DNA of 55,508 bases, from the NCBI RefSeq assembly GCF_900162685.1, contig NZ_LT727817.1, positions 1 to 55,508 on the forward strand, written 5' to 3'. Below the pieces are notes generated by a model, which was not told where the DNA came from, did no database searches, and saw nothing but the letters and a program-made list of their open reading frames with translations. How positions within the stretch are numbered: the first letter of the stretch is position 1; each line of letters opens with the position of its first letter. This DNA is from Terribacillus halophilus. GTDB lineage: Bacteria; Bacillota; Bacilli; Bacillales; Amphibacillaceae. The position numbers were made by a program, and so were the translations under genes. Of this stretch, positions 1 to 55,508 are shown piece after piece.

Positions 1-80
1 TGTCGTTTAGTTCGTAATTGGTTGTTTTGTTCAGTTTTCAAAGATCAATTTTGTTCCGTCGCTTATTTGGCGACTAGAAC
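1..80 (-). other. rRNA operon leader (5' part)
   Basis: Read on the minus strand, this follows the P2 promoter and contains GATCTTTGAAAACTGAAC, a pattern typical of the boxA/processing leader ahead of Bacillus 16S rRNA. The 16S gene itself lies outside the window. A short inverted repeat GTCGCCAAATAAGCGAC (61-77) sits just after the start. Identity rests on the promoter pair and the position after lysS, where B. subtilis also has an rRNA operon. Confidence 0.7.
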
Positions 81-110
81 ATCTTATCATGTTTTAACTT
101 TCGTTGTCAA
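81..110 (-). promoter_or_regulatory. rRNA operon promoter P2
   Basis: Minus-strand -35 TTGACA (105-110) and -10 TAAGAT (81-86) are separated by 18 bp. It points leftward into the rRNA leader. It is the downstream member of a tandem pair, as in B. subtilis rrn operons. Confidence 0.8.
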
Positions 111-165
111 CATGTTTTTTTAATTCTTTTCTTACGTTTGCTGCTCCGTTCGAAGCAACTCTAAT

Positions 166-194
166 AATTTACCACGGATATAAAACCAATGCAA
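166..194 (-). promoter_or_regulatory. rRNA operon promoter P1
   Basis: Minus-strand -35 TTGCAT (189-194) and -10 TAAATT (166-171) with a 17-bp spacer, about 85 bp upstream of P2. Tandem P1/P2 promoters are usual for Bacillus rRNA operons. The rest of the gap up to lysS (195-290) is AT-rich and shows no gene. Confidence 0.65.
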
Positions 195-290
195 TAGTTT
201 TTTAAAATAAACATAATATTTCTGTAAAATCTTTTGCGAAATAGGTTTCTCATTTCCCCAGTATTCTATGCAAACGCCTATAATAAGTGA

Positions 291-322
291 AAGAAGAAGA
301 GCAAAATGCCCTTCTTCTTCTT
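291..322 (-). terminator. lysS terminator (weak U tract)
   Basis: AAGAAGAAG (291-299) can pair with CTTCTTCTT (311-319), just past the lysS stop. Only a loose T-rich tail follows on the minus strand, so termination may be incomplete. Confidence 0.5.
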
Positions 323-323
323 A

Positions 324-1838
<1,515 letters not shown>

Positions 1839-1848
1839 CTAACATGAT

Positions 1849-1875
1849 AAAAAAACTGCCAGCATGGGCTGGCAG
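1849..1875 (-). terminator. Rho-independent terminator between dusB and lysS
   Basis: Minus strand: CTGCCAGC, four-base loop, GCTGGCAG, then seven T residues. It lies between a strong promoter (1927-1955) and the lysS start, so it either ends dusB transcription, attenuates lysS, or ends a short RNA. Confidence 0.85.
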
Positions 1876-1920
1876 TATCCTTCGTCCTCATAAAATGCGA
1901 GGCTTATCGCATTGCTACCT
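1856..1920 (-). ncRNA. Candidate lysS leader or small RNA
   Basis: The interval from the predicted start (about 1920) to the terminator is only about 70 nt. It holds competing stems: CCTC (1886-1889)/GAGG (1899-1902), TGCGA (1896-1900)/TCGCA (1907-1911) and CGAGG (1898-1902)/CCTCG (1918-1922). These overlap, so they exclude one another, as in attenuators. No T-box (no AGGGTGG-type antiterminator) or lysine riboswitch is recognisable. The family is unknown to me. Confidence 0.4.
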
Positions 1921-1926
1921 CGTATT

Positions 1927-1955
1927 AGTATAGAAAAGCAGCACTGCTGTGTCAA
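1927..1955 (-). promoter_or_regulatory. Sigma-A promoter ahead of lysS leader
   Basis: Minus-strand -35 TTGACA (1950-1955) and -10 TATACT (1927-1932), with a 17-bp spacer; near consensus. It lies downstream of the dusB stop codon. Confidence 0.8.
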
Positions 1956-1969
1956 CAAAGCACGCCCTA

Positions 1970-2965
1970 TTACGACATTGCCATTGAAGCTTCTACTTGG
2001 TCAGCGTAATCATACAGCAAATCGAGCATACCTTCTTTTGTACTTGTTTCATTGATTAGCTTGCGCACTTTCCCATTACCATCTAAACCTTTCAGATACC
2101 AGGCAGCGTGCTTACGCATTTCCAGTACCGCAACCTTCTCACCTTTTAGACGAATTAAGCGCTCCATGTGCAAAAGACAAACATCAATTTTCTCTCTTGG
2201 TCTCGGTTCGTCCAATAACACCCCAGTTTCCAAGTAGTGCACCGTACGATAAATCATCCACGGATCTCCAAGTGCAGCACGGCCAATCATAACTGCATCT
2301 ACGCCAGTCTCATCCAAACGCTGTTTTGCGATTTGCGGAGTTGTAATATCCCCGTTCCCGATAACTGGAATAGATACTGACTCTTTCACTTGGCGGATGA
2401 TATCCCAGTTAGCCAATCCTTCATAATGCTGCTCACGTGTCCGGCCATGCAGTGCAACCGCCGCTGCTCCTGCCTCTTCCAGCGCTTGCGCATTTTCTAC
2501 AGCATAGATGGTACTGTCATCCCAGCCTGTTCGCATTTTTACAGTGACTGGTTTATTGACTTCTTTCACAACAGCCGATACCATCTCATAAATTTTCTCT
2601 GGCTGCAGCAACCAACGTGATCCCGCCATGTTCTTCGTAATCTTTGGAGCTGGGCACCCCATATTAATATCAATAATATCAGCTGTTGTGTTTTGATCAA
2701 CGAACTTAGCAGCCTCCACCAATGTTTCTGGATTTGAACCAAAGATTTGCAAGCTCATCGGCTTTTCTTGCTCATCTATATAAAGCATGTTCATCGTTTT
2801 CGCATTACGAGTCACGATGCCATTATCACTAATCATTTCTGCGCAAACGACTCCTGCGCCGAACTCTTTGACGGTTAATCGGAATGCAGAGTTACTGATA
2901 CCAGCCATCGGCGCCAATATTACACGGTTTTTAATGGTGATATCACCTATATTAAACAACGTCAC
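1970..2965 (-). CDS. dusB: tRNA-dihydrouridine synthase DusB
   Basis: Flavoenzyme that reduces specific uridines in the tRNA D-loop to dihydrouridine using NAD(P)H. The 331 residues match the usual length. An N-terminal FMN-binding TIM barrel begins with the APMAGISNSAFR segment; the catalytic Cys104 is in NMGCPAPK; the phosphate-binding GNGDI motif and the IGRAALGDPW segment follow, then a helical C-terminal domain. It starts 15 bp after folK, so it is probably co-transcribed with the folate genes. B. subtilis has a small HTH gene (yazB) between folK and dusB; no room for it exists here. Confidence 0.95.
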   Translation of the reverse strand: MTLFNIGDITIKNRVILAPMAGISNSAFRLTVKEFGAGVVCAEMISDNGIVTRNAKTMNMLYIDEQEKPMSLQIFGSNPETLVEAAKFVDQNTTADIIDINMGCPAPKITKNMAGSRWLLQPEKIYEMVSAVVKEVNKPVTVKMRTGWDDSTIYAVENAQALEEAGAAAVALHGRTREQHYEGLANWDIIRQVKESVSIPVIGNGDITTPQIAKQRLDETGVDAVMIGRAALGDPWMIYRTVHYLETGVLLDEPRPREKIDVCLLHMERLIRLKGEKVAVLEMRKHAAWYLKGLDGNGKVRKLINETSTKEGMLDLLYDYADQVEASMAMS

Positions 2966-2980
2966 TACCTCCTGTATTCA

Positions 2981-3478
2981 CTATCTATGCAAAGAACCCC
3001 AAACCCTTACACCTTGAACCTCTTCAGCAGTCATTGTATCCAACCATTCTTTCACTTTTCTCCCATTTAAGGAGAGCTGCGGAGCTATTTCAGCCAATGG
3101 CACTAAAACAAAGGCTCGTTCATGCATGCGTGGGTGAGGAAGAATAAGTTCCTCAATGTTCATATTCTCAGTACTATACAGCAAAATGTCAAGGTCTACC
3201 GTTCGAGGACCCCACCTGATAATCCGCTCTCGTCCCAGCTCTTGTTCAATTTGCTGACACGTATGCAGCAGTTCCTGAGGAGTCAAGCTCGTATCCACTT
3301 CTACCACAAGATTAAGAAACTGATCTTGTTCTTCATAGCCGACCGGCTCCGTCTCATAAACTGTCGATACTTGTTTAAGCACAATATCCCGGCTATCTGC
3401 CAGCTGTTGGACTGCCTGCTGCAAGTATACTTCTTTTGGCTGTATGTTCGATCCTAAAGCAATCCACGCCGGCTTCAT
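2981..3478 (-). CDS. folK: 6-hydroxymethyl-7,8-dihydropterin pyrophosphokinase
   Basis: Transfers pyrophosphate from ATP to 6-hydroxymethyl-dihydropterin, the step after FolB and before FolP in folate synthesis. The 165-residue protein shows the HPPK signature RWGPRTVDLDILLY at about 89-101, with the Mg-binding aspartates at 95 and 97, and the N-terminal LGSN substrate loop. Its start overlaps the folB stop by 4 bp, so the two are translationally coupled. Confidence 0.96.
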   Translation of the reverse strand: MKPAWIALGSNIQPKEVYLQQAVQQLADSRDIVLKQVSTVYETEPVGYEEQDQFLNLVVEVDTSLTPQELLHTCQQIEQELGRERIIRWGPRTVDLDILLYSTENMNIEELILPHPRMHERAFVLVPLAEIAPQLSLNGRKVKEWLDTMTAEEVQGVRVWGSLHR

Positions 3479-3837
3479 ATGCGCTCCCGCCTAATTTCAA
3501 CTGCCACGGATTCATAATGTCCTGCAATTGGCGGATCTGGTTTAATTACTTTGATTGTGCATGCTTCCAGCAGAGAAAAAGCAGTGAATAGCTGCTTGGC
3601 AATCTCTTCTGCCACTGCTTCAATGAGATTTTTTGCTCGGCCTTCGACAACAGCTTTAATGATTTCGTATGCCTGACCATAATGTATCGACTGGGTCATA
3701 TCATCTGATTCCCCGGCTTTACGAAGATCCAGCTCCAGCACAGTATCGACTGTGAACCGCTGCCCAAGCTTGTTTTCTTCCGGAAACAGACCGTGGTAAC
3801 CGTAAAATTGCAATTGATTTAAATGTATTTTATCCAT
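3475..3837 (-). CDS. folB: Dihydroneopterin aldolase
   Basis: Cleaves 7,8-dihydroneopterin to 6-hydroxymethyl-dihydropterin and glycolaldehyde. The 120-residue protein has the typical YGYHGLFPEEN start, the NLIEAVAEEIA helix and a C-terminal lysine in the IKVIKPDPP segment, matching the small tunnelling-fold family. It lies 3 bp downstream of folP and overlaps folK, forming a folP-folB-folK unit. Confidence 0.95.
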   Translation of the reverse strand: MDKIHLNQLQFYGYHGLFPEENKLGQRFTVDTVLELDLRKAGESDDMTQSIHYGQAYEIIKAVVEGRAKNLIEAVAEEIAKQLFTAFSLLEACTIKVIKPDPPIAGHYESVAVEIRRERI

Positions 3838-3840
3838 CGT

Positions 3841-4656
3841 TTACTCCTCCCGAACTAAAGCATCCATCATTTTTGCGACACGCGCTGTACGTTTCACTTC
3901 ATGTACACGAACCATATGTACACCTTTTGTGATGCCATACGCTACTGTAGCAGCAGTTCCTTCATCTCGTTCGTCAGCAGGCAAACCAAGTATCGTGCCG
4001 ATAAACCTTTTTCTCGAAGTGCCGAGCAACACTGGAAAGCCCATAGCAGATAGCTTGTCTAACTGGCGCATGGCAGTCATATTCTCCTCCAGGTTTTTCG
4101 CAAACCCTACACCCGGATCTAACCATATATGTTCTTTTTTCACTCCAGCGTTTAAAGCGATTTGAATACTTTCCTCTAAATCTGCCATCATATCCGAAAG
4201 CAAATCCGTATACTGTACTTCCTCCCGATTATGCATCAAGATGATTGGCACTTCGTAACGAGCTGCTACTTTGGCCATATCTGGGTCATATTTCGCTCCC
4301 CAAATATCATTGATAATTGTCGCCCCAGCTTGAATAGCAGCTTCTGCTGTTTGTGCTTTGTATGTATCAATAGAAATTGGTACATCTACCGCTTCTCTGA
4401 TAGCTTTTATCGCTGGTACGATACGGGCAATTTCTTCTTCAACAGCTACAGGTTCAAAACCTGGGCGAGTTGACTCACCGCCAATATCCAATACGTGCGC
4501 CCCTTCATCGACAAGCTTTCGAGCCTGTTGAACCGCAGCTTCCACATCTGTATAGTTTCCTCCATCTGAAAAGGAATCAGGCGTCACATTGAGTATACCC
4601 ATTACAAGCGTTTGCTTCGCAAGGTCATATTCTTTATTTCCTATCTTTCGTTTCAC
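3841..4656 (-). CDS. folP: Dihydropteroate synthase
   Basis: Condenses hydroxymethyl-dihydropterin pyrophosphate with p-aminobenzoate; the sulfonamide target. The 271-residue TIM barrel shows GILNVTPDSFSDGG near residue 20, IGGESTRPG near 60 and the GTSRKRFIG loop near 215. It heads the folP-folB-folK group. B. subtilis carries pabB, pabA and pabC between cysK and this gene; here cysK is the direct neighbour, so p-aminobenzoate genes must lie elsewhere or be absent. Confidence 0.96.
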   Translation of the reverse strand: MKRKIGNKEYDLAKQTLVMGILNVTPDSFSDGGNYTDVEAAVQQARKLVDEGAHVLDIGGESTRPGFEPVAVEEEIARIVPAIKAIREAVDVPISIDTYKAQTAEAAIQAGATIINDIWGAKYDPDMAKVAARYEVPIILMHNREEVQYTDLLSDMMADLEESIQIALNAGVKKEHIWLDPGVGFAKNLEENMTAMRQLDKLSAMGFPVLLGTSRKRFIGTILGLPADERDEGTAATVAYGITKGVHMVRVHEVKRTARVAKMMDALVREE

Positions 4657-4710
4657 AGCACGTCAACCTCTCGTTCAATCTATCTTACTAGTGTACACGA
4701 TTTTTCGCAC

Positions 4711-4746
4711 AAAAAAACACCCCCGCCAACGTTAGCAGGGATGTTT
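4711..4746 (-). terminator. cysK terminator
   Basis: Minus strand: AACATCCCTGC stem, loop, GCGGGGGTGTT, followed by a run of T. It separates cysK from the fol genes. Confidence 0.85.
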
Positions 4747-4752
4747 ATTCTA

Positions 4753-5676
4753 TTAGTCTTCAAATTGGTAAAGCGGTGTTGAAAGATAGCGTTCGCCATT
4801 ACTTGGTACGATTGCTAACACTTTTTTGCCAGGTCCTAGTTCTTTCGCTACCTTCTTCGCCGCAAAGATTGCCGCTCCCGTAGACACTCCACCAAGCAAA
4901 CCTTCCTTAGCTGCTGTTTCTCTAGCCGTATCATATGCTTCATCATTCTCTACTTGAATGATTTCCGTATAAATGTTTGTATCCAGGATAGAAGGAACAA
5001 ATCCCGCACCGATACCTTGTATCTTGTGAGGTCCCGGCTGACCGCCAGACAGAACTGGCGAACTCGTCGGCTCGACCGCAACAATTCGAATCTCCTCATT
5101 TAGCTCTTTTAATACTTTACCTACACCAGTGATTGTCCCACCTGTGCCAATACCAGCGACAAAGGCATCCAAATCACCGCCAAATTCAGATGCAATCTCT
5201 TTACCAGTAGTACGTGCATGAATAGCAGGATTAGCTTCGTTGTTAAACTGTTGCGGCATGAAATAATCATGTTCTTTTTGCAATTCTTCCGCTTTCTGAA
5301 TGGCACCTTTCATCCCTTCAGCGCCAGGTGTAAGCACAAGCTGCGCTCCATAAGCCCGAAGCAGATTGCGTCTTTCCATACTCATTGTATCCGGCATAAC
5401 CAGAATCGCTTTATAGCCTTTTATCGCCGCTACTAGAGCAAGTCCGATTCCAGTATTTCCACTTGTCGGTTCAATGATTGTATCGCCAGCATTGAGTTTG
5501 CCATTTTCTTCTGCATCCTCAATCATTGCAAGGGCAATCCGGTCTTTAACGGAGCCGCCTGGATTCTGGAATTCCAGTTTCACATAAATCTCGGCGCTAT
5601 CTGCGTCCGCCGTGCGATTAAGTTTGACGATAGGTGTATTACCGATCAATTCAGAAATGGATGATGCAATTGCCAT
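4753..5676 (-). CDS. cysK: Cysteine synthase A (O-acetylserine sulfhydrylase)
   Basis: PLP enzyme making cysteine from O-acetylserine and sulfide. The 307-residue protein has the Schiff-base lysine K44 in NPGGSVKDR, the [10 protein letters not shown] substrate loop, the [10 protein letters not shown] phosphate-binding loop and the [10 protein letters not shown] segment, all typical of CysK. It stands alone between two terminators or promoters. In B. subtilis it is controlled by CymR; a GTGGGAATTAG stretch before the start could be part of such a site, but I cannot assign it firmly. Confidence 0.95.
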
Positions 5677-5719
5677 GATTATTCCCCCTAATTCCCACTA
5701 TTTTGATTGGATTTACTTA

Positions 5720-5748
5720 ACTGTAAGCAAAATATGCTAAAAAGTCAA
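5720..5748 (-). promoter_or_regulatory. cysK promoter
   Basis: Minus-strand -35 TTGACT (5743-5748) and -10 TACAGT (5720-5725), with a 17-bp spacer. Confidence 0.7.
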
Positions 5749-5761
5749 TTCAAATGGGCTT

Positions 5762-6631
5762 TTATCGAAGCAGTTCTCTGAGCTCTTCTTCAGAGAAAGT
5801 ATATGTTTCGTTACAGAAGTGGCAGTTCGCCTTCGCGCCATGATCTTCGTCGATCATCGCTTGAATCTCATCATTCCCAAGGCTAGTAATCGCATTTTGA
5901 ATACGTTCACGAGAACACTGACAAGTAAAGCTGACAGGCATTGATTCTAAGAGATGAAGGTTTTCCTCCCCAATTAATTTCTCTAGAATCTGTTCAGGTG
6001 TATTCCCTTCTCTAATCAACGTAGAGATTGGCGCGATGGAACTGATTCTCCCTTCTAACTGCGAGATAATCTCATCACTTGCTCCAGGGAGCACTTGCAG
6101 AATAAATCCGCCAGCAGCGAGAATAGTATGATCCGGATTTACTAAGACGCCAGCACCTACTGCGGAAGGTACCTGTTCTGAGTTAGCGAAGTAATAAGTG
6201 AAATCGTCTCCTATTTCACCTGACACAAGTGGCACTTGACCAGTAAACATATCTTTTAATCCAAGATCTTTTGCCACACTTAATGTTCCAACTGTACCGA
6301 CCGCACGGGATACATCTAGTTTTCCAAGAGAGTTTAACTCAAAATCAACATGAGGATTGGTAATATAACCTCTTACTTCTCCTTTTGCATTACTGTCTAC
6401 AATAATTGGTCCGACTGGCCCGTCTCCTTCCACCTTCACTGTCAGCTTGTCCTGACCTTTTAACATTGTTCCCATTATAGCACTGATCGTCAGTGTACGA
6501 CCTAATGCCGCTGAAGCTGTTGCATACGTATCATGACGACGGCGTGCTTCTTCCACCAATTCTGTAGATTGAATAGCATAAGCACGAATATTACCGTTGA
6601 ATCCTGTTGCTTTAATTAAATAATCACCCAT
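5762..6631 (-). CDS. hslO: Redox-regulated holdase chaperone Hsp33
   Basis: Cytoplasmic chaperone activated by oxidative unfolding. The reading frame is open to 6661, but the start at 6631 ([10 protein letters not shown]) matches the family and gives 289 residues. The C-terminal redox switch is intact: CQCS and CHFC supply the four zinc-binding cysteines. B. subtilis has coaX between ftsH and hslO and yacD after hslO; neither is here. It is separated from ftsH by a terminator. Confidence 0.95.
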
Positions 6632-6752
6632 GACAGCAAAGTCACTCCTTTTATATATCAACCTTTAACGGTTTTATGTCCTTAAGGTATTGTATATCTT
6701 AACACAATCCTGTGGGTAAATCCCTTGATATGTTTACTATACCCAAACAACG

Positions 6753-6780
6753 AAAAAGGCCTCCTATAAGGAGACCTTTT
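6753..6780 (-). terminator. ftsH terminator
   Basis: Minus strand: AAAAGGTCTCC, TTATA loop, GGAGGCCTTTTT, directly after the ftsH stop. Confidence 0.9.
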
Positions 6781-6783
6781 CTT

Positions 6784-8832
6784 TTACGATCTTGGACGAT
6801 CGTCTGAACCATTATCTTCACGCGGTTCATCTTCTGGTATTCCTGATTGTTCCCGAGGAGCAGGAGTATCTTCATCGATGGCATTGTCATCGGCTGGCGT
6901 TACTTCCTTGTCTTCCTGCGGTTGGATGGTAACAGTTACGTCGTCATCCTCATCTTTCATCAGGCTTGTTTTTTTATTCGACTTGCTGCGCTCTTCTGCG
7001 AGCTCTTCTTCAGTTGGAAGACGCCCTTTATCGAATAGTGTCTGGATCTGGAGCGCATCCAATGTTTCGATATCAAGCAGTGTTTGCGCAATAAGTTCCA
7101 GCTTCGCTTTGTTCTCTGTGAGAATATCCTTCGCTCTTGCATAACACTGATTGATGAAGCTTTGTACTTCTTGATCAATTTCATAAGCGATGGCATCGCT
7201 GTATGTTTGTTCGTTCTGGATATCACGGCCGAGGAAGACATTTCCGCCGCTGCTTGTAAACTGAAGCGGTCCAATCTTATCACTCATACCGTACTCAGTA
7301 ACCATCTTACGAGCAATGTTCGTTGCCCGCTGGAAGTCATTATGCGCTCCAGTACTTACTTCACCGAAGATAACTTCCTCCGCAACACGTCCGCCAAGCA
7401 ATCCAGTAATCTTATCAAGTAATTCCGGCTTCGTCATGAAGTAACGGTCTTCTCTCGGCAGCATAACGGCATATCCGCCAGCCTGGCCACGAGGAACGAT
7501 GGTAACTTTATGTACCATGTCTGCGTCATCGAGTACCATACCGATGACAGTATGTCCGCTCTCATGATAAGCAACGATATTACGTTCTTTCTTAGAAATA
7601 ACACGGCTCTTCTTCGCCGGACCTGCAATGACACGGTCGATTGCTTCATCGACATCATCCATTACAATCTCCTTACGGTCATTACGAGCAGCTACTAATG
7701 CAGCTTCATTCAACAAGTTCTCCAAATCTGCTCCGGAGAAACCTGGTGTACGCATCGCAATCGTACGCAGATTAACCGACTCATCAAGTGGTTTATTGCG
7801 GGCATGTACTTTCAATACTGCTTCACGTCCGCCTAGATCTGGTCTGTCAACTGTGATCTGACGGTCAAAACGTCCTGGACGAAGCAAGGCTGGATCCAAG
7901 ATATCAGCACGGTTTGTAGCCGCGATGATGATGATTCCTTCATTAGCACCGAAACCATCCATTTCAACAAGAAGCTGGTTCAAAGTCTGTTCACGTTCAT
8001 CGTGACCGCCGCCTAATCCAGCGCCACGCTGACGTCCTACTGCATCAATCTCATCAATGAAAATGATACATGGTGCATTTTTCTTCGCATTTTCAAACAA
8101 GTCACGTACACGGGATGCACCGACACCCACAAACATCTCTACGAAGTCCGAACCACTTATAGAGAAGAATGGAACGCCAGCTTCCCCTGCTACTGCACGG
8201 GCTAGCAACGTCTTACCTGTACCCGGAGGTCCTACAAGAAGAACACCCTTCGGAATACGTGCACCAACTGCGGAGAATTTACGCGGATCCTTGAGGAAGT
8301 CTACTACTTCAACAAGCTCCTGTTTCTCTTCATCAGCACCCGCTACATCACGGAATTTCACTTTCTTCTTCTCTTCGCTGTACATTTTAGCTTTGCTCTT
8401 ACCAAAGTTCATTACTCGGCTGCCGCCGCCTTGTGCTTGGCTCATGAAGAATAGGAATACCAAGATGATTAGCAATACAGGGAATAGTGTAGACAGCAGC
8501 GTCTGCCAGAAGCTTGGCTGCGGCTCTTCATCCGCATTAAGTTTAACATTCTGTTCATCTGCTGCAGCCAGAATTTCGTCCATCAGCTGTTCATTCTGAG
8601 GAACCTCTGTCTGGAACTGCGTATTATCTTCCGTCTCACCTGTAATCGTATAGATATTATTAGTAGGCTGGACGGTCATACTTTTTATGTCACCACTCTC
8701 AAGCGTGGTTCTGAACTGATTAACATCGTACTGTTCGGTTTCATTTGACTGGTTCTGGAATAAGTTGATCACACCGATAATGACTACAAATATAATTATA
8801 ACCATTAGGATATTACGAAACACTTTGCTCAT
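6784..8832 (-). CDS. ftsH: ATP-dependent zinc metalloprotease FtsH
   Basis: Membrane-anchored hexameric AAA protease for membrane-protein quality control and regulator turnover, also needed for sporulation. The 682 residues carry TM helices at about 7-24 and 109-130 flanking an extracytoplasmic domain, Walker A GPPGTGKT at 201-208, Walker B IIFIDEID, the second region of homology with RPGRFDRQI, the zinc motif HESGH and an acidic low-complexity tail of about 60 residues typical of Bacillaceae FtsH. All key residues are present. It follows hpt, as in B. subtilis. Confidence 0.98.
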
Positions 8833-8867
8833 TGCCTACCTCCTCCCAAACGAGAAAACTATAGTAA

Positions 8868-8897
8868 ATACTACCATACGCAAAACATGCTGCACAA
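8868..8897 (-). promoter_or_regulatory. ftsH promoter (candidate)
   Basis: Minus-strand -35 TTGTGC (8892-8897) and -10 TAGTAT (8868-8873), with an 18-bp spacer and a TG just upstream of the -10. Moderate match. Confidence 0.5.
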
Positions 8898-8948
8898 CTA
8901 AATACCCTTTACCTTATGTAAAAGGCAGATAATCCATACCGTAACTGT

Positions 8949-9500
8949 TTATTCAGCACGGACACCGCCATATACTTCTGGTTTCAGAACACCGATATAT
9001 GGCAAGTTACGATATTTCTCTTGATAATCCAATCCGTAACCTACAACAAATTCATTCGGTACATGGAATCCAACCAAATCCGCTTGAATTTTTGCTGTAC
9101 GGCCTGAAGGTTTATCAAGCAATGTTACGATCTTGATCGATTTTGCTTTTCGGTATTTGAACAGATCTACCAAATAGCTTAATGTAAGCCCGCTATCAAT
9201 GATATCCTCAATAATCAGAAGGTCTCTGCCTTCTACTTTTGTGTCCAAATCCTTGACGATTTTCACTTCACCAGAAGATGTCATGCCGCCTCCATAGCTG
9301 GATACGTCCATAAAGTCCATTTCCAAATGCGTATCCATGTGACGGATTACGTCAGACATGAATGGGAGGGCGCCTTTTAATACGCCGATTGCCAACGGGA
9401 AGGAATCCTTGTACTCCTCTGTAAGCTGCTTTCCGATTTCCGCACATTTCGCGTCAATCTCTTCCTTAGATATCAGTACTTTCTCAATCTCATCATGCAT
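8949..9500 (-). CDS. hpt: Hypoxanthine-guanine phosphoribosyltransferase
   Basis: Purine salvage: joins hypoxanthine or guanine to PRPP. The PRPP-binding motif [14 protein letters not shown] is present, and so is [15 protein letters not shown]. The track start at 9527 is less likely than ATG 9500 ([11 protein letters not shown]), which has AGGAGG eight bases upstream and matches B. subtilis; this gives 183 residues. It overlaps the end of tilS by 8 bp, a conserved coupling of tilS and hpt. Confidence 0.96.
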
Positions 9501-10911
9501 TGCCTGGTCCTCCTGTTTGTTCCCCATTTTTCGCTTGGTAACACAGACACAAATAATTGCCTGTCTTCCCTGTTGATCTGCCTGTTTCCCCTTTTCTCAA
9601 ACCGATAAGCCACAAAATAGCGCCAGTCGCATCCTCCACAATCGGCCAATCCTGCCTTTTGAGAGCAGGAATTTTTCCATCAATGAAAATATCTTTTACT
9701 TTTTTGGTCCCTCTCATTCCACGCAGCTTCATTTTATCGCCATTTTTCCTTGTCCGTACTCTTAAAGGCAACGTAATGTCTTCTAACGGAATTACAAAGA
9801 TATAGGGATTTTCTTCTGTTTGGTGAGGGGTAAAAGCAGCCGTTATTAATGATCCATCAGGTAACGTGACGCATCCGGGAGCGTGTAATGTATAGTGGAA
9901 TAAATCTTTCGCCTCATCTCGAAAAGAAATCGACAAGCGGCCGTAAGACTTTGTCAGTTGTAATCCTGCCGGAAAATCCAAAGAAATATTTGCTTTAGAG
10001 CTAGCTATCAGTTCAAAAAACTGCGCTTCGTGCCGATGATGTAAGTCCACCGGAAGCGCTTGATACAGATAATTTAATATTAGATGAAACACTCTTCTTT
10101 GTAAAGCAATCGGGTATGTACAAAAACGAGCAATTTCAAAGGCTGCCGCCTGTTTCTCCGCGGTGTACGTCACTGCTTCCTTGAACATCTTCTGTGCCTG
10201 TTCAAGAAGATATGCTTCGTCCGCTTTAAGCGCTTCACTAAAGCGTTGGGCTTGTTGGTGGAAGCTTGGATATTCTTCTTTAATTGGTTGAAGAACGCGG
10301 TGACGGAAATAGTTCCGCGTATAATCAACACTTGCATTGGACGGATCAATTCGAAAAGGAACCGCGTGACGTTCACAATATTGTTGAATTTGTTCTTTGC
10401 TGCAAGCTAGCATTGGGCGAATTAGTTCGCCGCCGGCAAAGTCTCGTCTGACAGCCATCCCGCTGACAGCAGCAGGATTTGATCCCCGTGCCATGCGCAT
10501 AATAATTGTTTCTGCTTGGTCATCTCCATGATGGGCCAGAAACAAGCTATCTGCCTGGTAGTGTCTCATTTGCTCCTCAAAAAAACGATAGCGTACTTCC
10601 CTTGCTGCAACTTGCGTGCTCTGTTGGTGTGCTATCTTCCAAGCCGAAACGTCCAGTGTGACAATTTCAGATATAACTCCCCATTGCTCGCATGCTCCCT
10701 TTACGAATTCAGCATCAGATCTGGATTCCATCCCCCTCAGTCCGTGATCGACACTTAAAGCTATTATCTTCCATCCTCTGCGTTCCTTTCGTTCCTTCAA
10801 GAAATGAAGCAGCGCCATTGAGTCAGGTCCTCCAGAAACACCTACCAAGATTGTCGTATTCTCTTTCCACAATCCATGCTTATCCATAAATGCCGTCATC
10901 GTTTGTTCCAT
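9493..10911 (-). CDS. tilS: tRNA(Ile)-lysidine synthase
   Basis: Modifies C34 of tRNA-Ile(CAU) to lysidine, changing both codon and amino-acid identity; essential in bacteria that read AUA this way. The N-terminal PP-loop SGGPDS is at about 26-31 and the HHGDDQAET segment follows; the C-terminal half carries the substrate-recognition domains, ending with the RKGETGRST segment. ATG at 10911 has AAGGA at suitable spacing; the ATG three codons upstream is too close to that ribosome site. It is about 472 residues, normal for the family. Confidence 0.95.
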
Positions 10912-10972
10912 TACTGTCATCCTTATGTAGTTGCTGCTATTATCGTACCATTTATACGGATATACCTAAAGT

Positions 10973-11905
10973 TTATTGCAGCAAGTAAAGCACATAACAA
11001 ACGAAACCATAACTACTTAATAACAAACACTCACCAATTCCCGCTTTCCGCTTAGACCGTCTTGCAGGCGGCACCTGTTTTGCTACAGCTGCAGGGACCT
11101 TTTGCTTCATAAGTAATTTCATCATGTCTTGTTTCATTGCGACGCTGGTTGGGTATTTCCCTGTCAAGGCTTTTTCAAGAATTGGGCGCAGATGACCGGC
11201 ACGGGTTAAGGCCTTCTTCAGCGTCACTTTTGGTGCTTCCCCTTTTTTGAATCTGTTCCCATGTATAACTTCTAATGCCGTCATCGCAAGCGCAAATAAG
11301 TCATATGTTGGTTCTGCTTTTCTGCTGCCCATTCCCCAATGGCCGCGATCGTAGAATTCAGTATATTCCTTAATCGCACGTCCTATTTGGGTAGTGCCTC
11401 CTACATCGACCCAGCGAAGCCGAATTGGATTATCACTCACAACCAGGTTATCCAATTTCAAATCTCCAAATACCCAGCCTGCTTGGTGAAGATAATCGAG
11501 ATCCTCAAGCAGTCCAAGCAGCAGTACTGGAAGCCATTCAGGTCCTTTCTTCTTAACATAGTCATCCAACCGGCTGCCTTGAATATATTCCATAACATAA
11601 AAAGTATATAGTTTTCCGCTGGGACTGCTATAATCATCTGTCTCAAGCAAACAAGGTCCGAGGAAATGACCCTGGACCTTTTTCAGTGACTGCAACACAT
11701 TCACTTCCATTGTTATTGAGGTACGCTTATCACTGATTTTCAAGGCAGCTTGAGCACCATTTCTCTCTGTCAGGTAGACAGAACCAATCGCACCGCTTCC
11801 GAGTTTGCGGAGAAGCGGATAAGTTCCGCCATGCCATTTCCCTGTCAAGCGCATGCCAGATCGCAAATCAGTTGCCGAACTCTTCATATTCGGAGATTCT
11901 GTCAT
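10973..11905 (-). CDS. yabT: Sporulation-associated Ser/Thr kinase YabT
   Basis: Hanks-type kinase, in B. subtilis membrane-anchored at the asymmetric septum and activated by DNA binding. It shows a glycine-rich loop (KLGSGAIGSVYL), catalytic loop GDLKLDNL and VDVGG in place of DFG; the HRD histidine/arginine pair is lacking, as in B. subtilis YabT. A basic linker (ARRSKRKAG) and one C-terminal hydrophobic segment of about 20 residues end the protein. The start at 11905 has AAAGGAG nine bases upstream; it overlaps yabS by 38 bp. Confidence 0.9.
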   Translation of the reverse strand: MTESPNMKSSATDLRSGMRLTGKWHGGTYPLLRKLGSGAIGSVYLTERNGAQAALKISDKRTSITMEVNVLQSLKKVQGHFLGPCLLETDDYSSPSGKLYTFYVMEYIQGSRLDDYVKKKGPEWLPVLLLGLLEDLDYLHQAGWVFGDLKLDNLVVSDNPIRLRWVDVGGTTQIGRAIKEYTEFYDRGHWGMGSRKAEPTYDLFALAMTALEVIHGNRFKKGEAPKVTLKKALTRAGHLRPILEKALTGKYPTSVAMKQDMMKLLMKQKVPAAVAKQVPPARRSKRKAGIGECLLLSSYGFVCYVLYLLQ

Positions 11906-12608
11906 TTGCTTTGCTCCTTTGCAGCGATTGACGGCTGAATTCATGTAATGCTTCGCGAAGCGCTGGACCAGTCGGTGTCACACCGCCCGTTGCAAGCTTA
12001 GGAAACACAGAAGATACATTCTCAAGCCGTTCGGTCCAATCCATTATTTTTACGGCTGCATCCCTTTTCCCTGGAAAGCCGAAGATAACAAATTTATTTT
12101 GTCCTTGCCGCGCATTCATACTAATGGAAAGGTCAATTAATGCTTCTTTCACAACTGGAAGTTTATGATGCATGCTGGCACTTGTGTCGACAAGAATTAG
12201 AACTTCCAGATTCGCCGTCTCACTAATCTCCTCGACAACCTCCAGTACATCGCCGCGTTTTTCTGGAGGCAAATCATCTAATGTATTACCCTTGCCAAGA
12301 ATTTGCTTTAGTTCTTGATTAACAACTCCTTCTATTGTTTGTGTCATCGCCTGCTTTGTGACCATCTGAACGGTTTCTGTCAAAGCTTGTTTGTAAATAA
12401 GCTGACTCACACCGCCCCCAGCTTTAGCTATGTTCTCTACTTCAGCTAAACTGAGCGACTGCTCTGTCTGTCCCTCTTCTAAAATTCCAATCACATTAAC
12501 GGTTATATGCTGGGCATAAGCTAAGGCTGCGACAGCTGAAGGGTCTTCCCCGCGGTTGGAGCATCCATCTGTAAGTAACAGGATTTGTTTGAGTGTGCTT
12601 GGTTTCAT
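11868..12608 (-). CDS. yabS: von Willebrand factor A domain protein YabS
   Basis: Conserved in spore formers, with no established biochemical role. The 246-residue protein has an N-terminal LLLTDGCSNRGEDP segment and a second VWA-like region with an intact MIDAS motif DTSASM near residue 142, plus TGGVTPTGPALREA. It lies between spoIIE and yabT as in B. subtilis, and the overlapping yabT start suggests joint expression during sporulation. Confidence 0.9.
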   Translation of the reverse strand: MKPSTLKQILLLTDGCSNRGEDPSAVAALAYAQHITVNVIGILEEGQTEQSLSLAEVENIAKAGGGVSQLIYKQALTETVQMVTKQAMTQTIEGVVNQELKQILGKGNTLDDLPPEKRGDVLEVVEEISETANLEVLILVDTSASMHHKLPVVKEALIDLSISMNARQGQNKFVIFGFPGKRDAAVKIMDWTERLENVSSVFPKLATGGVTPTGPALREALHEFSRQSLQRSKANDRISEYEEFGN

Positions 12609-12671
12609 CGTTATCCCTCTTCTCCATTCGTTATCTCCATCATCGACTGGAAAAGAAGAAAATATACGTTT

Positions 12672-15131
12672 CTATGCCTCTCTCACATCGTTTTTATAAG
12701 TAGAGATGGAGGCCCATTCCGGCATATTTCGATCAATAGCCGCTACCATCACCGTCATGTCATCCTCAATCTCCCCTGCTCGATTGCGAACAACCTCCTC
12801 CAGCAGCAAATCAGCCATTTCCTGCGGTACAGTTGTGCTCATCTCTCTAATTTTGCGTTTCAGCCAAATATCTATATTTTCTATATGCCGCGGTGACTCG
12901 AAGATGCCATCACTCATCATGACGAGCAAATCTCCCGGCTGTAGCTGCTCCTGTACGACATCTACTTCAAGATCTTGCACGATACCGATAGGTAGATTGC
13001 CGGACTCTATTTTAATGACCTGATCACCGCGCTTGATGAAGCTAGGTGTCGATCCGATTTTTAGGAATTGGACAGCTGCATCATGTAAATCAATTACTGC
13101 AAGGTCCAATGTTGCGAATATCTCTTCACTCGATCTTAAGGAGAGGATAGAATTAATGGATTTAATTGCTACTTCCTCTCGGATCCCCGACTGCAGTATT
13201 TGCTGCAGCAAACGCAGTGTTTCTGTACTCTCTTCATGTGCTCGATCTCCATTGCCCATTCCATCACTGATTGCAACTGCGTACTTGCCCGCCCCTAGTT
13301 CGATCGTAGAATAACTGTCTCCCGATACGAACCCCCCACCTTTTGCCGCATGCGCAACGCCTGTATCGACAACAAATTTCTTGATGGAAGAAAAGGCCAA
13401 GAAACAAGACTTGTCCGGAAACTCTGCTATCTCTTCCTTCGTCACAACGACAGTCTCCCCTAGAATGTCGGATAAGATTGGACCAATAAGTTTCTGTCCT
13501 TCCCCATGATAACCAGCTATAGATATGTGCATCTCTACGTCAATGCTTCCCTTCGTAAGAGAGAATACATCGAGTTTCTCCACAACTAAACCAGCCGCCT
13601 TCAGTGCAGCCATTATCTCTACTTCTTGTTGTTCATGGTTTTCTTTTTCTTTTACAATCTCTTTAGCGAAATCCTCCATAACTTCGGATACGCCGGTTAA
13701 TTGATCGGCGACAAATCGGCGGCTTTCCTCTACTTGCCGGCGCAGCATTTGATTTGCTTGGTAGAAACTCAGCTCATGCTTCATCGTTTCAACCACTTTC
13801 TTCGATTTAACACAGTGCGATTCCAGGTTTCTCTCCAGCAGCTTATTCGGCGACCCGCCGCCCTCCATATCTTCCTTCAAACTTTCCATCAGCTGATAGG
13901 TTCGGTCAAATTGCTGCGCCCCCCAGCAGCGATCTTTTTTAAAGCATAGCTGACATGTTTGCTCCGTTACATTGCCCAGCAGAAAATCAGTCTCCCGGTC
14001 ACGCATTTCTTCTGCTGCACGATTAGGAGTCGTAAAGCTTTTCGCTAAAGCATGAAACACATTTGAAAATTGCTGTACACGACTGGCCGTCACATCCCGG
14101 ACCTTTTGCAAGTATTGCTCCTGCTCTTGATTATGTTCGGCAGTTCCTGGCACAAAACGAGACATACGCCGGATCCAGCTGTCCGGTGTCAATACCAGAA
14201 GCAGAATACTAATGGCTGATGCAAGCAAAGATGGATACACTTCCTGCAATCCTTGCTCTTGCCCGTACAGACCAATCAGCAAAGTTCCAATTACAAGACC
14301 AATACTTACGCCGAATTTCTTTCCGTCTTTTAATAACCCGCCAAGCAGACCAGCAAATGCCAACAGGCTCATCTGATAAAGACTGGCAACATTGGCTAAA
14401 CTCAAAATCAGCCCTGCAACTACACCTACCGTCGAACCCATTGCTGCTCCCCCAATTAAAGCAAGCAGCAAGACAAAGTACCGGGAGAAGATTTGCTCAA
14501 TGCCAGCTCCTTGTATCTGCCAACCGATCGTACCAGTGAGCACCGAAGCGAGTAAGATGATTAAGCAAACAATTTCTTCATTCTTTAATGCTGGATAATA
14601 TCTTTTAACGGATAATAACGGAAGACTTTGCATAAAGATGATAAAGAGCACAGAACCTAGAATCCCTTCGACGCCGATCATCATCCAATCGAAGCTGGAT
14701 AAGGTATGTTCATAAGCAAGCGTCAGCATCCTAGGTAAGGCACTGGCCAAAAAGACGAGCACCGCTAAGACTCGAACTTGGTGCGGTATCTTTTTGCATA
14801 TTGCTGCTAAGAAGTAGAGAACGAATGCAGCACCCGCTACATAGAGACCATGTGTCCATTGGTAGCTGCAAGCCCCCGCAATGGTTGCCAACGTAATCGG
14901 CAGCATCTTTTTTCGCCTTGTCAGCCATATGGATGCTAGAAATGCTGCTGCAAACGGCGAGACAGTTGTCAAAACGACAGCTCGTCCTAACAAGAATCCA
15001 ACAAGCGCCAAAAGCCATGCCTTCTCAATTAATAGAAGCTTCGCGAGTTCAATCCCCTTCTTCTTCCAATTATCCAGCCGCTTCTGTTCTACTCCATAGA
15101 TGCCCCATTTTTTTCTCGATACTGTCTCCAT
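12672..15131 (-). CDS. spoIIE: Stage II sporulation protein E, PP2C phosphatase
   Basis: Dephosphorylates SpoIIAA at the polar septum to release sigma-F in the forespore. The N-terminal third contains about ten hydrophobic segments, a central region has the CXXC-type pair TCQLCFKKDRC, and the C-terminal third is a PP2C domain with DGMGNG and DDMTVMVAAID. ATG 15131 (METVSRKK) gives 819 residues, close to B. subtilis (about 827); the open frame to 15260 crosses the predicted promoter and so is not coding. Flanked upstream by a Spo0A-type promoter. Confidence 0.97.
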   Translation of the reverse strand: METVSRKKWGIYGVEQKRLDNWKKKGIELAKLLLIEKAWLLALVGFLLGRAVVLTTVSPFAAAFLASIWLTRRKKMLPITLATIAGACSYQWTHGLYVAGAAFVLYFLAAICKKIPHQVRVLAVLVFLASALPRMLTLAYEHTLSSFDWMMIGVEGILGSVLFIIFMQSLPLLSVKRYYPALKNEEIVCLIILLASVLTGTIGWQIQGAGIEQIFSRYFVLLLALIGGAAMGSTVGVVAGLILSLANVASLYQMSLLAFAGLLGGLLKDGKKFGVSIGLVIGTLLIGLYGQEQGLQEVYPSLLASAISILLLVLTPDSWIRRMSRFVPGTAEHNQEQEQYLQKVRDVTASRVQQFSNVFHALAKSFTTPNRAAEEMRDRETDFLLGNVTEQTCQLCFKKDRCWGAQQFDRTYQLMESLKEDMEGGGSPNKLLERNLESHCVKSKKVVETMKHELSFYQANQMLRRQVEESRRFVADQLTGVSEVMEDFAKEIVKEKENHEQQEVEIMAALKAAGLVVEKLDVFSLTKGSIDVEMHISIAGYHGEGQKLIGPILSDILGETVVVTKEEIAEFPDKSCFLAFSSIKKFVVDTGVAHAAKGGGFVSGDSYSTIELGAGKYAVAISDGMGNGDRAHEESTETLRLLQQILQSGIREEVAIKSINSILSLRSSEEIFATLDLAVIDLHDAAVQFLKIGSTPSFIKRGDQVIKIESGNLPIGIVQDLEVDVVQEQLQPGDLLVMMSDGIFESPRHIENIDIWLKRKIREMSTTVPQEMADLLLEEVVRNRAGEIEDDMTVMVAAIDRNMPEWASISTYKNDVREA

Positions 15132-15218
15132 TACATTGAACACTCCTATCCTCAATTTGCCGAGGCTCTGTGTACATACTATGGTAATCCCCGGGACAAA
15201 CTCTTTTTGATTAATGTC

Positions 15219-15284
15219 ATTTAACCACACCTCTCTTTCACAATTTGTCAAAAGAACCAATGCAAACCGAAAAACATTTCGACT
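15219..15284 (-). promoter_or_regulatory. spoIIE promoter, Spo0A-activated type
   Basis: Minus-strand -35 TTGACA (15246-15251) and a -10-like TTAAAT (15219-15224), separated by 21 bp. This over-long spacing is the hallmark of Spo0A-dependent sigma-A promoters such as B. subtilis spoIIE and spoIIG. Two one-mismatch 0A boxes accompany it: TGTCAAA (15246-15252, overlapping the -35) and TTCGACT (15278-15284). The rest of 15285-15430 shows no gene. Confidence 0.65.
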
Positions 15285-15435
15285 TATTCCCGTGCCTTTT
15301 CACGAGCTTCAACACCTCTAAGACAACAACAGCTCTTTTACGTCAATTTCTGTTGTCGTAACGAGTTCAGCTATTGGGTCTCTTGTCAGAAAACATTTAC
15401 TTTTTTAAGGAAGCGTTTACCGCAAAACTTCTTTA

Positions 15436-15463
15436 TTGCATTTTAATAAAAAGGGAGTAGAAT
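15436..15463 (+). promoter_or_regulatory. marR operon promoter
   Basis: -35 TTGCAT (15436-15441) and -10 TAGAAT (15458-15463), with a 16-bp spacer, directly upstream of the palindromic operator. Confidence 0.6.
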
Positions 15464-15478
15464 AGTTCATACTGAAAC

Positions 15479-15494
15479 AGTTCGCATGCGAACT
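15479..15494 (+). promoter_or_regulatory. Palindromic operator of the MarR regulator
   Basis: AGTTCGCATGCGAACT is a perfect 16-bp palindrome about 15 bp past the -10. A half-site copy (ATAGTTCAT) lies just upstream at 15462-15470. Position and symmetry fit autorepression by the adjacent MarR protein (inference). Confidence 0.75.
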
Positions 15495-15511
15495 ATTTTT
15501 TTGTTGAGGGG

Positions 15512-15967
15512 ATGACAACTTTGACTGATGAGGAAAAGATCAGCCAAGTTATTCAATCGTTTCGCTGCTTGAATCAAGCTTTTCATAAGCAGTTTTGGCA
15601 TAATGCTGACCAATTGGGTGTGACTGTCGTACAGCTCCACATTCTAAAAGTATTGGCGGACGAGCCTGGAACTGGCTTGAATGAACTTGCGCACAAAGTG
15701 AATGCAAGCAAGAGTACAGTAAGTGAAACGGTTGAAAGGCTTGTACAAGCTGACCTGGTAAAACGAGAGCGTTCAACACACGACCGGCGCGCTATCGTTC
15801 TGTCGCTGACTCCAAAGGGGCTGGAGCAGAAGAAGACAGCATACCGAGCCTACTTGCAAAGATTGGGGAACATTTCAAACTTCAGCACGGAGGAAATAGA
15901 GACATTAATGTCGCTTCACCGCCGTTTGCTTAACAAGATAACAACTCAAGGAGATGAAACAACATGA
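15512..15967 (+). CDS. MarR family transcriptional regulator
   Basis: A 151-residue winged-helix repressor with LHILKVLADEPGTGLNELAHKVNASKSTVSETVERLV as recognition region (stated here in outline: helix-turn-helix about 45-80) and the wing DRRAIVLSLTPKG. It probably controls the multidrug exporter it overlaps by 4 bp, and itself. Start choice is open: ATG 15512 lies directly against the GAGGGG ribosome site, while TTG 15521, three codons later, has ideal spacing, so translation may begin there. The pair resembles mdtR-mdtP or lmrAB-type resistance operons; absent at this place in B. subtilis. Confidence 0.9.
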   Translation: MTTLTDEEKISQVIQSFRCLNQAFHKQFWHNADQLGVTVVQLHILKVLADEPGTGLNELAHKVNASKSTVSETVERLVQADLVKRERSTHDRRAIVLSLTPKGLEQKKTAYRAYLQRLGNISNFSTEEIETLMSLHRRLLNKITTQGDETT

Positions 15968-17466
15968 AAGATCGTTCTGCCTATGTAGATCCGAAAACGA
16001 TTAACAAAGGTCCGATCATAGCCATCATGGTTTTAGGTGCTTTTGTAGCTATCCTAAACCAAACATTGATGAATATCGCACTGCCCGTTATGATGAAGGA
16101 TCTAGAAATCGAAGAAAATACAGCCCAGTGGCTGACAACAGCATTTATGCTAGTTAACGGTATCTTAATTCCTATTACTGCTTTCTTTATGGAAAGATTC
16201 TCAACACGTAAATTATTTATCACAGCAATGAGCTTGTTTGCACTTGGAACTCTCATTTGCGGAGTTGGACCTGATTTCACAACCATCTTAATTGGTCGTA
16301 TCATACAGGCTGCCGGCGCTGGTATTATGATGCCATTGCTATTCAATACAGTATTAAGTCTCTTCCCAATTGAAAAACGAGGAAGTGCAATGGGACTAAT
16401 CGGTCTTGCGATGATGTTTGCGCCAGCAGTAGGGCCTACACTATCCGGGTTAATCGTTCAAAGTGCATCTTGGAGATGGTTATTCTTTATCATCCTGCCA
16501 ATTGCTCTTATTGATGTAATTTTAGCTATTTTCGTATTGCGTAATGTAACGAAGACACAAAAGTCATCTGTTGATATTCTATCTGTCCTTCTTTCTACTA
16601 TTGGATTTGGCGGACTATTATACGGCTTTAGTGTTGCTGGTGATAAAGGCTGGGATTCGACAGAAGTTATTACAACATTAGCTGTAGGCGCAGTTGCCTT
16701 AGTCATCTTCATTACACGCCAGTTGATGATGAAAAAGCCGATGCTGGAATTCCGTGTATTTAAATACTGGATGTTCTCTCTATCAACAGCAATCAATGTC
16801 GTTGTTACAATGGCAATGTTTGCGGCGATGCTATTAATTCCTATTTTCACGCAGAATATGCTTGGCTACACACCTCTTGAATCAGGCTTACTGCTATTGC
16901 CCGGTGCATTAGTATCTGCAATTATGTCGCCTATTACTGGTAAGTTATTTGATAAGATTGGCGCTCGTCCACTTGCTTTAATTGGACTTTTGATCACGAC
17001 TATTACAACTTACTTCCTAAGCACATTAACAATCGATACGACGTATACGTATATGATGACTGTTTATACATTCCGCATGATCGGTGTATCGATGGTTATG
17101 ATGCCAATCATGACAGCAGGTTTGAACCAGCTGCCAAAACGTTATTATGCACACGGTACAGCAATGGCAAACACATTGCGTCAGATGGCTGGTGCAATCG
17201 GTACAGCATTACTTGTTACTGTATTCTCTAACCAAACAAAAGAGCATGTTACAGATATGGTGACATCTGGTACACCACAGCAGCAAGCTACTTTGCTTGG
17301 TTCAATCGAAGGTATCAATGATGCATTCTGGATTGCCACATTAATTGCTGGTGTTGGCTTCCTGCTTTCATTCTTCTTGAAAAAAGTTCGTCCTGCAGAT
17401 GAGATTGAAGAAGAACAGACTAATGCTACTACAACACCTATCGGCAAACCTTCCGAAACACATTAA
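15964..17466 (+). CDS. Multidrug MFS exporter, DHA2 (EmrB/QacA) family
   Basis: A 500-residue proton-driven exporter with about 14 predicted TM segments. DHA2 traits include the N-terminal NQTLMNIALPVMMKDL segment, WLTTAFMLV and GRIIQAAGAGIMMP (motif C region). ATGA overlap with the MarR gene and AAGGAG upstream of ATG show coupling. A strong shared terminator ends the operon. Substrate is unknown; the arrangement suggests drug-inducible export. Confidence 0.9.
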   Translation: MKDRSAYVDPKTINKGPIIAIMVLGAFVAILNQTLMNIALPVMMKDLEIEENTAQWLTTAFMLVNGILIPITAFFMERFSTRKLFITAMSLFALGTLICGVGPDFTTILIGRIIQAAGAGIMMPLLFNTVLSLFPIEKRGSAMGLIGLAMMFAPAVGPTLSGLIVQSASWRWLFFIILPIALIDVILAIFVLRNVTKTQKSSVDILSVLLSTIGFGGLLYGFSVAGDKGWDSTEVITTLAVGAVALVIFITRQLMMKKPMLEFRVFKYWMFSLSTAINVVVTMAMFAAMLLIPIFTQNMLGYTPLESGLLLLPGALVSAIMSPITGKLFDKIGARPLALIGLLITTITTYFLSTLTIDTTYTYMMTVYTFRMIGVSMVMMPIMTAGLNQLPKRYYAHGTAMANTLRQMAGAIGTALLVTVFSNQTKEHVTDMVTSGTPQQQATLLGSIEGINDAFWIATLIAGVGFLLSFFLKKVRPADEIEEEQTNATTTPIGKPSETH

Positions 17467-17469
17467 ACG

Positions 17470-17505
17470 AAAAAACCTGCATCCTTGATTGGATGCAGGT
17501 TTTTT
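17470..17505. terminator. Bidirectional terminator
   Basis: AAAAAACCTGCATCC, TTGATT loop, GGATGCAGGTTTTTT: T-rich on both strands, serving the exporter (+) and the phosphatase gene (-). Confidence 0.93.
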
Positions 17506-18075
17506 CTATATATTCGTCAGATGGTCGGCAAGATTGTAATTATGCATTTTCCATTTATCATCAATAAACTGAATGTTGCTTAAGCACGCATTCACAAGGC
17601 GTGTATTTTCGATGTCGTATTCCCCATCAGATATGGTAGCTAGAATGGCAGAGATTACTGCTCCATGTGCAACTAGCAGCACTTTCTTCTCTCCATACTT
17701 CACATTTACTTCCTGCAAGGCTTGCATTACTCGTTCCACCAGGGCATCCCATGTTTCCATACCCGGAAAGTCCCAGCTAGGATACTTGGCCTCACGCTCT
17801 TCTCTTGTAAGCCCTTCTGCTTCGCCAAACCCTCGTTCGACAAACCCTTTCATCTCGACGAGCGGAAGCTGTAAAGACTCATTAATGATATCTGCTGTTT
17901 TCCTTGCACGTTTCATCGGACTAGCGATGATTAGATCATAATCACTGCCTGCCAGGTAATCACGAGTTGCCTGTGCCTGCTTTATTCCTGTTTCATTCAA
18001 TGGTATGTCGGTGCTTCCTTGTACTTTGCCAAGCTTATTCCAATCCGTTTCTCCATGTCTTACAAGGCAAATCAC
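17506..18075 (-). CDS. Histidine phosphatase family protein
   Basis: Phosphoglycerate-mutase-like phosphatase. It has the RHGETDW catalytic histidine motif at the N-terminus, ASPMKRARKTA, the ERGFGEAEG acid segment and the second histidine in VAHGAV. GTG 18075 (VICLVRHG) with GGGAGGGG six bases upstream is the likely start and gives 189 residues; the frame extends to 18129 without a ribosome site. The length fits PhoE/YhfR-type broad-specificity phosphatases. It is not part of this cluster in B. subtilis. Confidence 0.88.
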   Translation of the reverse strand: MICLVRHGETDWNKLGKVQGSTDIPLNETGIKQAQATRDYLAGSDYDLIIASPMKRARKTADIINESLQLPLVEMKGFVERGFGEAEGLTREEREAKYPSWDFPGMETWDALVERVMQALQEVNVKYGEKKVLLVAHGAVISAILATISDGEYDIENTRLVNACLSNIQFIDDKWKMHNYNLADHLTNI

Positions 18076-18148
18076 ATTGATCCCCTCCCAATAAACTATA
18101 TTCCTACTATACCGTATTCTTAACAGCAAACGAATAATAATTTTATTA

Positions 18149-18177
18149 TTGACATATAGTATAGGCTGGTGTATTAT
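18149..18177 (+). promoter_or_regulatory. tRNA-Met promoter
   Basis: -35 TTGACA (18149-18154), 17-bp spacer, -10 TATTAT (18172-18177), about 30 bp before the tRNA gene. Confidence 0.85.
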
Positions 18178-18207
18178 ATTACTTGTGTCTGAAACAAATA
18201 TTGTTAT

Positions 18208-18281
18208 GGCGGTGTAGCTCAGCTGGCTAGAGCGTACGGTTCATACCCGTGAGGTCGGGGGTTCGATCCCCTCCGCCGCTA
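18208..18281 (+). tRNA. tRNA-Met (CAT anticodon)
   Basis: 74 nt folding as a cloverleaf: D arm AGCTC..GAGC, anticodon stem ACGG/CCGT with loop TTCATAC, T arm GGGGG-TTCGATC-CCCTC. It begins GGCGGTG and matches my memory of the Bacillus elongator tRNA-Met rather than initiator tRNA. No 3' CCA is encoded. B. subtilis also has a tRNA-Met between yabR and spoIIE. It is a single-gene unit with its own promoter and terminator, opposite to its neighbours. Confidence 0.95.
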
Positions 18282-18288
18282 TCCCTAA

Positions 18289-18322
18289 AACAAGGAATGC
18301 ATAATGCATTCCTTGTTTTTTT
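18289..18322 (+). terminator. tRNA-Met terminator
   Basis: AACAAGGAATGCA/TGCATTCCTTGTT hairpin with TTTTTTT tail directly after the tRNA. Confidence 0.93.
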
Positions 18323-18342
18323 ATATAAAAATGTATACAAAG

Positions 18343-18372
18343 AAAAAACCGAATGCTCGCAAGCATCCGGTC
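18343..18372 (-). terminator. yabR terminator
   Basis: Minus strand: ACCGGATGCT, TGCG loop, AGCATTCGGT, then TTTTTC. Confidence 0.85.
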
Positions 18373-18429
18373 AATCGTTTTATATCTTAAGATTTGCATT
18401 TTTATCAAATCCCAATATAGACAGCAAGT

Positions 18430-18843
18430 TTAACCTTTTTTAGCGCCTCTGCCACCGCGTTTTGCTTCTGTGTGTTTCTTAAGGGACGCCAAACGGTCCT
18501 CTGAATCCTTCAAGAAGCGATTCATTTTTGCTTCGAAAGTTTCCGTACGTTCACGGCCACCACCATGATTGGACCCTCTATTATTGTTGTTACGGCGTGC
18601 TGGAGGCGGATTATCTTTTGCTTTCTTAATAGAAAGCCCAATCTTTCCGTCCTTTTCATTAATAACTTTGACTGTGATCATGTCACCAACAGACAAATGT
18701 TCATTAATGTCTTTCACATAATTATCGGCAACCTCACTAATATGCACAAGACCTGTAGATCCGCCTGGCAGTTCTACGAATGCACCGAAATTAGTAATAC
18801 CTGTTACCTTACCCTGATACTTGCTGCCTACTTCAATTGACAT
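18430..18843 (-). CDS. yabR: S1-domain RNA-binding protein YabR
   Basis: A 137-residue protein with one S1/OB RNA-binding domain (about 1-72: GSKYQGKVTGITNFGAFVELPGG and VHISEVADNYV) followed by a disordered basic tail rich in Arg, Asn and Gly. Similar to general stress protein 13 and the S1 repeats of polynucleotide phosphorylase. Function in the cell is not established; it follows divIC as in B. subtilis. Confidence 0.92.
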   Translation of the reverse strand: MSIEVGSKYQGKVTGITNFGAFVELPGGSTGLVHISEVADNYVKDINEHLSVGDMITVKVINEKDGKIGLSIKKAKDNPPPARRNNNNRGSNHGGGRERTETFEAKMNRFLKDSEDRLASLKKHTEAKRGGRGAKKG

Positions 18844-18917
18844 AAAAAAAATGCTCCTCCTTAAAGTTTGAAAGAAATATACTACTTATATATTATATAA
18901 AAGCTTGGAAAAGGGTG

Positions 18918-19298
18918 TCAATAAGAGGGCTCCTCTTCGGTGATCTTAAATATCGTTTCACCGTCTTTTGAATAAAAATAGTTCGTTCTGGCTATTTCCA
19001 GTACGTAGCTCTTATCATTCAGAAGCTCAATCTCTTCTTTCAGTTCCTCTTCCTTCTTTTGTAAACTAGCCAACTCTTCTTGTTTCTCTTTGTATTCAGA
19101 CTGCTTTGCTGTATAGACACCTCGTTGGTGAATATGAAAGGCTATCATCAGTCCAAGCAGAACAACTGCAAAAGCGGCGAACAAGATTAAACGCCGAAAG
19201 AGTCTTTTTTGTTTTTTCCGCTGCCGTTCTGTATATGCGTCGTATTTTTTCGTATAGCTGGACTCCATCTTTGTTACGTTCCGTTTCTGTCTTGCCAC
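18918..19298 (-). CDS. divIC: Cell division protein DivIC
   Basis: Septum formation protein acting with FtsL and DivIB. It has a short basic cytoplasmic part, one TM helix near residues 35-55 (LILFAAFAVVLLGLMIAF) and an extracytoplasmic coiled coil ending with the conserved YVLEIARTNYFYSKDGE. GTG 19298 with AGGAGG ten bases upstream gives 126 residues, equal to the family; the ATG at 19334 lies inside yabQ and lacks a ribosome site. Confidence 0.93.
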   Translation of the reverse strand: MARQKRNVTKMESSYTKKYDAYTERQRKKQKRLFRRLILFAAFAVVLLGLMIAFHIHQRGVYTAKQSEYKEKQEELASLQKKEEELKEEIELLNDKSYVLEIARTNYFYSKDGETIFKITEEEPSY

Positions 19299-19305
19299 GC
19301 CAGTT

Positions 19306-19905
19306 TTACCTCCTTGATCTGCGCAGTGAATCATAAACCTTTGTTGCTATATTCTTCATTCTACTATAGATACCTGCTAAAATGGAGTAAATTTTTCGGT
19401 ACTTCTTTGGTGTCAGCTTCCAAATCAACCGTCCTAAGATACGTATCGGGTACAATAGGATAATGAAAAGCAGCCAAACAAACTTCCATACCAGTGTGAG
19501 TAATCCCCCAGCCAGCATAAGCAGCCCTTGCAGAAGCCATCGGATTGGCGTCAGAACAAGTACATACAAGATGCGTTTGGCGATGAAAATTATCCTGTAA
19601 ATCACACGAATAAGCCATTCGAGCACACGCCGATAGCTTGTCTGAAATAGAGCTCGATATCCTGCGAAGCCGCATATTAGTGCTAGAAGAATATAAAAAC
19701 GCATTTCTCCCTGATTTACCTGAAACAGCAGGAAGAATAGCAGCAATGCCTGCAGCAGCCAGAATCCGCATTCCATAACATATCGCATGATGACCTGTCT
19801 CTTCCAGTGCCGTTCAAAGCGGCGGAATGTATCCATGGCTGCTCCAAGATAAATTCCGCCGGCAATCATCGACACAATGGTTAGGAACTGGACGGTAAGC
19901 GTCAT
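19306..19905 (-). CDS. yabQ: Spore cortex biosynthesis protein YabQ
   Basis: Polytopic membrane protein needed for spore cortex formation and located in the outer forespore membrane in B. subtilis. The 199 residues contain five or six hydrophobic segments (about 5-22, 40-60, 67-85, 98-118, 125-155) and a basic C-terminus. It overlaps yabP by 4 bp, and divIC follows at 7 bp. Confidence 0.92.
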   Translation of the reverse strand: MTLTVQFLTIVSMIAGGIYLGAAMDTFRRFERHWKRQVIMRYVMECGFWLLQALLLFFLLFQVNQGEMRFYILLALICGFAGYRALFQTSYRRVLEWLIRVIYRIIFIAKRILYVLVLTPIRWLLQGLLMLAGGLLTLVWKFVWLLFIILLYPIRILGRLIWKLTPKKYRKIYSILAGIYSRMKNIATKVYDSLRRSRR

Positions 19906-20186
19906 TTGAAGAGCTTGCTAAAGATTCCTTTAGCCTTCTCCCCGTGCTGCTCGTCTAAATAAGACAGCTCCTGGATCTTGCCTTTTATTGATACCTTGCC
20001 TTCCTGCAAATCAAGATTCTTCATATGCAGGTTATTGCCGCGGATGACCATATAACCCATCTCGGTCTGAAGCAGAAACTCCTCGCTATCAAAGCTGTCC
20101 ACTTCTTTCACACCACTGATCTCAAGTGTTTTTCGATTGAACATCTTTATGTCATGATCCGCTTGAACTTTTCGGGTTTGATCCAT
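19902..20186 (-). CDS. yabP: Sporulation protein YabP
   Basis: A 94-residue cortex-formation protein of the YabP/YqfC family with the characteristic NRKTLEISGVKEVDSFDSEEFLL start and GYMVIRGNNLHM. Sigma-E-dependent with yabQ in B. subtilis. A sigma-E -10-like CATAGATT lies upstream (about 20211-20218) but without a convincing -35, so the promoter is unproven. Confidence 0.92.
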   Translation of the reverse strand: MDQTRKVQADHDIKMFNRKTLEISGVKEVDSFDSEEFLLQTEMGYMVIRGNNLHMKNLDLQEGKVSIKGKIQELSYLDEQHGEKAKGIFSKLFK

Positions 20187-20246
20187 CGTTACCGCCTCCC
20201 TTTATCCCTAACAATCTATGAAGATAGGGACAAGGTTAGAACGGCT

Positions 20247-20507
20247 TTATTGTACAGGCTCTTCCTTTTTCACTTTATAAAGCGTTGCAGCGTCGTCTTT
20301 CTTCACTGCTTCTTTAAGCTGCTGCACCTCAATTGTGAGTAGTTTTTGACCGAAGCGAATAGCCATTTCGTCTCCTACAGCCACATTTGTGGACGCCTTC
20401 GCTTGGACACCATTAATGGTAATACGTCCTTGATCTGCTACTTCTTTAGCCAGTGTTCGTCTTTTAATCAATCGTGATACTTTCAGAAACTTGTCTAATC
20501 GCATCAT
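20247..20507 (-). CDS. rqcP: S4-domain ribosome quality control protein RqcP (YabO)
   Basis: An 86-residue S4 RNA-binding protein that stabilises the peptidyl-tRNA on obstructed 50S subunits and works with RqcH in C-terminal alanine tailing. The S4 domain spans about 1-60 ([33 protein letters not shown]). Its start overlaps the mazG stop by 4 bp, a conserved pairing. The assignment uses knowledge of the B. subtilis orthologue. Confidence 0.94.
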
Positions 20508-21820
20508 CGTTCACTTCCTTTATCCGTACTTTGCTTCTTATCGATAACCTGATGCAGTGCGATTTCTGGGTTTATCTTATGATAGCCTGCATGGGAAGCA
20601 ATAGCAAACAGAATCTCTCCAATTGCTGTTTCATACTGCTCGCTACTTTCATCACGCAGCTTTGCAAGCATCCGATCTATCTCAGACACAGTTATCTCTT
20701 TGACTTTTCCTAACTTCGCAGCTTTCATCAACTGAGGCAGCGCCGCATCTTCTGTATCCGTTCGACCTTGCTCTTTCTTTTCTTCTTGCTTGATGGCTGC
20801 CCAGCTATCGCGCAGCTCTTCTTCTGTTTCTAACACTTCATCTCCAAACACATGCGGATGACGGCGAATCATTTTTTCTGTCACGCTTCGAATCACATCA
20901 TCAATCGTGAAGTAACCATCATCTTCGCCGATTTGACTATGCAGCATAACTTGGAGCAGCACATCTCCAAGCTCTTCAATCAGATTCTCATCATCTTCCT
21001 TGTTAATCGCATCAATCAATTCATATGCCTCTTCAATTAAATAACGGCGTAACGATGTATGTGTTTGTTTTTGATCCCATGGGCAGCCGTTCGGCCCGCG
21101 TAATGTTCGAATGACGTCATGGAGCCTGTAAAACTTATGATTTAATTCTAATGAAATAGCCGGCGGTATATAAACGCTCATCAGATTACTGAACGCAACA
21201 CTTCTGTCCAGCTCCTCCAGCGCTACTGTTTTGATACTTTCACTCGAACTGCCTACAGCATCCACAATCGTCACCGGATATTCCGGCGGAAGATCTTCCA
21301 ATAATTCCAGCTTCACTTCTGATGCCACCATTTGATCGTACACCTGACAGAAAATAAGATGCTGCCTGTACTCTAGTTCATCTCGGCGGAAGGACGTGGC
21401 ATCTACGAACTGAAAGCCATCAATCGGATCAATCTGGAGGACAGAGAATAAGTCATCTAAGAAGCTCTGGCCACCAATGATTTTTACATCTACTTCTTGC
21501 TGTGCCAACAGCAGCTGTACTGTTTTTTCTGCCAGCATTGGATGTCCCGGTACTGCATAGATGATGGAACCTTCCTCTGCTTCCCGAAACAAGCTGTTTG
21601 CTATTTCTTCATATACCGTCTGAAAATCTGGATATTGTTCATATATCTCATCATACGAATGAAACGTCACACCTTCTTCTTGCAAGGTCTGGACGACTGG
21701 ATGGTCCTTCGTCCTCACAAAGATAGGGTTTGCATGTTCCTTTAATTTTCGGTAAATTCCAAGTGACAGCTGATTAATGTCGCCGCCGCCAAGTCCTACC
21801 ACTTCTATTGTATGTTTCAT
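20504..21820 (-). CDS. mazG: Tetrapyrrole methylase-like/MazG nucleotide pyrophosphohydrolase fusion (YabN)
   Basis: Two domains: an N-terminal SAM-methylase-like region (about 1-210; [23 protein letters not shown]) and a C-terminal MazG domain (about 225-340; [38 protein letters not shown]) that hydrolyses NTPs to NMP and pyrophosphate, probably for nucleotide-pool sanitation. The 438 residues are shorter than B. subtilis YabN (about 489) but both domains look complete. It overlaps yabM and rqcP by 4 bp on each side. Confidence 0.93.
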
Positions 21821-23397
21821 TTTTTCGTTCTCCCTTCCAAACGCAGCAAATATCGGCTGAACGGTAATGACTTTAATTCAGATCGACTGAACGCTTTCGT
21901 CTTGATTAAAGTAATAGCATACAGCATTGCACCTGTTATGACTGCGAAGATAACATATGCCAATAACAAAAATCGTGTTTTCACGTGAAACAATTCGACA
22001 GCGGCTGCATATAACATACCAACTGCGACAACCATGACCAACAATCCGACAAACAAACTCCTCCACGGCAGCTGGAACAGTTTCATATCGGGTATATAAC
22101 GGTGAAGCAAATACAGATTGGCAGCCAAGATGCAGGTCACGGTAATAACGGTTGCTACAGAAGCCCCCATAATCCCCCACATCGGGACAAGCCATTCATT
22201 CAGCATCCACTTAATTAACAACCCGCCAGCAATAACAGCCGCAGTGTGCTTCCACTTCCCTAACGTCTCCAGCATAGAAGCGGTTGTTAGTGTGAGTGAG
22301 CAGACAAAGATTGTAAGCATAAATACTTGCAGCGTATATGTACCAAGATCTTCTTTAAAGAGTAATCTATTAATTAGCGGGAAAAGACTGATTAGACCGG
22401 CAGCAGCAGCGATGGATAATAAGAAACTAAGCTTCCATCCACTATGCAGTAAGGCAATCACAGATTTCCGCTCGCTCAACAGCTGTTTTTTCGTGATAGA
22501 CGGTACAAATGCCAGCGCTAGAGAAGAACCTATCACAATCCCCAGCTGAACTAACGGCTGCCCACGATCATATATTCCTTTCCATTCACGTGCTTCTTCC
22601 AAACTAAACCCATGTTCCAGCAATCCAGATACAAGTGTAAACGCGTCTGCAAACTGCAGCAAAAGCAATAGCATATAGTTTAGACAAATAAAAAAGCCGT
22701 ATACGAAAATTGTTTTTATGACATGGATCCATGGCAGCGACTGCTTAACAGAAGAGATGATCGGTTCATGTTTCATAAAAAAGCAGAGCACTATAATACC
22801 GCAGCAAGCTCCTGCTAAAGATGCTAGCGCCGCTTTCGCCCCAATTGCGTATAAATCACTTCCGCCACGAACGAGCAAGAAAGTAACAAGCAGAATCAAT
22901 CCTACCCGGACAAGCTGCTCTACTACTTGCGAAACAGCTGTGGGTGTCATATTCTGCTTCCCTTGGTAAACACCTCTTAATATAGCTGTAAACGGAACAG
23001 CGAGAAAGATAAAAGCTGATGCTTGAAGCGGGATCTTCAGAGCAGGATCCCCCATAAGTCCAGCTATCTGCGGTGCCGCTATATATACAAAGGCAGACGT
23101 TAGACCGGCCAAGACAAACAAAAAAGCACCGAGCGGCATGTAGAACGAACGAAGAGATGGCAGCTGCTTCGGATATTGTTCAGACACTAGCCGAGATACC
23201 GCAGCCGGAATTCCATACAAAGCTAAGCTCGCTGCAATACCAAGGAAAGGATATACCTGCTGGTAAATATAGAACCCTTTATCACCTACAATATTTTGGA
23301 ACGGGACACGATAACCCGCACTTAAGATCTTACTGATCAATCCAGCGACTGCCAGGATAAACGCTCCATGGAAAAGCCGCTTCATTCCTAACCCCAT
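21817..23397 (-). CDS. yabM: SpoVB/MurJ-like lipid flippase family protein (YabM)
   Basis: Polytopic membrane protein of the MOP exporter superfamily, with about 14 TM segments in 526 residues; the N-terminal FILAVAGLISKILSAGYRVPFQNIVGD is typical of the SpoVB/YabM group. Likely transports an undecaprenyl-linked precursor, but the substrate is not known. Start may be ATG 23397 or the ATG at 23385 (MKRLFHGAF). In B. subtilis spoVT is the immediate upstream gene; here two inserted genes separate them. Confidence 0.9.
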   Translation of the reverse strand: MGLGMKRLFHGAFILAVAGLISKILSAGYRVPFQNIVGDKGFYIYQQVYPFLGIAASLALYGIPAAVSRLVSEQYPKQLPSLRSFYMPLGAFLFVLAGLTSAFVYIAAPQIAGLMGDPALKIPLQASAFIFLAVPFTAILRGVYQGKQNMTPTAVSQVVEQLVRVGLILLVTFLLVRGGSDLYAIGAKAALASLAGACCGIIVLCFFMKHEPIISSVKQSLPWIHVIKTIFVYGFFICLNYMLLLLLQFADAFTLVSGLLEHGFSLEEAREWKGIYDRGQPLVQLGIVIGSSLALAFVPSITKKQLLSERKSVIALLHSGWKLSFLLSIAAAAGLISLFPLINRLLFKEDLGTYTLQVFMLTIFVCSLTLTTASMLETLGKWKHTAAVIAGGLLIKWMLNEWLVPMWGIMGASVATVITVTCILAANLYLLHRYIPDMKLFQLPWRSLFVGLLVMVVAVGMLYAAAVELFHVKTRFLLLAYVIFAVITGAMLYAITLIKTKAFSRSELKSLPFSRYLLRLEGRTKK

Positions 23398-23528
23398 GCA
23401 CTAATTCCCCCAACCTTTTCTACTGGAATTATACCACGTAGCGATATGTCAAATCTTGCTTTATCTTTGCACAAGATTCTATACGACGGAATCCTGTCTG
23501 GGCTATATGCTGAACAGGAGGTGATTAT

Positions 23529-24743
23529 ATGTATAAAGATATTCAGAAGAACCGTCATGTGATCTATTACTTCTCGGGAGGTGCCATTTCCCAAATTGGC
23601 AATATCTTATCTGGCTTAGGCTTTTTATTTCTCACATATCGTCTGACAGAATCAAATATGCAGACTACTTTTATAGCGATTGCAGAAACAGTGCCGTATC
23701 TGCTATTCGGCTTAATTGGCGGAGCAGTGGCAGATGTAATAAATAGAATAAAGATGATGATTATCATGGATTTATTGCGATTTGGAATTGTATGCTTCAC
23801 TGTCATTTTATACTTCCAAAATTGGCTGAACTTTTATCATTTATTAACAGGCAGCTTCCTGCTCCAATGCTGCGGATGCTTTTTTAATCCTGCTCATCGC
23901 GCTGTTCTGCTTGAGCTTGTTAAAGAAGAGCAGCTTCCTGCTGCTAATAGTATATGGGACACTATACAACGACCAGCTTCTTTAGCAGGTCCAATCTTGG
24001 CTGCCTGGATGCTGGCAAAAGGTGATATTGTTTATTTATTCATCATAGATGCTTTGTCTTTTGCTATTAGTGCTGTATTCATCTCTCGTTTACCATCTAT
24101 ACTTCGTTTAGCAAACAAGGAAAGCCTCTCTTTGTCTTCTTTGTATCAATCTATCTGGGCCTTTGTGCAATACGGGAAAACCAATTCAAAGCTGGTACAG
24201 CTTTTTGTGATCACTTTCCTTGTCGTCTTTTTTAATACATGGGTATGGCAAGTAGGAATGCTGCTTGCTTTCGAGGAGATTACAACAGATGGAGAGAGTT
24301 GGTTTAATGCTTTACAGATACTTTATGGTATTGCAGCTACAATCATCAGTGTTCTTCTCCCTTATCTGCTAAAACAGCTGAACATGAAAAAGTATTTGAT
24401 CGGCTGTATCATATGGGGGCTGGGAATCAGCATAATAGGATTTGTATATGAGCTGCCGGTTTTCTTTATTGGCGCGTTGCTCATTGGAATAGGCCTCCCA
24501 ATCAGCAGTTTGACGAGAGTTTATCTTATCCAGACTTCTGTACCTAAAGCGATGCTAGGCAGGGCTTTTAGTACAAATGCTGTTTTGCTTTATGCAGCTA
24601 ACACACTGTCCTTAAGTATTTATGCTAGTCTATTACCCGTGTTATCTATTCGAACATTAATGCTAATAAGCGGATTGGCAATTTTATTTATTGTATGCTT
24701 CTATGCATGCAGCAGTCTCTTTCGGAAAGTACCTGGTGTCTGA
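23529..24743 (+). CDS. MFS transporter (MFS_3/enterobactin exporter-like)
   Basis: A 404-residue membrane protein with about 12 hydrophobic segments. The N-terminal SGGAISQIGNILSGLGFLFLTYRLT and the ADVINRIKMMIIMDLLRFG loop resemble efflux permeases of the MFS_3 group; substrate unknown. AGGAGG lies seven bases before the ATG. It runs divergently from yabM and its last 43 bp overlap, tail to tail, the end of the AraC gene. The pair interrupts a conserved gene order, which suggests later insertion. Confidence 0.85.
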   Translation: MYKDIQKNRHVIYYFSGGAISQIGNILSGLGFLFLTYRLTESNMQTTFIAIAETVPYLLFGLIGGAVADVINRIKMMIIMDLLRFGIVCFTVILYFQNWLNFYHLLTGSFLLQCCGCFFNPAHRAVLLELVKEEQLPAANSIWDTIQRPASLAGPILAAWMLAKGDIVYLFIIDALSFAISAVFISRLPSILRLANKESLSLSSLYQSIWAFVQYGKTNSKLVQLFVITFLVVFFNTWVWQVGMLLAFEEITTDGESWFNALQILYGIAATIISVLLPYLLKQLNMKKYLIGCIIWGLGISIIGFVYELPVFFIGALLIGIGLPISSLTRVYLIQTSVPKAMLGRAFSTNAVLLYAANTLSLSIYASLLPVLSIRTLMLISGLAILFIVCFYACSSLFRKVPGV

Positions 24744-25504
24744 CCATAGAGCCGCCGAAATACCGTATGATAGGAAGCCGCATTTTTAAATCCTACTTCT
24801 AAGGCAATTGTAAGAATGGAGACATCTGATTGCTGCAGCAGCTTCTGACTTCTCACGACACGGAGTATTTGCAGCCAGCTGTAGGGAGTCAGACCTGTTT
24901 CCTTTTTGAAGTAATGACTGAACTGATACTTTCCTAACGAAGTCAATGCCACCATATCATCCAAAGTCCAATCCTGTTCATAACTCTGCTTCAGTGCATC
25001 CAGCACTACATAAATCGACGGATCGTATCCTTCTATATTCCAATTTTCGGCATGTGCGCCTGGAACAAGTCGAAGCAGCAGTAACGCAAGCTGAATTAAA
25101 CTGTTTTCCATCCAAAAGCGCTGCTCTGTTTCGGTCGTTTGCATTTGTAAATACATGCGCGTCGTCTCCACCCACTGATGAATGAGAGGATGCTTAAATA
25201 CAATTTTTGTAAAGAAAGGATCTTGGGCTGTAATGCCAATTTCCTTTGCAATATCCGTTAAAAGTACTGGGCTTAACTCTACGATCCATTTCTCTGCGGT
25301 ATGAAAGAGCTGCTTATGAATAACGTGTGGGTTGAGGAGGAGTGATTCACCGGTGGATAGCTCCATAGTGTGTTCTTTGAACTGATAGATGGACTTTCCG
25401 CTAGGATTGAATAGCAGTTTGTAGCTAAGGTCATCACGCCAGCTTCTCTCTCCCAGCAGGCTTTTGCGCCATAACAAAAGGCCGTTTTGATGTTCTAGTA
25501 TCAT
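24701..25504 (-). CDS. AraC family transcriptional regulator
   Basis: A 267-residue regulator with an N-terminal cupin-like effector domain (LSTGESLLLNPHVIHKQLF) and two C-terminal helix-turn-helix motifs (about 165-265: WTLDDMVALTSLGKYQFSHYF and VSILTIALEVGFKNAASY with the FRRLYGQTPGTFR signature). Likely target is the convergent MFS gene, though they do not share a promoter region. Its 3' end overlaps that gene by 43 bp. Confidence 0.88.
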   Translation of the reverse strand: MILEHQNGLLLWRKSLLGERSWRDDLSYKLLFNPSGKSIYQFKEHTMELSTGESLLLNPHVIHKQLFHTAEKWIVELSPVLLTDIAKEIGITAQDPFFTKIVFKHPLIHQWVETTRMYLQMQTTETEQRFWMENSLIQLALLLLRLVPGAHAENWNIEGYDPSIYVVLDALKQSYEQDWTLDDMVALTSLGKYQFSHYFKKETGLTPYSWLQILRVVRSQKLLQQSDVSILTIALEVGFKNAASYHTVFRRLYGQTPGTFRKRLLHA

Positions 25505-25537
25505 ATCGTCTCCTCCTCCTTTTCACCAGCTTAGCAT

Positions 25538-25575
25538 AAAAAAGAATCCCGCAGCTGATATGCTGCGGGATTCCT
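25538..25575 (-). terminator. spoVT terminator
   Basis: Minus strand: GAATCCCGCAGCA, ATATC loop region, GCTGCGGGATTC, then TTTTTTA. Confidence 0.92.
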
Positions 25576-25590
25576 ATGATTTCAGATTCA

Positions 25591-26127
25591 TTATTCCATT
25601 TGTCTTGCAAGGAAATTAGCAGCTGTTTCTGCAGCCTTTTCCTCTACCGTTCCCAATTCACCGTCATTACGACTGACAATGACAACACAGCCAATTGGGT
25701 CACCGCTGGCAATAATCGGGCTGACTACATACGCCTGTATCTCGTCATCTTTTCCTTCTACAAGTTCGACATTTCCCGATTGATTATAGACAGCAGTTGC
25801 TCTGTCCTGCATTGCCTTTTCGATCACTTCTCCAATACCTTTGTTCATGTATTCTTTCTTTGATTCGCCTGCAACTGCAATATATTCGTCACGGTCACAG
25901 ATCATAACACCATGATCAATCGTAGTAAATAGTGCTTCCGCATATTCTTTTGCGAAGTCACCTAACTCACTGATAGGTGAGTATTTTTTTAAGATAACTT
26001 CTCCATCACGATCAACAAAGATCTCTAGCGGATCTCCTTCTCGAATGCGCAGTGTCCGGCGTATTTCTTTCGGGATAACAACACGTCCCAAATCATCAAT
26101 TCTACGTACGATTCCTGTAGCCTTCAT
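25591..26127 (-). CDS. spoVT: Stage V sporulation protein T
   Basis: Forespore-specific regulator that tunes sigma-G target genes. The 178 residues comprise an AbrB-like swapped-hairpin DNA-binding domain (about 1-50: ATGIVRRIDDLGRVVIPKEIRRTLRI) and a C-terminal GAF-like domain. A sigma-G promoter lies upstream (26217-26246), consistent with control by sigma-G. Confidence 0.96.
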   Translation of the reverse strand: MKATGIVRRIDDLGRVVIPKEIRRTLRIREGDPLEIFVDRDGEVILKKYSPISELGDFAKEYAEALFTTIDHGVMICDRDEYIAVAGESKKEYMNKGIGEVIEKAMQDRATAVYNQSGNVELVEGKDDEIQAYVVSPIIASGDPIGCVVIVSRNDGELGTVEEKAAETAANFLARQME

Positions 26128-26216
26128 CTTCCATTGCCTCTCTTTCTGTATCCTAAGCTGCTCTGGGGTATTTTCTACTTATTATGAAGAAAAGAAGAAT
26201 TCACCAGTTGTGCTGT

Positions 26217-26246
26217 TAGTATGATACACATTGGCATAACTATTCA
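26217..26246 (-). promoter_or_regulatory. spoVT sigma-G promoter
   Basis: Minus-strand -35 TGAATA (26241-26246), 17-bp spacer, -10 CATACTA (26217-26223): an exact match to the sigma-G consensus as I know it. Confidence 0.88.
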
Positions 26247-26282
26247 TTTCCTGCCAATTTTTTCGAGGACAATGTTAAGACT

Positions 26283-29200
26283 TTAGCCAGCTCGCTTGAA
26301 TTCCCGCATCGCTTGGATGAATTCCTCTGCAATCTCATACCGGCGGTTATAGGAGTTTCTGTCCCAATTGAACACGATTTTCAGTTTCTTGTCTTCTGTG
26401 CCAAGCTGGACCATCCGCCCGTATTGATTAGCGAAGTCAAATAGCTTGCCGCCATCTACATGCTGACTCATATCTGGATCGACGAGTATTTCCATGCGCT
26501 GCTTTTTCTTCTTCTCACTGATGGATTCAATTTTCTCACGCTTCGCATACATCTTGATTGTTGTAACGTGGAAGAGATTGGCTACTTCATCCGGGTAATC
26601 TCCGAAACGATCAATCAGCTCCTCGCGTAAGTCATGGATTTCTTCTTGAGAGATGCAGCTTTGGAAACGTTTGTACATATCAATCTTCTGCTTTTCATCG
26701 CTAATATAGCTTTCCGGTATATACGCATTGATGTCCAGATCCAATTCTACTTCAAACGGCTTCATCTCCTCAGTAGGCTTACCTGCTTTACGAGCCTCCA
26801 CTGCTTCGGTAAGCATCTGTGAATACATATCGAAGCCGACAGAATCAATAAACCCATGTTGCTGCGAGCCGAGCAAGTTACCTGCTCCGCGGATAGATAA
26901 ATCACGCATTGCAATCTTGAAACCAGATCCAAGCTCTGTAAATTCTTTAATCGCCTGCAGTCGTTTCTCAGCCACTTCTGTGAGCACTTTATCTTGCTGA
27001 TACGTGAAGTAAGCATAAGCAACACGGTTCGAACGTCCAACTCGTCCGCGCAGCTGATATAGCTGACTAAGCCCCATTCGATCCGCATTATTAACAATCA
27101 GAGTATTTACATTGGGAATATCTACACCAGTTTCAATGATGGTCGTACTGACAAGGACGTCGTACTCGCCTTCCAAGAAGGCAAGCATTACACCTTCCAG
27201 TTCCGATTCATTCATCTGTCCATGCGCAAATGCAACCCTAGCATCGTCAACTAACGCAGAAATCTCCTGTGCTTTTCGTTCGATGCTCTCGACCTGGTTA
27301 TAGAGGAAGAACACCTGGCCATCGCGAGCCATTTCCCGCTCAATCGCTTCACGGATAAACACCGGATTGTATTCCATAACATATGTTTGAATCGGAAATC
27401 TGTTTTCAGGTGGTGTTTCAATAACAGATAAGTCTCTTACACCAAGCATGGACATATGCAATGTCCGCGGAATTGGCGTTGCCGTCAATGTTAATACATC
27501 GACATTTGTCTTCAGCTGTTTTAGTTTTTCTTTATGTTTTACACCAAAACGCTGCTCTTCATCGACAACTAACAACCCTAGGTCCTTATAGACGACATCC
27601 TTAGACAATAGTCGGTGCGTACCAACGACAACATCCACCGTACCGTTCTTTAAGCCTGCTGTTACTTCATTTTGCTGTTTTCGTGTTCGGAAACGACTCA
27701 TTAGTCCGACATTGATTGGGTAGTCTTGGAATCGCTCTAAGATCGTCTCATAATGCTGCTGCGCCAATATAGTAGTTGGCACAAGAATTGCAACTTGCTT
27801 GCCATCTGCAATTGCTTTAAATGCAGCACGTATGGCAACCTCTGTTTTGCCGTACCCTACATCTCCGCAAAGCAGCCTGTCCATCGGCCGTTCCCGTTCC
27901 ATATCCTGCTTAATTTCATCAATACAGCGAAGCTGATCCTCTGTTTCCTGATAAGGGAAAGCGGCTTCGAACTCCCGCTGCATCTCGGTATCTTCTGAAA
28001 AGGCATACCCTTTAGATGCTTCTCGCTCCGCGTATAACTTGATCAGTTCATCCGCAATATTTTCCACAGAAGATTGCACACGACTTTTTACTTTCTTCCA
28101 TTCTGATCCGCCAAGTTTATACAGCTTTGGTTCTTTACCTTCCGAACCAACATACTTTTGCACAAGGTCAATTTGATCAATTGGAACAAATAACTTATCG
28201 TCGCCCGAGTAACGGATTAACATGAAATCTTTACGTATATCTTGTACCTGCAGCGTTTCTATTCCAACATAGCGACCAATACCGTGATTAGCATGAACAA
28301 CATAATCACCAACTGCAAGCTCCTGGTAACTTTTGATTCGTTCTGCATTGGATATCTTTTGTTTCCGTTTTGGTCTTGATGTTCGTTTTTTAAACAACTC
28401 GTTCTCTGTTAGTACCGCCAGCTTATGGAACGGCAGCTCAAATCCGCTGCTAATATTGCCAATAATGATTGTCGGTGTACTCGCTGGTAATGAGACACGC
28501 TCTGTAATGACAGCTTCCATCTCATAATCAGCCATTACTGCCTGTATTTTTTCTGCTCGCTGTTGGTTCGGCGCCATTAATATAATAGAATAATTGCTCT
28601 TGCTCCATCGTTCTAACTCATTTTTCAATAAATGCATTTGTCCGTGGAATTGCTGCATCGCTCTGCATGTTACATTTACGATGTTTTGCGGGTGTGTATT
28701 CGATATATGCCGCAGGAACACACTCAAATACAGACGCGGCTGTTTCATCTGCCGCAATACCTCATGCCAGTCAAAGGAAAGACGCAAATCCCTGACAGTT
28801 TGATGCGCTTCCAATAGGCTTTGATGCCATTCTGCTTCCTCTTCATCAAGCCGATTGGCAGTTTCTTGAATACGGCTCATCTCATCCAGGATAATATAGC
28901 CATCCTGCCCAAGGTAATCTAATAAGCTAGCTGGCTTCTCATAGAAATAGCCAGCATATTTAGCCATCGCAGGAAAGCGCTCTTGCTGCTTCAGTCGTTC
29001 CAGATCTTGACTGACTGCCTCAAGCACCCGCTGTTTATGTTCATCTTCTTTTAGCTTACTAATTGTTTCGCCCAATGCTTTCTCCAGACGATCAGCTGCT
29101 CTTGCGATATCTTCTTGATCGACAAGCAATTCTGTTGCAGGTCCTATTTCCACAGTTTTTTGCTTTTCCATCGATCGCTGTGTGTCTGAATCAAAATATC

Positions 29201-29813
29201 GTATTGAATCAATTTCTGTATCAAATAATTCGATTCTCACTGGATTGTCTTCTGTCAGCGGAAAAATATCCAGTATACCGCCGCGCAAGCTGTACTCCCC
29301 TGGTCCAGCAACCATATCCGAACGCTCGTATCCCATATCTACAAGTGACTTCATATATTGGTCAAGATCGATTTCTTCTCCAACACGAAAAGCCAGCTGA
29401 TAGCTTTCCCATTTAGCTGGTTGCGGAAGTATTCGTTTTAAAGCAGCTGCCGGTGCCACCAAGACACCATTTTCACTCTGCATCCAATTTCGCAAAGCAT
29501 CAAGACGCTGGCTGCGAAGTTCCGGACTTGAGATAGCGAGCTCTGAAGCTAGCAGTTCATTTACCGGGTAAAGATAAACATTTGAATTTGTACTAAGTTC
29601 TAATAAGTCTTCATAAAGTGTCTGCGCCTGTGTCAACTGGTGGGTAACGAGTATAACCTTGCGTCGTACTGCATCCTGCAGCACTGTCGCCAACACACCT
29701 CTTGCCGATCCAGACAAGCCGGTGAGAAGCTGTTCCCCCATCCCTGACTTTATCCCGTTGATGACGGACTGAATGTCATCCTGGGCAGAGACGAATTGCT
29801 TAATCTCTTGCAT
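26283..29813 (-). CDS. mfd: Transcription-repair coupling factor Mfd
   Basis: ATP-driven translocase that removes stalled RNA polymerase and recruits UvrA. The 1176 residues show the N-terminal UvrB-like modules, the RNA-polymerase-interacting Tudor domain (about 490-560: ELAVGDYVVHANHGIGRYVG), RecG-like motor domains with Walker A GDVGYGKTE and DEEQRFG, and a C-terminal TRCF domain. The length equals B. subtilis Mfd within one or two residues. fin is upstream, spoVT downstream. Confidence 0.98.
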   Translation of the reverse strand: MQEIKQFVSAQDDIQSVINGIKSGMGEQLLTGLSGSARGVLATVLQDAVRRKVILVTHQLTQAQTLYEDLLELSTNSNVYLYPVNELLASELAISSPELRSQRLDALRNWMQSENGVLVAPAAALKRILPQPAKWESYQLAFRVGEEIDLDQYMKSLVDMGYERSDMVAGPGEYSLRGGILDIFPLTEDNPVRIELFDTEIDSIRYFDSDTQRSMEKQKTVEIGPATELLVDQEDIARAADRLEKALGETISKLKEDEHKQRVLEAVSQDLERLKQQERFPAMAKYAGYFYEKPASLLDYLGQDGYIILDEMSRIQETANRLDEEEAEWHQSLLEAHQTVRDLRLSFDWHEVLRQMKQPRLYLSVFLRHISNTHPQNIVNVTCRAMQQFHGQMHLLKNELERWSKSNYSIILMAPNQQRAEKIQAVMADYEMEAVITERVSLPASTPTIIIGNISSGFELPFHKLAVLTENELFKKRTSRPKRKQKISNAERIKSYQELAVGDYVVHANHGIGRYVGIETLQVQDIRKDFMLIRYSGDDKLFVPIDQIDLVQKYVGSEGKEPKLYKLGGSEWKKVKSRVQSSVENIADELIKLYAEREASKGYAFSEDTEMQREFEAAFPYQETEDQLRCIDEIKQDMERERPMDRLLCGDVGYGKTEVAIRAAFKAIADGKQVAILVPTTILAQQHYETILERFQDYPINVGLMSRFRTRKQQNEVTAGLKNGTVDVVVGTHRLLSKDVVYKDLGLLVVDEEQRFGVKHKEKLKQLKTNVDVLTLTATPIPRTLHMSMLGVRDLSVIETPPENRFPIQTYVMEYNPVFIREAIEREMARDGQVFFLYNQVESIERKAQEISALVDDARVAFAHGQMNESELEGVMLAFLEGEYDVLVSTTIIETGVDIPNVNTLIVNNADRMGLSQLYQLRGRVGRSNRVAYAYFTYQQDKVLTEVAEKRLQAIKEFTELGSGFKIAMRDLSIRGAGNLLGSQQHGFIDSVGFDMYSQMLTEAVEARKAGKPTEEMKPFEVELDLDINAYIPESYISDEKQKIDMYKRFQSCISQEEIHDLREELIDRFGDYPDEVANLFHVTTIKMYAKREKIESISEKKKKQRMEILVDPDMSQHVDGGKLFDFANQYGRMVQLGTEDKKLKIVFNWDRNSYNRRYEIAEEFIQAMREFKRAG

Positions 29814-29844
29814 AATGCCTCCTTCTGCTAGTACATATCATAAG

Positions 29845-29881
29845 CAAAAAACGCCTTGGTTGAAGCACCAAAGCTTTTTTA
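29845..29881 (-). terminator. fin terminator
   Basis: Minus strand: AAAAAGCTTTGGT, GCTTCA loop, ACCAAGGCGTTTTTT, between fin and mfd. Confidence 0.88.
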
Positions 29882-29904
29882 TGACTGCAATATTTAGCTA
29901 TACG

Positions 29905-30132
29905 TTATTGCATAAAATGATCCAGTTCATGGTAATGCGGGTATCGCTGCAAGGTATTTTCACAATCCTCACATGCCACCTGGCAAACAATATTTCCAGC
30001 ATCCATCTGCACCATTTCCTGATAATCAACTGCGGATAACTGATCCCACCCGAGCGATTTTATATCTACTTTATATTCATCCAGTTCTGCAAGCTGTGTT
30101 TTGCAATGCCGACAACGATAAATAATAGCCAT
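29905..30132 (-). CDS. fin: Anti-sigma-F factor Fin (YabK)
   Basis: Small zinc-ribbon-like protein that inhibits sigma-F so that the forespore can switch to sigma-G. 75 residues with two Cys pairs: CRHC at about 8-11 and CEDC at about 53-56, then the RYPHYHELDHF tail. The frame extends to 30201, but ATG 30132 has GGAGG seven bases upstream and matches the family length (about 76). A sigma-F promoter precedes it. Confidence 0.93.
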   Translation of the reverse strand: MAIIYRCRHCKTQLAELDEYKVDIKSLGWDQLSAVDYQEMVQMDAGNIVCQVACEDCENTLQRYPHYHELDHFMQ

Positions 30133-30167
30133 GTTCACGCCTCCGAGACTTAGATTTGACTCTGTCA

Positions 30168-30197
30168 AAGTCTGCCCGAAAAACGTATATTTCATAC
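30168..30197 (-). promoter_or_regulatory. fin sigma-F promoter
   Basis: Minus-strand -10 GGGCAGACTT (30168-30177) fits GGNNANANTW; -35 GTATG (30193-30197) is one base off GTATA; spacer 15 bp. Confidence 0.7.
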
Positions 30198-30214
30198 ACA
30201 TGGCACTGTATGTG

Positions 30215-30775
30215 TCAGCGATTGAAATCGTTCATAACGTTCAAGAAAGGCTCCTGAAGCCATGCTTCTACAGCATCAGCAGATTTCTTCACACTGTCTA
30301 CTATATCTTGTAATTCATCCTTATGGAAACGCTGGAGTACATAGTCTACTACAGGTTGCTGATTAACCGGACGGCCAATCCCAAGTCGAAGCCGTTTGAA
30401 TTCTTTCGTACCGAGATGATCAATCAAAGACCGAATACCATTATGGCCGCCATGACCGCCCTTCTCCCGAAGACGAATCCTCCCAGCAGGCAAGTCTAAA
30501 TCATCATAAATGACAGCCACATCCTCAAGCTCCACATTATAATAATCCATTAGCGGACGCACCGCCTCGCCTGAAAGGTTCATAAACGTTATAGGCTTCA
30601 CCAGAATTACCTTTTCCCCATTAATCATACCCGTTGCATATACACTATTGAACTTTTTATTTGTTAACGGCAAATTGTGCCGATGCACCAATTCATCAAT
30701 TGCAATGAACCCAATATTATGCCGTGTCTGATCAAACTTCTGACCCGGATTCCCAAGACCAACAATCATTTTCAT
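30215..30775 (-). CDS. pth: Peptidyl-tRNA hydrolase (SpoVC)
   Basis: Releases tRNA from drop-off peptidyl-tRNAs; essential, and known as spoVC in B. subtilis. The 186-residue protein shows [19 protein letters not shown] with catalytic His20, the FMNLSGEAV loop and [23 protein letters not shown]. It has its own promoter, whose -35 is only five bases from the edge of the repeat array. Confidence 0.97.
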
Positions 30776-30815
30776 ATCTATAAACGCCCTTTATTCACAA
30801 ATTCCATACGAAAAA

Positions 30816-30844
30816 ATGATACCCCAACAGAAAATAAAATACAA
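30816..30844 (-). promoter_or_regulatory. pth promoter
   Basis: Minus-strand -35 TTGTAT (30839-30844), 17-bp spacer, -10 TATCAT (30816-30821). Confidence 0.6.
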
Positions 30845-30848
30845 GGAA

Positions 30849-31519
30849 ACCGAAATGCGGAAGAAACCGGTTAGAAACGGAGAAATAAGTGAGAAGACCC
30901 GGAGGAAGGTGTCCTATCCTTCTGCAGGGACTTATCACTTATAACGCAGTTTCTGTTCTTCGCAGCTAGACACCACCGAAAAGCGGAAGAAACCGGTTAG
31001 AAACAGAGCGGTAAGCAAGGGAGCCCGGAGTGGGTGTCTTTCCCACATAGGGATTCATTGCTTACAGCGCAGTTTCTGGTTTCTGCAGCTAGACATCACC
31101 GAAAAGCGGAGAGAGGCGGTTAGGGACGTAAGGATAAGCAAGGGCGCACGGAGTGGGTGTCTTTCCCACATAGGGATTCCTTGCTTATACTCTAGTCCCT
31201 GGCTCTCGCAGCTAGACATCACCGAAAAGCGGAGAAGAACGTTTAGAAACGGAGAAATAAGTGAGAAGACCCGGAGGAAGGTGTTCTTTCCTTTCGCAGG
31301 GACTTATCGCTTATAGCGCAGTTTCTGTTCTTCGCAGCTAGACACCACCGAAAAGCGGAGAGAGGCGGTTAGGGACGAAGAAGTAAGCGAGAAAGCCCGG
31401 AGTGGATGTTTTCTCCACGCAGGGATTTATCGCTTACGGCGCAGTCCATGGCTCTCGAAGCTAGACATCACCGAAAAGCGAAGAAATCGGTTAAAAACGG
31501 AGTGGTAAGCAGGAATTCC
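30849..31519. repeat. Tandem array of five structured repeats of 123-126 bp plus a partial sixth
   Basis: Unit starts, each at ACCGAAAAGCGG or a one-base variant: 30849, 30975, 31098, 31221, 31347 and 31470 (spacings 126, 123, 123, 126, 123); the sixth stops near 31519. Each unit folds into one long interrupted hairpin. Four stem segments keep pairing while their bases change: inner GAAGG/CCTTC versus GTGGG/CCCAC versus GTGGA/TCCAC; middle ATAAGTGA/TCACTTAT versus GTAAGCAA/TTGCTTAC versus GTAAGCGA/TCGCTTAC; outer AGAAAC/GTTTCT versus AGGGAC/GTCCCT; basal GAAGAA/TTCTTC versus GAGAG/CTCTC. Units are joined by GCAGCTAGACA(C/T)CACCGAAAAGCGG. No coding frame spans it. The array fills the gap between the sigY operon terminator and the pth promoter. 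Confidence 0.93.
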
Positions 31520-31585
31520 CCAGATTAAATCAATTCCCCACGCTACCTCTTCTACCTTTACATAGATAATCCCTTCTATCTTGCA

Positions 31586-31632
31586 CAAAAAAGCACACCA
31601 AGGATGCTTCCTTTCACATCCTTGACATGCTT
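31586..31632 (-). terminator. sigY operon terminator
   Basis: Minus strand: long stem AGCATGTCAAGGATG with CATCCTTGGTGTGCT, followed by TTTTTTG, after yxlG. Confidence 0.88.
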
Positions 31633-31686
31633 TGCCTCTGCTTCTTTCTATCTTATCCTTTATTGGTTTGGAATAATCCTACTTCA

Positions 31687-32463
31687 TTAAAACTTAACAC
31701 TCCTGTTAAACTGTTTTACCATTCCTATCAGCAATAAAAGAATAAAGGCGAGGGATGTTGTGACGATAATTCCTGTATGCAGAGTTGTCTTTTCCATCTC
31801 AAGTATATCCGTTGCTAGAGTAAGTATACTGGAAGGCAGATAAGTCGCTGTATCAGGTAGGACAGTCGAAAGGATTGCTATACTGGCTAGAATTAGAATT
31901 GAAATACCTGCTACCCCTCCGCTGCGGCGAAGAAATGTACCAACAAATAAGGTGACTGTAATAACTAGTACGATCCATAAACAATAAATCATAAAGCTTT
32001 TCCAAACGGAATCAAACGAAACATCGGTAAATAAATTATTTGTGTAGTACCATGCAACTCCATAGGAAAGAGAAAAGGCACTTAGATGGAGCAATACAAG
32101 CATTGTCCACTTACTGAAAATGTAGGTGGCAGTACTAAGAGGCCTAGTGAATAGTTGCATGAGAGCGCCTGTATTCCTCTCCTGCACAATGACATTCATA
32201 CAAGCTAGTACGATAATCGCTGTTCCAATTGTATGCAGTTGGGATAATGTACTTACCAGTACTTCTCCTCCACTGGGGATAGGCAGTTCCACTATTGCAC
32301 CTTCTGGCAAACTGTTCGAGTTTTCCAAGATAGCCGGCATAAAATATAGCGTGATTGGTTGGAGAATTGTCATTAGAAGCATAACAGCAGGCAGCCAAAC
32401 TAACTTCTTGTCTCTCCAAGCTTCCAGCCATTCTTTACGAAACAGTGCGTTAAACTTGTTCAA
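31687..32463 (-). CDS. yxlG: ABC-2 type permease YxlG
   Basis: A 258-residue membrane protein with about six TM segments, the permease partner of YxlF. It overlaps yxlF by 4 bp and is the last gene of a unit in the exact order of the B. subtilis sigY operon. The transported molecule is unknown; in B. subtilis the system has been linked to maintenance of the SPbeta prophage and sublancin, but nothing in this window shows a similar link. Confidence 0.85.
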   Translation of the reverse strand: MNKFNALFRKEWLEAWRDKKLVWLPAVMLLMTILQPITLYFMPAILENSNSLPEGAIVELPIPSGGEVLVSTLSQLHTIGTAIIVLACMNVIVQERNTGALMQLFTRPLSTATYIFSKWTMLVLLHLSAFSLSYGVAWYYTNNLFTDVSFDSVWKSFMIYCLWIVLVITVTLFVGTFLRRSGGVAGISILILASIAILSTVLPDTATYLPSSILTLATDILEMEKTTLHTGIIVTTSLAFILLLLIGMVKQFNRSVKF

Positions 32464-33347
32464 CTTTCCATCACCTCCATGTAACGTTCCTCTAAGGATT
32501 TTTCTTCTGCTCCAAAGTAACAGACTTGTATATTCTGCTCAATGCAACTTTGCAATAACATATTTGACGTTATACCGGGTTTTAATGTTCCAACAACCCT
32601 CTTAGTTTCCTGCACTTCTATTTTTTCATAAAGTTTACGCAGTATTCCATCTGGTAGAGTTTTTGATGTTTCCAAGCGATAACGTTCTTTAAGCAGCTTA
32701 CCTTTCCATTCCTTCATATCCTCATATGAAATCCCCTGTCCCTCTCTCATAATCAACGCCTTATGACAGACTTGCTCTGCATCATGCAATACATGCGTCG
32801 AGAATAAGATGGCCATCTTACTCTTCAATCCATCCATGATATTCATCACATTTATCCTTCCTGCTGGATCAAGTGCAGAGACCGGTTCATCCAGCAGAAG
32901 GATTTGTGGTTCATGTAAGATAGCCTGCGCTATACCGAGCCGCTGTTTCATGCCCCCAGAGAAACTGCCTATTTTCTGCTTTTGCGCTTTTAATAAACCA
33001 GTCAGTTCTAGTACGTATTGAATTCGTTCTTTTGTTATTCGATTTGTCATTCCTGATAAAGTACCTGCTAACAGAAGATATTCTTTCGGGTACATCCAAT
33101 TAAAAAAAACAGGGTGCTGAGGCAGAAAGCCAACTTTATCTCTACTAAGTGCTTTGTTCTGACTCAATATCACACCGTCAGTAGGTGCTATTAAACCTGC
33201 TAGCATGTGTAAAGTTGTTGTCTTACCAGCTCCATTTGGTCCTAAGAGCGCAAGACACTCATTTTCCTTAAGTTGGAGATTCAAGTTGTTAACTGCAACA
33301 TGTTTCCCAAATTGTTTTACCAAACCCCTTGCTTCCAATATAGCCAT
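32460..33347 (-). CDS. yxlF: ABC transporter ATP-binding protein YxlF
   Basis: A 295-residue ATPase with Walker A GPNGAGKTT (about 36-44), signature FSGGMKQRLG, Walker B ILLLDEPVSALDP and a switch histidine in FSTHVLHD. The C-terminal 80 residues are variable, as in drug- or lantibiotic-type exporters. It lies 1 bp after yxlE and overlaps yxlG. Confidence 0.9.
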   Translation of the reverse strand: MAILEARGLVKQFGKHVAVNNLNLQLKENECLALLGPNGAGKTTTLHMLAGLIAPTDGVILSQNKALSRDKVGFLPQHPVFFNWMYPKEYLLLAGTLSGMTNRITKERIQYVLELTGLLKAQKQKIGSFSGGMKQRLGIAQAILHEPQILLLDEPVSALDPAGRINVMNIMDGLKSKMAILFSTHVLHDAEQVCHKALIMREGQGISYEDMKEWKGKLLKERYRLETSKTLPDGILRKLYEKIEVQETKRVVGTLKPGITSNMLLQSCIEQNIQVCYFGAEEKSLEERYMEVMES

Positions 33348-33539
33348 CTACCTATCTCTCCTTTTTCCGACGACAAAAAATAAGACCGGTCCGATAATAC
33401 TCACGCAAAAAATGATGATGATCCAGAGCCATTTTGGTCCTAGTGTATGTTCTGCTCGAATGCAATGGATAAGTGCAGTTACTAGTAAGATCAACTGCAC
33501 TGCAAGAACAGGCAACAGCAATGAGAGTATATTCTCCAC
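33348..33539 (-). CDS. yxlE: Sigma-Y negative regulator YxlE-like (PLDc_N domain)
   Basis: A 63-residue membrane protein with two hydrophobic helices (about 5-25 and 36-57) joined by the HCIRAEHTLGPKWLW segment, which is typical of the phospholipase D nuclease N-terminal (PLDc_N) family. In B. subtilis YxlE and YxlD together restrain sigma-Y activity. Assignment rests on this fold and its place in the operon. Confidence 0.8.
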   Translation of the reverse strand: MENILSLLLPVLAVQLILLVTALIHCIRAEHTLGPKWLWIIIIFCVSIIGPVLFFVVGKRRDR

Positions 33540-33545
33540 TTCCAG

Positions 33546-33737
33546 CTACCTCCTTCTGTCTCTGCGAATAATGAATATATAGTAACAAAGGAGTGGCATT
33601 GGAAACTGTATCAACCCAACAATCCCCCAGGCCCATGCATATGTGCCTCTTTTTTTAGCATCTATATATAACCAAATCCCTTGCGCCAGTAAAACTGGTA
33701 TAACAAAGAGAGTGATTGTTAATTCATGCGCTGTCAT
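33546..33737 (-). CDS. yxlD: Sigma-Y negative regulator YxlD-like
   Basis: A 63-residue protein with two TM helices (about 5-25 and 36-57) separated by IDAKKRGTYAWAWG and ending in a basic RRDRRR tail. It overlaps the stop of the preceding gene by 1 bp. The position between yxlC and yxlE supports the name; the sequence alone would not. Confidence 0.75.
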   Translation of the reverse strand: MTAHELTITLFVIPVLLAQGIWLYIDAKKRGTYAWAWGIVGLIQFPMPLLCYYIFIIRRDRRR

Positions 33738-34042
33738 TACATCACCCTCCTTTTTCTTCTCTCAACCAACAATAGAATGAGAACTGCAGCAGCTGATGTG
33801 AATTGCATAACATAAAAAGCCCACATGATATGCACAACTGCTACGATATATAAAGACAGCAAGACACATGCGAGAAGGATGAATCCAAATAATTCTTTAC
33901 GCAGGCTTTCCTGATATCGCTTCTCTCCACAATTCAGCTGGTGGATGATCTCCTCAGCATCCGGGATATCAATTGGCACTTTCCTGTCCATTTCTGACCA
34001 CGTTTCATTCATTTCCTTGATTACATCATCATGCTTCATCAC
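33737..34042 (-). CDS. yxlC: Sigma-Y operon protein YxlC-like
   Basis: A 101-residue protein with an acidic soluble N-terminal half and two adjacent TM helices (about 48-68 and 72-92), then a basic tail. Its start lies within the last codons of sigY (14-bp overlap), showing tight coupling. YxlC acts as an accessory negative regulator of sigma-Y in B. subtilis. Assigned mainly by position. Confidence 0.75.
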   Translation of the reverse strand: MMKHDDVIKEMNETWSEMDRKVPIDIPDAEEIIHQLNCGEKRYQESLRKELFGFILLACVLLSLYIVAVVHIMWAFYVMQFTSAAAVLILLLVERRKRRVM

Positions 34043-34565
34043 GCCACTCCTCTCTTAATTTCTTTTGTGCATAATGGATACGAGATTTAACCGTTCCTTT
34101 TTTTAATTTTGCCATTGCAGCAATCTCCTCAATGGAATAGCCATAATAATGACGAAGCAGGATGAGCGTTCTCGTCTTTGTAGATAGGGTGGAAAATAAT
34201 TCGAGGTGCAGTGACCAATCCAGATTTTCTTGTGCCAACTCCCATTTCATTTTTCGTTTTTCATTCTCAGTCAGCTGCTCATGTCTTTTTATATCTCGTT
34301 TTCTTTTTCGTTGTTCGTCCAAGAATAGACGCGTTGCAATTGATATCAGCCACGTGGAAAACTTTGATTGATAACGGAATTTAGGTAAATTTATATAGGC
34401 ACGTATCATCGTTTCCTGCAGTAAGTCTTCTGTCATTTCTTTATTCATGGTGAGTTTGAAGAGATAACGATATAAGAATGTATAGTATTGCTGGAATAGC
34501 AGACTGAAAGCTGATTTATCTTTCTTAGCATTCTCGATCGAAACACTATCTACCGCGTCTTCCAT
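34029..34565 (-). CDS. sigY: ECF RNA polymerase sigma factor SigY
   Basis: A 178-residue ECF sigma factor: region 2 at about 20-90 (LFQQYYTFLYRYLFKLT, DLLQETMIRAYINLPKFR, KFSTWLISIATRLF) and region 4 at about 120-172 (YYGYSIEEIAAMAKLKKGTVKSRIHYAQKKL). Heading a sigY-yxlC-yxlD-yxlE-yxlF-yxlG unit, it is almost certainly the sigma-Y orthologue. The matching promoter (34598-34623) fits autoregulation. In B. subtilis this operon sits far away, so it has been placed here between pth and ctc independently. Confidence 0.88.
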   Translation of the reverse strand: MEDAVDSVSIENAKKDKSAFSLLFQQYYTFLYRYLFKLTMNKEMTEDLLQETMIRAYINLPKFRYQSKFSTWLISIATRLFLDEQRKRKRDIKRHEQLTENEKRKMKWELAQENLDWSLHLELFSTLSTKTRTLILLRHYYGYSIEEIAAMAKLKKGTVKSRIHYAQKKLREEWRDEA

Positions 34566-34597
34566 TTCACCCCCCCTTTCCTATCTGTTGTCTATAT

Positions 34598-34623
34598 GAC
34601 GTTTGAGATATCGGTAAAGTTCA
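34598..34623 (-). promoter_or_regulatory. Autoregulatory sigma-Y promoter
   Basis: Minus-strand -35 TGAACT (34618-34623) and -10 CGTC (34598-34601), separated by 16 bp, close to the TGAAC/CGTC pattern of the B. subtilis sigY promoter. AGGAAAGGGGGGG precedes the start codon. Confidence 0.75.
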
Positions 34624-34632
34624 ATCAAACAT

Positions 34633-34667
34633 AAAAAAAGAGCTGCACCTTTTCGGTACAGCTCTTC
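34633..34667 (-). terminator. rplY (ctc) terminator
   Basis: Minus strand: AGAGCTGTACC, GAAAA loop, GGTGCAGCTCT, then TTTTTTT. Confidence 0.92.
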
Positions 34668-34677
34668 TTCCAATCAT

Positions 34678-35313
34678 TTATTCTTCTTTATCGTTCTTAG
34701 ATCCTTCTTCCATTGCCTCTACATCGCTTGCGTCACCAGTAGTTGTGTCATCGGATTCAATTTCTGCAGTTGGTGCTGTGACTGTTGCGATCGTTGTATC
34801 AGCGTCTGTGAGTATTTCGTACGTGCCGTTTGTTGGCAGGTCACCTACACTGATACTGTCACCGACCTCCAACTTAGAAACATCGACTGAAATATGATCC
34901 GGAATATCATTAGGTTTTGCACTGATTTCTAAATCGTACAATGGCTGCTGTAATACGCCGCCTTCTTTAGAACCTGGTGCATCTCCCTCCAGCTGAATCG
35001 GTACTTCTACAGTGCGCGCTTCAGACATGTTTACTACAAAGAAATCAGCGTGCAAGATACGATCTTTTAATGGGTCCGTTTGGTAATCGTGCAGCATAAC
35101 ATCTACTGCATCTCCTGTTATATCCAAGGAGATTACCGCATTTTTCCCTTCATCACGTACTGTTTTTAATAAGTCGATACTATCTACTGCAACACTTACA
35201 GGCTCTTTCCCGTTGCCATACACGATTGCAGGGATAATACCCTCCTCGCGTAATTCATTGAGATACGACTTTGTATGGTTATCTCTTTTATTTGCTTTAA
35301 GTTTTACTGCCAT
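34678..35313 (-). CDS. rplY: 50S ribosomal protein L25/general stress protein Ctc
   Basis: Binds 5S rRNA in the ribosome; the long form (211 residues) has the L25 RNA-binding domain (about 1-90), a TL5 C-terminal domain and an acidic tail. Two adjacent ATGs (35316, 35313) could start it; GGAGGG lies six or nine bases upstream. The open frame begins with a GTG at 35322, which is within the ribosome-site region and is not a start. A sigma-B-like promoter fits the stress induction of ctc in B. subtilis. Confidence 0.94.
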   Translation of the reverse strand: MAVKLKANKRDNHTKSYLNELREEGIIPAIVYGNGKEPVSVAVDSIDLLKTVRDEGKNAVISLDITGDAVDVMLHDYQTDPLKDRILHADFFVVNMSEARTVEVPIQLEGDAPGSKEGGVLQQPLYDLEISAKPNDIPDHISVDVSKLEVGDSISVGDLPTNGTYEILTDADTTIATVTAPTAEIESDDTTTGDASDVEAMEEGSKNDKEE

Positions 35314-35353
35314 CATAATCACCCTCCATGTTTTTACGCATCTACATGTAAGG

Positions 35354-35379
35354 ATTCCCTTATGATTCAGGCACTAAAC
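35354..35379 (-). promoter_or_regulatory. Sigma-B-like promoter of rplY/ctc
   Basis: Minus-strand -35 GTTTAG (35374-35379) and -10 GGGAAT (35354-35359), spacer 14 bp; one mismatch each against GTTTAA/GGGTAT. B. subtilis ctc is a classical sigma-B gene. Confidence 0.65.
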
Positions 35380-35385
35380 ATATAA

Positions 35386-36333
35386 TCAATCAAATAGTAC
35401 ACTAACAGATTGCTGTTCATGAATACGAATGATCGCTTCACTGAACAATGGTGCCACAGAAAGCTGTGTGATATTGTCAATTTGCTTCTCTTCTGGAAGC
35501 GGAATAGAGTTTGTCACAACAAGCTCTTTAATTTGAGAATTTTGGATTCGCTCGATTGCCGGTCCAGATAATACTGGGTGAGAGCATGCTGCATATACTG
35601 CTGTTGCGCCTTTTTCTCTTAAAGCATTAGCTGCTAGTGTAAGGGTACCAGCTGTATCAATGATGTCATCAATAATGATTGCTGTTTTTCCTTTGATTTC
35701 GCCGATAATATTCATTACCTCTGCCACGTTTGGACGCGGACGGCGCTTATCAATGATTGCAATCGGTGCTTTCAGACGGTCAGCCATACGGCGAGCACGA
35801 ACTACACCACCATGGTCAGGAGATACAACAACGATATCTTCCAAGTTCTTTTTCTCGAAGTAATCAGATAGAATCGGAACACCGACTAGATGATCAATTG
35901 GAATATCGAAGAAACCTTGAATTTGCGGTGCGTGCAAATCAAGCGTCAAGACGCGTGTTGCACCAGCTGTTTGCAGAATATCAGCAATCAATTTACTTGT
36001 AATTGGTTCACGAGAACGTGCTTTACGGTCCTGACGTGCATAACCGTAGTAAGGCATGATAATGTTAATCGTTTTAGCTGACGCACGTTTTAATGCATCA
36101 ATCATGATAAGCAATTCCATCATGTGCTGGTTAACCGGCGCGCTAGTGGATTGAACAACATACACATCGCAGCCGCGGATACTTTCTTCAATATTAATCT
36201 GGATTTCGCCATCGCTAAAGTGGGAGACAGTGATTTTACCCAATTCTACGCCAATGTGGTCTGCAATTGACTTAGCTAACTCCGGATTGGAATTCAAAGA
36301 AAAAACTTTTAACGATGGATCAGTATAAGGCAT
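35386..36333 (-). CDS. prs: Ribose-phosphate pyrophosphokinase
   Basis: Makes PRPP from ribose-5-phosphate and ATP for purine, pyrimidine, His and Trp synthesis. Family signature [18 protein letters not shown] and the PRPP loop [12 protein letters not shown] are intact. ATG 36333 ([11 protein letters not shown]) with GGAGG about ten bases upstream gives 315 residues; the frame open to 36429 runs into glmU and is not used. Transcribed with glmU. Confidence 0.97.
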
Positions 36334-36352
36334 GTCAAGTAACCCTCCAAAA

Positions 36353-37714
36353 TTATTTATTCTTAAAATAAGAAGTTTTGTTTTCTTGTCTTGCTCTAGC
36401 AATTGATAAAGCTTCTGATGGTACATCATCTGTAATTGTCGAACCTGCTGCTACTAAAGCACCTTTTCCGACTGTGACTGGCGCAATCAGGTTTGTATTA
36501 CAACCGATAAACGCATTGTCCTCAATCTTCGTCAGATGTTTATTTTTTCCGTCATAGTTCACTGTTATTGTACCACAACCGATATTGACATCTTTTCCTA
36601 CTTCAGCATCGCCAATGTAGCTCAAATGAGATACTTTACTTCCATCTGCAATCGATGCTTTTTTCACTTCAACAAAGTTACCAATCTTCACATTATCGCC
36701 AAGCTGTGCTTGTGGGCGGATGTGAGCAAATGGTCCGATATTGACATCATTGCCAATCTCACTGTCATGCGCAACGCTTTGTTTCACAATTGTACGGTCT
36801 CCAATTGTGACATCCTTCACTTCTGAGTTCGGGCCAATGATACTATCTTCCCCAATTACCGTGTTTCCTAGAATCATTGTGCCCGGTAAGATTGTCACAT
36901 CCTGGCCGATTACGGCATCCGTACTGATGTAAGTAGACGTGGGATCTACAATTGTTACACCATTGCGCATGTGCTGCTCATTGATACGGCGTTTCATAAT
37001 TTGTTCCGCTTCGGAAAGTGCAACGCGATCATTTACACCCATTGTTTCATCAAAGTCAGCTGTCTGGTATGCAGTCACCAGTTTGTTGTCTTTCTTCAAT
37101 AGTTCCAGTACATCTGGAAGGTAATACTCACCTTGAGCATTATCGTTCGATACATTATGTAATGTTTGGAACAATAATTTATTATCAAAGCAGTATGTAC
37201 CCGTATTAATCTCATCAACGAGCAATTCTTCTGCATTCGCATCCTTGTGCTCTACAATACGAAGTACTTCTCCTGCATCATTGCGAATGACACGGCCGTA
37301 ACCTGCAGGTTCTGGTGCTTTTGCAGTCAAAACTGTTGCACTTGCCCCTTGCTGTTCATGATGATCAAGTAATGCTTGAATCGTCTGACTTGTGATTAAC
37401 GGTGTATCTCCGCTCAGCACAACAGTCACACCGTCTTTATCCTTTAGGAACTCTTCTGCCTGCAGTACGGCATGGCCTGTACCTAGCTGTTCTTCCTGCA
37501 AAGCATAAACGCTTGCATCGCCAAGCTGTGCTTGAACCGACTCCGCTCCATGTCCTACAATCGTAATCAATTTATTTAAGTGTAAAGAATTTAACTGGTC
37601 AGTAACATGCTGTACCATTGGCTTTCCCATAACAGGATGCAGCACTTTGTACAGCTTTGATTTCATCCTGGTGCCTTTTCCAGCAGCAAGGATGACTGCA
37701 TATCGGTTGGACAT
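36353..37714 (-). CDS. glmU: Bifunctional UDP-GlcNAc pyrophosphorylase/glucosamine-1-phosphate N-acetyltransferase
   Basis: Catalyses the last two steps to UDP-GlcNAc for peptidoglycan and teichoic acid. The N-terminal Rossmann-like domain starts [12 protein letters not shown]; the C-terminal half (about 250-453) is a left-handed beta helix of hexapeptide repeats with the catalytic histidine region ([15 protein letters not shown]). 453 residues is normal. prs follows after 19 bp. Confidence 0.97.
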
Positions 37715-37743
37715 GCGAACCCTCCATTCTTTTATCCTCTGTA

Positions 37744-37772
37744 AATATATCTTAAAATAATTGTCATTTCAA
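37744..37772 (-). promoter_or_regulatory. glmU-prs promoter
   Basis: Minus-strand -35 TTGAAA (37767-37772), 17-bp spacer, -10 TATATT (37744-37749). Confidence 0.7.
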
Positions 37773-37844
37773 CAGGAGGCTGGCTTGATTTCACGTAATT
37801 CGAGACAATTTTATATCCAAATGCATAATTAATGGCATAAAAAT

Positions 37845-37910
37845 AACAGCCATTCCATATGTTAGAACAGCTGTTAGTTTTGCCTTTATGAAAGATGGCA
37901 GAATACCATC
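37845..37910 (-). terminator. spoVG terminator candidates
   Basis: Two hairpins read on the minus strand: GATGG/CCATC (37894-37910) followed by TTT, and AACAGC/GCTGTT (37845-37875) followed by ATTTTT. Neither is strong alone. Confidence 0.5.
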
Positions 37911-37923
37911 TGTTATTCTCCTA

Positions 37924-38226
37924 TTAAGAAGCACCTGCTGCTTCTTCATATTCCACCACTTCTACTTCTTCATCTCCTGCACGATGATATTCCTGTAGCA
38001 CCGCATCCTGAATCTTGCTCCGTGTGCCGGAGTTGATTGGATGTGCCACATCACGGAATTCGCCGTCTGGTGTACGTTTGGAAGGCATAGCGACAAATAA
38101 GCCGTTATTTCCTTCAATGACACGAATATCATGTACAACAAACTCTTGATCCATTGTAATAGAAGCGATAGCACGCATTCTTCCCTCGGTATTAACGCGG
38201 CGTAATCTTACGTCAGTTACTTCCAT
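37924..38226 (-). CDS. spoVG: Septation/sporulation regulator SpoVG
   Basis: A 100-residue, nearly invariant Firmicutes protein ([35 protein letters not shown]) that binds nucleic acid and affects septation, competence and virulence traits; acidic C-terminal tail. A sigma-H promoter lies upstream, and abrB, the known repressor of spoVG in B. subtilis, is in the same window. yabJ, normally between purR and spoVG, is missing. Confidence 0.96.
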
Positions 38227-38269
38227 TATGTTTCACCACCCTTACCTTATTTAGAACTTATTACCAGTA

Positions 38270-38296
38270 ATTCTACAAAACTCTGGAAACTCCTTC
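38270..38296 (-). promoter_or_regulatory. spoVG sigma-H promoter
   Basis: Minus-strand -35 GAAGGAGTT (38288-38296), 11-bp spacer, -10 GTAGAAT (38270-38276): one mismatch to the RNAGGAWWW/RNNGAAT pattern. An A/T block (38307-38325) just upstream recalls the AT box of the B. subtilis promoter. Confidence 0.78.
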
Positions 38297-38348
38297 TAAA
38301 CCTAAAACTTTTTTAAAAAAAATTTCAGTAAGGGATTGGAACATTATC

Positions 38349-39161
38349 TTAGCTAAAGTAATTACCTTTTTGTACGTCAATTTGCTTATTGCGGACATCT
38401 ACGTTCTGTATCTTAATCAGCGACGTGTAATCTTCCACTACACGATCCTCTTCTTCATCTTCAGCTTCCGCTAATACACCAATAGCAGTGACATTAGCAT
38501 TAAATTCTTGAAGAAGGCTCTTCATGCCATTGATCGTACCGCCAGCTTTCATGAAGTCATCAACAATACATACATTGGCTTGATCCGGTATGCTACGCTT
38601 CGATAGGACCATCGTCTGTATCTTCCTTGACGATCCAGAAACATAATTGACACTCACCGTAGATCCTTCTGTTACTTTCGGATCTCTTCTAACAATGACA
38701 ACGGGGACGTTCAAATAATTCGCTGCTGCATAAGCAATCGGGATACCTTTTGTAGCAACTGTCACAACTACATCAATTTTGCGGTCATGAAAAGCTGTCG
38801 CAAAAAGACGGCCAATTTTGTTTACTGCAGCAGGTTCTCCAAGAATATCACTCATGAACAAATATCCTCCTGGCAGAAGTCGATCCGAATCCGCCAGCTT
38901 ATCACAAAGCTCATCAATGAAGGAGGCACTGTTTTCCTTTGAGTAGATGGGGATATAACGAACACCGCCAGCTGCACCTGATACAGATTGCAAATACCCA
39001 ATTCCTTCTTGCTGGAACATATCATTTATAATAGACAAATCTTCGCTTACGGAAGATTTGGCAGCAGCGTACGTTGTTGAAAAATATGGCAAAGACACCA
39101 ATTGCTGCGGATGATTTATCAGATAATTCGTCATCGCAACCAAACGTTCACTTCTTTTCAT
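38349..39161 (-). CDS. purR: Purine operon repressor PurR
   Basis: PRPP-responsive repressor of purine genes. The 270 residues have an N-terminal winged helix (about 1-73) and a phosphoribosyltransferase-like effector domain with the PRPP loop VCIVDDFMKAGGTING. Slightly shorter than B. subtilis PurR at the C-terminus. Paired PurBox-like sites upstream suggest autoregulation. Confidence 0.96.
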   Translation of the reverse strand: MKRSERLVAMTNYLINHPQQLVSLPYFSTTYAAAKSSVSEDLSIINDMFQQEGIGYLQSVSGAAGGVRYIPIYSKENSASFIDELCDKLADSDRLLPGGYLFMSDILGEPAAVNKIGRLFATAFHDRKIDVVVTVATKGIPIAYAAANYLNVPVVIVRRDPKVTEGSTVSVNYVSGSSRKIQTMVLSKRSIPDQANVCIVDDFMKAGGTINGMKSLLQEFNANVTAIGVLAEAEDEEEDRVVEDYTSLIKIQNVDVRNKQIDVQKGNYFS

Positions 39162-39172
39162 CTCTACACCTC

Positions 39173-39217
39173 AAAACCGAATGTTATTGTTAGATAATAA
39201 CACTCTCGTACGGTTTT
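39173..39217 (-). promoter_or_regulatory. Pair of inverted PurBox-like sites
   Basis: AAAACCGAATGTT on the plus strand (39173-39185) and, inverted, AAAACCGTACGAG on the minus strand (39205-39217), each near the AWWWCCGAACWWT consensus with two or three mismatches. They flank the purR start region; the second box overlaps the ispE stop codon. Confidence 0.6.
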
Positions 39218-40085
39218 AATCAAGCTCAGGCCGCCCGCCAAGCATCCGTACAACATACACTTGCTCACAAAATCCTCTCAAGCTGTTGTATATCCGGTAT
39301 GCGCGACTCTCTTGGGATACAAGAGAAAAGACAGTTGGTCCGCTGCCGCTCATCAATACCGCATCTGCTCCTGCTTCAGCCATCTGCTGTTTAATTTGTT
39401 TCACTTCCGGACATAGCTTCAGTGTGACAGGTTCCAACACATTTGCGACCTTGTCACAAATAGATTGAAAATCTCCATGCTCAATCGCATTAACCATTCC
39501 TTTTGTATCAGGATGCTCAATACCTTCAATCTTTAACTGCTGATAAATTGTCTGAGTGGAAACACCCACTCCGGGGTTAGCTAAAACAACCCAGCAAGCC
39601 GGTGGAGCTGGAAGTTCTTTTATCTTCTCTCCACGGCCGGTCGATAGCGCTGTTGAACCATATACACAGAAAGAAACATCCGAGCCGATTTTTGCTCCTA
39701 GCTCAGCCAGTGTATCAAGGGATAATCCCAATTCCCATAATGTGTTCAGACCACGCAATACAGCCGCTGCATCACTGCTTCCGCCTGCAAGACCGGCTGC
39801 GACCGGTATCTGCTTATCTATGTATATCTTGACACCTTTATCAATGTTATATGTATCTTTGATCAATTGCGCCGCACGGTAGGCAAGATTGCGTTCATCG
39901 TTCGGTACAAATCTGTTATCCGATTCGATTTCAATCTTGTTCTCCTGTAACACGATTAACTCTATCCGGTCTGCCAGATCAATCGTTGTCATCACCATCT
40001 CTACCTCATGATAGCCATCCGGGCGTTTGTATAGTACGTCCAACGAAAGATTGATCTTAGCTGGCGCCTTTTCGAGCAAATACAT
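39216..40085 (-). CDS. ispE: 4-diphosphocytidyl-2-C-methyl-D-erythritol kinase
   Basis: Fourth step of the MEP isoprenoid pathway. The 289-residue GHMP kinase shows [11 protein letters not shown] at the N-terminus, the ATP loop [17 protein letters not shown] (about 90-106) and [11 protein letters not shown]. Length equals the B. subtilis protein. Confidence 0.96.
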
Positions 40086-40161
40086 GTCATGTCACCTACT
40101 TTAGTTGAATTTCTTCAAAATTGTATCATAAAAAGAAGGTGCAGGCTATTCTGCCTGAAAA

Positions 40162-40200
40162 GAAGCAGCCCTCCTCTTAACTAACTGAGAAGGGCTGCTA
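40162..40200 (-). terminator. sspF terminator
   Basis: Minus strand: AGCAGCCCTTCTC, loop, GAGGAGGGCTGCT, then TCTTTTC. Confidence 0.85.
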
Positions 40201-40204
40201 CTTA

Positions 40205-40381
40205 TTACTGTTTATCTTGCATCGACTGCTCAGCCATAGCGATTGCATACTTTACCATATTCCCCGCGTCGCGAGAACGTATGCCGCCCCAGCCTTCCTT
40301 CTGTACCGTGTCGTAAAACCCAAGTTCTTTTGCAATTTCCTCTTTTAGTGCATCAGACATAATACCTCTTCTTCTGCCCAA
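40205..40381 (-). CDS. sspF: Small acid-soluble spore protein, SspF type
   Basis: A 58-residue alpha/beta-type SASP relative ([30 protein letters not shown]) that coats spore DNA. The start is TTG 40381 (LGRRRGIM), nine bases after GGGAG; the upstream frame to 40513 crosses the veg terminator and is not coding. A weak sigma-G-like pair (TGAAGA with CGTAAAT) may precede it, unproven. Confidence 0.93.
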
Positions 40382-40474
40382 AGAAAACAGCTCCCTTCTG
40401 ATATTTACGACACGCTTATTATCTGTCTCTTCAGCTAATGTTATGCCTGTCAGATCTATACAAAAAGGGCAAAA

Positions 40475-40506
40475 TAAAAAGGCAGAGGAGAATCCTCTGC
40501 CTTTTT
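40475..40506 (-). terminator. veg terminator
   Basis: AAAAAGGCAGAGGA/TCCTCTGCCTTTTT perfect hairpin with T run on the minus strand. Confidence 0.93.
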
Positions 40507-40512
40507 CTAGCA

Positions 40513-40773
40513 TTATTTAGCGATTTCATTCAAATCGTCTGTATCAAAATCTAATTCTACTGTTTCGGTTAAGACATCTGCATAGCTATAGGAGACACGC
40601 TCAAACGCATTCTCATCTTGATCAAGTTCTACGATGAATACAGCTGGATACGTTTCCGCAAGTACTCCGCAACGTTCGATGGTTTTCTTTCTCCCACCAT
40701 TAGCTTTCAATTTTAAACGTTTACCAATTTGTCCTTCCAGACCCTGCTTAATTTCAACTAATGTTTTAGCCAC
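40513..40773 (-). CDS. veg: Veg protein (biofilm-associated)
   Basis: An 86-residue conserved protein ([50 protein letters not shown]). In B. subtilis it stimulates biofilm gene expression by countering SinR; the mechanism is not fixed. GTG 40773 (VAKTLVEIK) gives exactly the B. subtilis length; the longer frame to 40866 runs into the promoters. Two strong tandem promoters drive it. Confidence 0.95.
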
Positions 40774-40795
40774 TGCACTCCACCTCACTGATCTA

Positions 40796-40824
40796 ATCAT
40801 AGCACAATTAAGATATGAAGTCAA
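40796..40824 (-). promoter_or_regulatory. veg proximal promoter
   Basis: Minus-strand -35 TTGACT (40819-40824), 17-bp spacer, -10 TATGAT (40796-40801). Confidence 0.75.
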
Positions 40825-40836
40825 ATAAAACTTATC

Positions 40837-40866
40837 ATTATAACAGCATATCAATTTTGATGTCAA
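40837..40866 (-). promoter_or_regulatory. veg distal promoter
   Basis: Minus-strand perfect hexamers TTGACA (40861-40866) and TATAAT (40837-40842) with an 18-bp spacer; 40 bp upstream of the proximal promoter. Confidence 0.82.
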
Positions 40867-40958
40867 TGAAAAGATTAAATGTTTCTTATTTCAATTTATT
40901 CTTTCAAATATGTGCAAAATTATGCATCAGTGGTAGATTTATGTGGCAGATTACTTAT

Positions 40959-41837
40959 TCAGTTGTCTTCTTCTTCCTCATCCGGATCTATATAAGGCAG
41001 CCCAGTTCGAAGTAATCCGCGGGTTTCAATCCCCCCCAGCCCACGTTCTCCTGTCAATGTATTTCGAAGCGCATCCCACACACCAACTTTTTCCATAAAT
41101 GGTGTAAAAGCAATTTTAGCTACAATATAAACAGGATCTAAAGCATGGATATTGATTCTGCTCGGTGAACTTGCAAAGTTTGCACCAGCTCGAATCAAGG
41201 ATTCAAAATGGGATTGGCAGGCACCAGCGAAAATGACTAATTGGTCTAGATGCGGGTATAGCCGACGAGCTTCTCTAACTGTCTCCACAAAGTATTGGGA
41301 ATGTCGATAAGCCTTCATATCATGCTTATCTCCTTTATTTTTCTGAAAGGCATCATGTCCGGTTATGACAATAATATCTGGTTGGATTTTTTGTAGAAGG
41401 GAAGCAATTTGGAGCGGCATCTCTTTTTCCTGCAGATGAACACCGTGTACTTGAATGCCGAACCGCTGGTAAAAATCGATACATTTCTTCAGATACGTTC
41501 TGTCTCCGTCAATATGGAGAACCTTCGCAGGGATTTGAAAGTAGTTTGGACTGTGCTGATAGCCTGCAGTCGAATCATATTCCCGCTTATCCTTCATCAG
41601 CATATAATCCTGGCGAAAGAGACGGTAGGAATAATCTTCTTTATCTTGCCATGTTTTCTTTTGTTTGCTTATTTCGCGTGTGCCAGCTTTCACGAGATCA
41701 TCCTCTGGAGCATCAGCGATAAGACGCATATCTTCTCCATGCAGAATGACTTTATTAGCCGTAAAGCTGGACACACGAAACAATAAATCGTGCTGGTATG
41801 ATTTTCTCGTGACGATATCACCAATCGTCCATTCCAT
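40959..41837 (-). CDS. yabG: Sporulation-specific protease YabG
   Basis: Cysteine-type protease that trims spore coat proteins during assembly. The 292-residue sequence has an N-terminal SH3-like segment (GDIVTRKSYQHDLLFRV) and the conserved core VITGHDAFQKNKGDKHD, QLVIFAGACQSHFESLIRAGANFASSPSRINIHA in outline. Full length. No distinct terminator was seen in the 85 bp after it. Confidence 0.95.
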   Translation of the reverse strand: MEWTIGDIVTRKSYQHDLLFRVSSFTANKVILHGEDMRLIADAPEDDLVKAGTREISKQKKTWQDKEDYSYRLFRQDYMLMKDKREYDSTAGYQHSPNYFQIPAKVLHIDGDRTYLKKCIDFYQRFGIQVHGVHLQEKEMPLQIASLLQKIQPDIIVITGHDAFQKNKGDKHDMKAYRHSQYFVETVREARRLYPHLDQLVIFAGACQSHFESLIRAGANFASSPSRINIHALDPVYIVAKIAFTPFMEKVGVWDALRNTLTGERGLGGIETRGLLRTGLPYIDPDEEEEDN

Positions 41838-41898
41838 TCCCGTTCACCTCATCCACCAAAGCTTTCTTCTACAGCTTATGATAGGTGGGCAAAAGTGT

Positions 41899-43327
<1,429 letters not shown>

Positions 43328-43337
43328 GCTTTTCCCT

Positions 43338-44108
43338 CTATGCTTTGATTTGATATAGTCTTTCTGCATTCCGCATCGTCAGCTCTGCCAGTTCCTCATA
43401 GCCGATACCGCGGAGCTCGGCAATCTGTTCTGCCACCAGTTTTACGTAAGCTGGTTCATTGCGTTTGCCGCGATTTGGATGCGGTGCTAAGTAAGGACAA
43501 TCTGTCTCGATTAACAAACGATCTGCCGGCACTATCTTTGCTACTTCCTTTGGCGCTCGCGCATTCTTAAACGTGACAGGTCCGCCTAGCGATATATAAA
43601 AGTTCATATCAAGAAACTCCTGAATCAGATCAGCTTCATCACTATAGCAATGCATAATACCGCCAACTTCCGCTGCCCCTTCTTCTCTCAGGATAGGAAT
43701 TATATCTGCTGTTGCCTCCCTGTTATGAATGATGATTGGGAGCTTTACGCGTCTTGCTAGCTGGATTTGCTGGCGAAGTACGTCTTTTTGAACATCCTTC
43801 GGTGATTTATCCCAATGATAATCAAGGCCCATTTCACCAATCGCGACAACTTTTGGATGAGTTGATAACTCTTCTATTCGCTCTAAGTCTGTATCTGTCA
43901 TATCAATTGCATCTACAGGGTGCCAGCCAATTGCTGCATAAACGAAATCATACTTTTCCGCCAGTTCAATTGCTGATGTGATTCCTTCTGCGTCACAGCC
44001 AATCACAACAAGACGAGAAACACCCGCATCCACTGCACGCTGCAGCATTTCTTCGCGATCTTCCGCAAACTGCTTATCATTAATATGAGCATGTGTATCA
44101 AATAACAT
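43338..44108 (-). CDS. tatD: TatD family metal-dependent deoxyribonuclease
   Basis: A 256-residue TIM-barrel hydrolase (YabD in B. subtilis) with metal ligands in FDTHAHIND, GEMGLDYH, IIHNREA and ETDCPYLAPHPNRGKRNEP. Probable 3'-5' DNase active in DNA quality control; the in vivo role in Bacillus is not settled. Confidence 0.94.
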   Translation of the reverse strand: MLFDTHAHINDKQFAEDREEMLQRAVDAGVSRLVVIGCDAEGITSAIELAEKYDFVYAAIGWHPVDAIDMTDTDLERIEELSTHPKVVAIGEMGLDYHWDKSPKDVQKDVLRQQIQLARRVKLPIIIHNREATADIIPILREEGAAEVGGIMHCYSDEADLIQEFLDMNFYISLGGPVTFKNARAPKEVAKIVPADRLLIETDCPYLAPHPNRGKRNEPAYVKLVAEQIAELRGIGYEELAELTMRNAERLYQIKA

Positions 44109-44145
44109 AAAACATTGTCCTTTCTATCTAATAAAAAAAGGAAAA

Positions 44146-44163
44146 ACGCTTGTGTACAAGCGT
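44146..44163 (-). terminator. metG terminator
   Basis: Minus strand: ACGCTTG, TACA loop, CAAGCGT, then TTTTTCC. Confidence 0.8.
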
Positions 44164-44177
44164 CTCCCTCTCCTTCT

Positions 44178-46178
<2,001 letters not shown>

Positions 46179-46204
46179 GCTCGTATGCATTTACACTTAC
46201 CTCT

Positions 46205-46234
46205 ATTGTAGCGACTTTCCAGCATAAATTCCAA
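46205..46234 (-). promoter_or_regulatory. metG promoter
   Basis: Minus-strand -35 TTGGAA (46229-46234), 18-bp spacer, -10 TACAAT (46205-46210). Confidence 0.65.
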
Positions 46235-46322
46235 TGCGGCTGAATTTTTTTCATCGCGATGCGACAGAAAAGGAATCGAATCTGCGTATTTTATAGTAGT
46301 AATCCGACAAATCATGTTAATT

Positions 46323-46348
46323 TGTCGAATAATGTCGACTTATCGACA
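46323..46348. promoter_or_regulatory. Cluster of Spo0A box-like sites, middle of the metG-abrB gap
   Basis: TGTCGAA (46323-46329), TGTCGAC (46333-46339) and, inverted, ATCGACA (46342-46348). The first two have the same 10-bp phase as the abrB-proximal pair. The remaining 46240-46490 is AT-rich and holds no gene. Confidence 0.5.
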
Positions 46349-46496
46349 CATTTCTTTTGTCATTGTTCCAATAAAACCCCCTAATTTATTTTACTTATTT
46401 TACATAAATATACATTAATAAAGGTAAAAAGACCTGCTCATTTCCCTTTCTCCTGTTTTTACTGTAAGAAACACGCTTTACTTCAAGATATTTGAA

Positions 46497-46525
46497 TTGA
46501 CACATATGTCAATCACTGGTACGAT
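46497..46525 (+). promoter_or_regulatory. abrB promoter
   Basis: -35 TTGACA (46497-46502), 17-bp spacer, -10 TACGAT (46520-46525), followed by two 0A boxes. Confidence 0.8.
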
Positions 46526-46539
46526 AGCTTTAGTTAAAT

Positions 46540-46556
46540 TGTCGAATAATGACGAA
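46540..46556 (+). promoter_or_regulatory. Spo0A operator of abrB
   Basis: TGTCGAA (46540-46546) and TGACGAA (46550-46556), 15-30 bp past the -10. The TTGTCGAATAATGACGAA arrangement is the one known at B. subtilis abrB, where Spo0A-P represses. Confidence 0.9.
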
Positions 46557-46592
46557 TCAACATATATATACACCCGAGAGGAGAAACAAAGG

Positions 46593-46871
46593 ATGAAATC
46601 AACAGGTATTGTACGTAAAGTAGATGAATTGGGAAGGGTTGTAATTCCAATCGAATTGCGCCGTACACTTGGCATCAACGAAAAGGATGCTTTGGAAATT
46701 TACGTGGATGATGATCGCATCATTCTTAAAAAATACAAACCAAACATGACTTGCCATATCACTGGCGAAATTTCTGATGATAACTTGTCATTGGCAAATG
46801 GCAAATTAGTTCTTAGCCGCGAAGGTGCAGAAGAGCTAATCAATGAAATTCAAACACGTTTGAACAAATAA
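46593..46871 (+). CDS. abrB: Transition-state regulator AbrB
   Basis: A 92-residue DNA-binding protein repressing post-exponential genes such as spoVG. The N-terminal swapped-hairpin domain (STGIVRKVDELGRVVIPIEL) includes the usual Cys54 in PNMTCHITGE. ATG 46593 aligns with all AbrB proteins; the frame open to 46497 crosses the promoter. Divergent from metG, convergent with rsmI, as in B. subtilis. Confidence 0.97.
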   Translation: MKSTGIVRKVDELGRVVIPIELRRTLGINEKDALEIYVDDDRIILKKYKPNMTCHITGEISDDNLSLANGKLVLSREGAEELINEIQTRLNK

Positions 46872-46874
46872 GCA

Positions 46875-46907
46875 AAAACCGCTCCTTTTAATGGAGCGGT
46901 TTTTTTA
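46875..46907. terminator. abrB/rsmI bidirectional terminator
   Basis: AAAAACCGCTCC, loop, GGAGCGGTTTTTTT. The rsmI stop codon lies inside its T run. Confidence 0.92.
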
Positions 46908-47780
46908 GTCTACATGATAGGCCTGATAAACGTCGCGTTTCGACAGCTTGCGATCAATAGCTACTTGTTTGATTGCCTGCTTAGATGGAATATCGTCTTT
47001 CTCTACATACCAATCTACGTGTTCCTGTATACTCATGTTCTCCCAAAAAGCTTGCTCTGCTTCCTGCAGCTCTGCTTCTGATGCACCTTCTACCACGATA
47101 CAGAACTCGCCGCGTAAATTCTCAGATGCAGCCCATTCCACGGCTTCTTGCAAATCCCCCCGCAGAAATTCTTCATAACGTTTAGTCAGTTCTCTTCCTA
47201 ACGCCACTTTGCGTTCACCGAAACTGTCGTGTATAGCCGATAACGTTTCTTTTAAACGATGAGGACTTTCATAAAAAACCAATGTTGCTGTCACCTTACG
47301 CAGTTTCTCCAATTCCCCAGTTAGATCTCTTTTCTTCCTCGGCAAAAATCCGAAGAACTGATAAGCATCAGTAGAAATGCCAGAACCAACTAATGCGACC
47401 AGTGCTGCATTAGCTCCTGGAAGTACAACTACCGGATAACCAGCTGCTGCAGCTGCTTGAACTAATTCCTGACCAGGATCGGAAATTGCTGGCATACCAG
47501 CATCGCTGACCAACCCGACATCTTTCTCTTCTGCTAACAAATCCAGCAGCATTTGTTCTCTCGCTTTACGATTATGTTCGTGATAACTGATTAACGGTGT
47601 TTGAATATCAAAGTGATTGAATAACTTTATCGTGTTGCGTGTATCTTCTGCAGCGACAGTATGTACTTGCTTCAATGTTTCCAGTGCTCGCAATGTAATA
47701 TCCTGCAAGTTGCCAATCGGTGTTGGTATTATAAAAAGTGTTCCTGTCTGGTGCTTCTCAAAACTTTTCTGTGATTGCAT
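46905..47780 (-). CDS. rsmI: 16S rRNA (C1402-2'-O)-methyltransferase
   Basis: Tetrapyrrole-methylase-fold enzyme (YabC in B. subtilis) modifying 16S rRNA C1402. Signature IIPTPIGNLQDITLRA, VSDAGMPAISDPG and the LPGANAALVAL loop. ATG 47780 with GGGGG upstream gives 291 residues; the frame continues to 47930 inside yazA without support. It overlaps yazA by 23 bp. Confidence 0.95.
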   Translation of the reverse strand: MQSQKSFEKHQTGTLFIIPTPIGNLQDITLRALETLKQVHTVAAEDTRNTIKLFNHFDIQTPLISYHEHNRKAREQMLLDLLAEEKDVGLVSDAGMPAISDPGQELVQAAAAAGYPVVVLPGANAALVALVGSGISTDAYQFFGFLPRKKRDLTGELEKLRKVTATLVFYESPHRLKETLSAIHDSFGERKVALGRELTKRYEEFLRGDLQEAVEWAASENLRGEFCIVVEGASEAELQEAEQAFWENMSIQEHVDWYVEKDDIPSKQAIKQVAIDRKLSKRDVYQAYHVD

Positions 47781-48042
47781 GGTGACTTCCCCCTTCCAAT
47801 ATAAGCTTCCATTTCTGCTGCTTAGAGAGCTGTTTGATTCGATACTCCTCCCGCAATGCCGCTTGTCGCGTTCCGAATAATTGGAGGTATACCAAGATGA
47901 ATGGTCCTCTGCCTCTTGTATATTTCGCACCTTTTCCAGTTGCGTGCTGCTTTAAGCGGTTAGCAAGTGCATTCGTATATCCCGTATACAAACTTTCATC
48001 CTTGCACTTTAATATATAGACAACATGCTTATTTTCTCCCAT
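47758..48042 (-). CDS. yazA: GIY-YIG nuclease domain protein YazA
   Basis: A 94-residue UPF0213-type protein with [26 protein letters not shown] as its GIY-YIG core (tyrosines at VYI and TGY) and a downstream Arg/Glu pair in [11 protein letters not shown]. Cellular role unknown. It overlaps both rsmI and yabB. Confidence 0.92.
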
Positions 48043-48775
48043 ACAGGATTTCCTCTAATTCATCCGTATATCCCCCACTTGCAGTATGTGAATAAAGCGG
48101 AGGCAATACTTTTAAGCCAGGATTGCCATTACGTACCCCTTCGATTAACAGGATATTCGCTTCTTTATCAGGCTTCGGATAAACAAGCCGCATGCGTTTT
48201 GGCTCGATTTTCTGCTGACGCATCGACGTAACAATATCAAGCATTCGCTCCGGACGATGCACCAGACTCACCTTTCCTCCTGGTTTGACAAGCTTGCGGC
48301 AAGCCAGAATCACATCATCCAATGTACACATAACTTCATGACGAGCAATTGTCAGATGATCATTCAGATTTTGCTCGCGTTTGCCAGGCGTCTTGAAATA
48401 AGGCGGGTTACAAGTAACAGCATCGAAAGGACCGTTACCAAAGAAAGCCGGCATGTCTTTTAAATCCCCATGCACGATATCCAACTGTTCATCCAGCTCA
48501 TTTAATGTCACATTGCGTACTGCCATATCATAAAGGCGCCCCTGAATTTCAACGCCTGTAATTTGTGCTTTCGTTCTTCTGCTCATCAATAAGGGGATAA
48601 CGCCATTACCGGAGCATAAGTCTAATATTTTTCCCTTTGTAAGAGGAATAGATGCAAAATCAGCTAGAAGCACTGCATCTAATGAGAAGGCAAATACAGT
48701 CGGACTTTGGATAATACGCATATTTTGCTCCGCAAGCAGGTCGTCTAGCCGTTCATCTCCCTTTAATTCCACCAT
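48029..48775 (-). CDS. yabB: tRNA1(Val) A37 N6-methyltransferase family protein YabB
   Basis: A 248-residue SAM methyltransferase with [18 protein letters not shown] (motif I) and the adenine-N6 motif NPPYF. TrmN6-like. ATG 48775 ([13 protein letters not shown]) has GAGGGG ten bases upstream and agrees with family length. It overlaps yazA by 14 bp. Confidence 0.93.
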
Positions 48776-48805
48776 ACAACTAATTCCCCTCTTTATTTTA
48801 TTACA

Positions 48806-48840
48806 AAAAAGGACCTTCCCTACTGCGTGTAAGGAAGGCC
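48806..48840 (-). terminator. Terminator between yabA and yabB
   Basis: Minus strand: GGCCTTCC, loop, GGGAAGGTCC, then TTTTTT; ends transcription of the upstream group. Confidence 0.85.
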
Positions 48841-48846
48841 GCCACA

Positions 48847-49197
48847 TCATTTATTCTTATTCAAGAACGTCAAACAGAACAAGCAATCTTCATTACGTCT
48901 CGGACTGCCGAAGTGCACATTACAGATATGGAAACCTTCTTCATATAAACGCGCTAGGTTGTCATATCCTTCGCCAATCGGTGCTTCCTTAGACGGTGCG
49001 GCCTTGCTGCCAGCTTTTTGCTCCTGTGCAGCTTGGCCATCTAGACGATTGCGCAGATGATGATTCTCTACCGTTAAACGGTTGTTCTCTTCCAACAGCT
49101 CCGCTACATGACCTTTAACATCACCCAATTGCTTGTACAGCTGGCCGATCTGCTCTTCCATCTGTGTGACATGCTCCAGTATTTCCTTTTTATTCAC
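48847..49197 (-). CDS. yabA: Replication initiation control protein YabA
   Basis: Binds DnaA and DnaN to limit replication initiation. The 116 residues contain an N-terminal coiled coil (about 5-60, leucine heptads) that makes the tetramer, a linker, and a C-terminal zinc-binding domain with [19 protein letters not shown] ligands. Adjacent to ricT, as in B. subtilis. Confidence 0.95.
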
Positions 49198-49212
49198 CGT
49201 CTCTCCACCCCA

Positions 49213-50037
49213 TCAGTCCATGGCTTGCGTTGAGATAACTCCTTCTTCGATCAGTTCATCTAAGGTATACTCGATAACCCGTTCCTTCTCCGGTACTTCA
49301 ATCTGAATCAACCGTTCCAAAATGTTCAGGCCTACTACCTTACCTGATCCGTAAGAAGTCCGAATCGCTTCACCTAAATCCGGTAGCTCACGTTTCGCCT
49401 CTTCGTACTCATCATTTTCATACTTCAAGCAGCACATAAGCCTTCCGCATAAGCCGGAGATCTTCGCCGGATTCAGCGATAGGTTCTGATCCTTTGCCAT
49501 CTTGATAGACACTGGCTCGAAATCTCCTAGAAAAGTAGAGCAGCAAAGCATTCTGCCGCAAGGTCCAATTCCGCCTAGCAGCTTTGCTTCGTCACGCACA
49601 CCAATCTGTCTAAGCTCAATCCGAGTCTTAAATACTGCCGCTAAATCTTTCACCAGGTTACGGAAATCAACCCGGCCGTCTGCTGTAAAGTAGAAAATCA
49701 CTTTATTTCGGTCGAAAGTATATTCTACTTCAACCAAATTCATATCAAGTTTATGATCGCGAATCTTTTTCTCACAAACTTTATACGCTTGCGCAGCGTT
49801 CTCTGTATTTTCCGCCACACTATATTTATCTTTGTCTGTTGCGATACGAATAACCTTTTTCAGAGGAAGGACAATATCCTCTTCGTCTACTTGCTTATCT
49901 GCAAGTACAACTCGTCCGAATTCTACGCCGCGAACAGTCTCTACAATAACATAATCTTCCAGCGCAACAGAAAGGTTGCCTGGATCAAAGTAATAGATCT
50001 TACCCGCCTTTTTAAAACGGACACCAATGACTTGCAT
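49213..50037 (-). CDS. ricT: PSP1-domain protein RicT (YaaT)
   Basis: Subunit of the RicA-RicF-RicT (Y) complex, which carries Fe-S clusters and supports RNase Y mRNA maturation and Spo0A phosphorylation. The 274 residues include the PSP1 domain and cysteines in GPCGRMLCCSTFLG and SGLCGRLMCCLKYE. Confidence 0.96.
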   Translation of the reverse strand: MQVIGVRFKKAGKIYYFDPGNLSVALEDYVIVETVRGVEFGRVVLADKQVDEEDIVLPLKKVIRIATDKDKYSVAENTENAAQAYKVCEKKIRDHKLDMNLVEVEYTFDRNKVIFYFTADGRVDFRNLVKDLAAVFKTRIELRQIGVRDEAKLLGGIGPCGRMLCCSTFLGDFEPVSIKMAKDQNLSLNPAKISGLCGRLMCCLKYENDEYEEAKRELPDLGEAIRTSYGSGKVVGLNILERLIQIEVPEKERVIEYTLDELIEEGVISTQAMD

Positions 50038-50045
50038 CTACCAAT

Positions 50046-51032
50046 TCACCTCTGCATCTGAAGTGTTAATTTCTCCATAACAAGTGCAGGATGGACATTT
50101 TGATCTAATTGGCGTTTTGCTTCCATAATAGACTGCAAACAATCTGTAGCTCGCTGCCTCGTCCAATGGCGAAGGCTGTTTTCAAGCCTGTCTTTTTCCT
50201 GTATATAGATAATGGAATCCGGCCTGTCAGCATAAAGATAGATAATGTCTTTAAACCACAATAATAGCAGATGTAACGCCAGTTGCTGCAACTCGCGGTC
50301 CTTCATTACAGGCATCCATTGACTATGGACAAACAAAAGCGCTTCATTAGGCCTAGTTTCCAGCACTTCTACTAATTGTACCACTAGTTTTCGCGCTTTA
50401 GCAAACCACTCTTGCTCGGAAATCTCCATAGCTTCCTCATAATTGTTCGTCAACTGGGATAAAAGACGTGCTGAGGATTGTGATATTCCCTCGGAAATAA
50501 GCAATTTCGCAAATTGTTCTTCCTGTAATGGCTGCAGCGCTAGTATTTGGCATCTGGATTGAATTGTCTGAAGCAGAGCCTGACTATTCTCTGTCAGCAG
50601 AATTGCTGTTGTGTGCGCTCCAGGCTCCTCCAGAAACTTGAGCAGGCGATTGGATGCATTTGCTGTCATTTTATCCGCATCTTCCATGACGTATACCTTA
50701 CGTTCCGATTCCATACCTGTATAAGAAAATTCTTTCTGCAGCTTGAGAATCTGTTCATTCTTGATTGAAGCACCATCCGGAACAATCCAATGAAGGTCTG
50801 GATGGTTGCCAGAATCAATACGGCGGCAGTCCTTACAATCATTGCAAGGTTCAGCACCTTTGCGGTTCTTACAAAAAATACTTTTAGCATACAAGCGGCT
50901 CAATTCCGCTTTGCCAGTACCGCGCGACCCCTGAAATATGTAAGCATGAGATATTCGATCGCGTTTCAGACTGTTGATGAGCATTTTGCTCACCACAGGC
51001 TGCTTGGCAGACATTTCCGTCCAATTAGACAT
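50046..51032 (-). CDS. holB: DNA polymerase III delta-prime subunit
   Basis: Clamp-loader subunit of 328 residues: P-loop-like FQGSRGTGKAEL (about 33-44), zinc module CKNRKGAEPCNDCKDC, and RFLEEPGAHTTAIL, where the arginine finger region SRCQIL follows. Lies between yaaR and ricT as in B. subtilis. Confidence 0.95.
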   Translation of the reverse strand: MSNWTEMSAKQPVVSKMLINSLKRDRISHAYIFQGSRGTGKAELSRLYAKSIFCKNRKGAEPCNDCKDCRRIDSGNHPDLHWIVPDGASIKNEQILKLQKEFSYTGMESERKVYVMEDADKMTANASNRLLKFLEEPGAHTTAILLTENSQALLQTIQSRCQILALQPLQEEQFAKLLISEGISQSSARLLSQLTNNYEEAMEISEQEWFAKARKLVVQLVEVLETRPNEALLFVHSQWMPVMKDRELQQLALHLLLLWFKDIIYLYADRPDSIIYIQEKDRLENSLRHWTRQRATDCLQSIMEAKRQLDQNVHPALVMEKLTLQMQR

Positions 51033-51056
51033 ACTGTTCTTCCTTTATCAGTTACT

Positions 51057-51494
51057 TTACGTGTAAAGATTAAACAGGAGCCCTTTTATTTCTCCAATCA
51101 GTCCGAGAACACCAATCTGCTGCTTTTCTTGATCCATTAAGATCTCTGTCAGCTCCATTAGTTTCTCATCTATCTGGCGCACTGTTGTGAGTCGCCGGGC
51201 TCCGTTCTGGTTCCAGGAATGCTCATGATGCAGCTCCATTCCATTTTCCTTTACATCTTCCATGAATTTCTTAATCTTTCTTTTATATAAAGTAAGCTCG
51301 CGAAACGACCTTGTCTTTGCAAGCCGCTCTCCTTGCTTTGTGATGTCCGTTATCAGCTGCTGTAACTCAGCTCCTTGCAGCTTCCTGCTTTGAGACTGCA
51401 CCAAGTCCTGAAACCGTCTTGGTTCTGTTGGTGTCTGTGTTGTGTTCTTACGTGCTGCATCCAGCTGTGCACGTATCTCCGGACCGATTTTCAA
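51057..51494 (-). CDS. yaaR: DUF327 protein YaaR
   Basis: A 145-residue, mainly helical protein (SRKLQGAELQQLITDITKQGERL, YKRKIKKFMEDV). Conserved beside darA and holB across Bacillaceae; no established function. Confidence 0.92.
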   Translation of the reverse strand: MKIGPEIRAQLDAARKNTTQTPTEPRRFQDLVQSQSRKLQGAELQQLITDITKQGERLAKTRSFRELTLYKRKIKKFMEDVKENGMELHHEHSWNQNGARRLTTVRQIDEKLMELTEILMDQEKQQIGVLGLIGEIKGLLFNLYT

Positions 51495-51512
51495 CGGTAT
51501 AGTCTCCTTTAT

Positions 51513-51869
<357 letters not shown>

Positions 51870-52502
51870 TTACTTTTGCTTTAAAAAAGTCATGATCGCC
51901 TGCACAGCCTCTTCCGCTACTTCTGCAAGCGGCTTAGCAGCATCAAGTGCTACATAGCGGCTCTTGTATTGTTCCTGCAGGATCTGATACCCTTCATAGA
52001 CGCGCTCATGAAAGGATAAAGCCTCCAAGTCCAATCGATTCTTCTCTCTACCTTTATTCTCCGAGATTCTTGCTAATCCTTCTTTTGGAGAAATATCAAA
52101 GAATAGTGTCAAATCAGGCATAGTTGATTCGACAGCGAAGCGATTTATTTCCATCACTTCCTCCATTCCAAGTCCGCGTGTATACCCTTGATAAGCCAAG
52201 CTGCTGTCAACAAAGCGATCGCACAGTACTATCATTCCCTTTTCTAAAGCCGGCCACACCTTCTCTACTAGGTGCTGTCTTCTCGCCGCAGCATAAAGCA
52301 GTGCTTCTGTACGTCCATCCATTTTTGTATTAGACGGATCTAAGATTACAGCACGAATTGCTTCTGCAATCTCAATACCGCCAGGCTCACGTGTCGACAG
52401 CACTTGATAGCCTTCTTCCTCTAAACGAGCTGCTAACAGCGGAATGGCAGAAGTCTTGCCTGCTCCTTCTCCGCCTTCCAGCGTAATAAACAATCCTGTC
52501 AA
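51870..52502 (-). CDS. tmk: Thymidylate kinase
   Basis: Phosphorylates dTMP to dTDP. A 210-residue P-loop enzyme: [13 protein letters not shown] (about 5-17), [19 protein letters not shown] and the lid region [11 protein letters not shown]. Normal length. Confidence 0.97.
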
Positions 52503-52515
52503 AAATCATTCTCCT

Positions 52516-53925
52516 TCATTTGCTATACGTAAGCATCCCTTCTGCAATCCGTTCATTTTGAAAAGAGATGCTGCTATTCTTCCATAATTGTATCATTTCC
52601 ACATGCTGTTTTGTAACGATTTCTCCTTTTGCCAGTACCGGAATACCAGGAGGATAGGGAATAATCGATTCAGCTGCAATCATGCCGACTGCTTCTTCCC
52701 ATGCTGTAAATTTTGCCTGCTTCTGCTCCATCTCTGAATAGCTTACAGGTAGTTCGGTTATAGGTTGTGTAAAGAGGCGAACCTCATGCACAGGCATTCT
52801 GTGCGAACAGCTTCCTACAGCATTAATTGTCTCCTCCACTCGCTGCAGTTCTTCTTGCGACAGACTTTCGAGTCCATGCACGAGCAAAATATGCCGATCT
52901 GTGACAAGTTCTGGGTAAATACCGTGTGACTCCAGTTCCGCTGCAAGCTGTTTTGGCTGATAACTCGGCTTAACCCGCAGCACAATTTTCAGCCAGTCAC
53001 CATCCGGCTTTTCTACTTCCCAGCAATCTGATTGCGCAAGCACGCTCCGCAAAGTATCGATAGTCAACTGCAGGTTATTCATCTCCTCTGCTGAGCGTGT
53101 AGCTAAATACTTCCTTGCTGTATCTAGAGAAGCTAACAGCAAATAAGACGGACTGCTGGACTGCAGCATTCGTAAATAACGATCAATAGCGCCCACCTGG
53201 ACATAGCCCCCGATGTTTACATGCAAGTATGAGGCCATCGTGAATGCTGGAGCCATTTTATGCGCTGACTGAACAACCACATCTGCTCCAGCCTGCAGTG
53301 CACTTAGAGGAAGTGACTCTGCTGTTCGAAGATGCACGCCATGTGCCTCATCGATTAGCACTGGCATGTTTGCTGCATGTGCTGCATCTACTATAACTTT
53401 CAAATCGAAAACTGTACCATAATAATCAGGGTACGTTAAAATAAGTGCTTTTGCCTCTGGATACATCTTGATTGCTTTTATAACTGTATGCTGTGATGGA
53501 TGTGTATATCTTGCTTTCTCATCGTTGTACTCAGGAGCTAAAAATACCGGCTTCGCTCCTGCAAGTTCCAGTCCGTTTAATATGGACTTATGACAATTAC
53601 GCTGCACTAACACTGTCTCATTCTGTTGGATGGTCCCCAATATCATTGCCAAGTTACCGACAGTACTTCCGCCAACTAAGAAACGGGACTGCTGTGCTCC
53701 GAAGTAATCTGCAGCTAAATGCTGCGCTTTCGCAATTACTCCCTCCGGTGCATGCAAATCATCCAAACCTGACAATTCTGTCTGATCAAGACGTGCTGCG
53801 CGCCGGAAGAAATCCTCTTTCTGAAATAGCGCGCCATGTTTATGTCCCGGAACATGAAATGATATCGATTTTCGTTCAGCGAATTGTATTAAACTATCAT
53901 AAAGTGGCGTTTCTTCCTGATTCAT
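52516..53925 (-). CDS. yaaO: Orn/Lys/Arg decarboxylase family PLP enzyme YaaO
   Basis: A 469-residue fold-type I PLP enzyme, with PLP lysine in VQSAHKM (about 226), FHVPGHKHG at the N-terminus, VGGSTVGNLAMI and IDEAHGVHL. Related to arginine/lysine decarboxylases such as SpeA; substrate not shown. In B. subtilis xpaC and yaaN precede it; here gin is directly upstream. A TATAAT -10-like motif lies about 30 bp before the start. Confidence 0.9.
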   Translation of the reverse strand: MNQEETPLYDSLIQFAERKSISFHVPGHKHGALFQKEDFFRRAARLDQTELSGLDDLHAPEGVIAKAQHLAADYFGAQQSRFLVGGSTVGNLAMILGTIQQNETVLVQRNCHKSILNGLELAGAKPVFLAPEYNDEKARYTHPSQHTVIKAIKMYPEAKALILTYPDYYGTVFDLKVIVDAAHAANMPVLIDEAHGVHLRTAESLPLSALQAGADVVVQSAHKMAPAFTMASYLHVNIGGYVQVGAIDRYLRMLQSSSPSYLLLASLDTARKYLATRSAEEMNNLQLTIDTLRSVLAQSDCWEVEKPDGDWLKIVLRVKPSYQPKQLAAELESHGIYPELVTDRHILLVHGLESLSQEELQRVEETINAVGSCSHRMPVHEVRLFTQPITELPVSYSEMEQKQAKFTAWEEAVGMIAAESIIPYPPGIPVLAKGEIVTKQHVEMIQLWKNSSISFQNERIAEGMLTYSK

Positions 53926-53982
53926 TTCGTGTTTCTTCCTTTACTGATCTGTTTGTATTTATTATACGGACTAAAACAGAAA

Positions 53983-54008
53983 GAAAAAAGCCTGGTAAGA
54001 GGCTTTAG
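53983..54008 (-). terminator. gin terminator
   Basis: Minus strand: AAAGCCT, CTTACC loop, AGGCTTTTTTC; overlaps the gin stop codon. Confidence 0.75.
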
Positions 54009-54187
54009 TGGAAAGTCATTTGATTAAGGTTGCGAAGTTTCTTCACAAAATAATGATATTGCACTTCTTTTGGTTCAGTCTGGACAATTTTCTGTTCGCA
54101 TTCTCTGCATATAAAAAGGCGATACAGATGGATTCCTTCTTTTTTCTCTTGATCACATATACCGCATAAGCAACTTTTGCTCATCAT
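54005..54187 (-). CDS. csfB: Anti-sigma-G/E factor Gin (CsfB)
   Basis: Zinc-binding inhibitor that keeps sigma-G silent in the early forespore and later affects sigma-E. The 60 residues contain CGIC and CREC Cys pairs and GIHLYRLFIC, matching B. subtilis CsfB (about 64). Two adjacent ATGs (54187, 54184) follow GGAGGTGG. A sigma-F promoter is upstream. Confidence 0.93.
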   Translation of the reverse strand: MMSKSCLCGICDQEKKEGIHLYRLFICRECEQKIVQTEPKEVQYHYFVKKLRNLNQMTFH

Positions 54188-54205
54188 TCTCCACCTCCGT
54201 TAGGA

Positions 54206-54235
54206 TAGTTTCTCCTAAACTAACGAACTCTATAC
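54206..54235 (-). promoter_or_regulatory. gin sigma-F promoter
   Basis: Minus-strand -35 GTATA (54231-54235), 15-bp spacer, -10 GGAGAAACTA (54206-54215): full match to GYATA/GGNNANANTW. Confidence 0.85.
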
Positions 54236-54335
54236 CTGCTAACCTTGTATTCTAGCCTATGTTTGCCTAGATCAGATGTTGTTTGTACGCTTTGTACGTA
54301 TTGACGTTGTAAATTCAAGGACTAGCTGCCTTTTA

Positions 54336-54439
54336 TATACTATAGGAAACTCCCCTAGCAAAAGAGCCACAGGAATAACTGGTGGACGAGCAGCTTGGGA
54401 CTGTTTATAAAAGTCTTTTCAAACAGGCTAATTTTTTTT
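54336..54439 (+). ncRNA. Candidate structured RNA ending in a terminator, upstream of the split sigma operon
   Basis: A -10-like TATACT (54336-54341) with a weak -35 TTCAAG (54314-54319) would start RNA near 54348. That RNA could pair TCCC/GGGA (54351-54354 with 54397-54400), AGC/GCT (54357-54359 with 54392-54394) and CCAC/GTGG (54367-54370 with 54382-54385). A terminator-like hairpin CTGTTT/AAACAG (54401-54426) with eight T residues (54432-54439) follows. I recognise no known riboswitch class. Short stems make this tentative. Confidence 0.4.
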
Positions 54440-54443
54440 ACAC

Positions 54444-54449
54444 TAAAAT
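54444..54449 (+). promoter_or_regulatory. -10-like element of the split sigma operon
   Basis: TAAAAT is one base off TATAAT and abuts the LexA box. No convincing -35 hexamer lies 16-18 bp upstream, so promoter class is uncertain. Confidence 0.4.
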
Positions 54450-54463
54450 AGAACATATGTTCG
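54450..54463 (+). promoter_or_regulatory. LexA (DinR) box
   Basis: AGAACATATGTTCG matches the Bacillus SOS consensus CGAACRNRYGTTCG at every defined position except the first base. The core GAACATATGTTC is a perfect palindrome. It lies 22-35 bp before the sigma gene, just after a -10-like sequence, where LexA binding would block transcription. Confidence 0.8.
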
Positions 54464-54484
54464 TTTTGTGGAAGGGAGGACTGC

Positions 54485-55048
54485 ATGATGTGCAGCAAGG
54501 ATGATCAGACGCCAACTAACATACACCCAAATGCAGCCTTAATGAATGGATTCCTAAAAGAGAAAGAGCATCGTTTAATCTATGAGCAAGCAGTACGTCT
54601 TCCATCTGCTGCTAATCTAAGCCGGCTCAACTCAGCTTTTCAGCAATTTTATATTGAAATACAGTTGACCAATTATCTTACAACTACACTCAGTTTTTAT
54701 GCCAGCAATTACAGTAAACATGCTGCGAAGAAACAAAACCGGGAACTAGTTGTCCTTGATCAGCCAATTAATGAAGAACACGACAACAGTAAAAAGGACA
54801 TGCTTATTGCCAGAGAGGATCAGCAGGTGTATGGATGGGAAGAAGCAATTCAAGACCCTGGACTCTTTTCGGCGATACAGGAGCTCCCTGACAAGCAAAA
54901 AGAGTACCTTGAGCTGCGTTTCGTCCATCAGCTCACACATACCGAGATAGCAGACAAACTAGACATCTCTCAACAAGCCGTTTCAAAATCTATTCAGTCT
55001 GCACTTAAGAAATTGCGGACTGTTCTATCAAAAGGAGCATTACCATGA
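54485..55048 (+). CDS. sigO: Sigma factor C-terminal subunit, SigO-like (regions 3/4)
   Basis: A 187-residue protein whose C-terminal 60 residues are a clear sigma region 4 helix-turn-helix (ELPDKQKEYLELRFVHQLTH then TEIADKLDISQQAVSKSI). The N-terminal part lacks a recognisable core-binding region 2, which the downstream rsoA-like gene seems to supply. This is the architecture of B. subtilis SigO (YvrI), a two-subunit sigma factor. ATG 54485 or, with better spacing to GGGAGGA, ATG 54488 starts it. It overlaps yvrJ by 4 bp. Name is by architecture; direct orthology is unproven, and UviA/phage-type relatives are possible. Confidence 0.75.
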   Translation: MMCSKDDQTPTNIHPNAALMNGFLKEKEHRLIYEQAVRLPSAANLSRLNSAFQQFYIEIQLTNYLTTTLSFYASNYSKHAAKKQNRELVVLDQPINEEHDNSKKDMLIAREDQQVYGWEEAIQDPGLFSAIQELPDKQKEYLELRFVHQLTHTEIADKLDISQQAVSKSIQSALKKLRTVLSKGALP

Positions 55049-55197
55049 CAACCGATAATCTGATTTCTATGATTGGCAACCTCGGGTTCCCTATAGTCGT
55101 ATCATTTTATCTGCTCATCCGGCTTGAACAAAACATAAAGCGCCTGGAACAGACATTGCAGGCGCTTATTGAACAAATCCAGAAAGGAGAAAATTAA
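55045..55197 (+). CDS. yvrJ: YvrJ family small membrane protein
   Basis: A 50-residue peptide: one N-terminal TM helix (about 8-27, GNLGFPIVVSFYLLIRLE) then a charged amphipathic helix (EQNIKRLEQTLQALIEQI). This matches the YvrJ family and resembles BhlA/UviB holin-like peptides in layout. AAGGAG precedes the ATG, which overlaps the sigma stop as ATGA. In B. subtilis yvrJ neighbours sigO and rsoA. Function unknown. Confidence 0.8.
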   Translation: MTTDNLISMIGNLGFPIVVSFYLLIRLEQNIKRLEQTLQALIEQIQKGEN

Positions 55198-55198
55198 T

Positions 55199-55438
55199 AT
55201 GGAGAGCTTATTTGACCTGACACTTAAAGCAAAAGCTAACGACAGAGCTGCTATGGAAGCAGTGCTCCTCCGCTTTCAGCCAAAGATTAGAAGATTGAGC
55301 AACAGCGCTCCTCCTGCATGGAAAGAAGATATGGAGCAAGAACTGTATATTCAGCTGATTAAAGCAATTCATCGATTCGAAATGCAAGAGGTCGATCCAC
55401 AATGGAATCTTACACACTCAATCTATCCCGCCATATAA
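55199..55438 (+). CDS. rsoA: Sigma factor N-terminal (region 2-like) subunit, RsoA-like
   Basis: A 79-residue protein (SLFDLTLKAKANDRAAMEAV, LLRFQPKIRRLSNSAP, KEDMEQELYIQLIKAIHRFE) resembling sigma region 1.2/2 helices: the QELYIQLIKAIHRF part matches the QEGxIGLxxAxxRF core-binding helix of sigma-70 region 2.1-2.2. Its size equals my memory of B. subtilis RsoA. ATG 55199 has AAGGAG nine bases upstream and lies one base after the yvrJ stop; the open frame to 55169 is inside yvrJ. Predicted to pair with the SigO-like subunit on RNA polymerase. Confidence 0.72.
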   Translation: MESLFDLTLKAKANDRAAMEAVLLRFQPKIRRLSNSAPPAWKEDMEQELYIQLIKAIHRFEMQEVDPQWNLTHSIYPAI

Positions 55439-55439
55439 A

Positions 55440-55470
55440 AAATACCTGATCCATTTTGGATCAGGTATTT
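55440..55470. terminator. rRNA operon terminator (also end of the sigma operon)
   Basis: AAATACCTGATCC, ATTTT loop, GGATCAGGTATTT: 13-bp perfect stem. The T run is stronger on the minus strand (TTTTTT), as expected for the rRNA operon, but it can stop both convergent units. Confidence 0.92.
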
Positions 55471-55475
55471 CATCT

Positions 55476-55508
55476 TGCCTGGCAGCGTCCTACTCTCGCA
55501 GGGCGAAC
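55476..55508 (-). rRNA. rrf: 5S rRNA, 3' end (cut by window edge)
   Basis: The minus strand ends CCTGCGAGAGTAGGACG then CTGCCAGGC, the conserved 3' part of Bacillus 5S rRNA. Only about 33 nt are inside the window; the rest of the rRNA operon lies to the right. Confidence 0.92.

Follow-up and report, generated by a model that had tools for sequence, protein, structure and literature searches.

A probable split sigma factor operon related to SigO–RsoA, with a LexA-type box and a candidate self-promoter, in Terribacillus

SigO–RsoA (YvrI–YvrHa) of Bacillus subtilis divides a sigma factor into a region-4 and a region-2 part carried on separate proteins (PMC8103513 and PMC10028694), and the targets of the pair comprise its own operon as well as yvrJ and oxdC-yvrL (PMC8103513). 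UviA of Clostridium perfringens pIP404 and pBCNF5603 is presented in PMC4459074 as a putative sigma factor for a UV/SOS-induced bacteriocin gene, with a putative LexA site in the regulatory region of that gene and the small uviB adjoining uviA. For Xpf, a sigma-like factor of PBSX, a table in PMC10141391 describes a prophage gene product that unites both sigma domains in a single protein and is tied to the killing of the cell by the prophage upon DNA damage. UviA likewise combines region 2.4 with region 4.2 in a single protein, whereas in Terribacillus we find the sigma factor divided between two proteins, as in SigO–RsoA. Megacin A-216 of B. megaterium, the subject of Kiss et al. (2008, J Bacteriol 190:6448), is reportedly an inducible PLA2-like bacteriocin associated with lysis of the producer, and its induction is said to need a sigma-like protein of 188 aa together with a second gene. 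The Terribacillus copy differs in its chromosomal location, and for it we found no PLA2 target. Among the matches listed in a search by titles and abstract openings, covering few subscription journals, we found no report of SOS control of a split sigma factor.

The window, i.e., the whole 55,508-nucleotide stretch of Terribacillus halophilus contig NZ_LT727817.1 analyzed here, ends in an operon of three coupled genes that is convergent with a 5S rRNA gene (Table 1). The original prediction had described a sigma region-4 protein, a 50-residue YvrJ peptide and a 79-residue protein encoded between an rRNA operon and gin, and both the gene set and its placement are confirmed by open reading frames (ORFs) with Pfam and NCBIfam matches, and by comparison with relatives. 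Specifically, the sigma-like and yvrJ ORFs overlap by 4 bases, gin is recognized by PF10764, and in two related genomes (G002 and G007) a complete 5S gene of opposite orientation lies ~40 bp beyond the operon, with 23S and 16S genes next in line; in the window itself, Rfam left the 5S fragment at the contig end unscored. Terribacillus is a soil bacterium, and the sigma gene was present in all 10 of its genomes examined, at 66–100% identity (90% for T. aidingensis), with conserved proteins that rule out chance or an annotation artefact; gene order was identical in the seven of these 10 loci that were read out. A phage gene was also considered and rejected, the phage collection having yielded seven weak records, of which only two reached 80% query coverage, as was a second split sigma factor in the window's genome, where there is just one HTH_16 protein.

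Table 1 Features of the split-sigma locus, in window coordinates.
Feature	Position	Strand	Basis or remark
gin/csfB, divergent neighbour, outside the system	54005-54187	-	PF10764, E 2.2e-18
Candidate self-promoter GTTGT-N18-CCTTTTAT (GTTGT-N20-YTTTA element)	54306-54336	+	Sole GTTGT-N19-CYTTTAT match in the window, 0.02 expected
Possible sigma-A promoter TTTTCA-N17-TACACT	54416-54444	+	By eye from the alignment; weak match to consensus; just upstream of the LexA box
LexA (SOS) box AGAACATATGTTCG	54450-54463	.	Sole GAACRTAYGTTC in the window, 0.01 expected
SigO-like subunit, 187 aa	54485-55048	+	Sigma region 4 and probably the end of region 2
YvrJ, 50 aa	55045-55197	+	PF12841, E 2.6e-13; by eye, a single hydrophobic segment and a tail with charged residues
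RsoA-like subunit, 79 aa, region 2.1-2.2-like	55199-55438	+	HTH_16, E 1.8e-11
Hairpin between operon and 5S, possible two-way terminator	55440-55470	.	Fold of -19.5 kcal/mol
5S rRNA 3' end, cut by the contig end	55480-55508	-	Position and comparison with loci L046 and L047

Sigma region 4 is clear in the 187-aa protein (Pfam Sigma70_r4, E 1.1e-13). This protein had been predicted to be without region 2, which holds in so far as Sigma70_r2 is not among its Pfam matches; the general ECF model TIGR02937 (NCBIfam; 165 positions, cut-off 42.9 bits) argues for a more nuanced view. Since positions 38–164 of this model are covered by the 187-aa protein (62.1 bits) and positions 2–49 by the 79-aa protein at a non-significant 12.3 bits (E 0.094), the cut seems to fall inside region 2, the end of which (2.3–2.4) is probably retained by the larger protein. 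The region-2 likeness of the 79-aa protein, for which HMM and structure searches had been suggested, came out weak and non-significant, i.e., Pfam Sigma70_r2 stayed under its cut-off (E 0.016), and the ECF region-2 domains that ranked top among solved structures were matched at E 0.062 with the protein alone and 0.085 with a profile. Family alignments gave a TIGR02937 match in 20/20 members of the larger family, and an HTH_16 match in 20 of 21 members of the small family, five of which also matched Sigma70_r2; two residues of the 79-aa protein, P28 and Q47, are invariant across its alignment with 20 relatives. Overall, regions 4 and 2 lie on separate but linked genes, as in SigO–RsoA, region 2 being recognized through RsoA/HTH_16 likeness with Sigma70_r2 under its cut-off, and the 187-aa and 79-aa proteins likely form a two-part sigma factor. 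A relationship to the SigO–RsoA split sigma factor, YvrJ included, had been anticipated and is supported by the Pfam and TIGR02937 matches as well as by alignment of the 79-aa protein with a B. subtilis-type RsoA (L211, 28% identity).

Upstream of the operon we identified two elements that go beyond the original prediction: a LexA-type box and, farther from the operon, a candidate self-promoter. The box, for which a Firmicutes consensus is available (PMC2248561), recurs as GAACRTAYGTTC near the start codon, between gin and the operon, in 10/10 Terribacillus genomes. Within the window's genome, a gene for a Y-family polymerase has the same 12-base core 19 bp upstream, and lexA itself is preceded by GAACN4GTTC sites near the promoter, a placement that the box of the operon shares. 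Genome-wide, GAACN4GTTC sites showed no excess in this genome (34 vs. 68 for the reversed control), and most of the 20 read out of these 34 were inside genes; the box is thus telling because of its place and conservation, not because of its genome-wide frequency.

This association extends to other split-sigma genes. We assembled 76 of them, distinct by a 50-residue stretch and with RsoA or YvrJ within 2.5 kb, repeats being removed before counting, and tested the 400 bp upstream together with the first 60 bases of the ORF as called. A LexA-type box was found at 43/76 genes, including two (L060 and L200) where it falls inside the ORF as drawn by a simple caller, vs. 10 of 652 control ORFs, these counts referring to loci found mostly by likeness to the window's own protein rather than by random draw, and to controls taken from the other ORFs of the same loci without matching of intergenic length. 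Excluding Terribacillus, the box was retained at 33/66 genes, and it was seen at 14 of the 16 plasmid loci read; the 33/76 genes with no box include four B. subtilis-type loci. From this pattern we infer that the operon is under LexA/SOS control, the LexA-type box being what links it with the SOS-linked sigma factors of the megacin/UviA type. Elsewhere in Terribacillus, LexA-like boxes lie 20 and 38 bp upstream of ORFs of 129 and 91 aa (L089, position 1517, and L090, position 1478), neither of which is matched by a Pfam family at E 0.001; these are possible SOS genes of the genus.

The second element consists of GTTGT and CCTTTTAT, which are kept in 10/10 Terribacillus genomes on either side of a spacer that is constant in length and variable in sequence across the alignment. 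In the gene set above, it was detected upstream of 29/76 split-sigma genes (19/66 without Terribacillus) and 22/652 control ORFs. Its geometry is also recurrent: the spacing from GTTGT to YTTTA(T/A) is 20 in 20 of the 27 occurrences, some near-duplicates included, before split-sigma, YvrJ and RsoA genes outside Terribacillus. A spacing of 20 leads among control neighbour genes as well (6/14), which blurs the control, although we read the neighbours with this spacing as targets. Exact matches averaged 2.89 per genome in 46 genomes with a split sigma factor (listed at E about 1e-8 or better) and 1.85 in 110 without (one-sided p 0.002), compared to 1.63 and 1.93 for the reversed pattern, in a comparison whose GGTTGT pattern leaves out the Terribacillus self-promoter, which starts CGTTGT. 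The element looks like the own promoter of the split-sigma operons.

With two mismatches to the element allowed, the window's genome contained 157 matches vs. 214 for the reversed control, i.e., no excess, so that a regulon drawn from the loose pattern was rejected; because loose matches were fewer than reversed ones, the regulon is either small or the element imprecise. A stricter pattern yielded 62 matches across the genus vs. 13 for the reversed control, several of the 62 being one coding site repeated in related genomes and not independent. Two exact GTTGT matches counted among the 62, at C13:232339 (in a gene that we take to be rlmH) and C13:247373, were discarded as promoters since they lie inside genes and recur in related genomes. 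The element also precedes the gene of a secreted 764-aa protein (L213) in the window's genome, with matching patterns in G001 and G002. Two further sites were each listed for a single genome: one before one of two similar small genes adjoining a Lipase_3 protein (L214, 6126-6551), with the exact site in G007 alone among the Terribacillus matches listed, and one before a peptidoglycan-binding, Rv2525c-like glycoside hydrolase protein (L222; G002 C1:603019).

Among the element matches inspected, the sole target in 10/10 Terribacillus genomes is a gene encoding an Amidase_3 + DUF5776 protein, which has both an orthologue and the upstream element in every one of them and is the best candidate target of the split sigma factor. 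In this promoter the spacer is conserved in sequence too, and the -35/-10 footprint is less telling for that reason. The gene lies 22–24 kb from the operon in G002, G007 and G009, the three genomes with both on one contig. Its product starts MVKIYVDPGHGG, already within the catalytic domain, which begins at residue 3, and inspection by eye accordingly gives no evident signal peptide. YvrJ is possibly holin-like: 23 of 28 aligned YvrJ proteins matched PHROG 4898, a family named holin, at E ≤0.05 (best 2.8e-7; window copy weak at 0.0014), and among Pfam holin families XhlA alone was matched, by 1/28 (E 0.037). YvrJ is also found apart from sigma genes. The window's genome has a second YvrJ gene (G000 C13:758355; L001, 1483-1617), which adjoins two other small genes, presumably of the DUF1659 and DUF2922 families, with no sigma gene within the surrounding 3.1 kb.

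Taken together, we consider it rather probable that the operon encodes an SOS-induced, self-amplifying relative of SigO–RsoA that triggers lysis, in the manner of the megacin/UviA bacteriocin regulators. In undamaged cells, LexA would sit on the box and block the operon; DNA damage would remove LexA and allow the 79-aa and 187-aa proteins to be made, which may then assemble into one split sigma factor on RNA polymerase. This factor would recognize GTTGT-N20-YTTTA promoters, i.e., its own, giving positive feedback, and that of the endolysin-like amidase ~22–24 kb off, beyond the rRNA genes. YvrJ from the same operon could open the membrane, and the amidase, with no evident signal peptide, would thereby reach the wall and bring about damage-triggered lysis.

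Relatives on plasmids bear on this proposed output. We found 21 plasmid records matching the sigma subunit, of which 16 were read for sigma loci, and the neighbours there include an amidase with YvrJ, cell wall hydrolase and lysozyme, S8 proteases and glutaredoxins, and phospholipase-A2-like (PLA2-like) proteins. Three of 25 chosen plasmid neighbour genes are preceded by the element, namely those of the cell wall hydrolase, the lysozyme and a single PLA2-like protein; it is absent before the other 22, including 7/8 PLA2-like genes and both amidases, which speaks against a lysis switch. It also occurs before S8, glutaredoxin and other genes at L258, and before Cys-rich peptides at L052 and L204; we count the lytic or bacteriocin-like genes carrying the element outside Terribacillus as support for a lysis switch. 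PLA2-like proteins were present in 17 plasmid records, nine of which were also among the sigma-subunit matches listed, a parallel with megacin A-216, and a CC..HD motif is common to all eight PLA2-like genes compared, from seven plasmid records and one G053 contig.

An SOS-induced split sigma factor might instead have a main target other than lysis, e.g., in remodelling the wall, in taking up or releasing DNA, or in a function linked to spores, which we regard as unlikely but as the most serious of the competing explanations. Amidases also serve in wall remodelling, and an amidase is the only target seen in 10/10 genomes. No bacteriocin gene was seen among the Terribacillus element matches read out, and the weak PLA2-like matches (93-aa ORFs) in 3/10 Terribacillus genomes have no element upstream. 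This explanation has more difficulty with the plasmids, where an amidase, lysozyme or other wall hydrolase recurs with YvrJ next to split sigma factors.

We find it distinctly improbable that the operon is an ordinary SigO–RsoA orthologue serving acid or envelope stress, with a LexA box that is incidental. Such an orthologue would have the same three-protein set, and the B. subtilis pair has its own operon among its targets, next to yvrJ and oxdC-yvrL (PMC8103513). However, the 79-aa protein scored only 26.6 bits (25.4 in another run) against the curated RsoA model NF041489, far under the cut-off of 100, and a LexA box that recurs in 10/10 Terribacillus genomes and at 33/66 other split-sigma genes does not look incidental. 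Furthermore, neither the LexA box nor the GTTGT element was found by pattern (for GTTGT, also by eye) at the four B. subtilis-type sigO loci, i.e., those of the genomes whose RsoA passes the curated model. The next genes at these loci include one that is presumably oxdC, and no oxdC-yvrL was recognized among the ORFs of positions 48000-55508 of the window. The regulon is probably different from that of B. subtilis SigO–RsoA, as had been proposed, given the absence of the element from the four loci and an amidase as best candidate target. Least credible of all is that the 79-aa protein is a small DNA-binding or anti-sigma partner rather than sigma region 2, which would suit its Pfam assignment to HTH_16 and the weakness of its region-2 matches but not its alignment with B. 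subtilis-type RsoA, nor its weak match to a part of TIGR02937 that is absent from the larger protein.

Returning to the SOS-induced lysis switch, we tentatively extend it to the family, with less confidence than for Terribacillus itself. SigO–RsoA-type split sigma factors may for the most part act, on plasmids as well as chromosomes in Bacilli, as a widespread switch under SOS control that amplifies itself and sets off lysis and bacteriocin release, GTTGT-N20-YTTTA being their own promoter class and YvrJ the holin; the acid-stress SigO of B. subtilis would then be a re-wired exception, and Terribacillus a case in which the switch was fixed in the chromosome for damage-triggered lysis. On this view, the whole family acquires an input (LexA), a promoter and a target that can be put to the test, and the YvrJ family a possible role. 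It may also tie SigO–RsoA to the inducible megacins, a long-standing puzzle.

Two plasmid or contig loci show rearrangements around the split-sigma genes. On pGeo12b (L262, 2698-4989), one of the two of 16 plasmid loci counted as having no box, an IS21-family element sits between a LexA-like box and the split-sigma gene. On a 49 kb contig of G053 (C2; L101-L102), the split-sigma segment is duplicated, with the copies ~26.6 kb apart.
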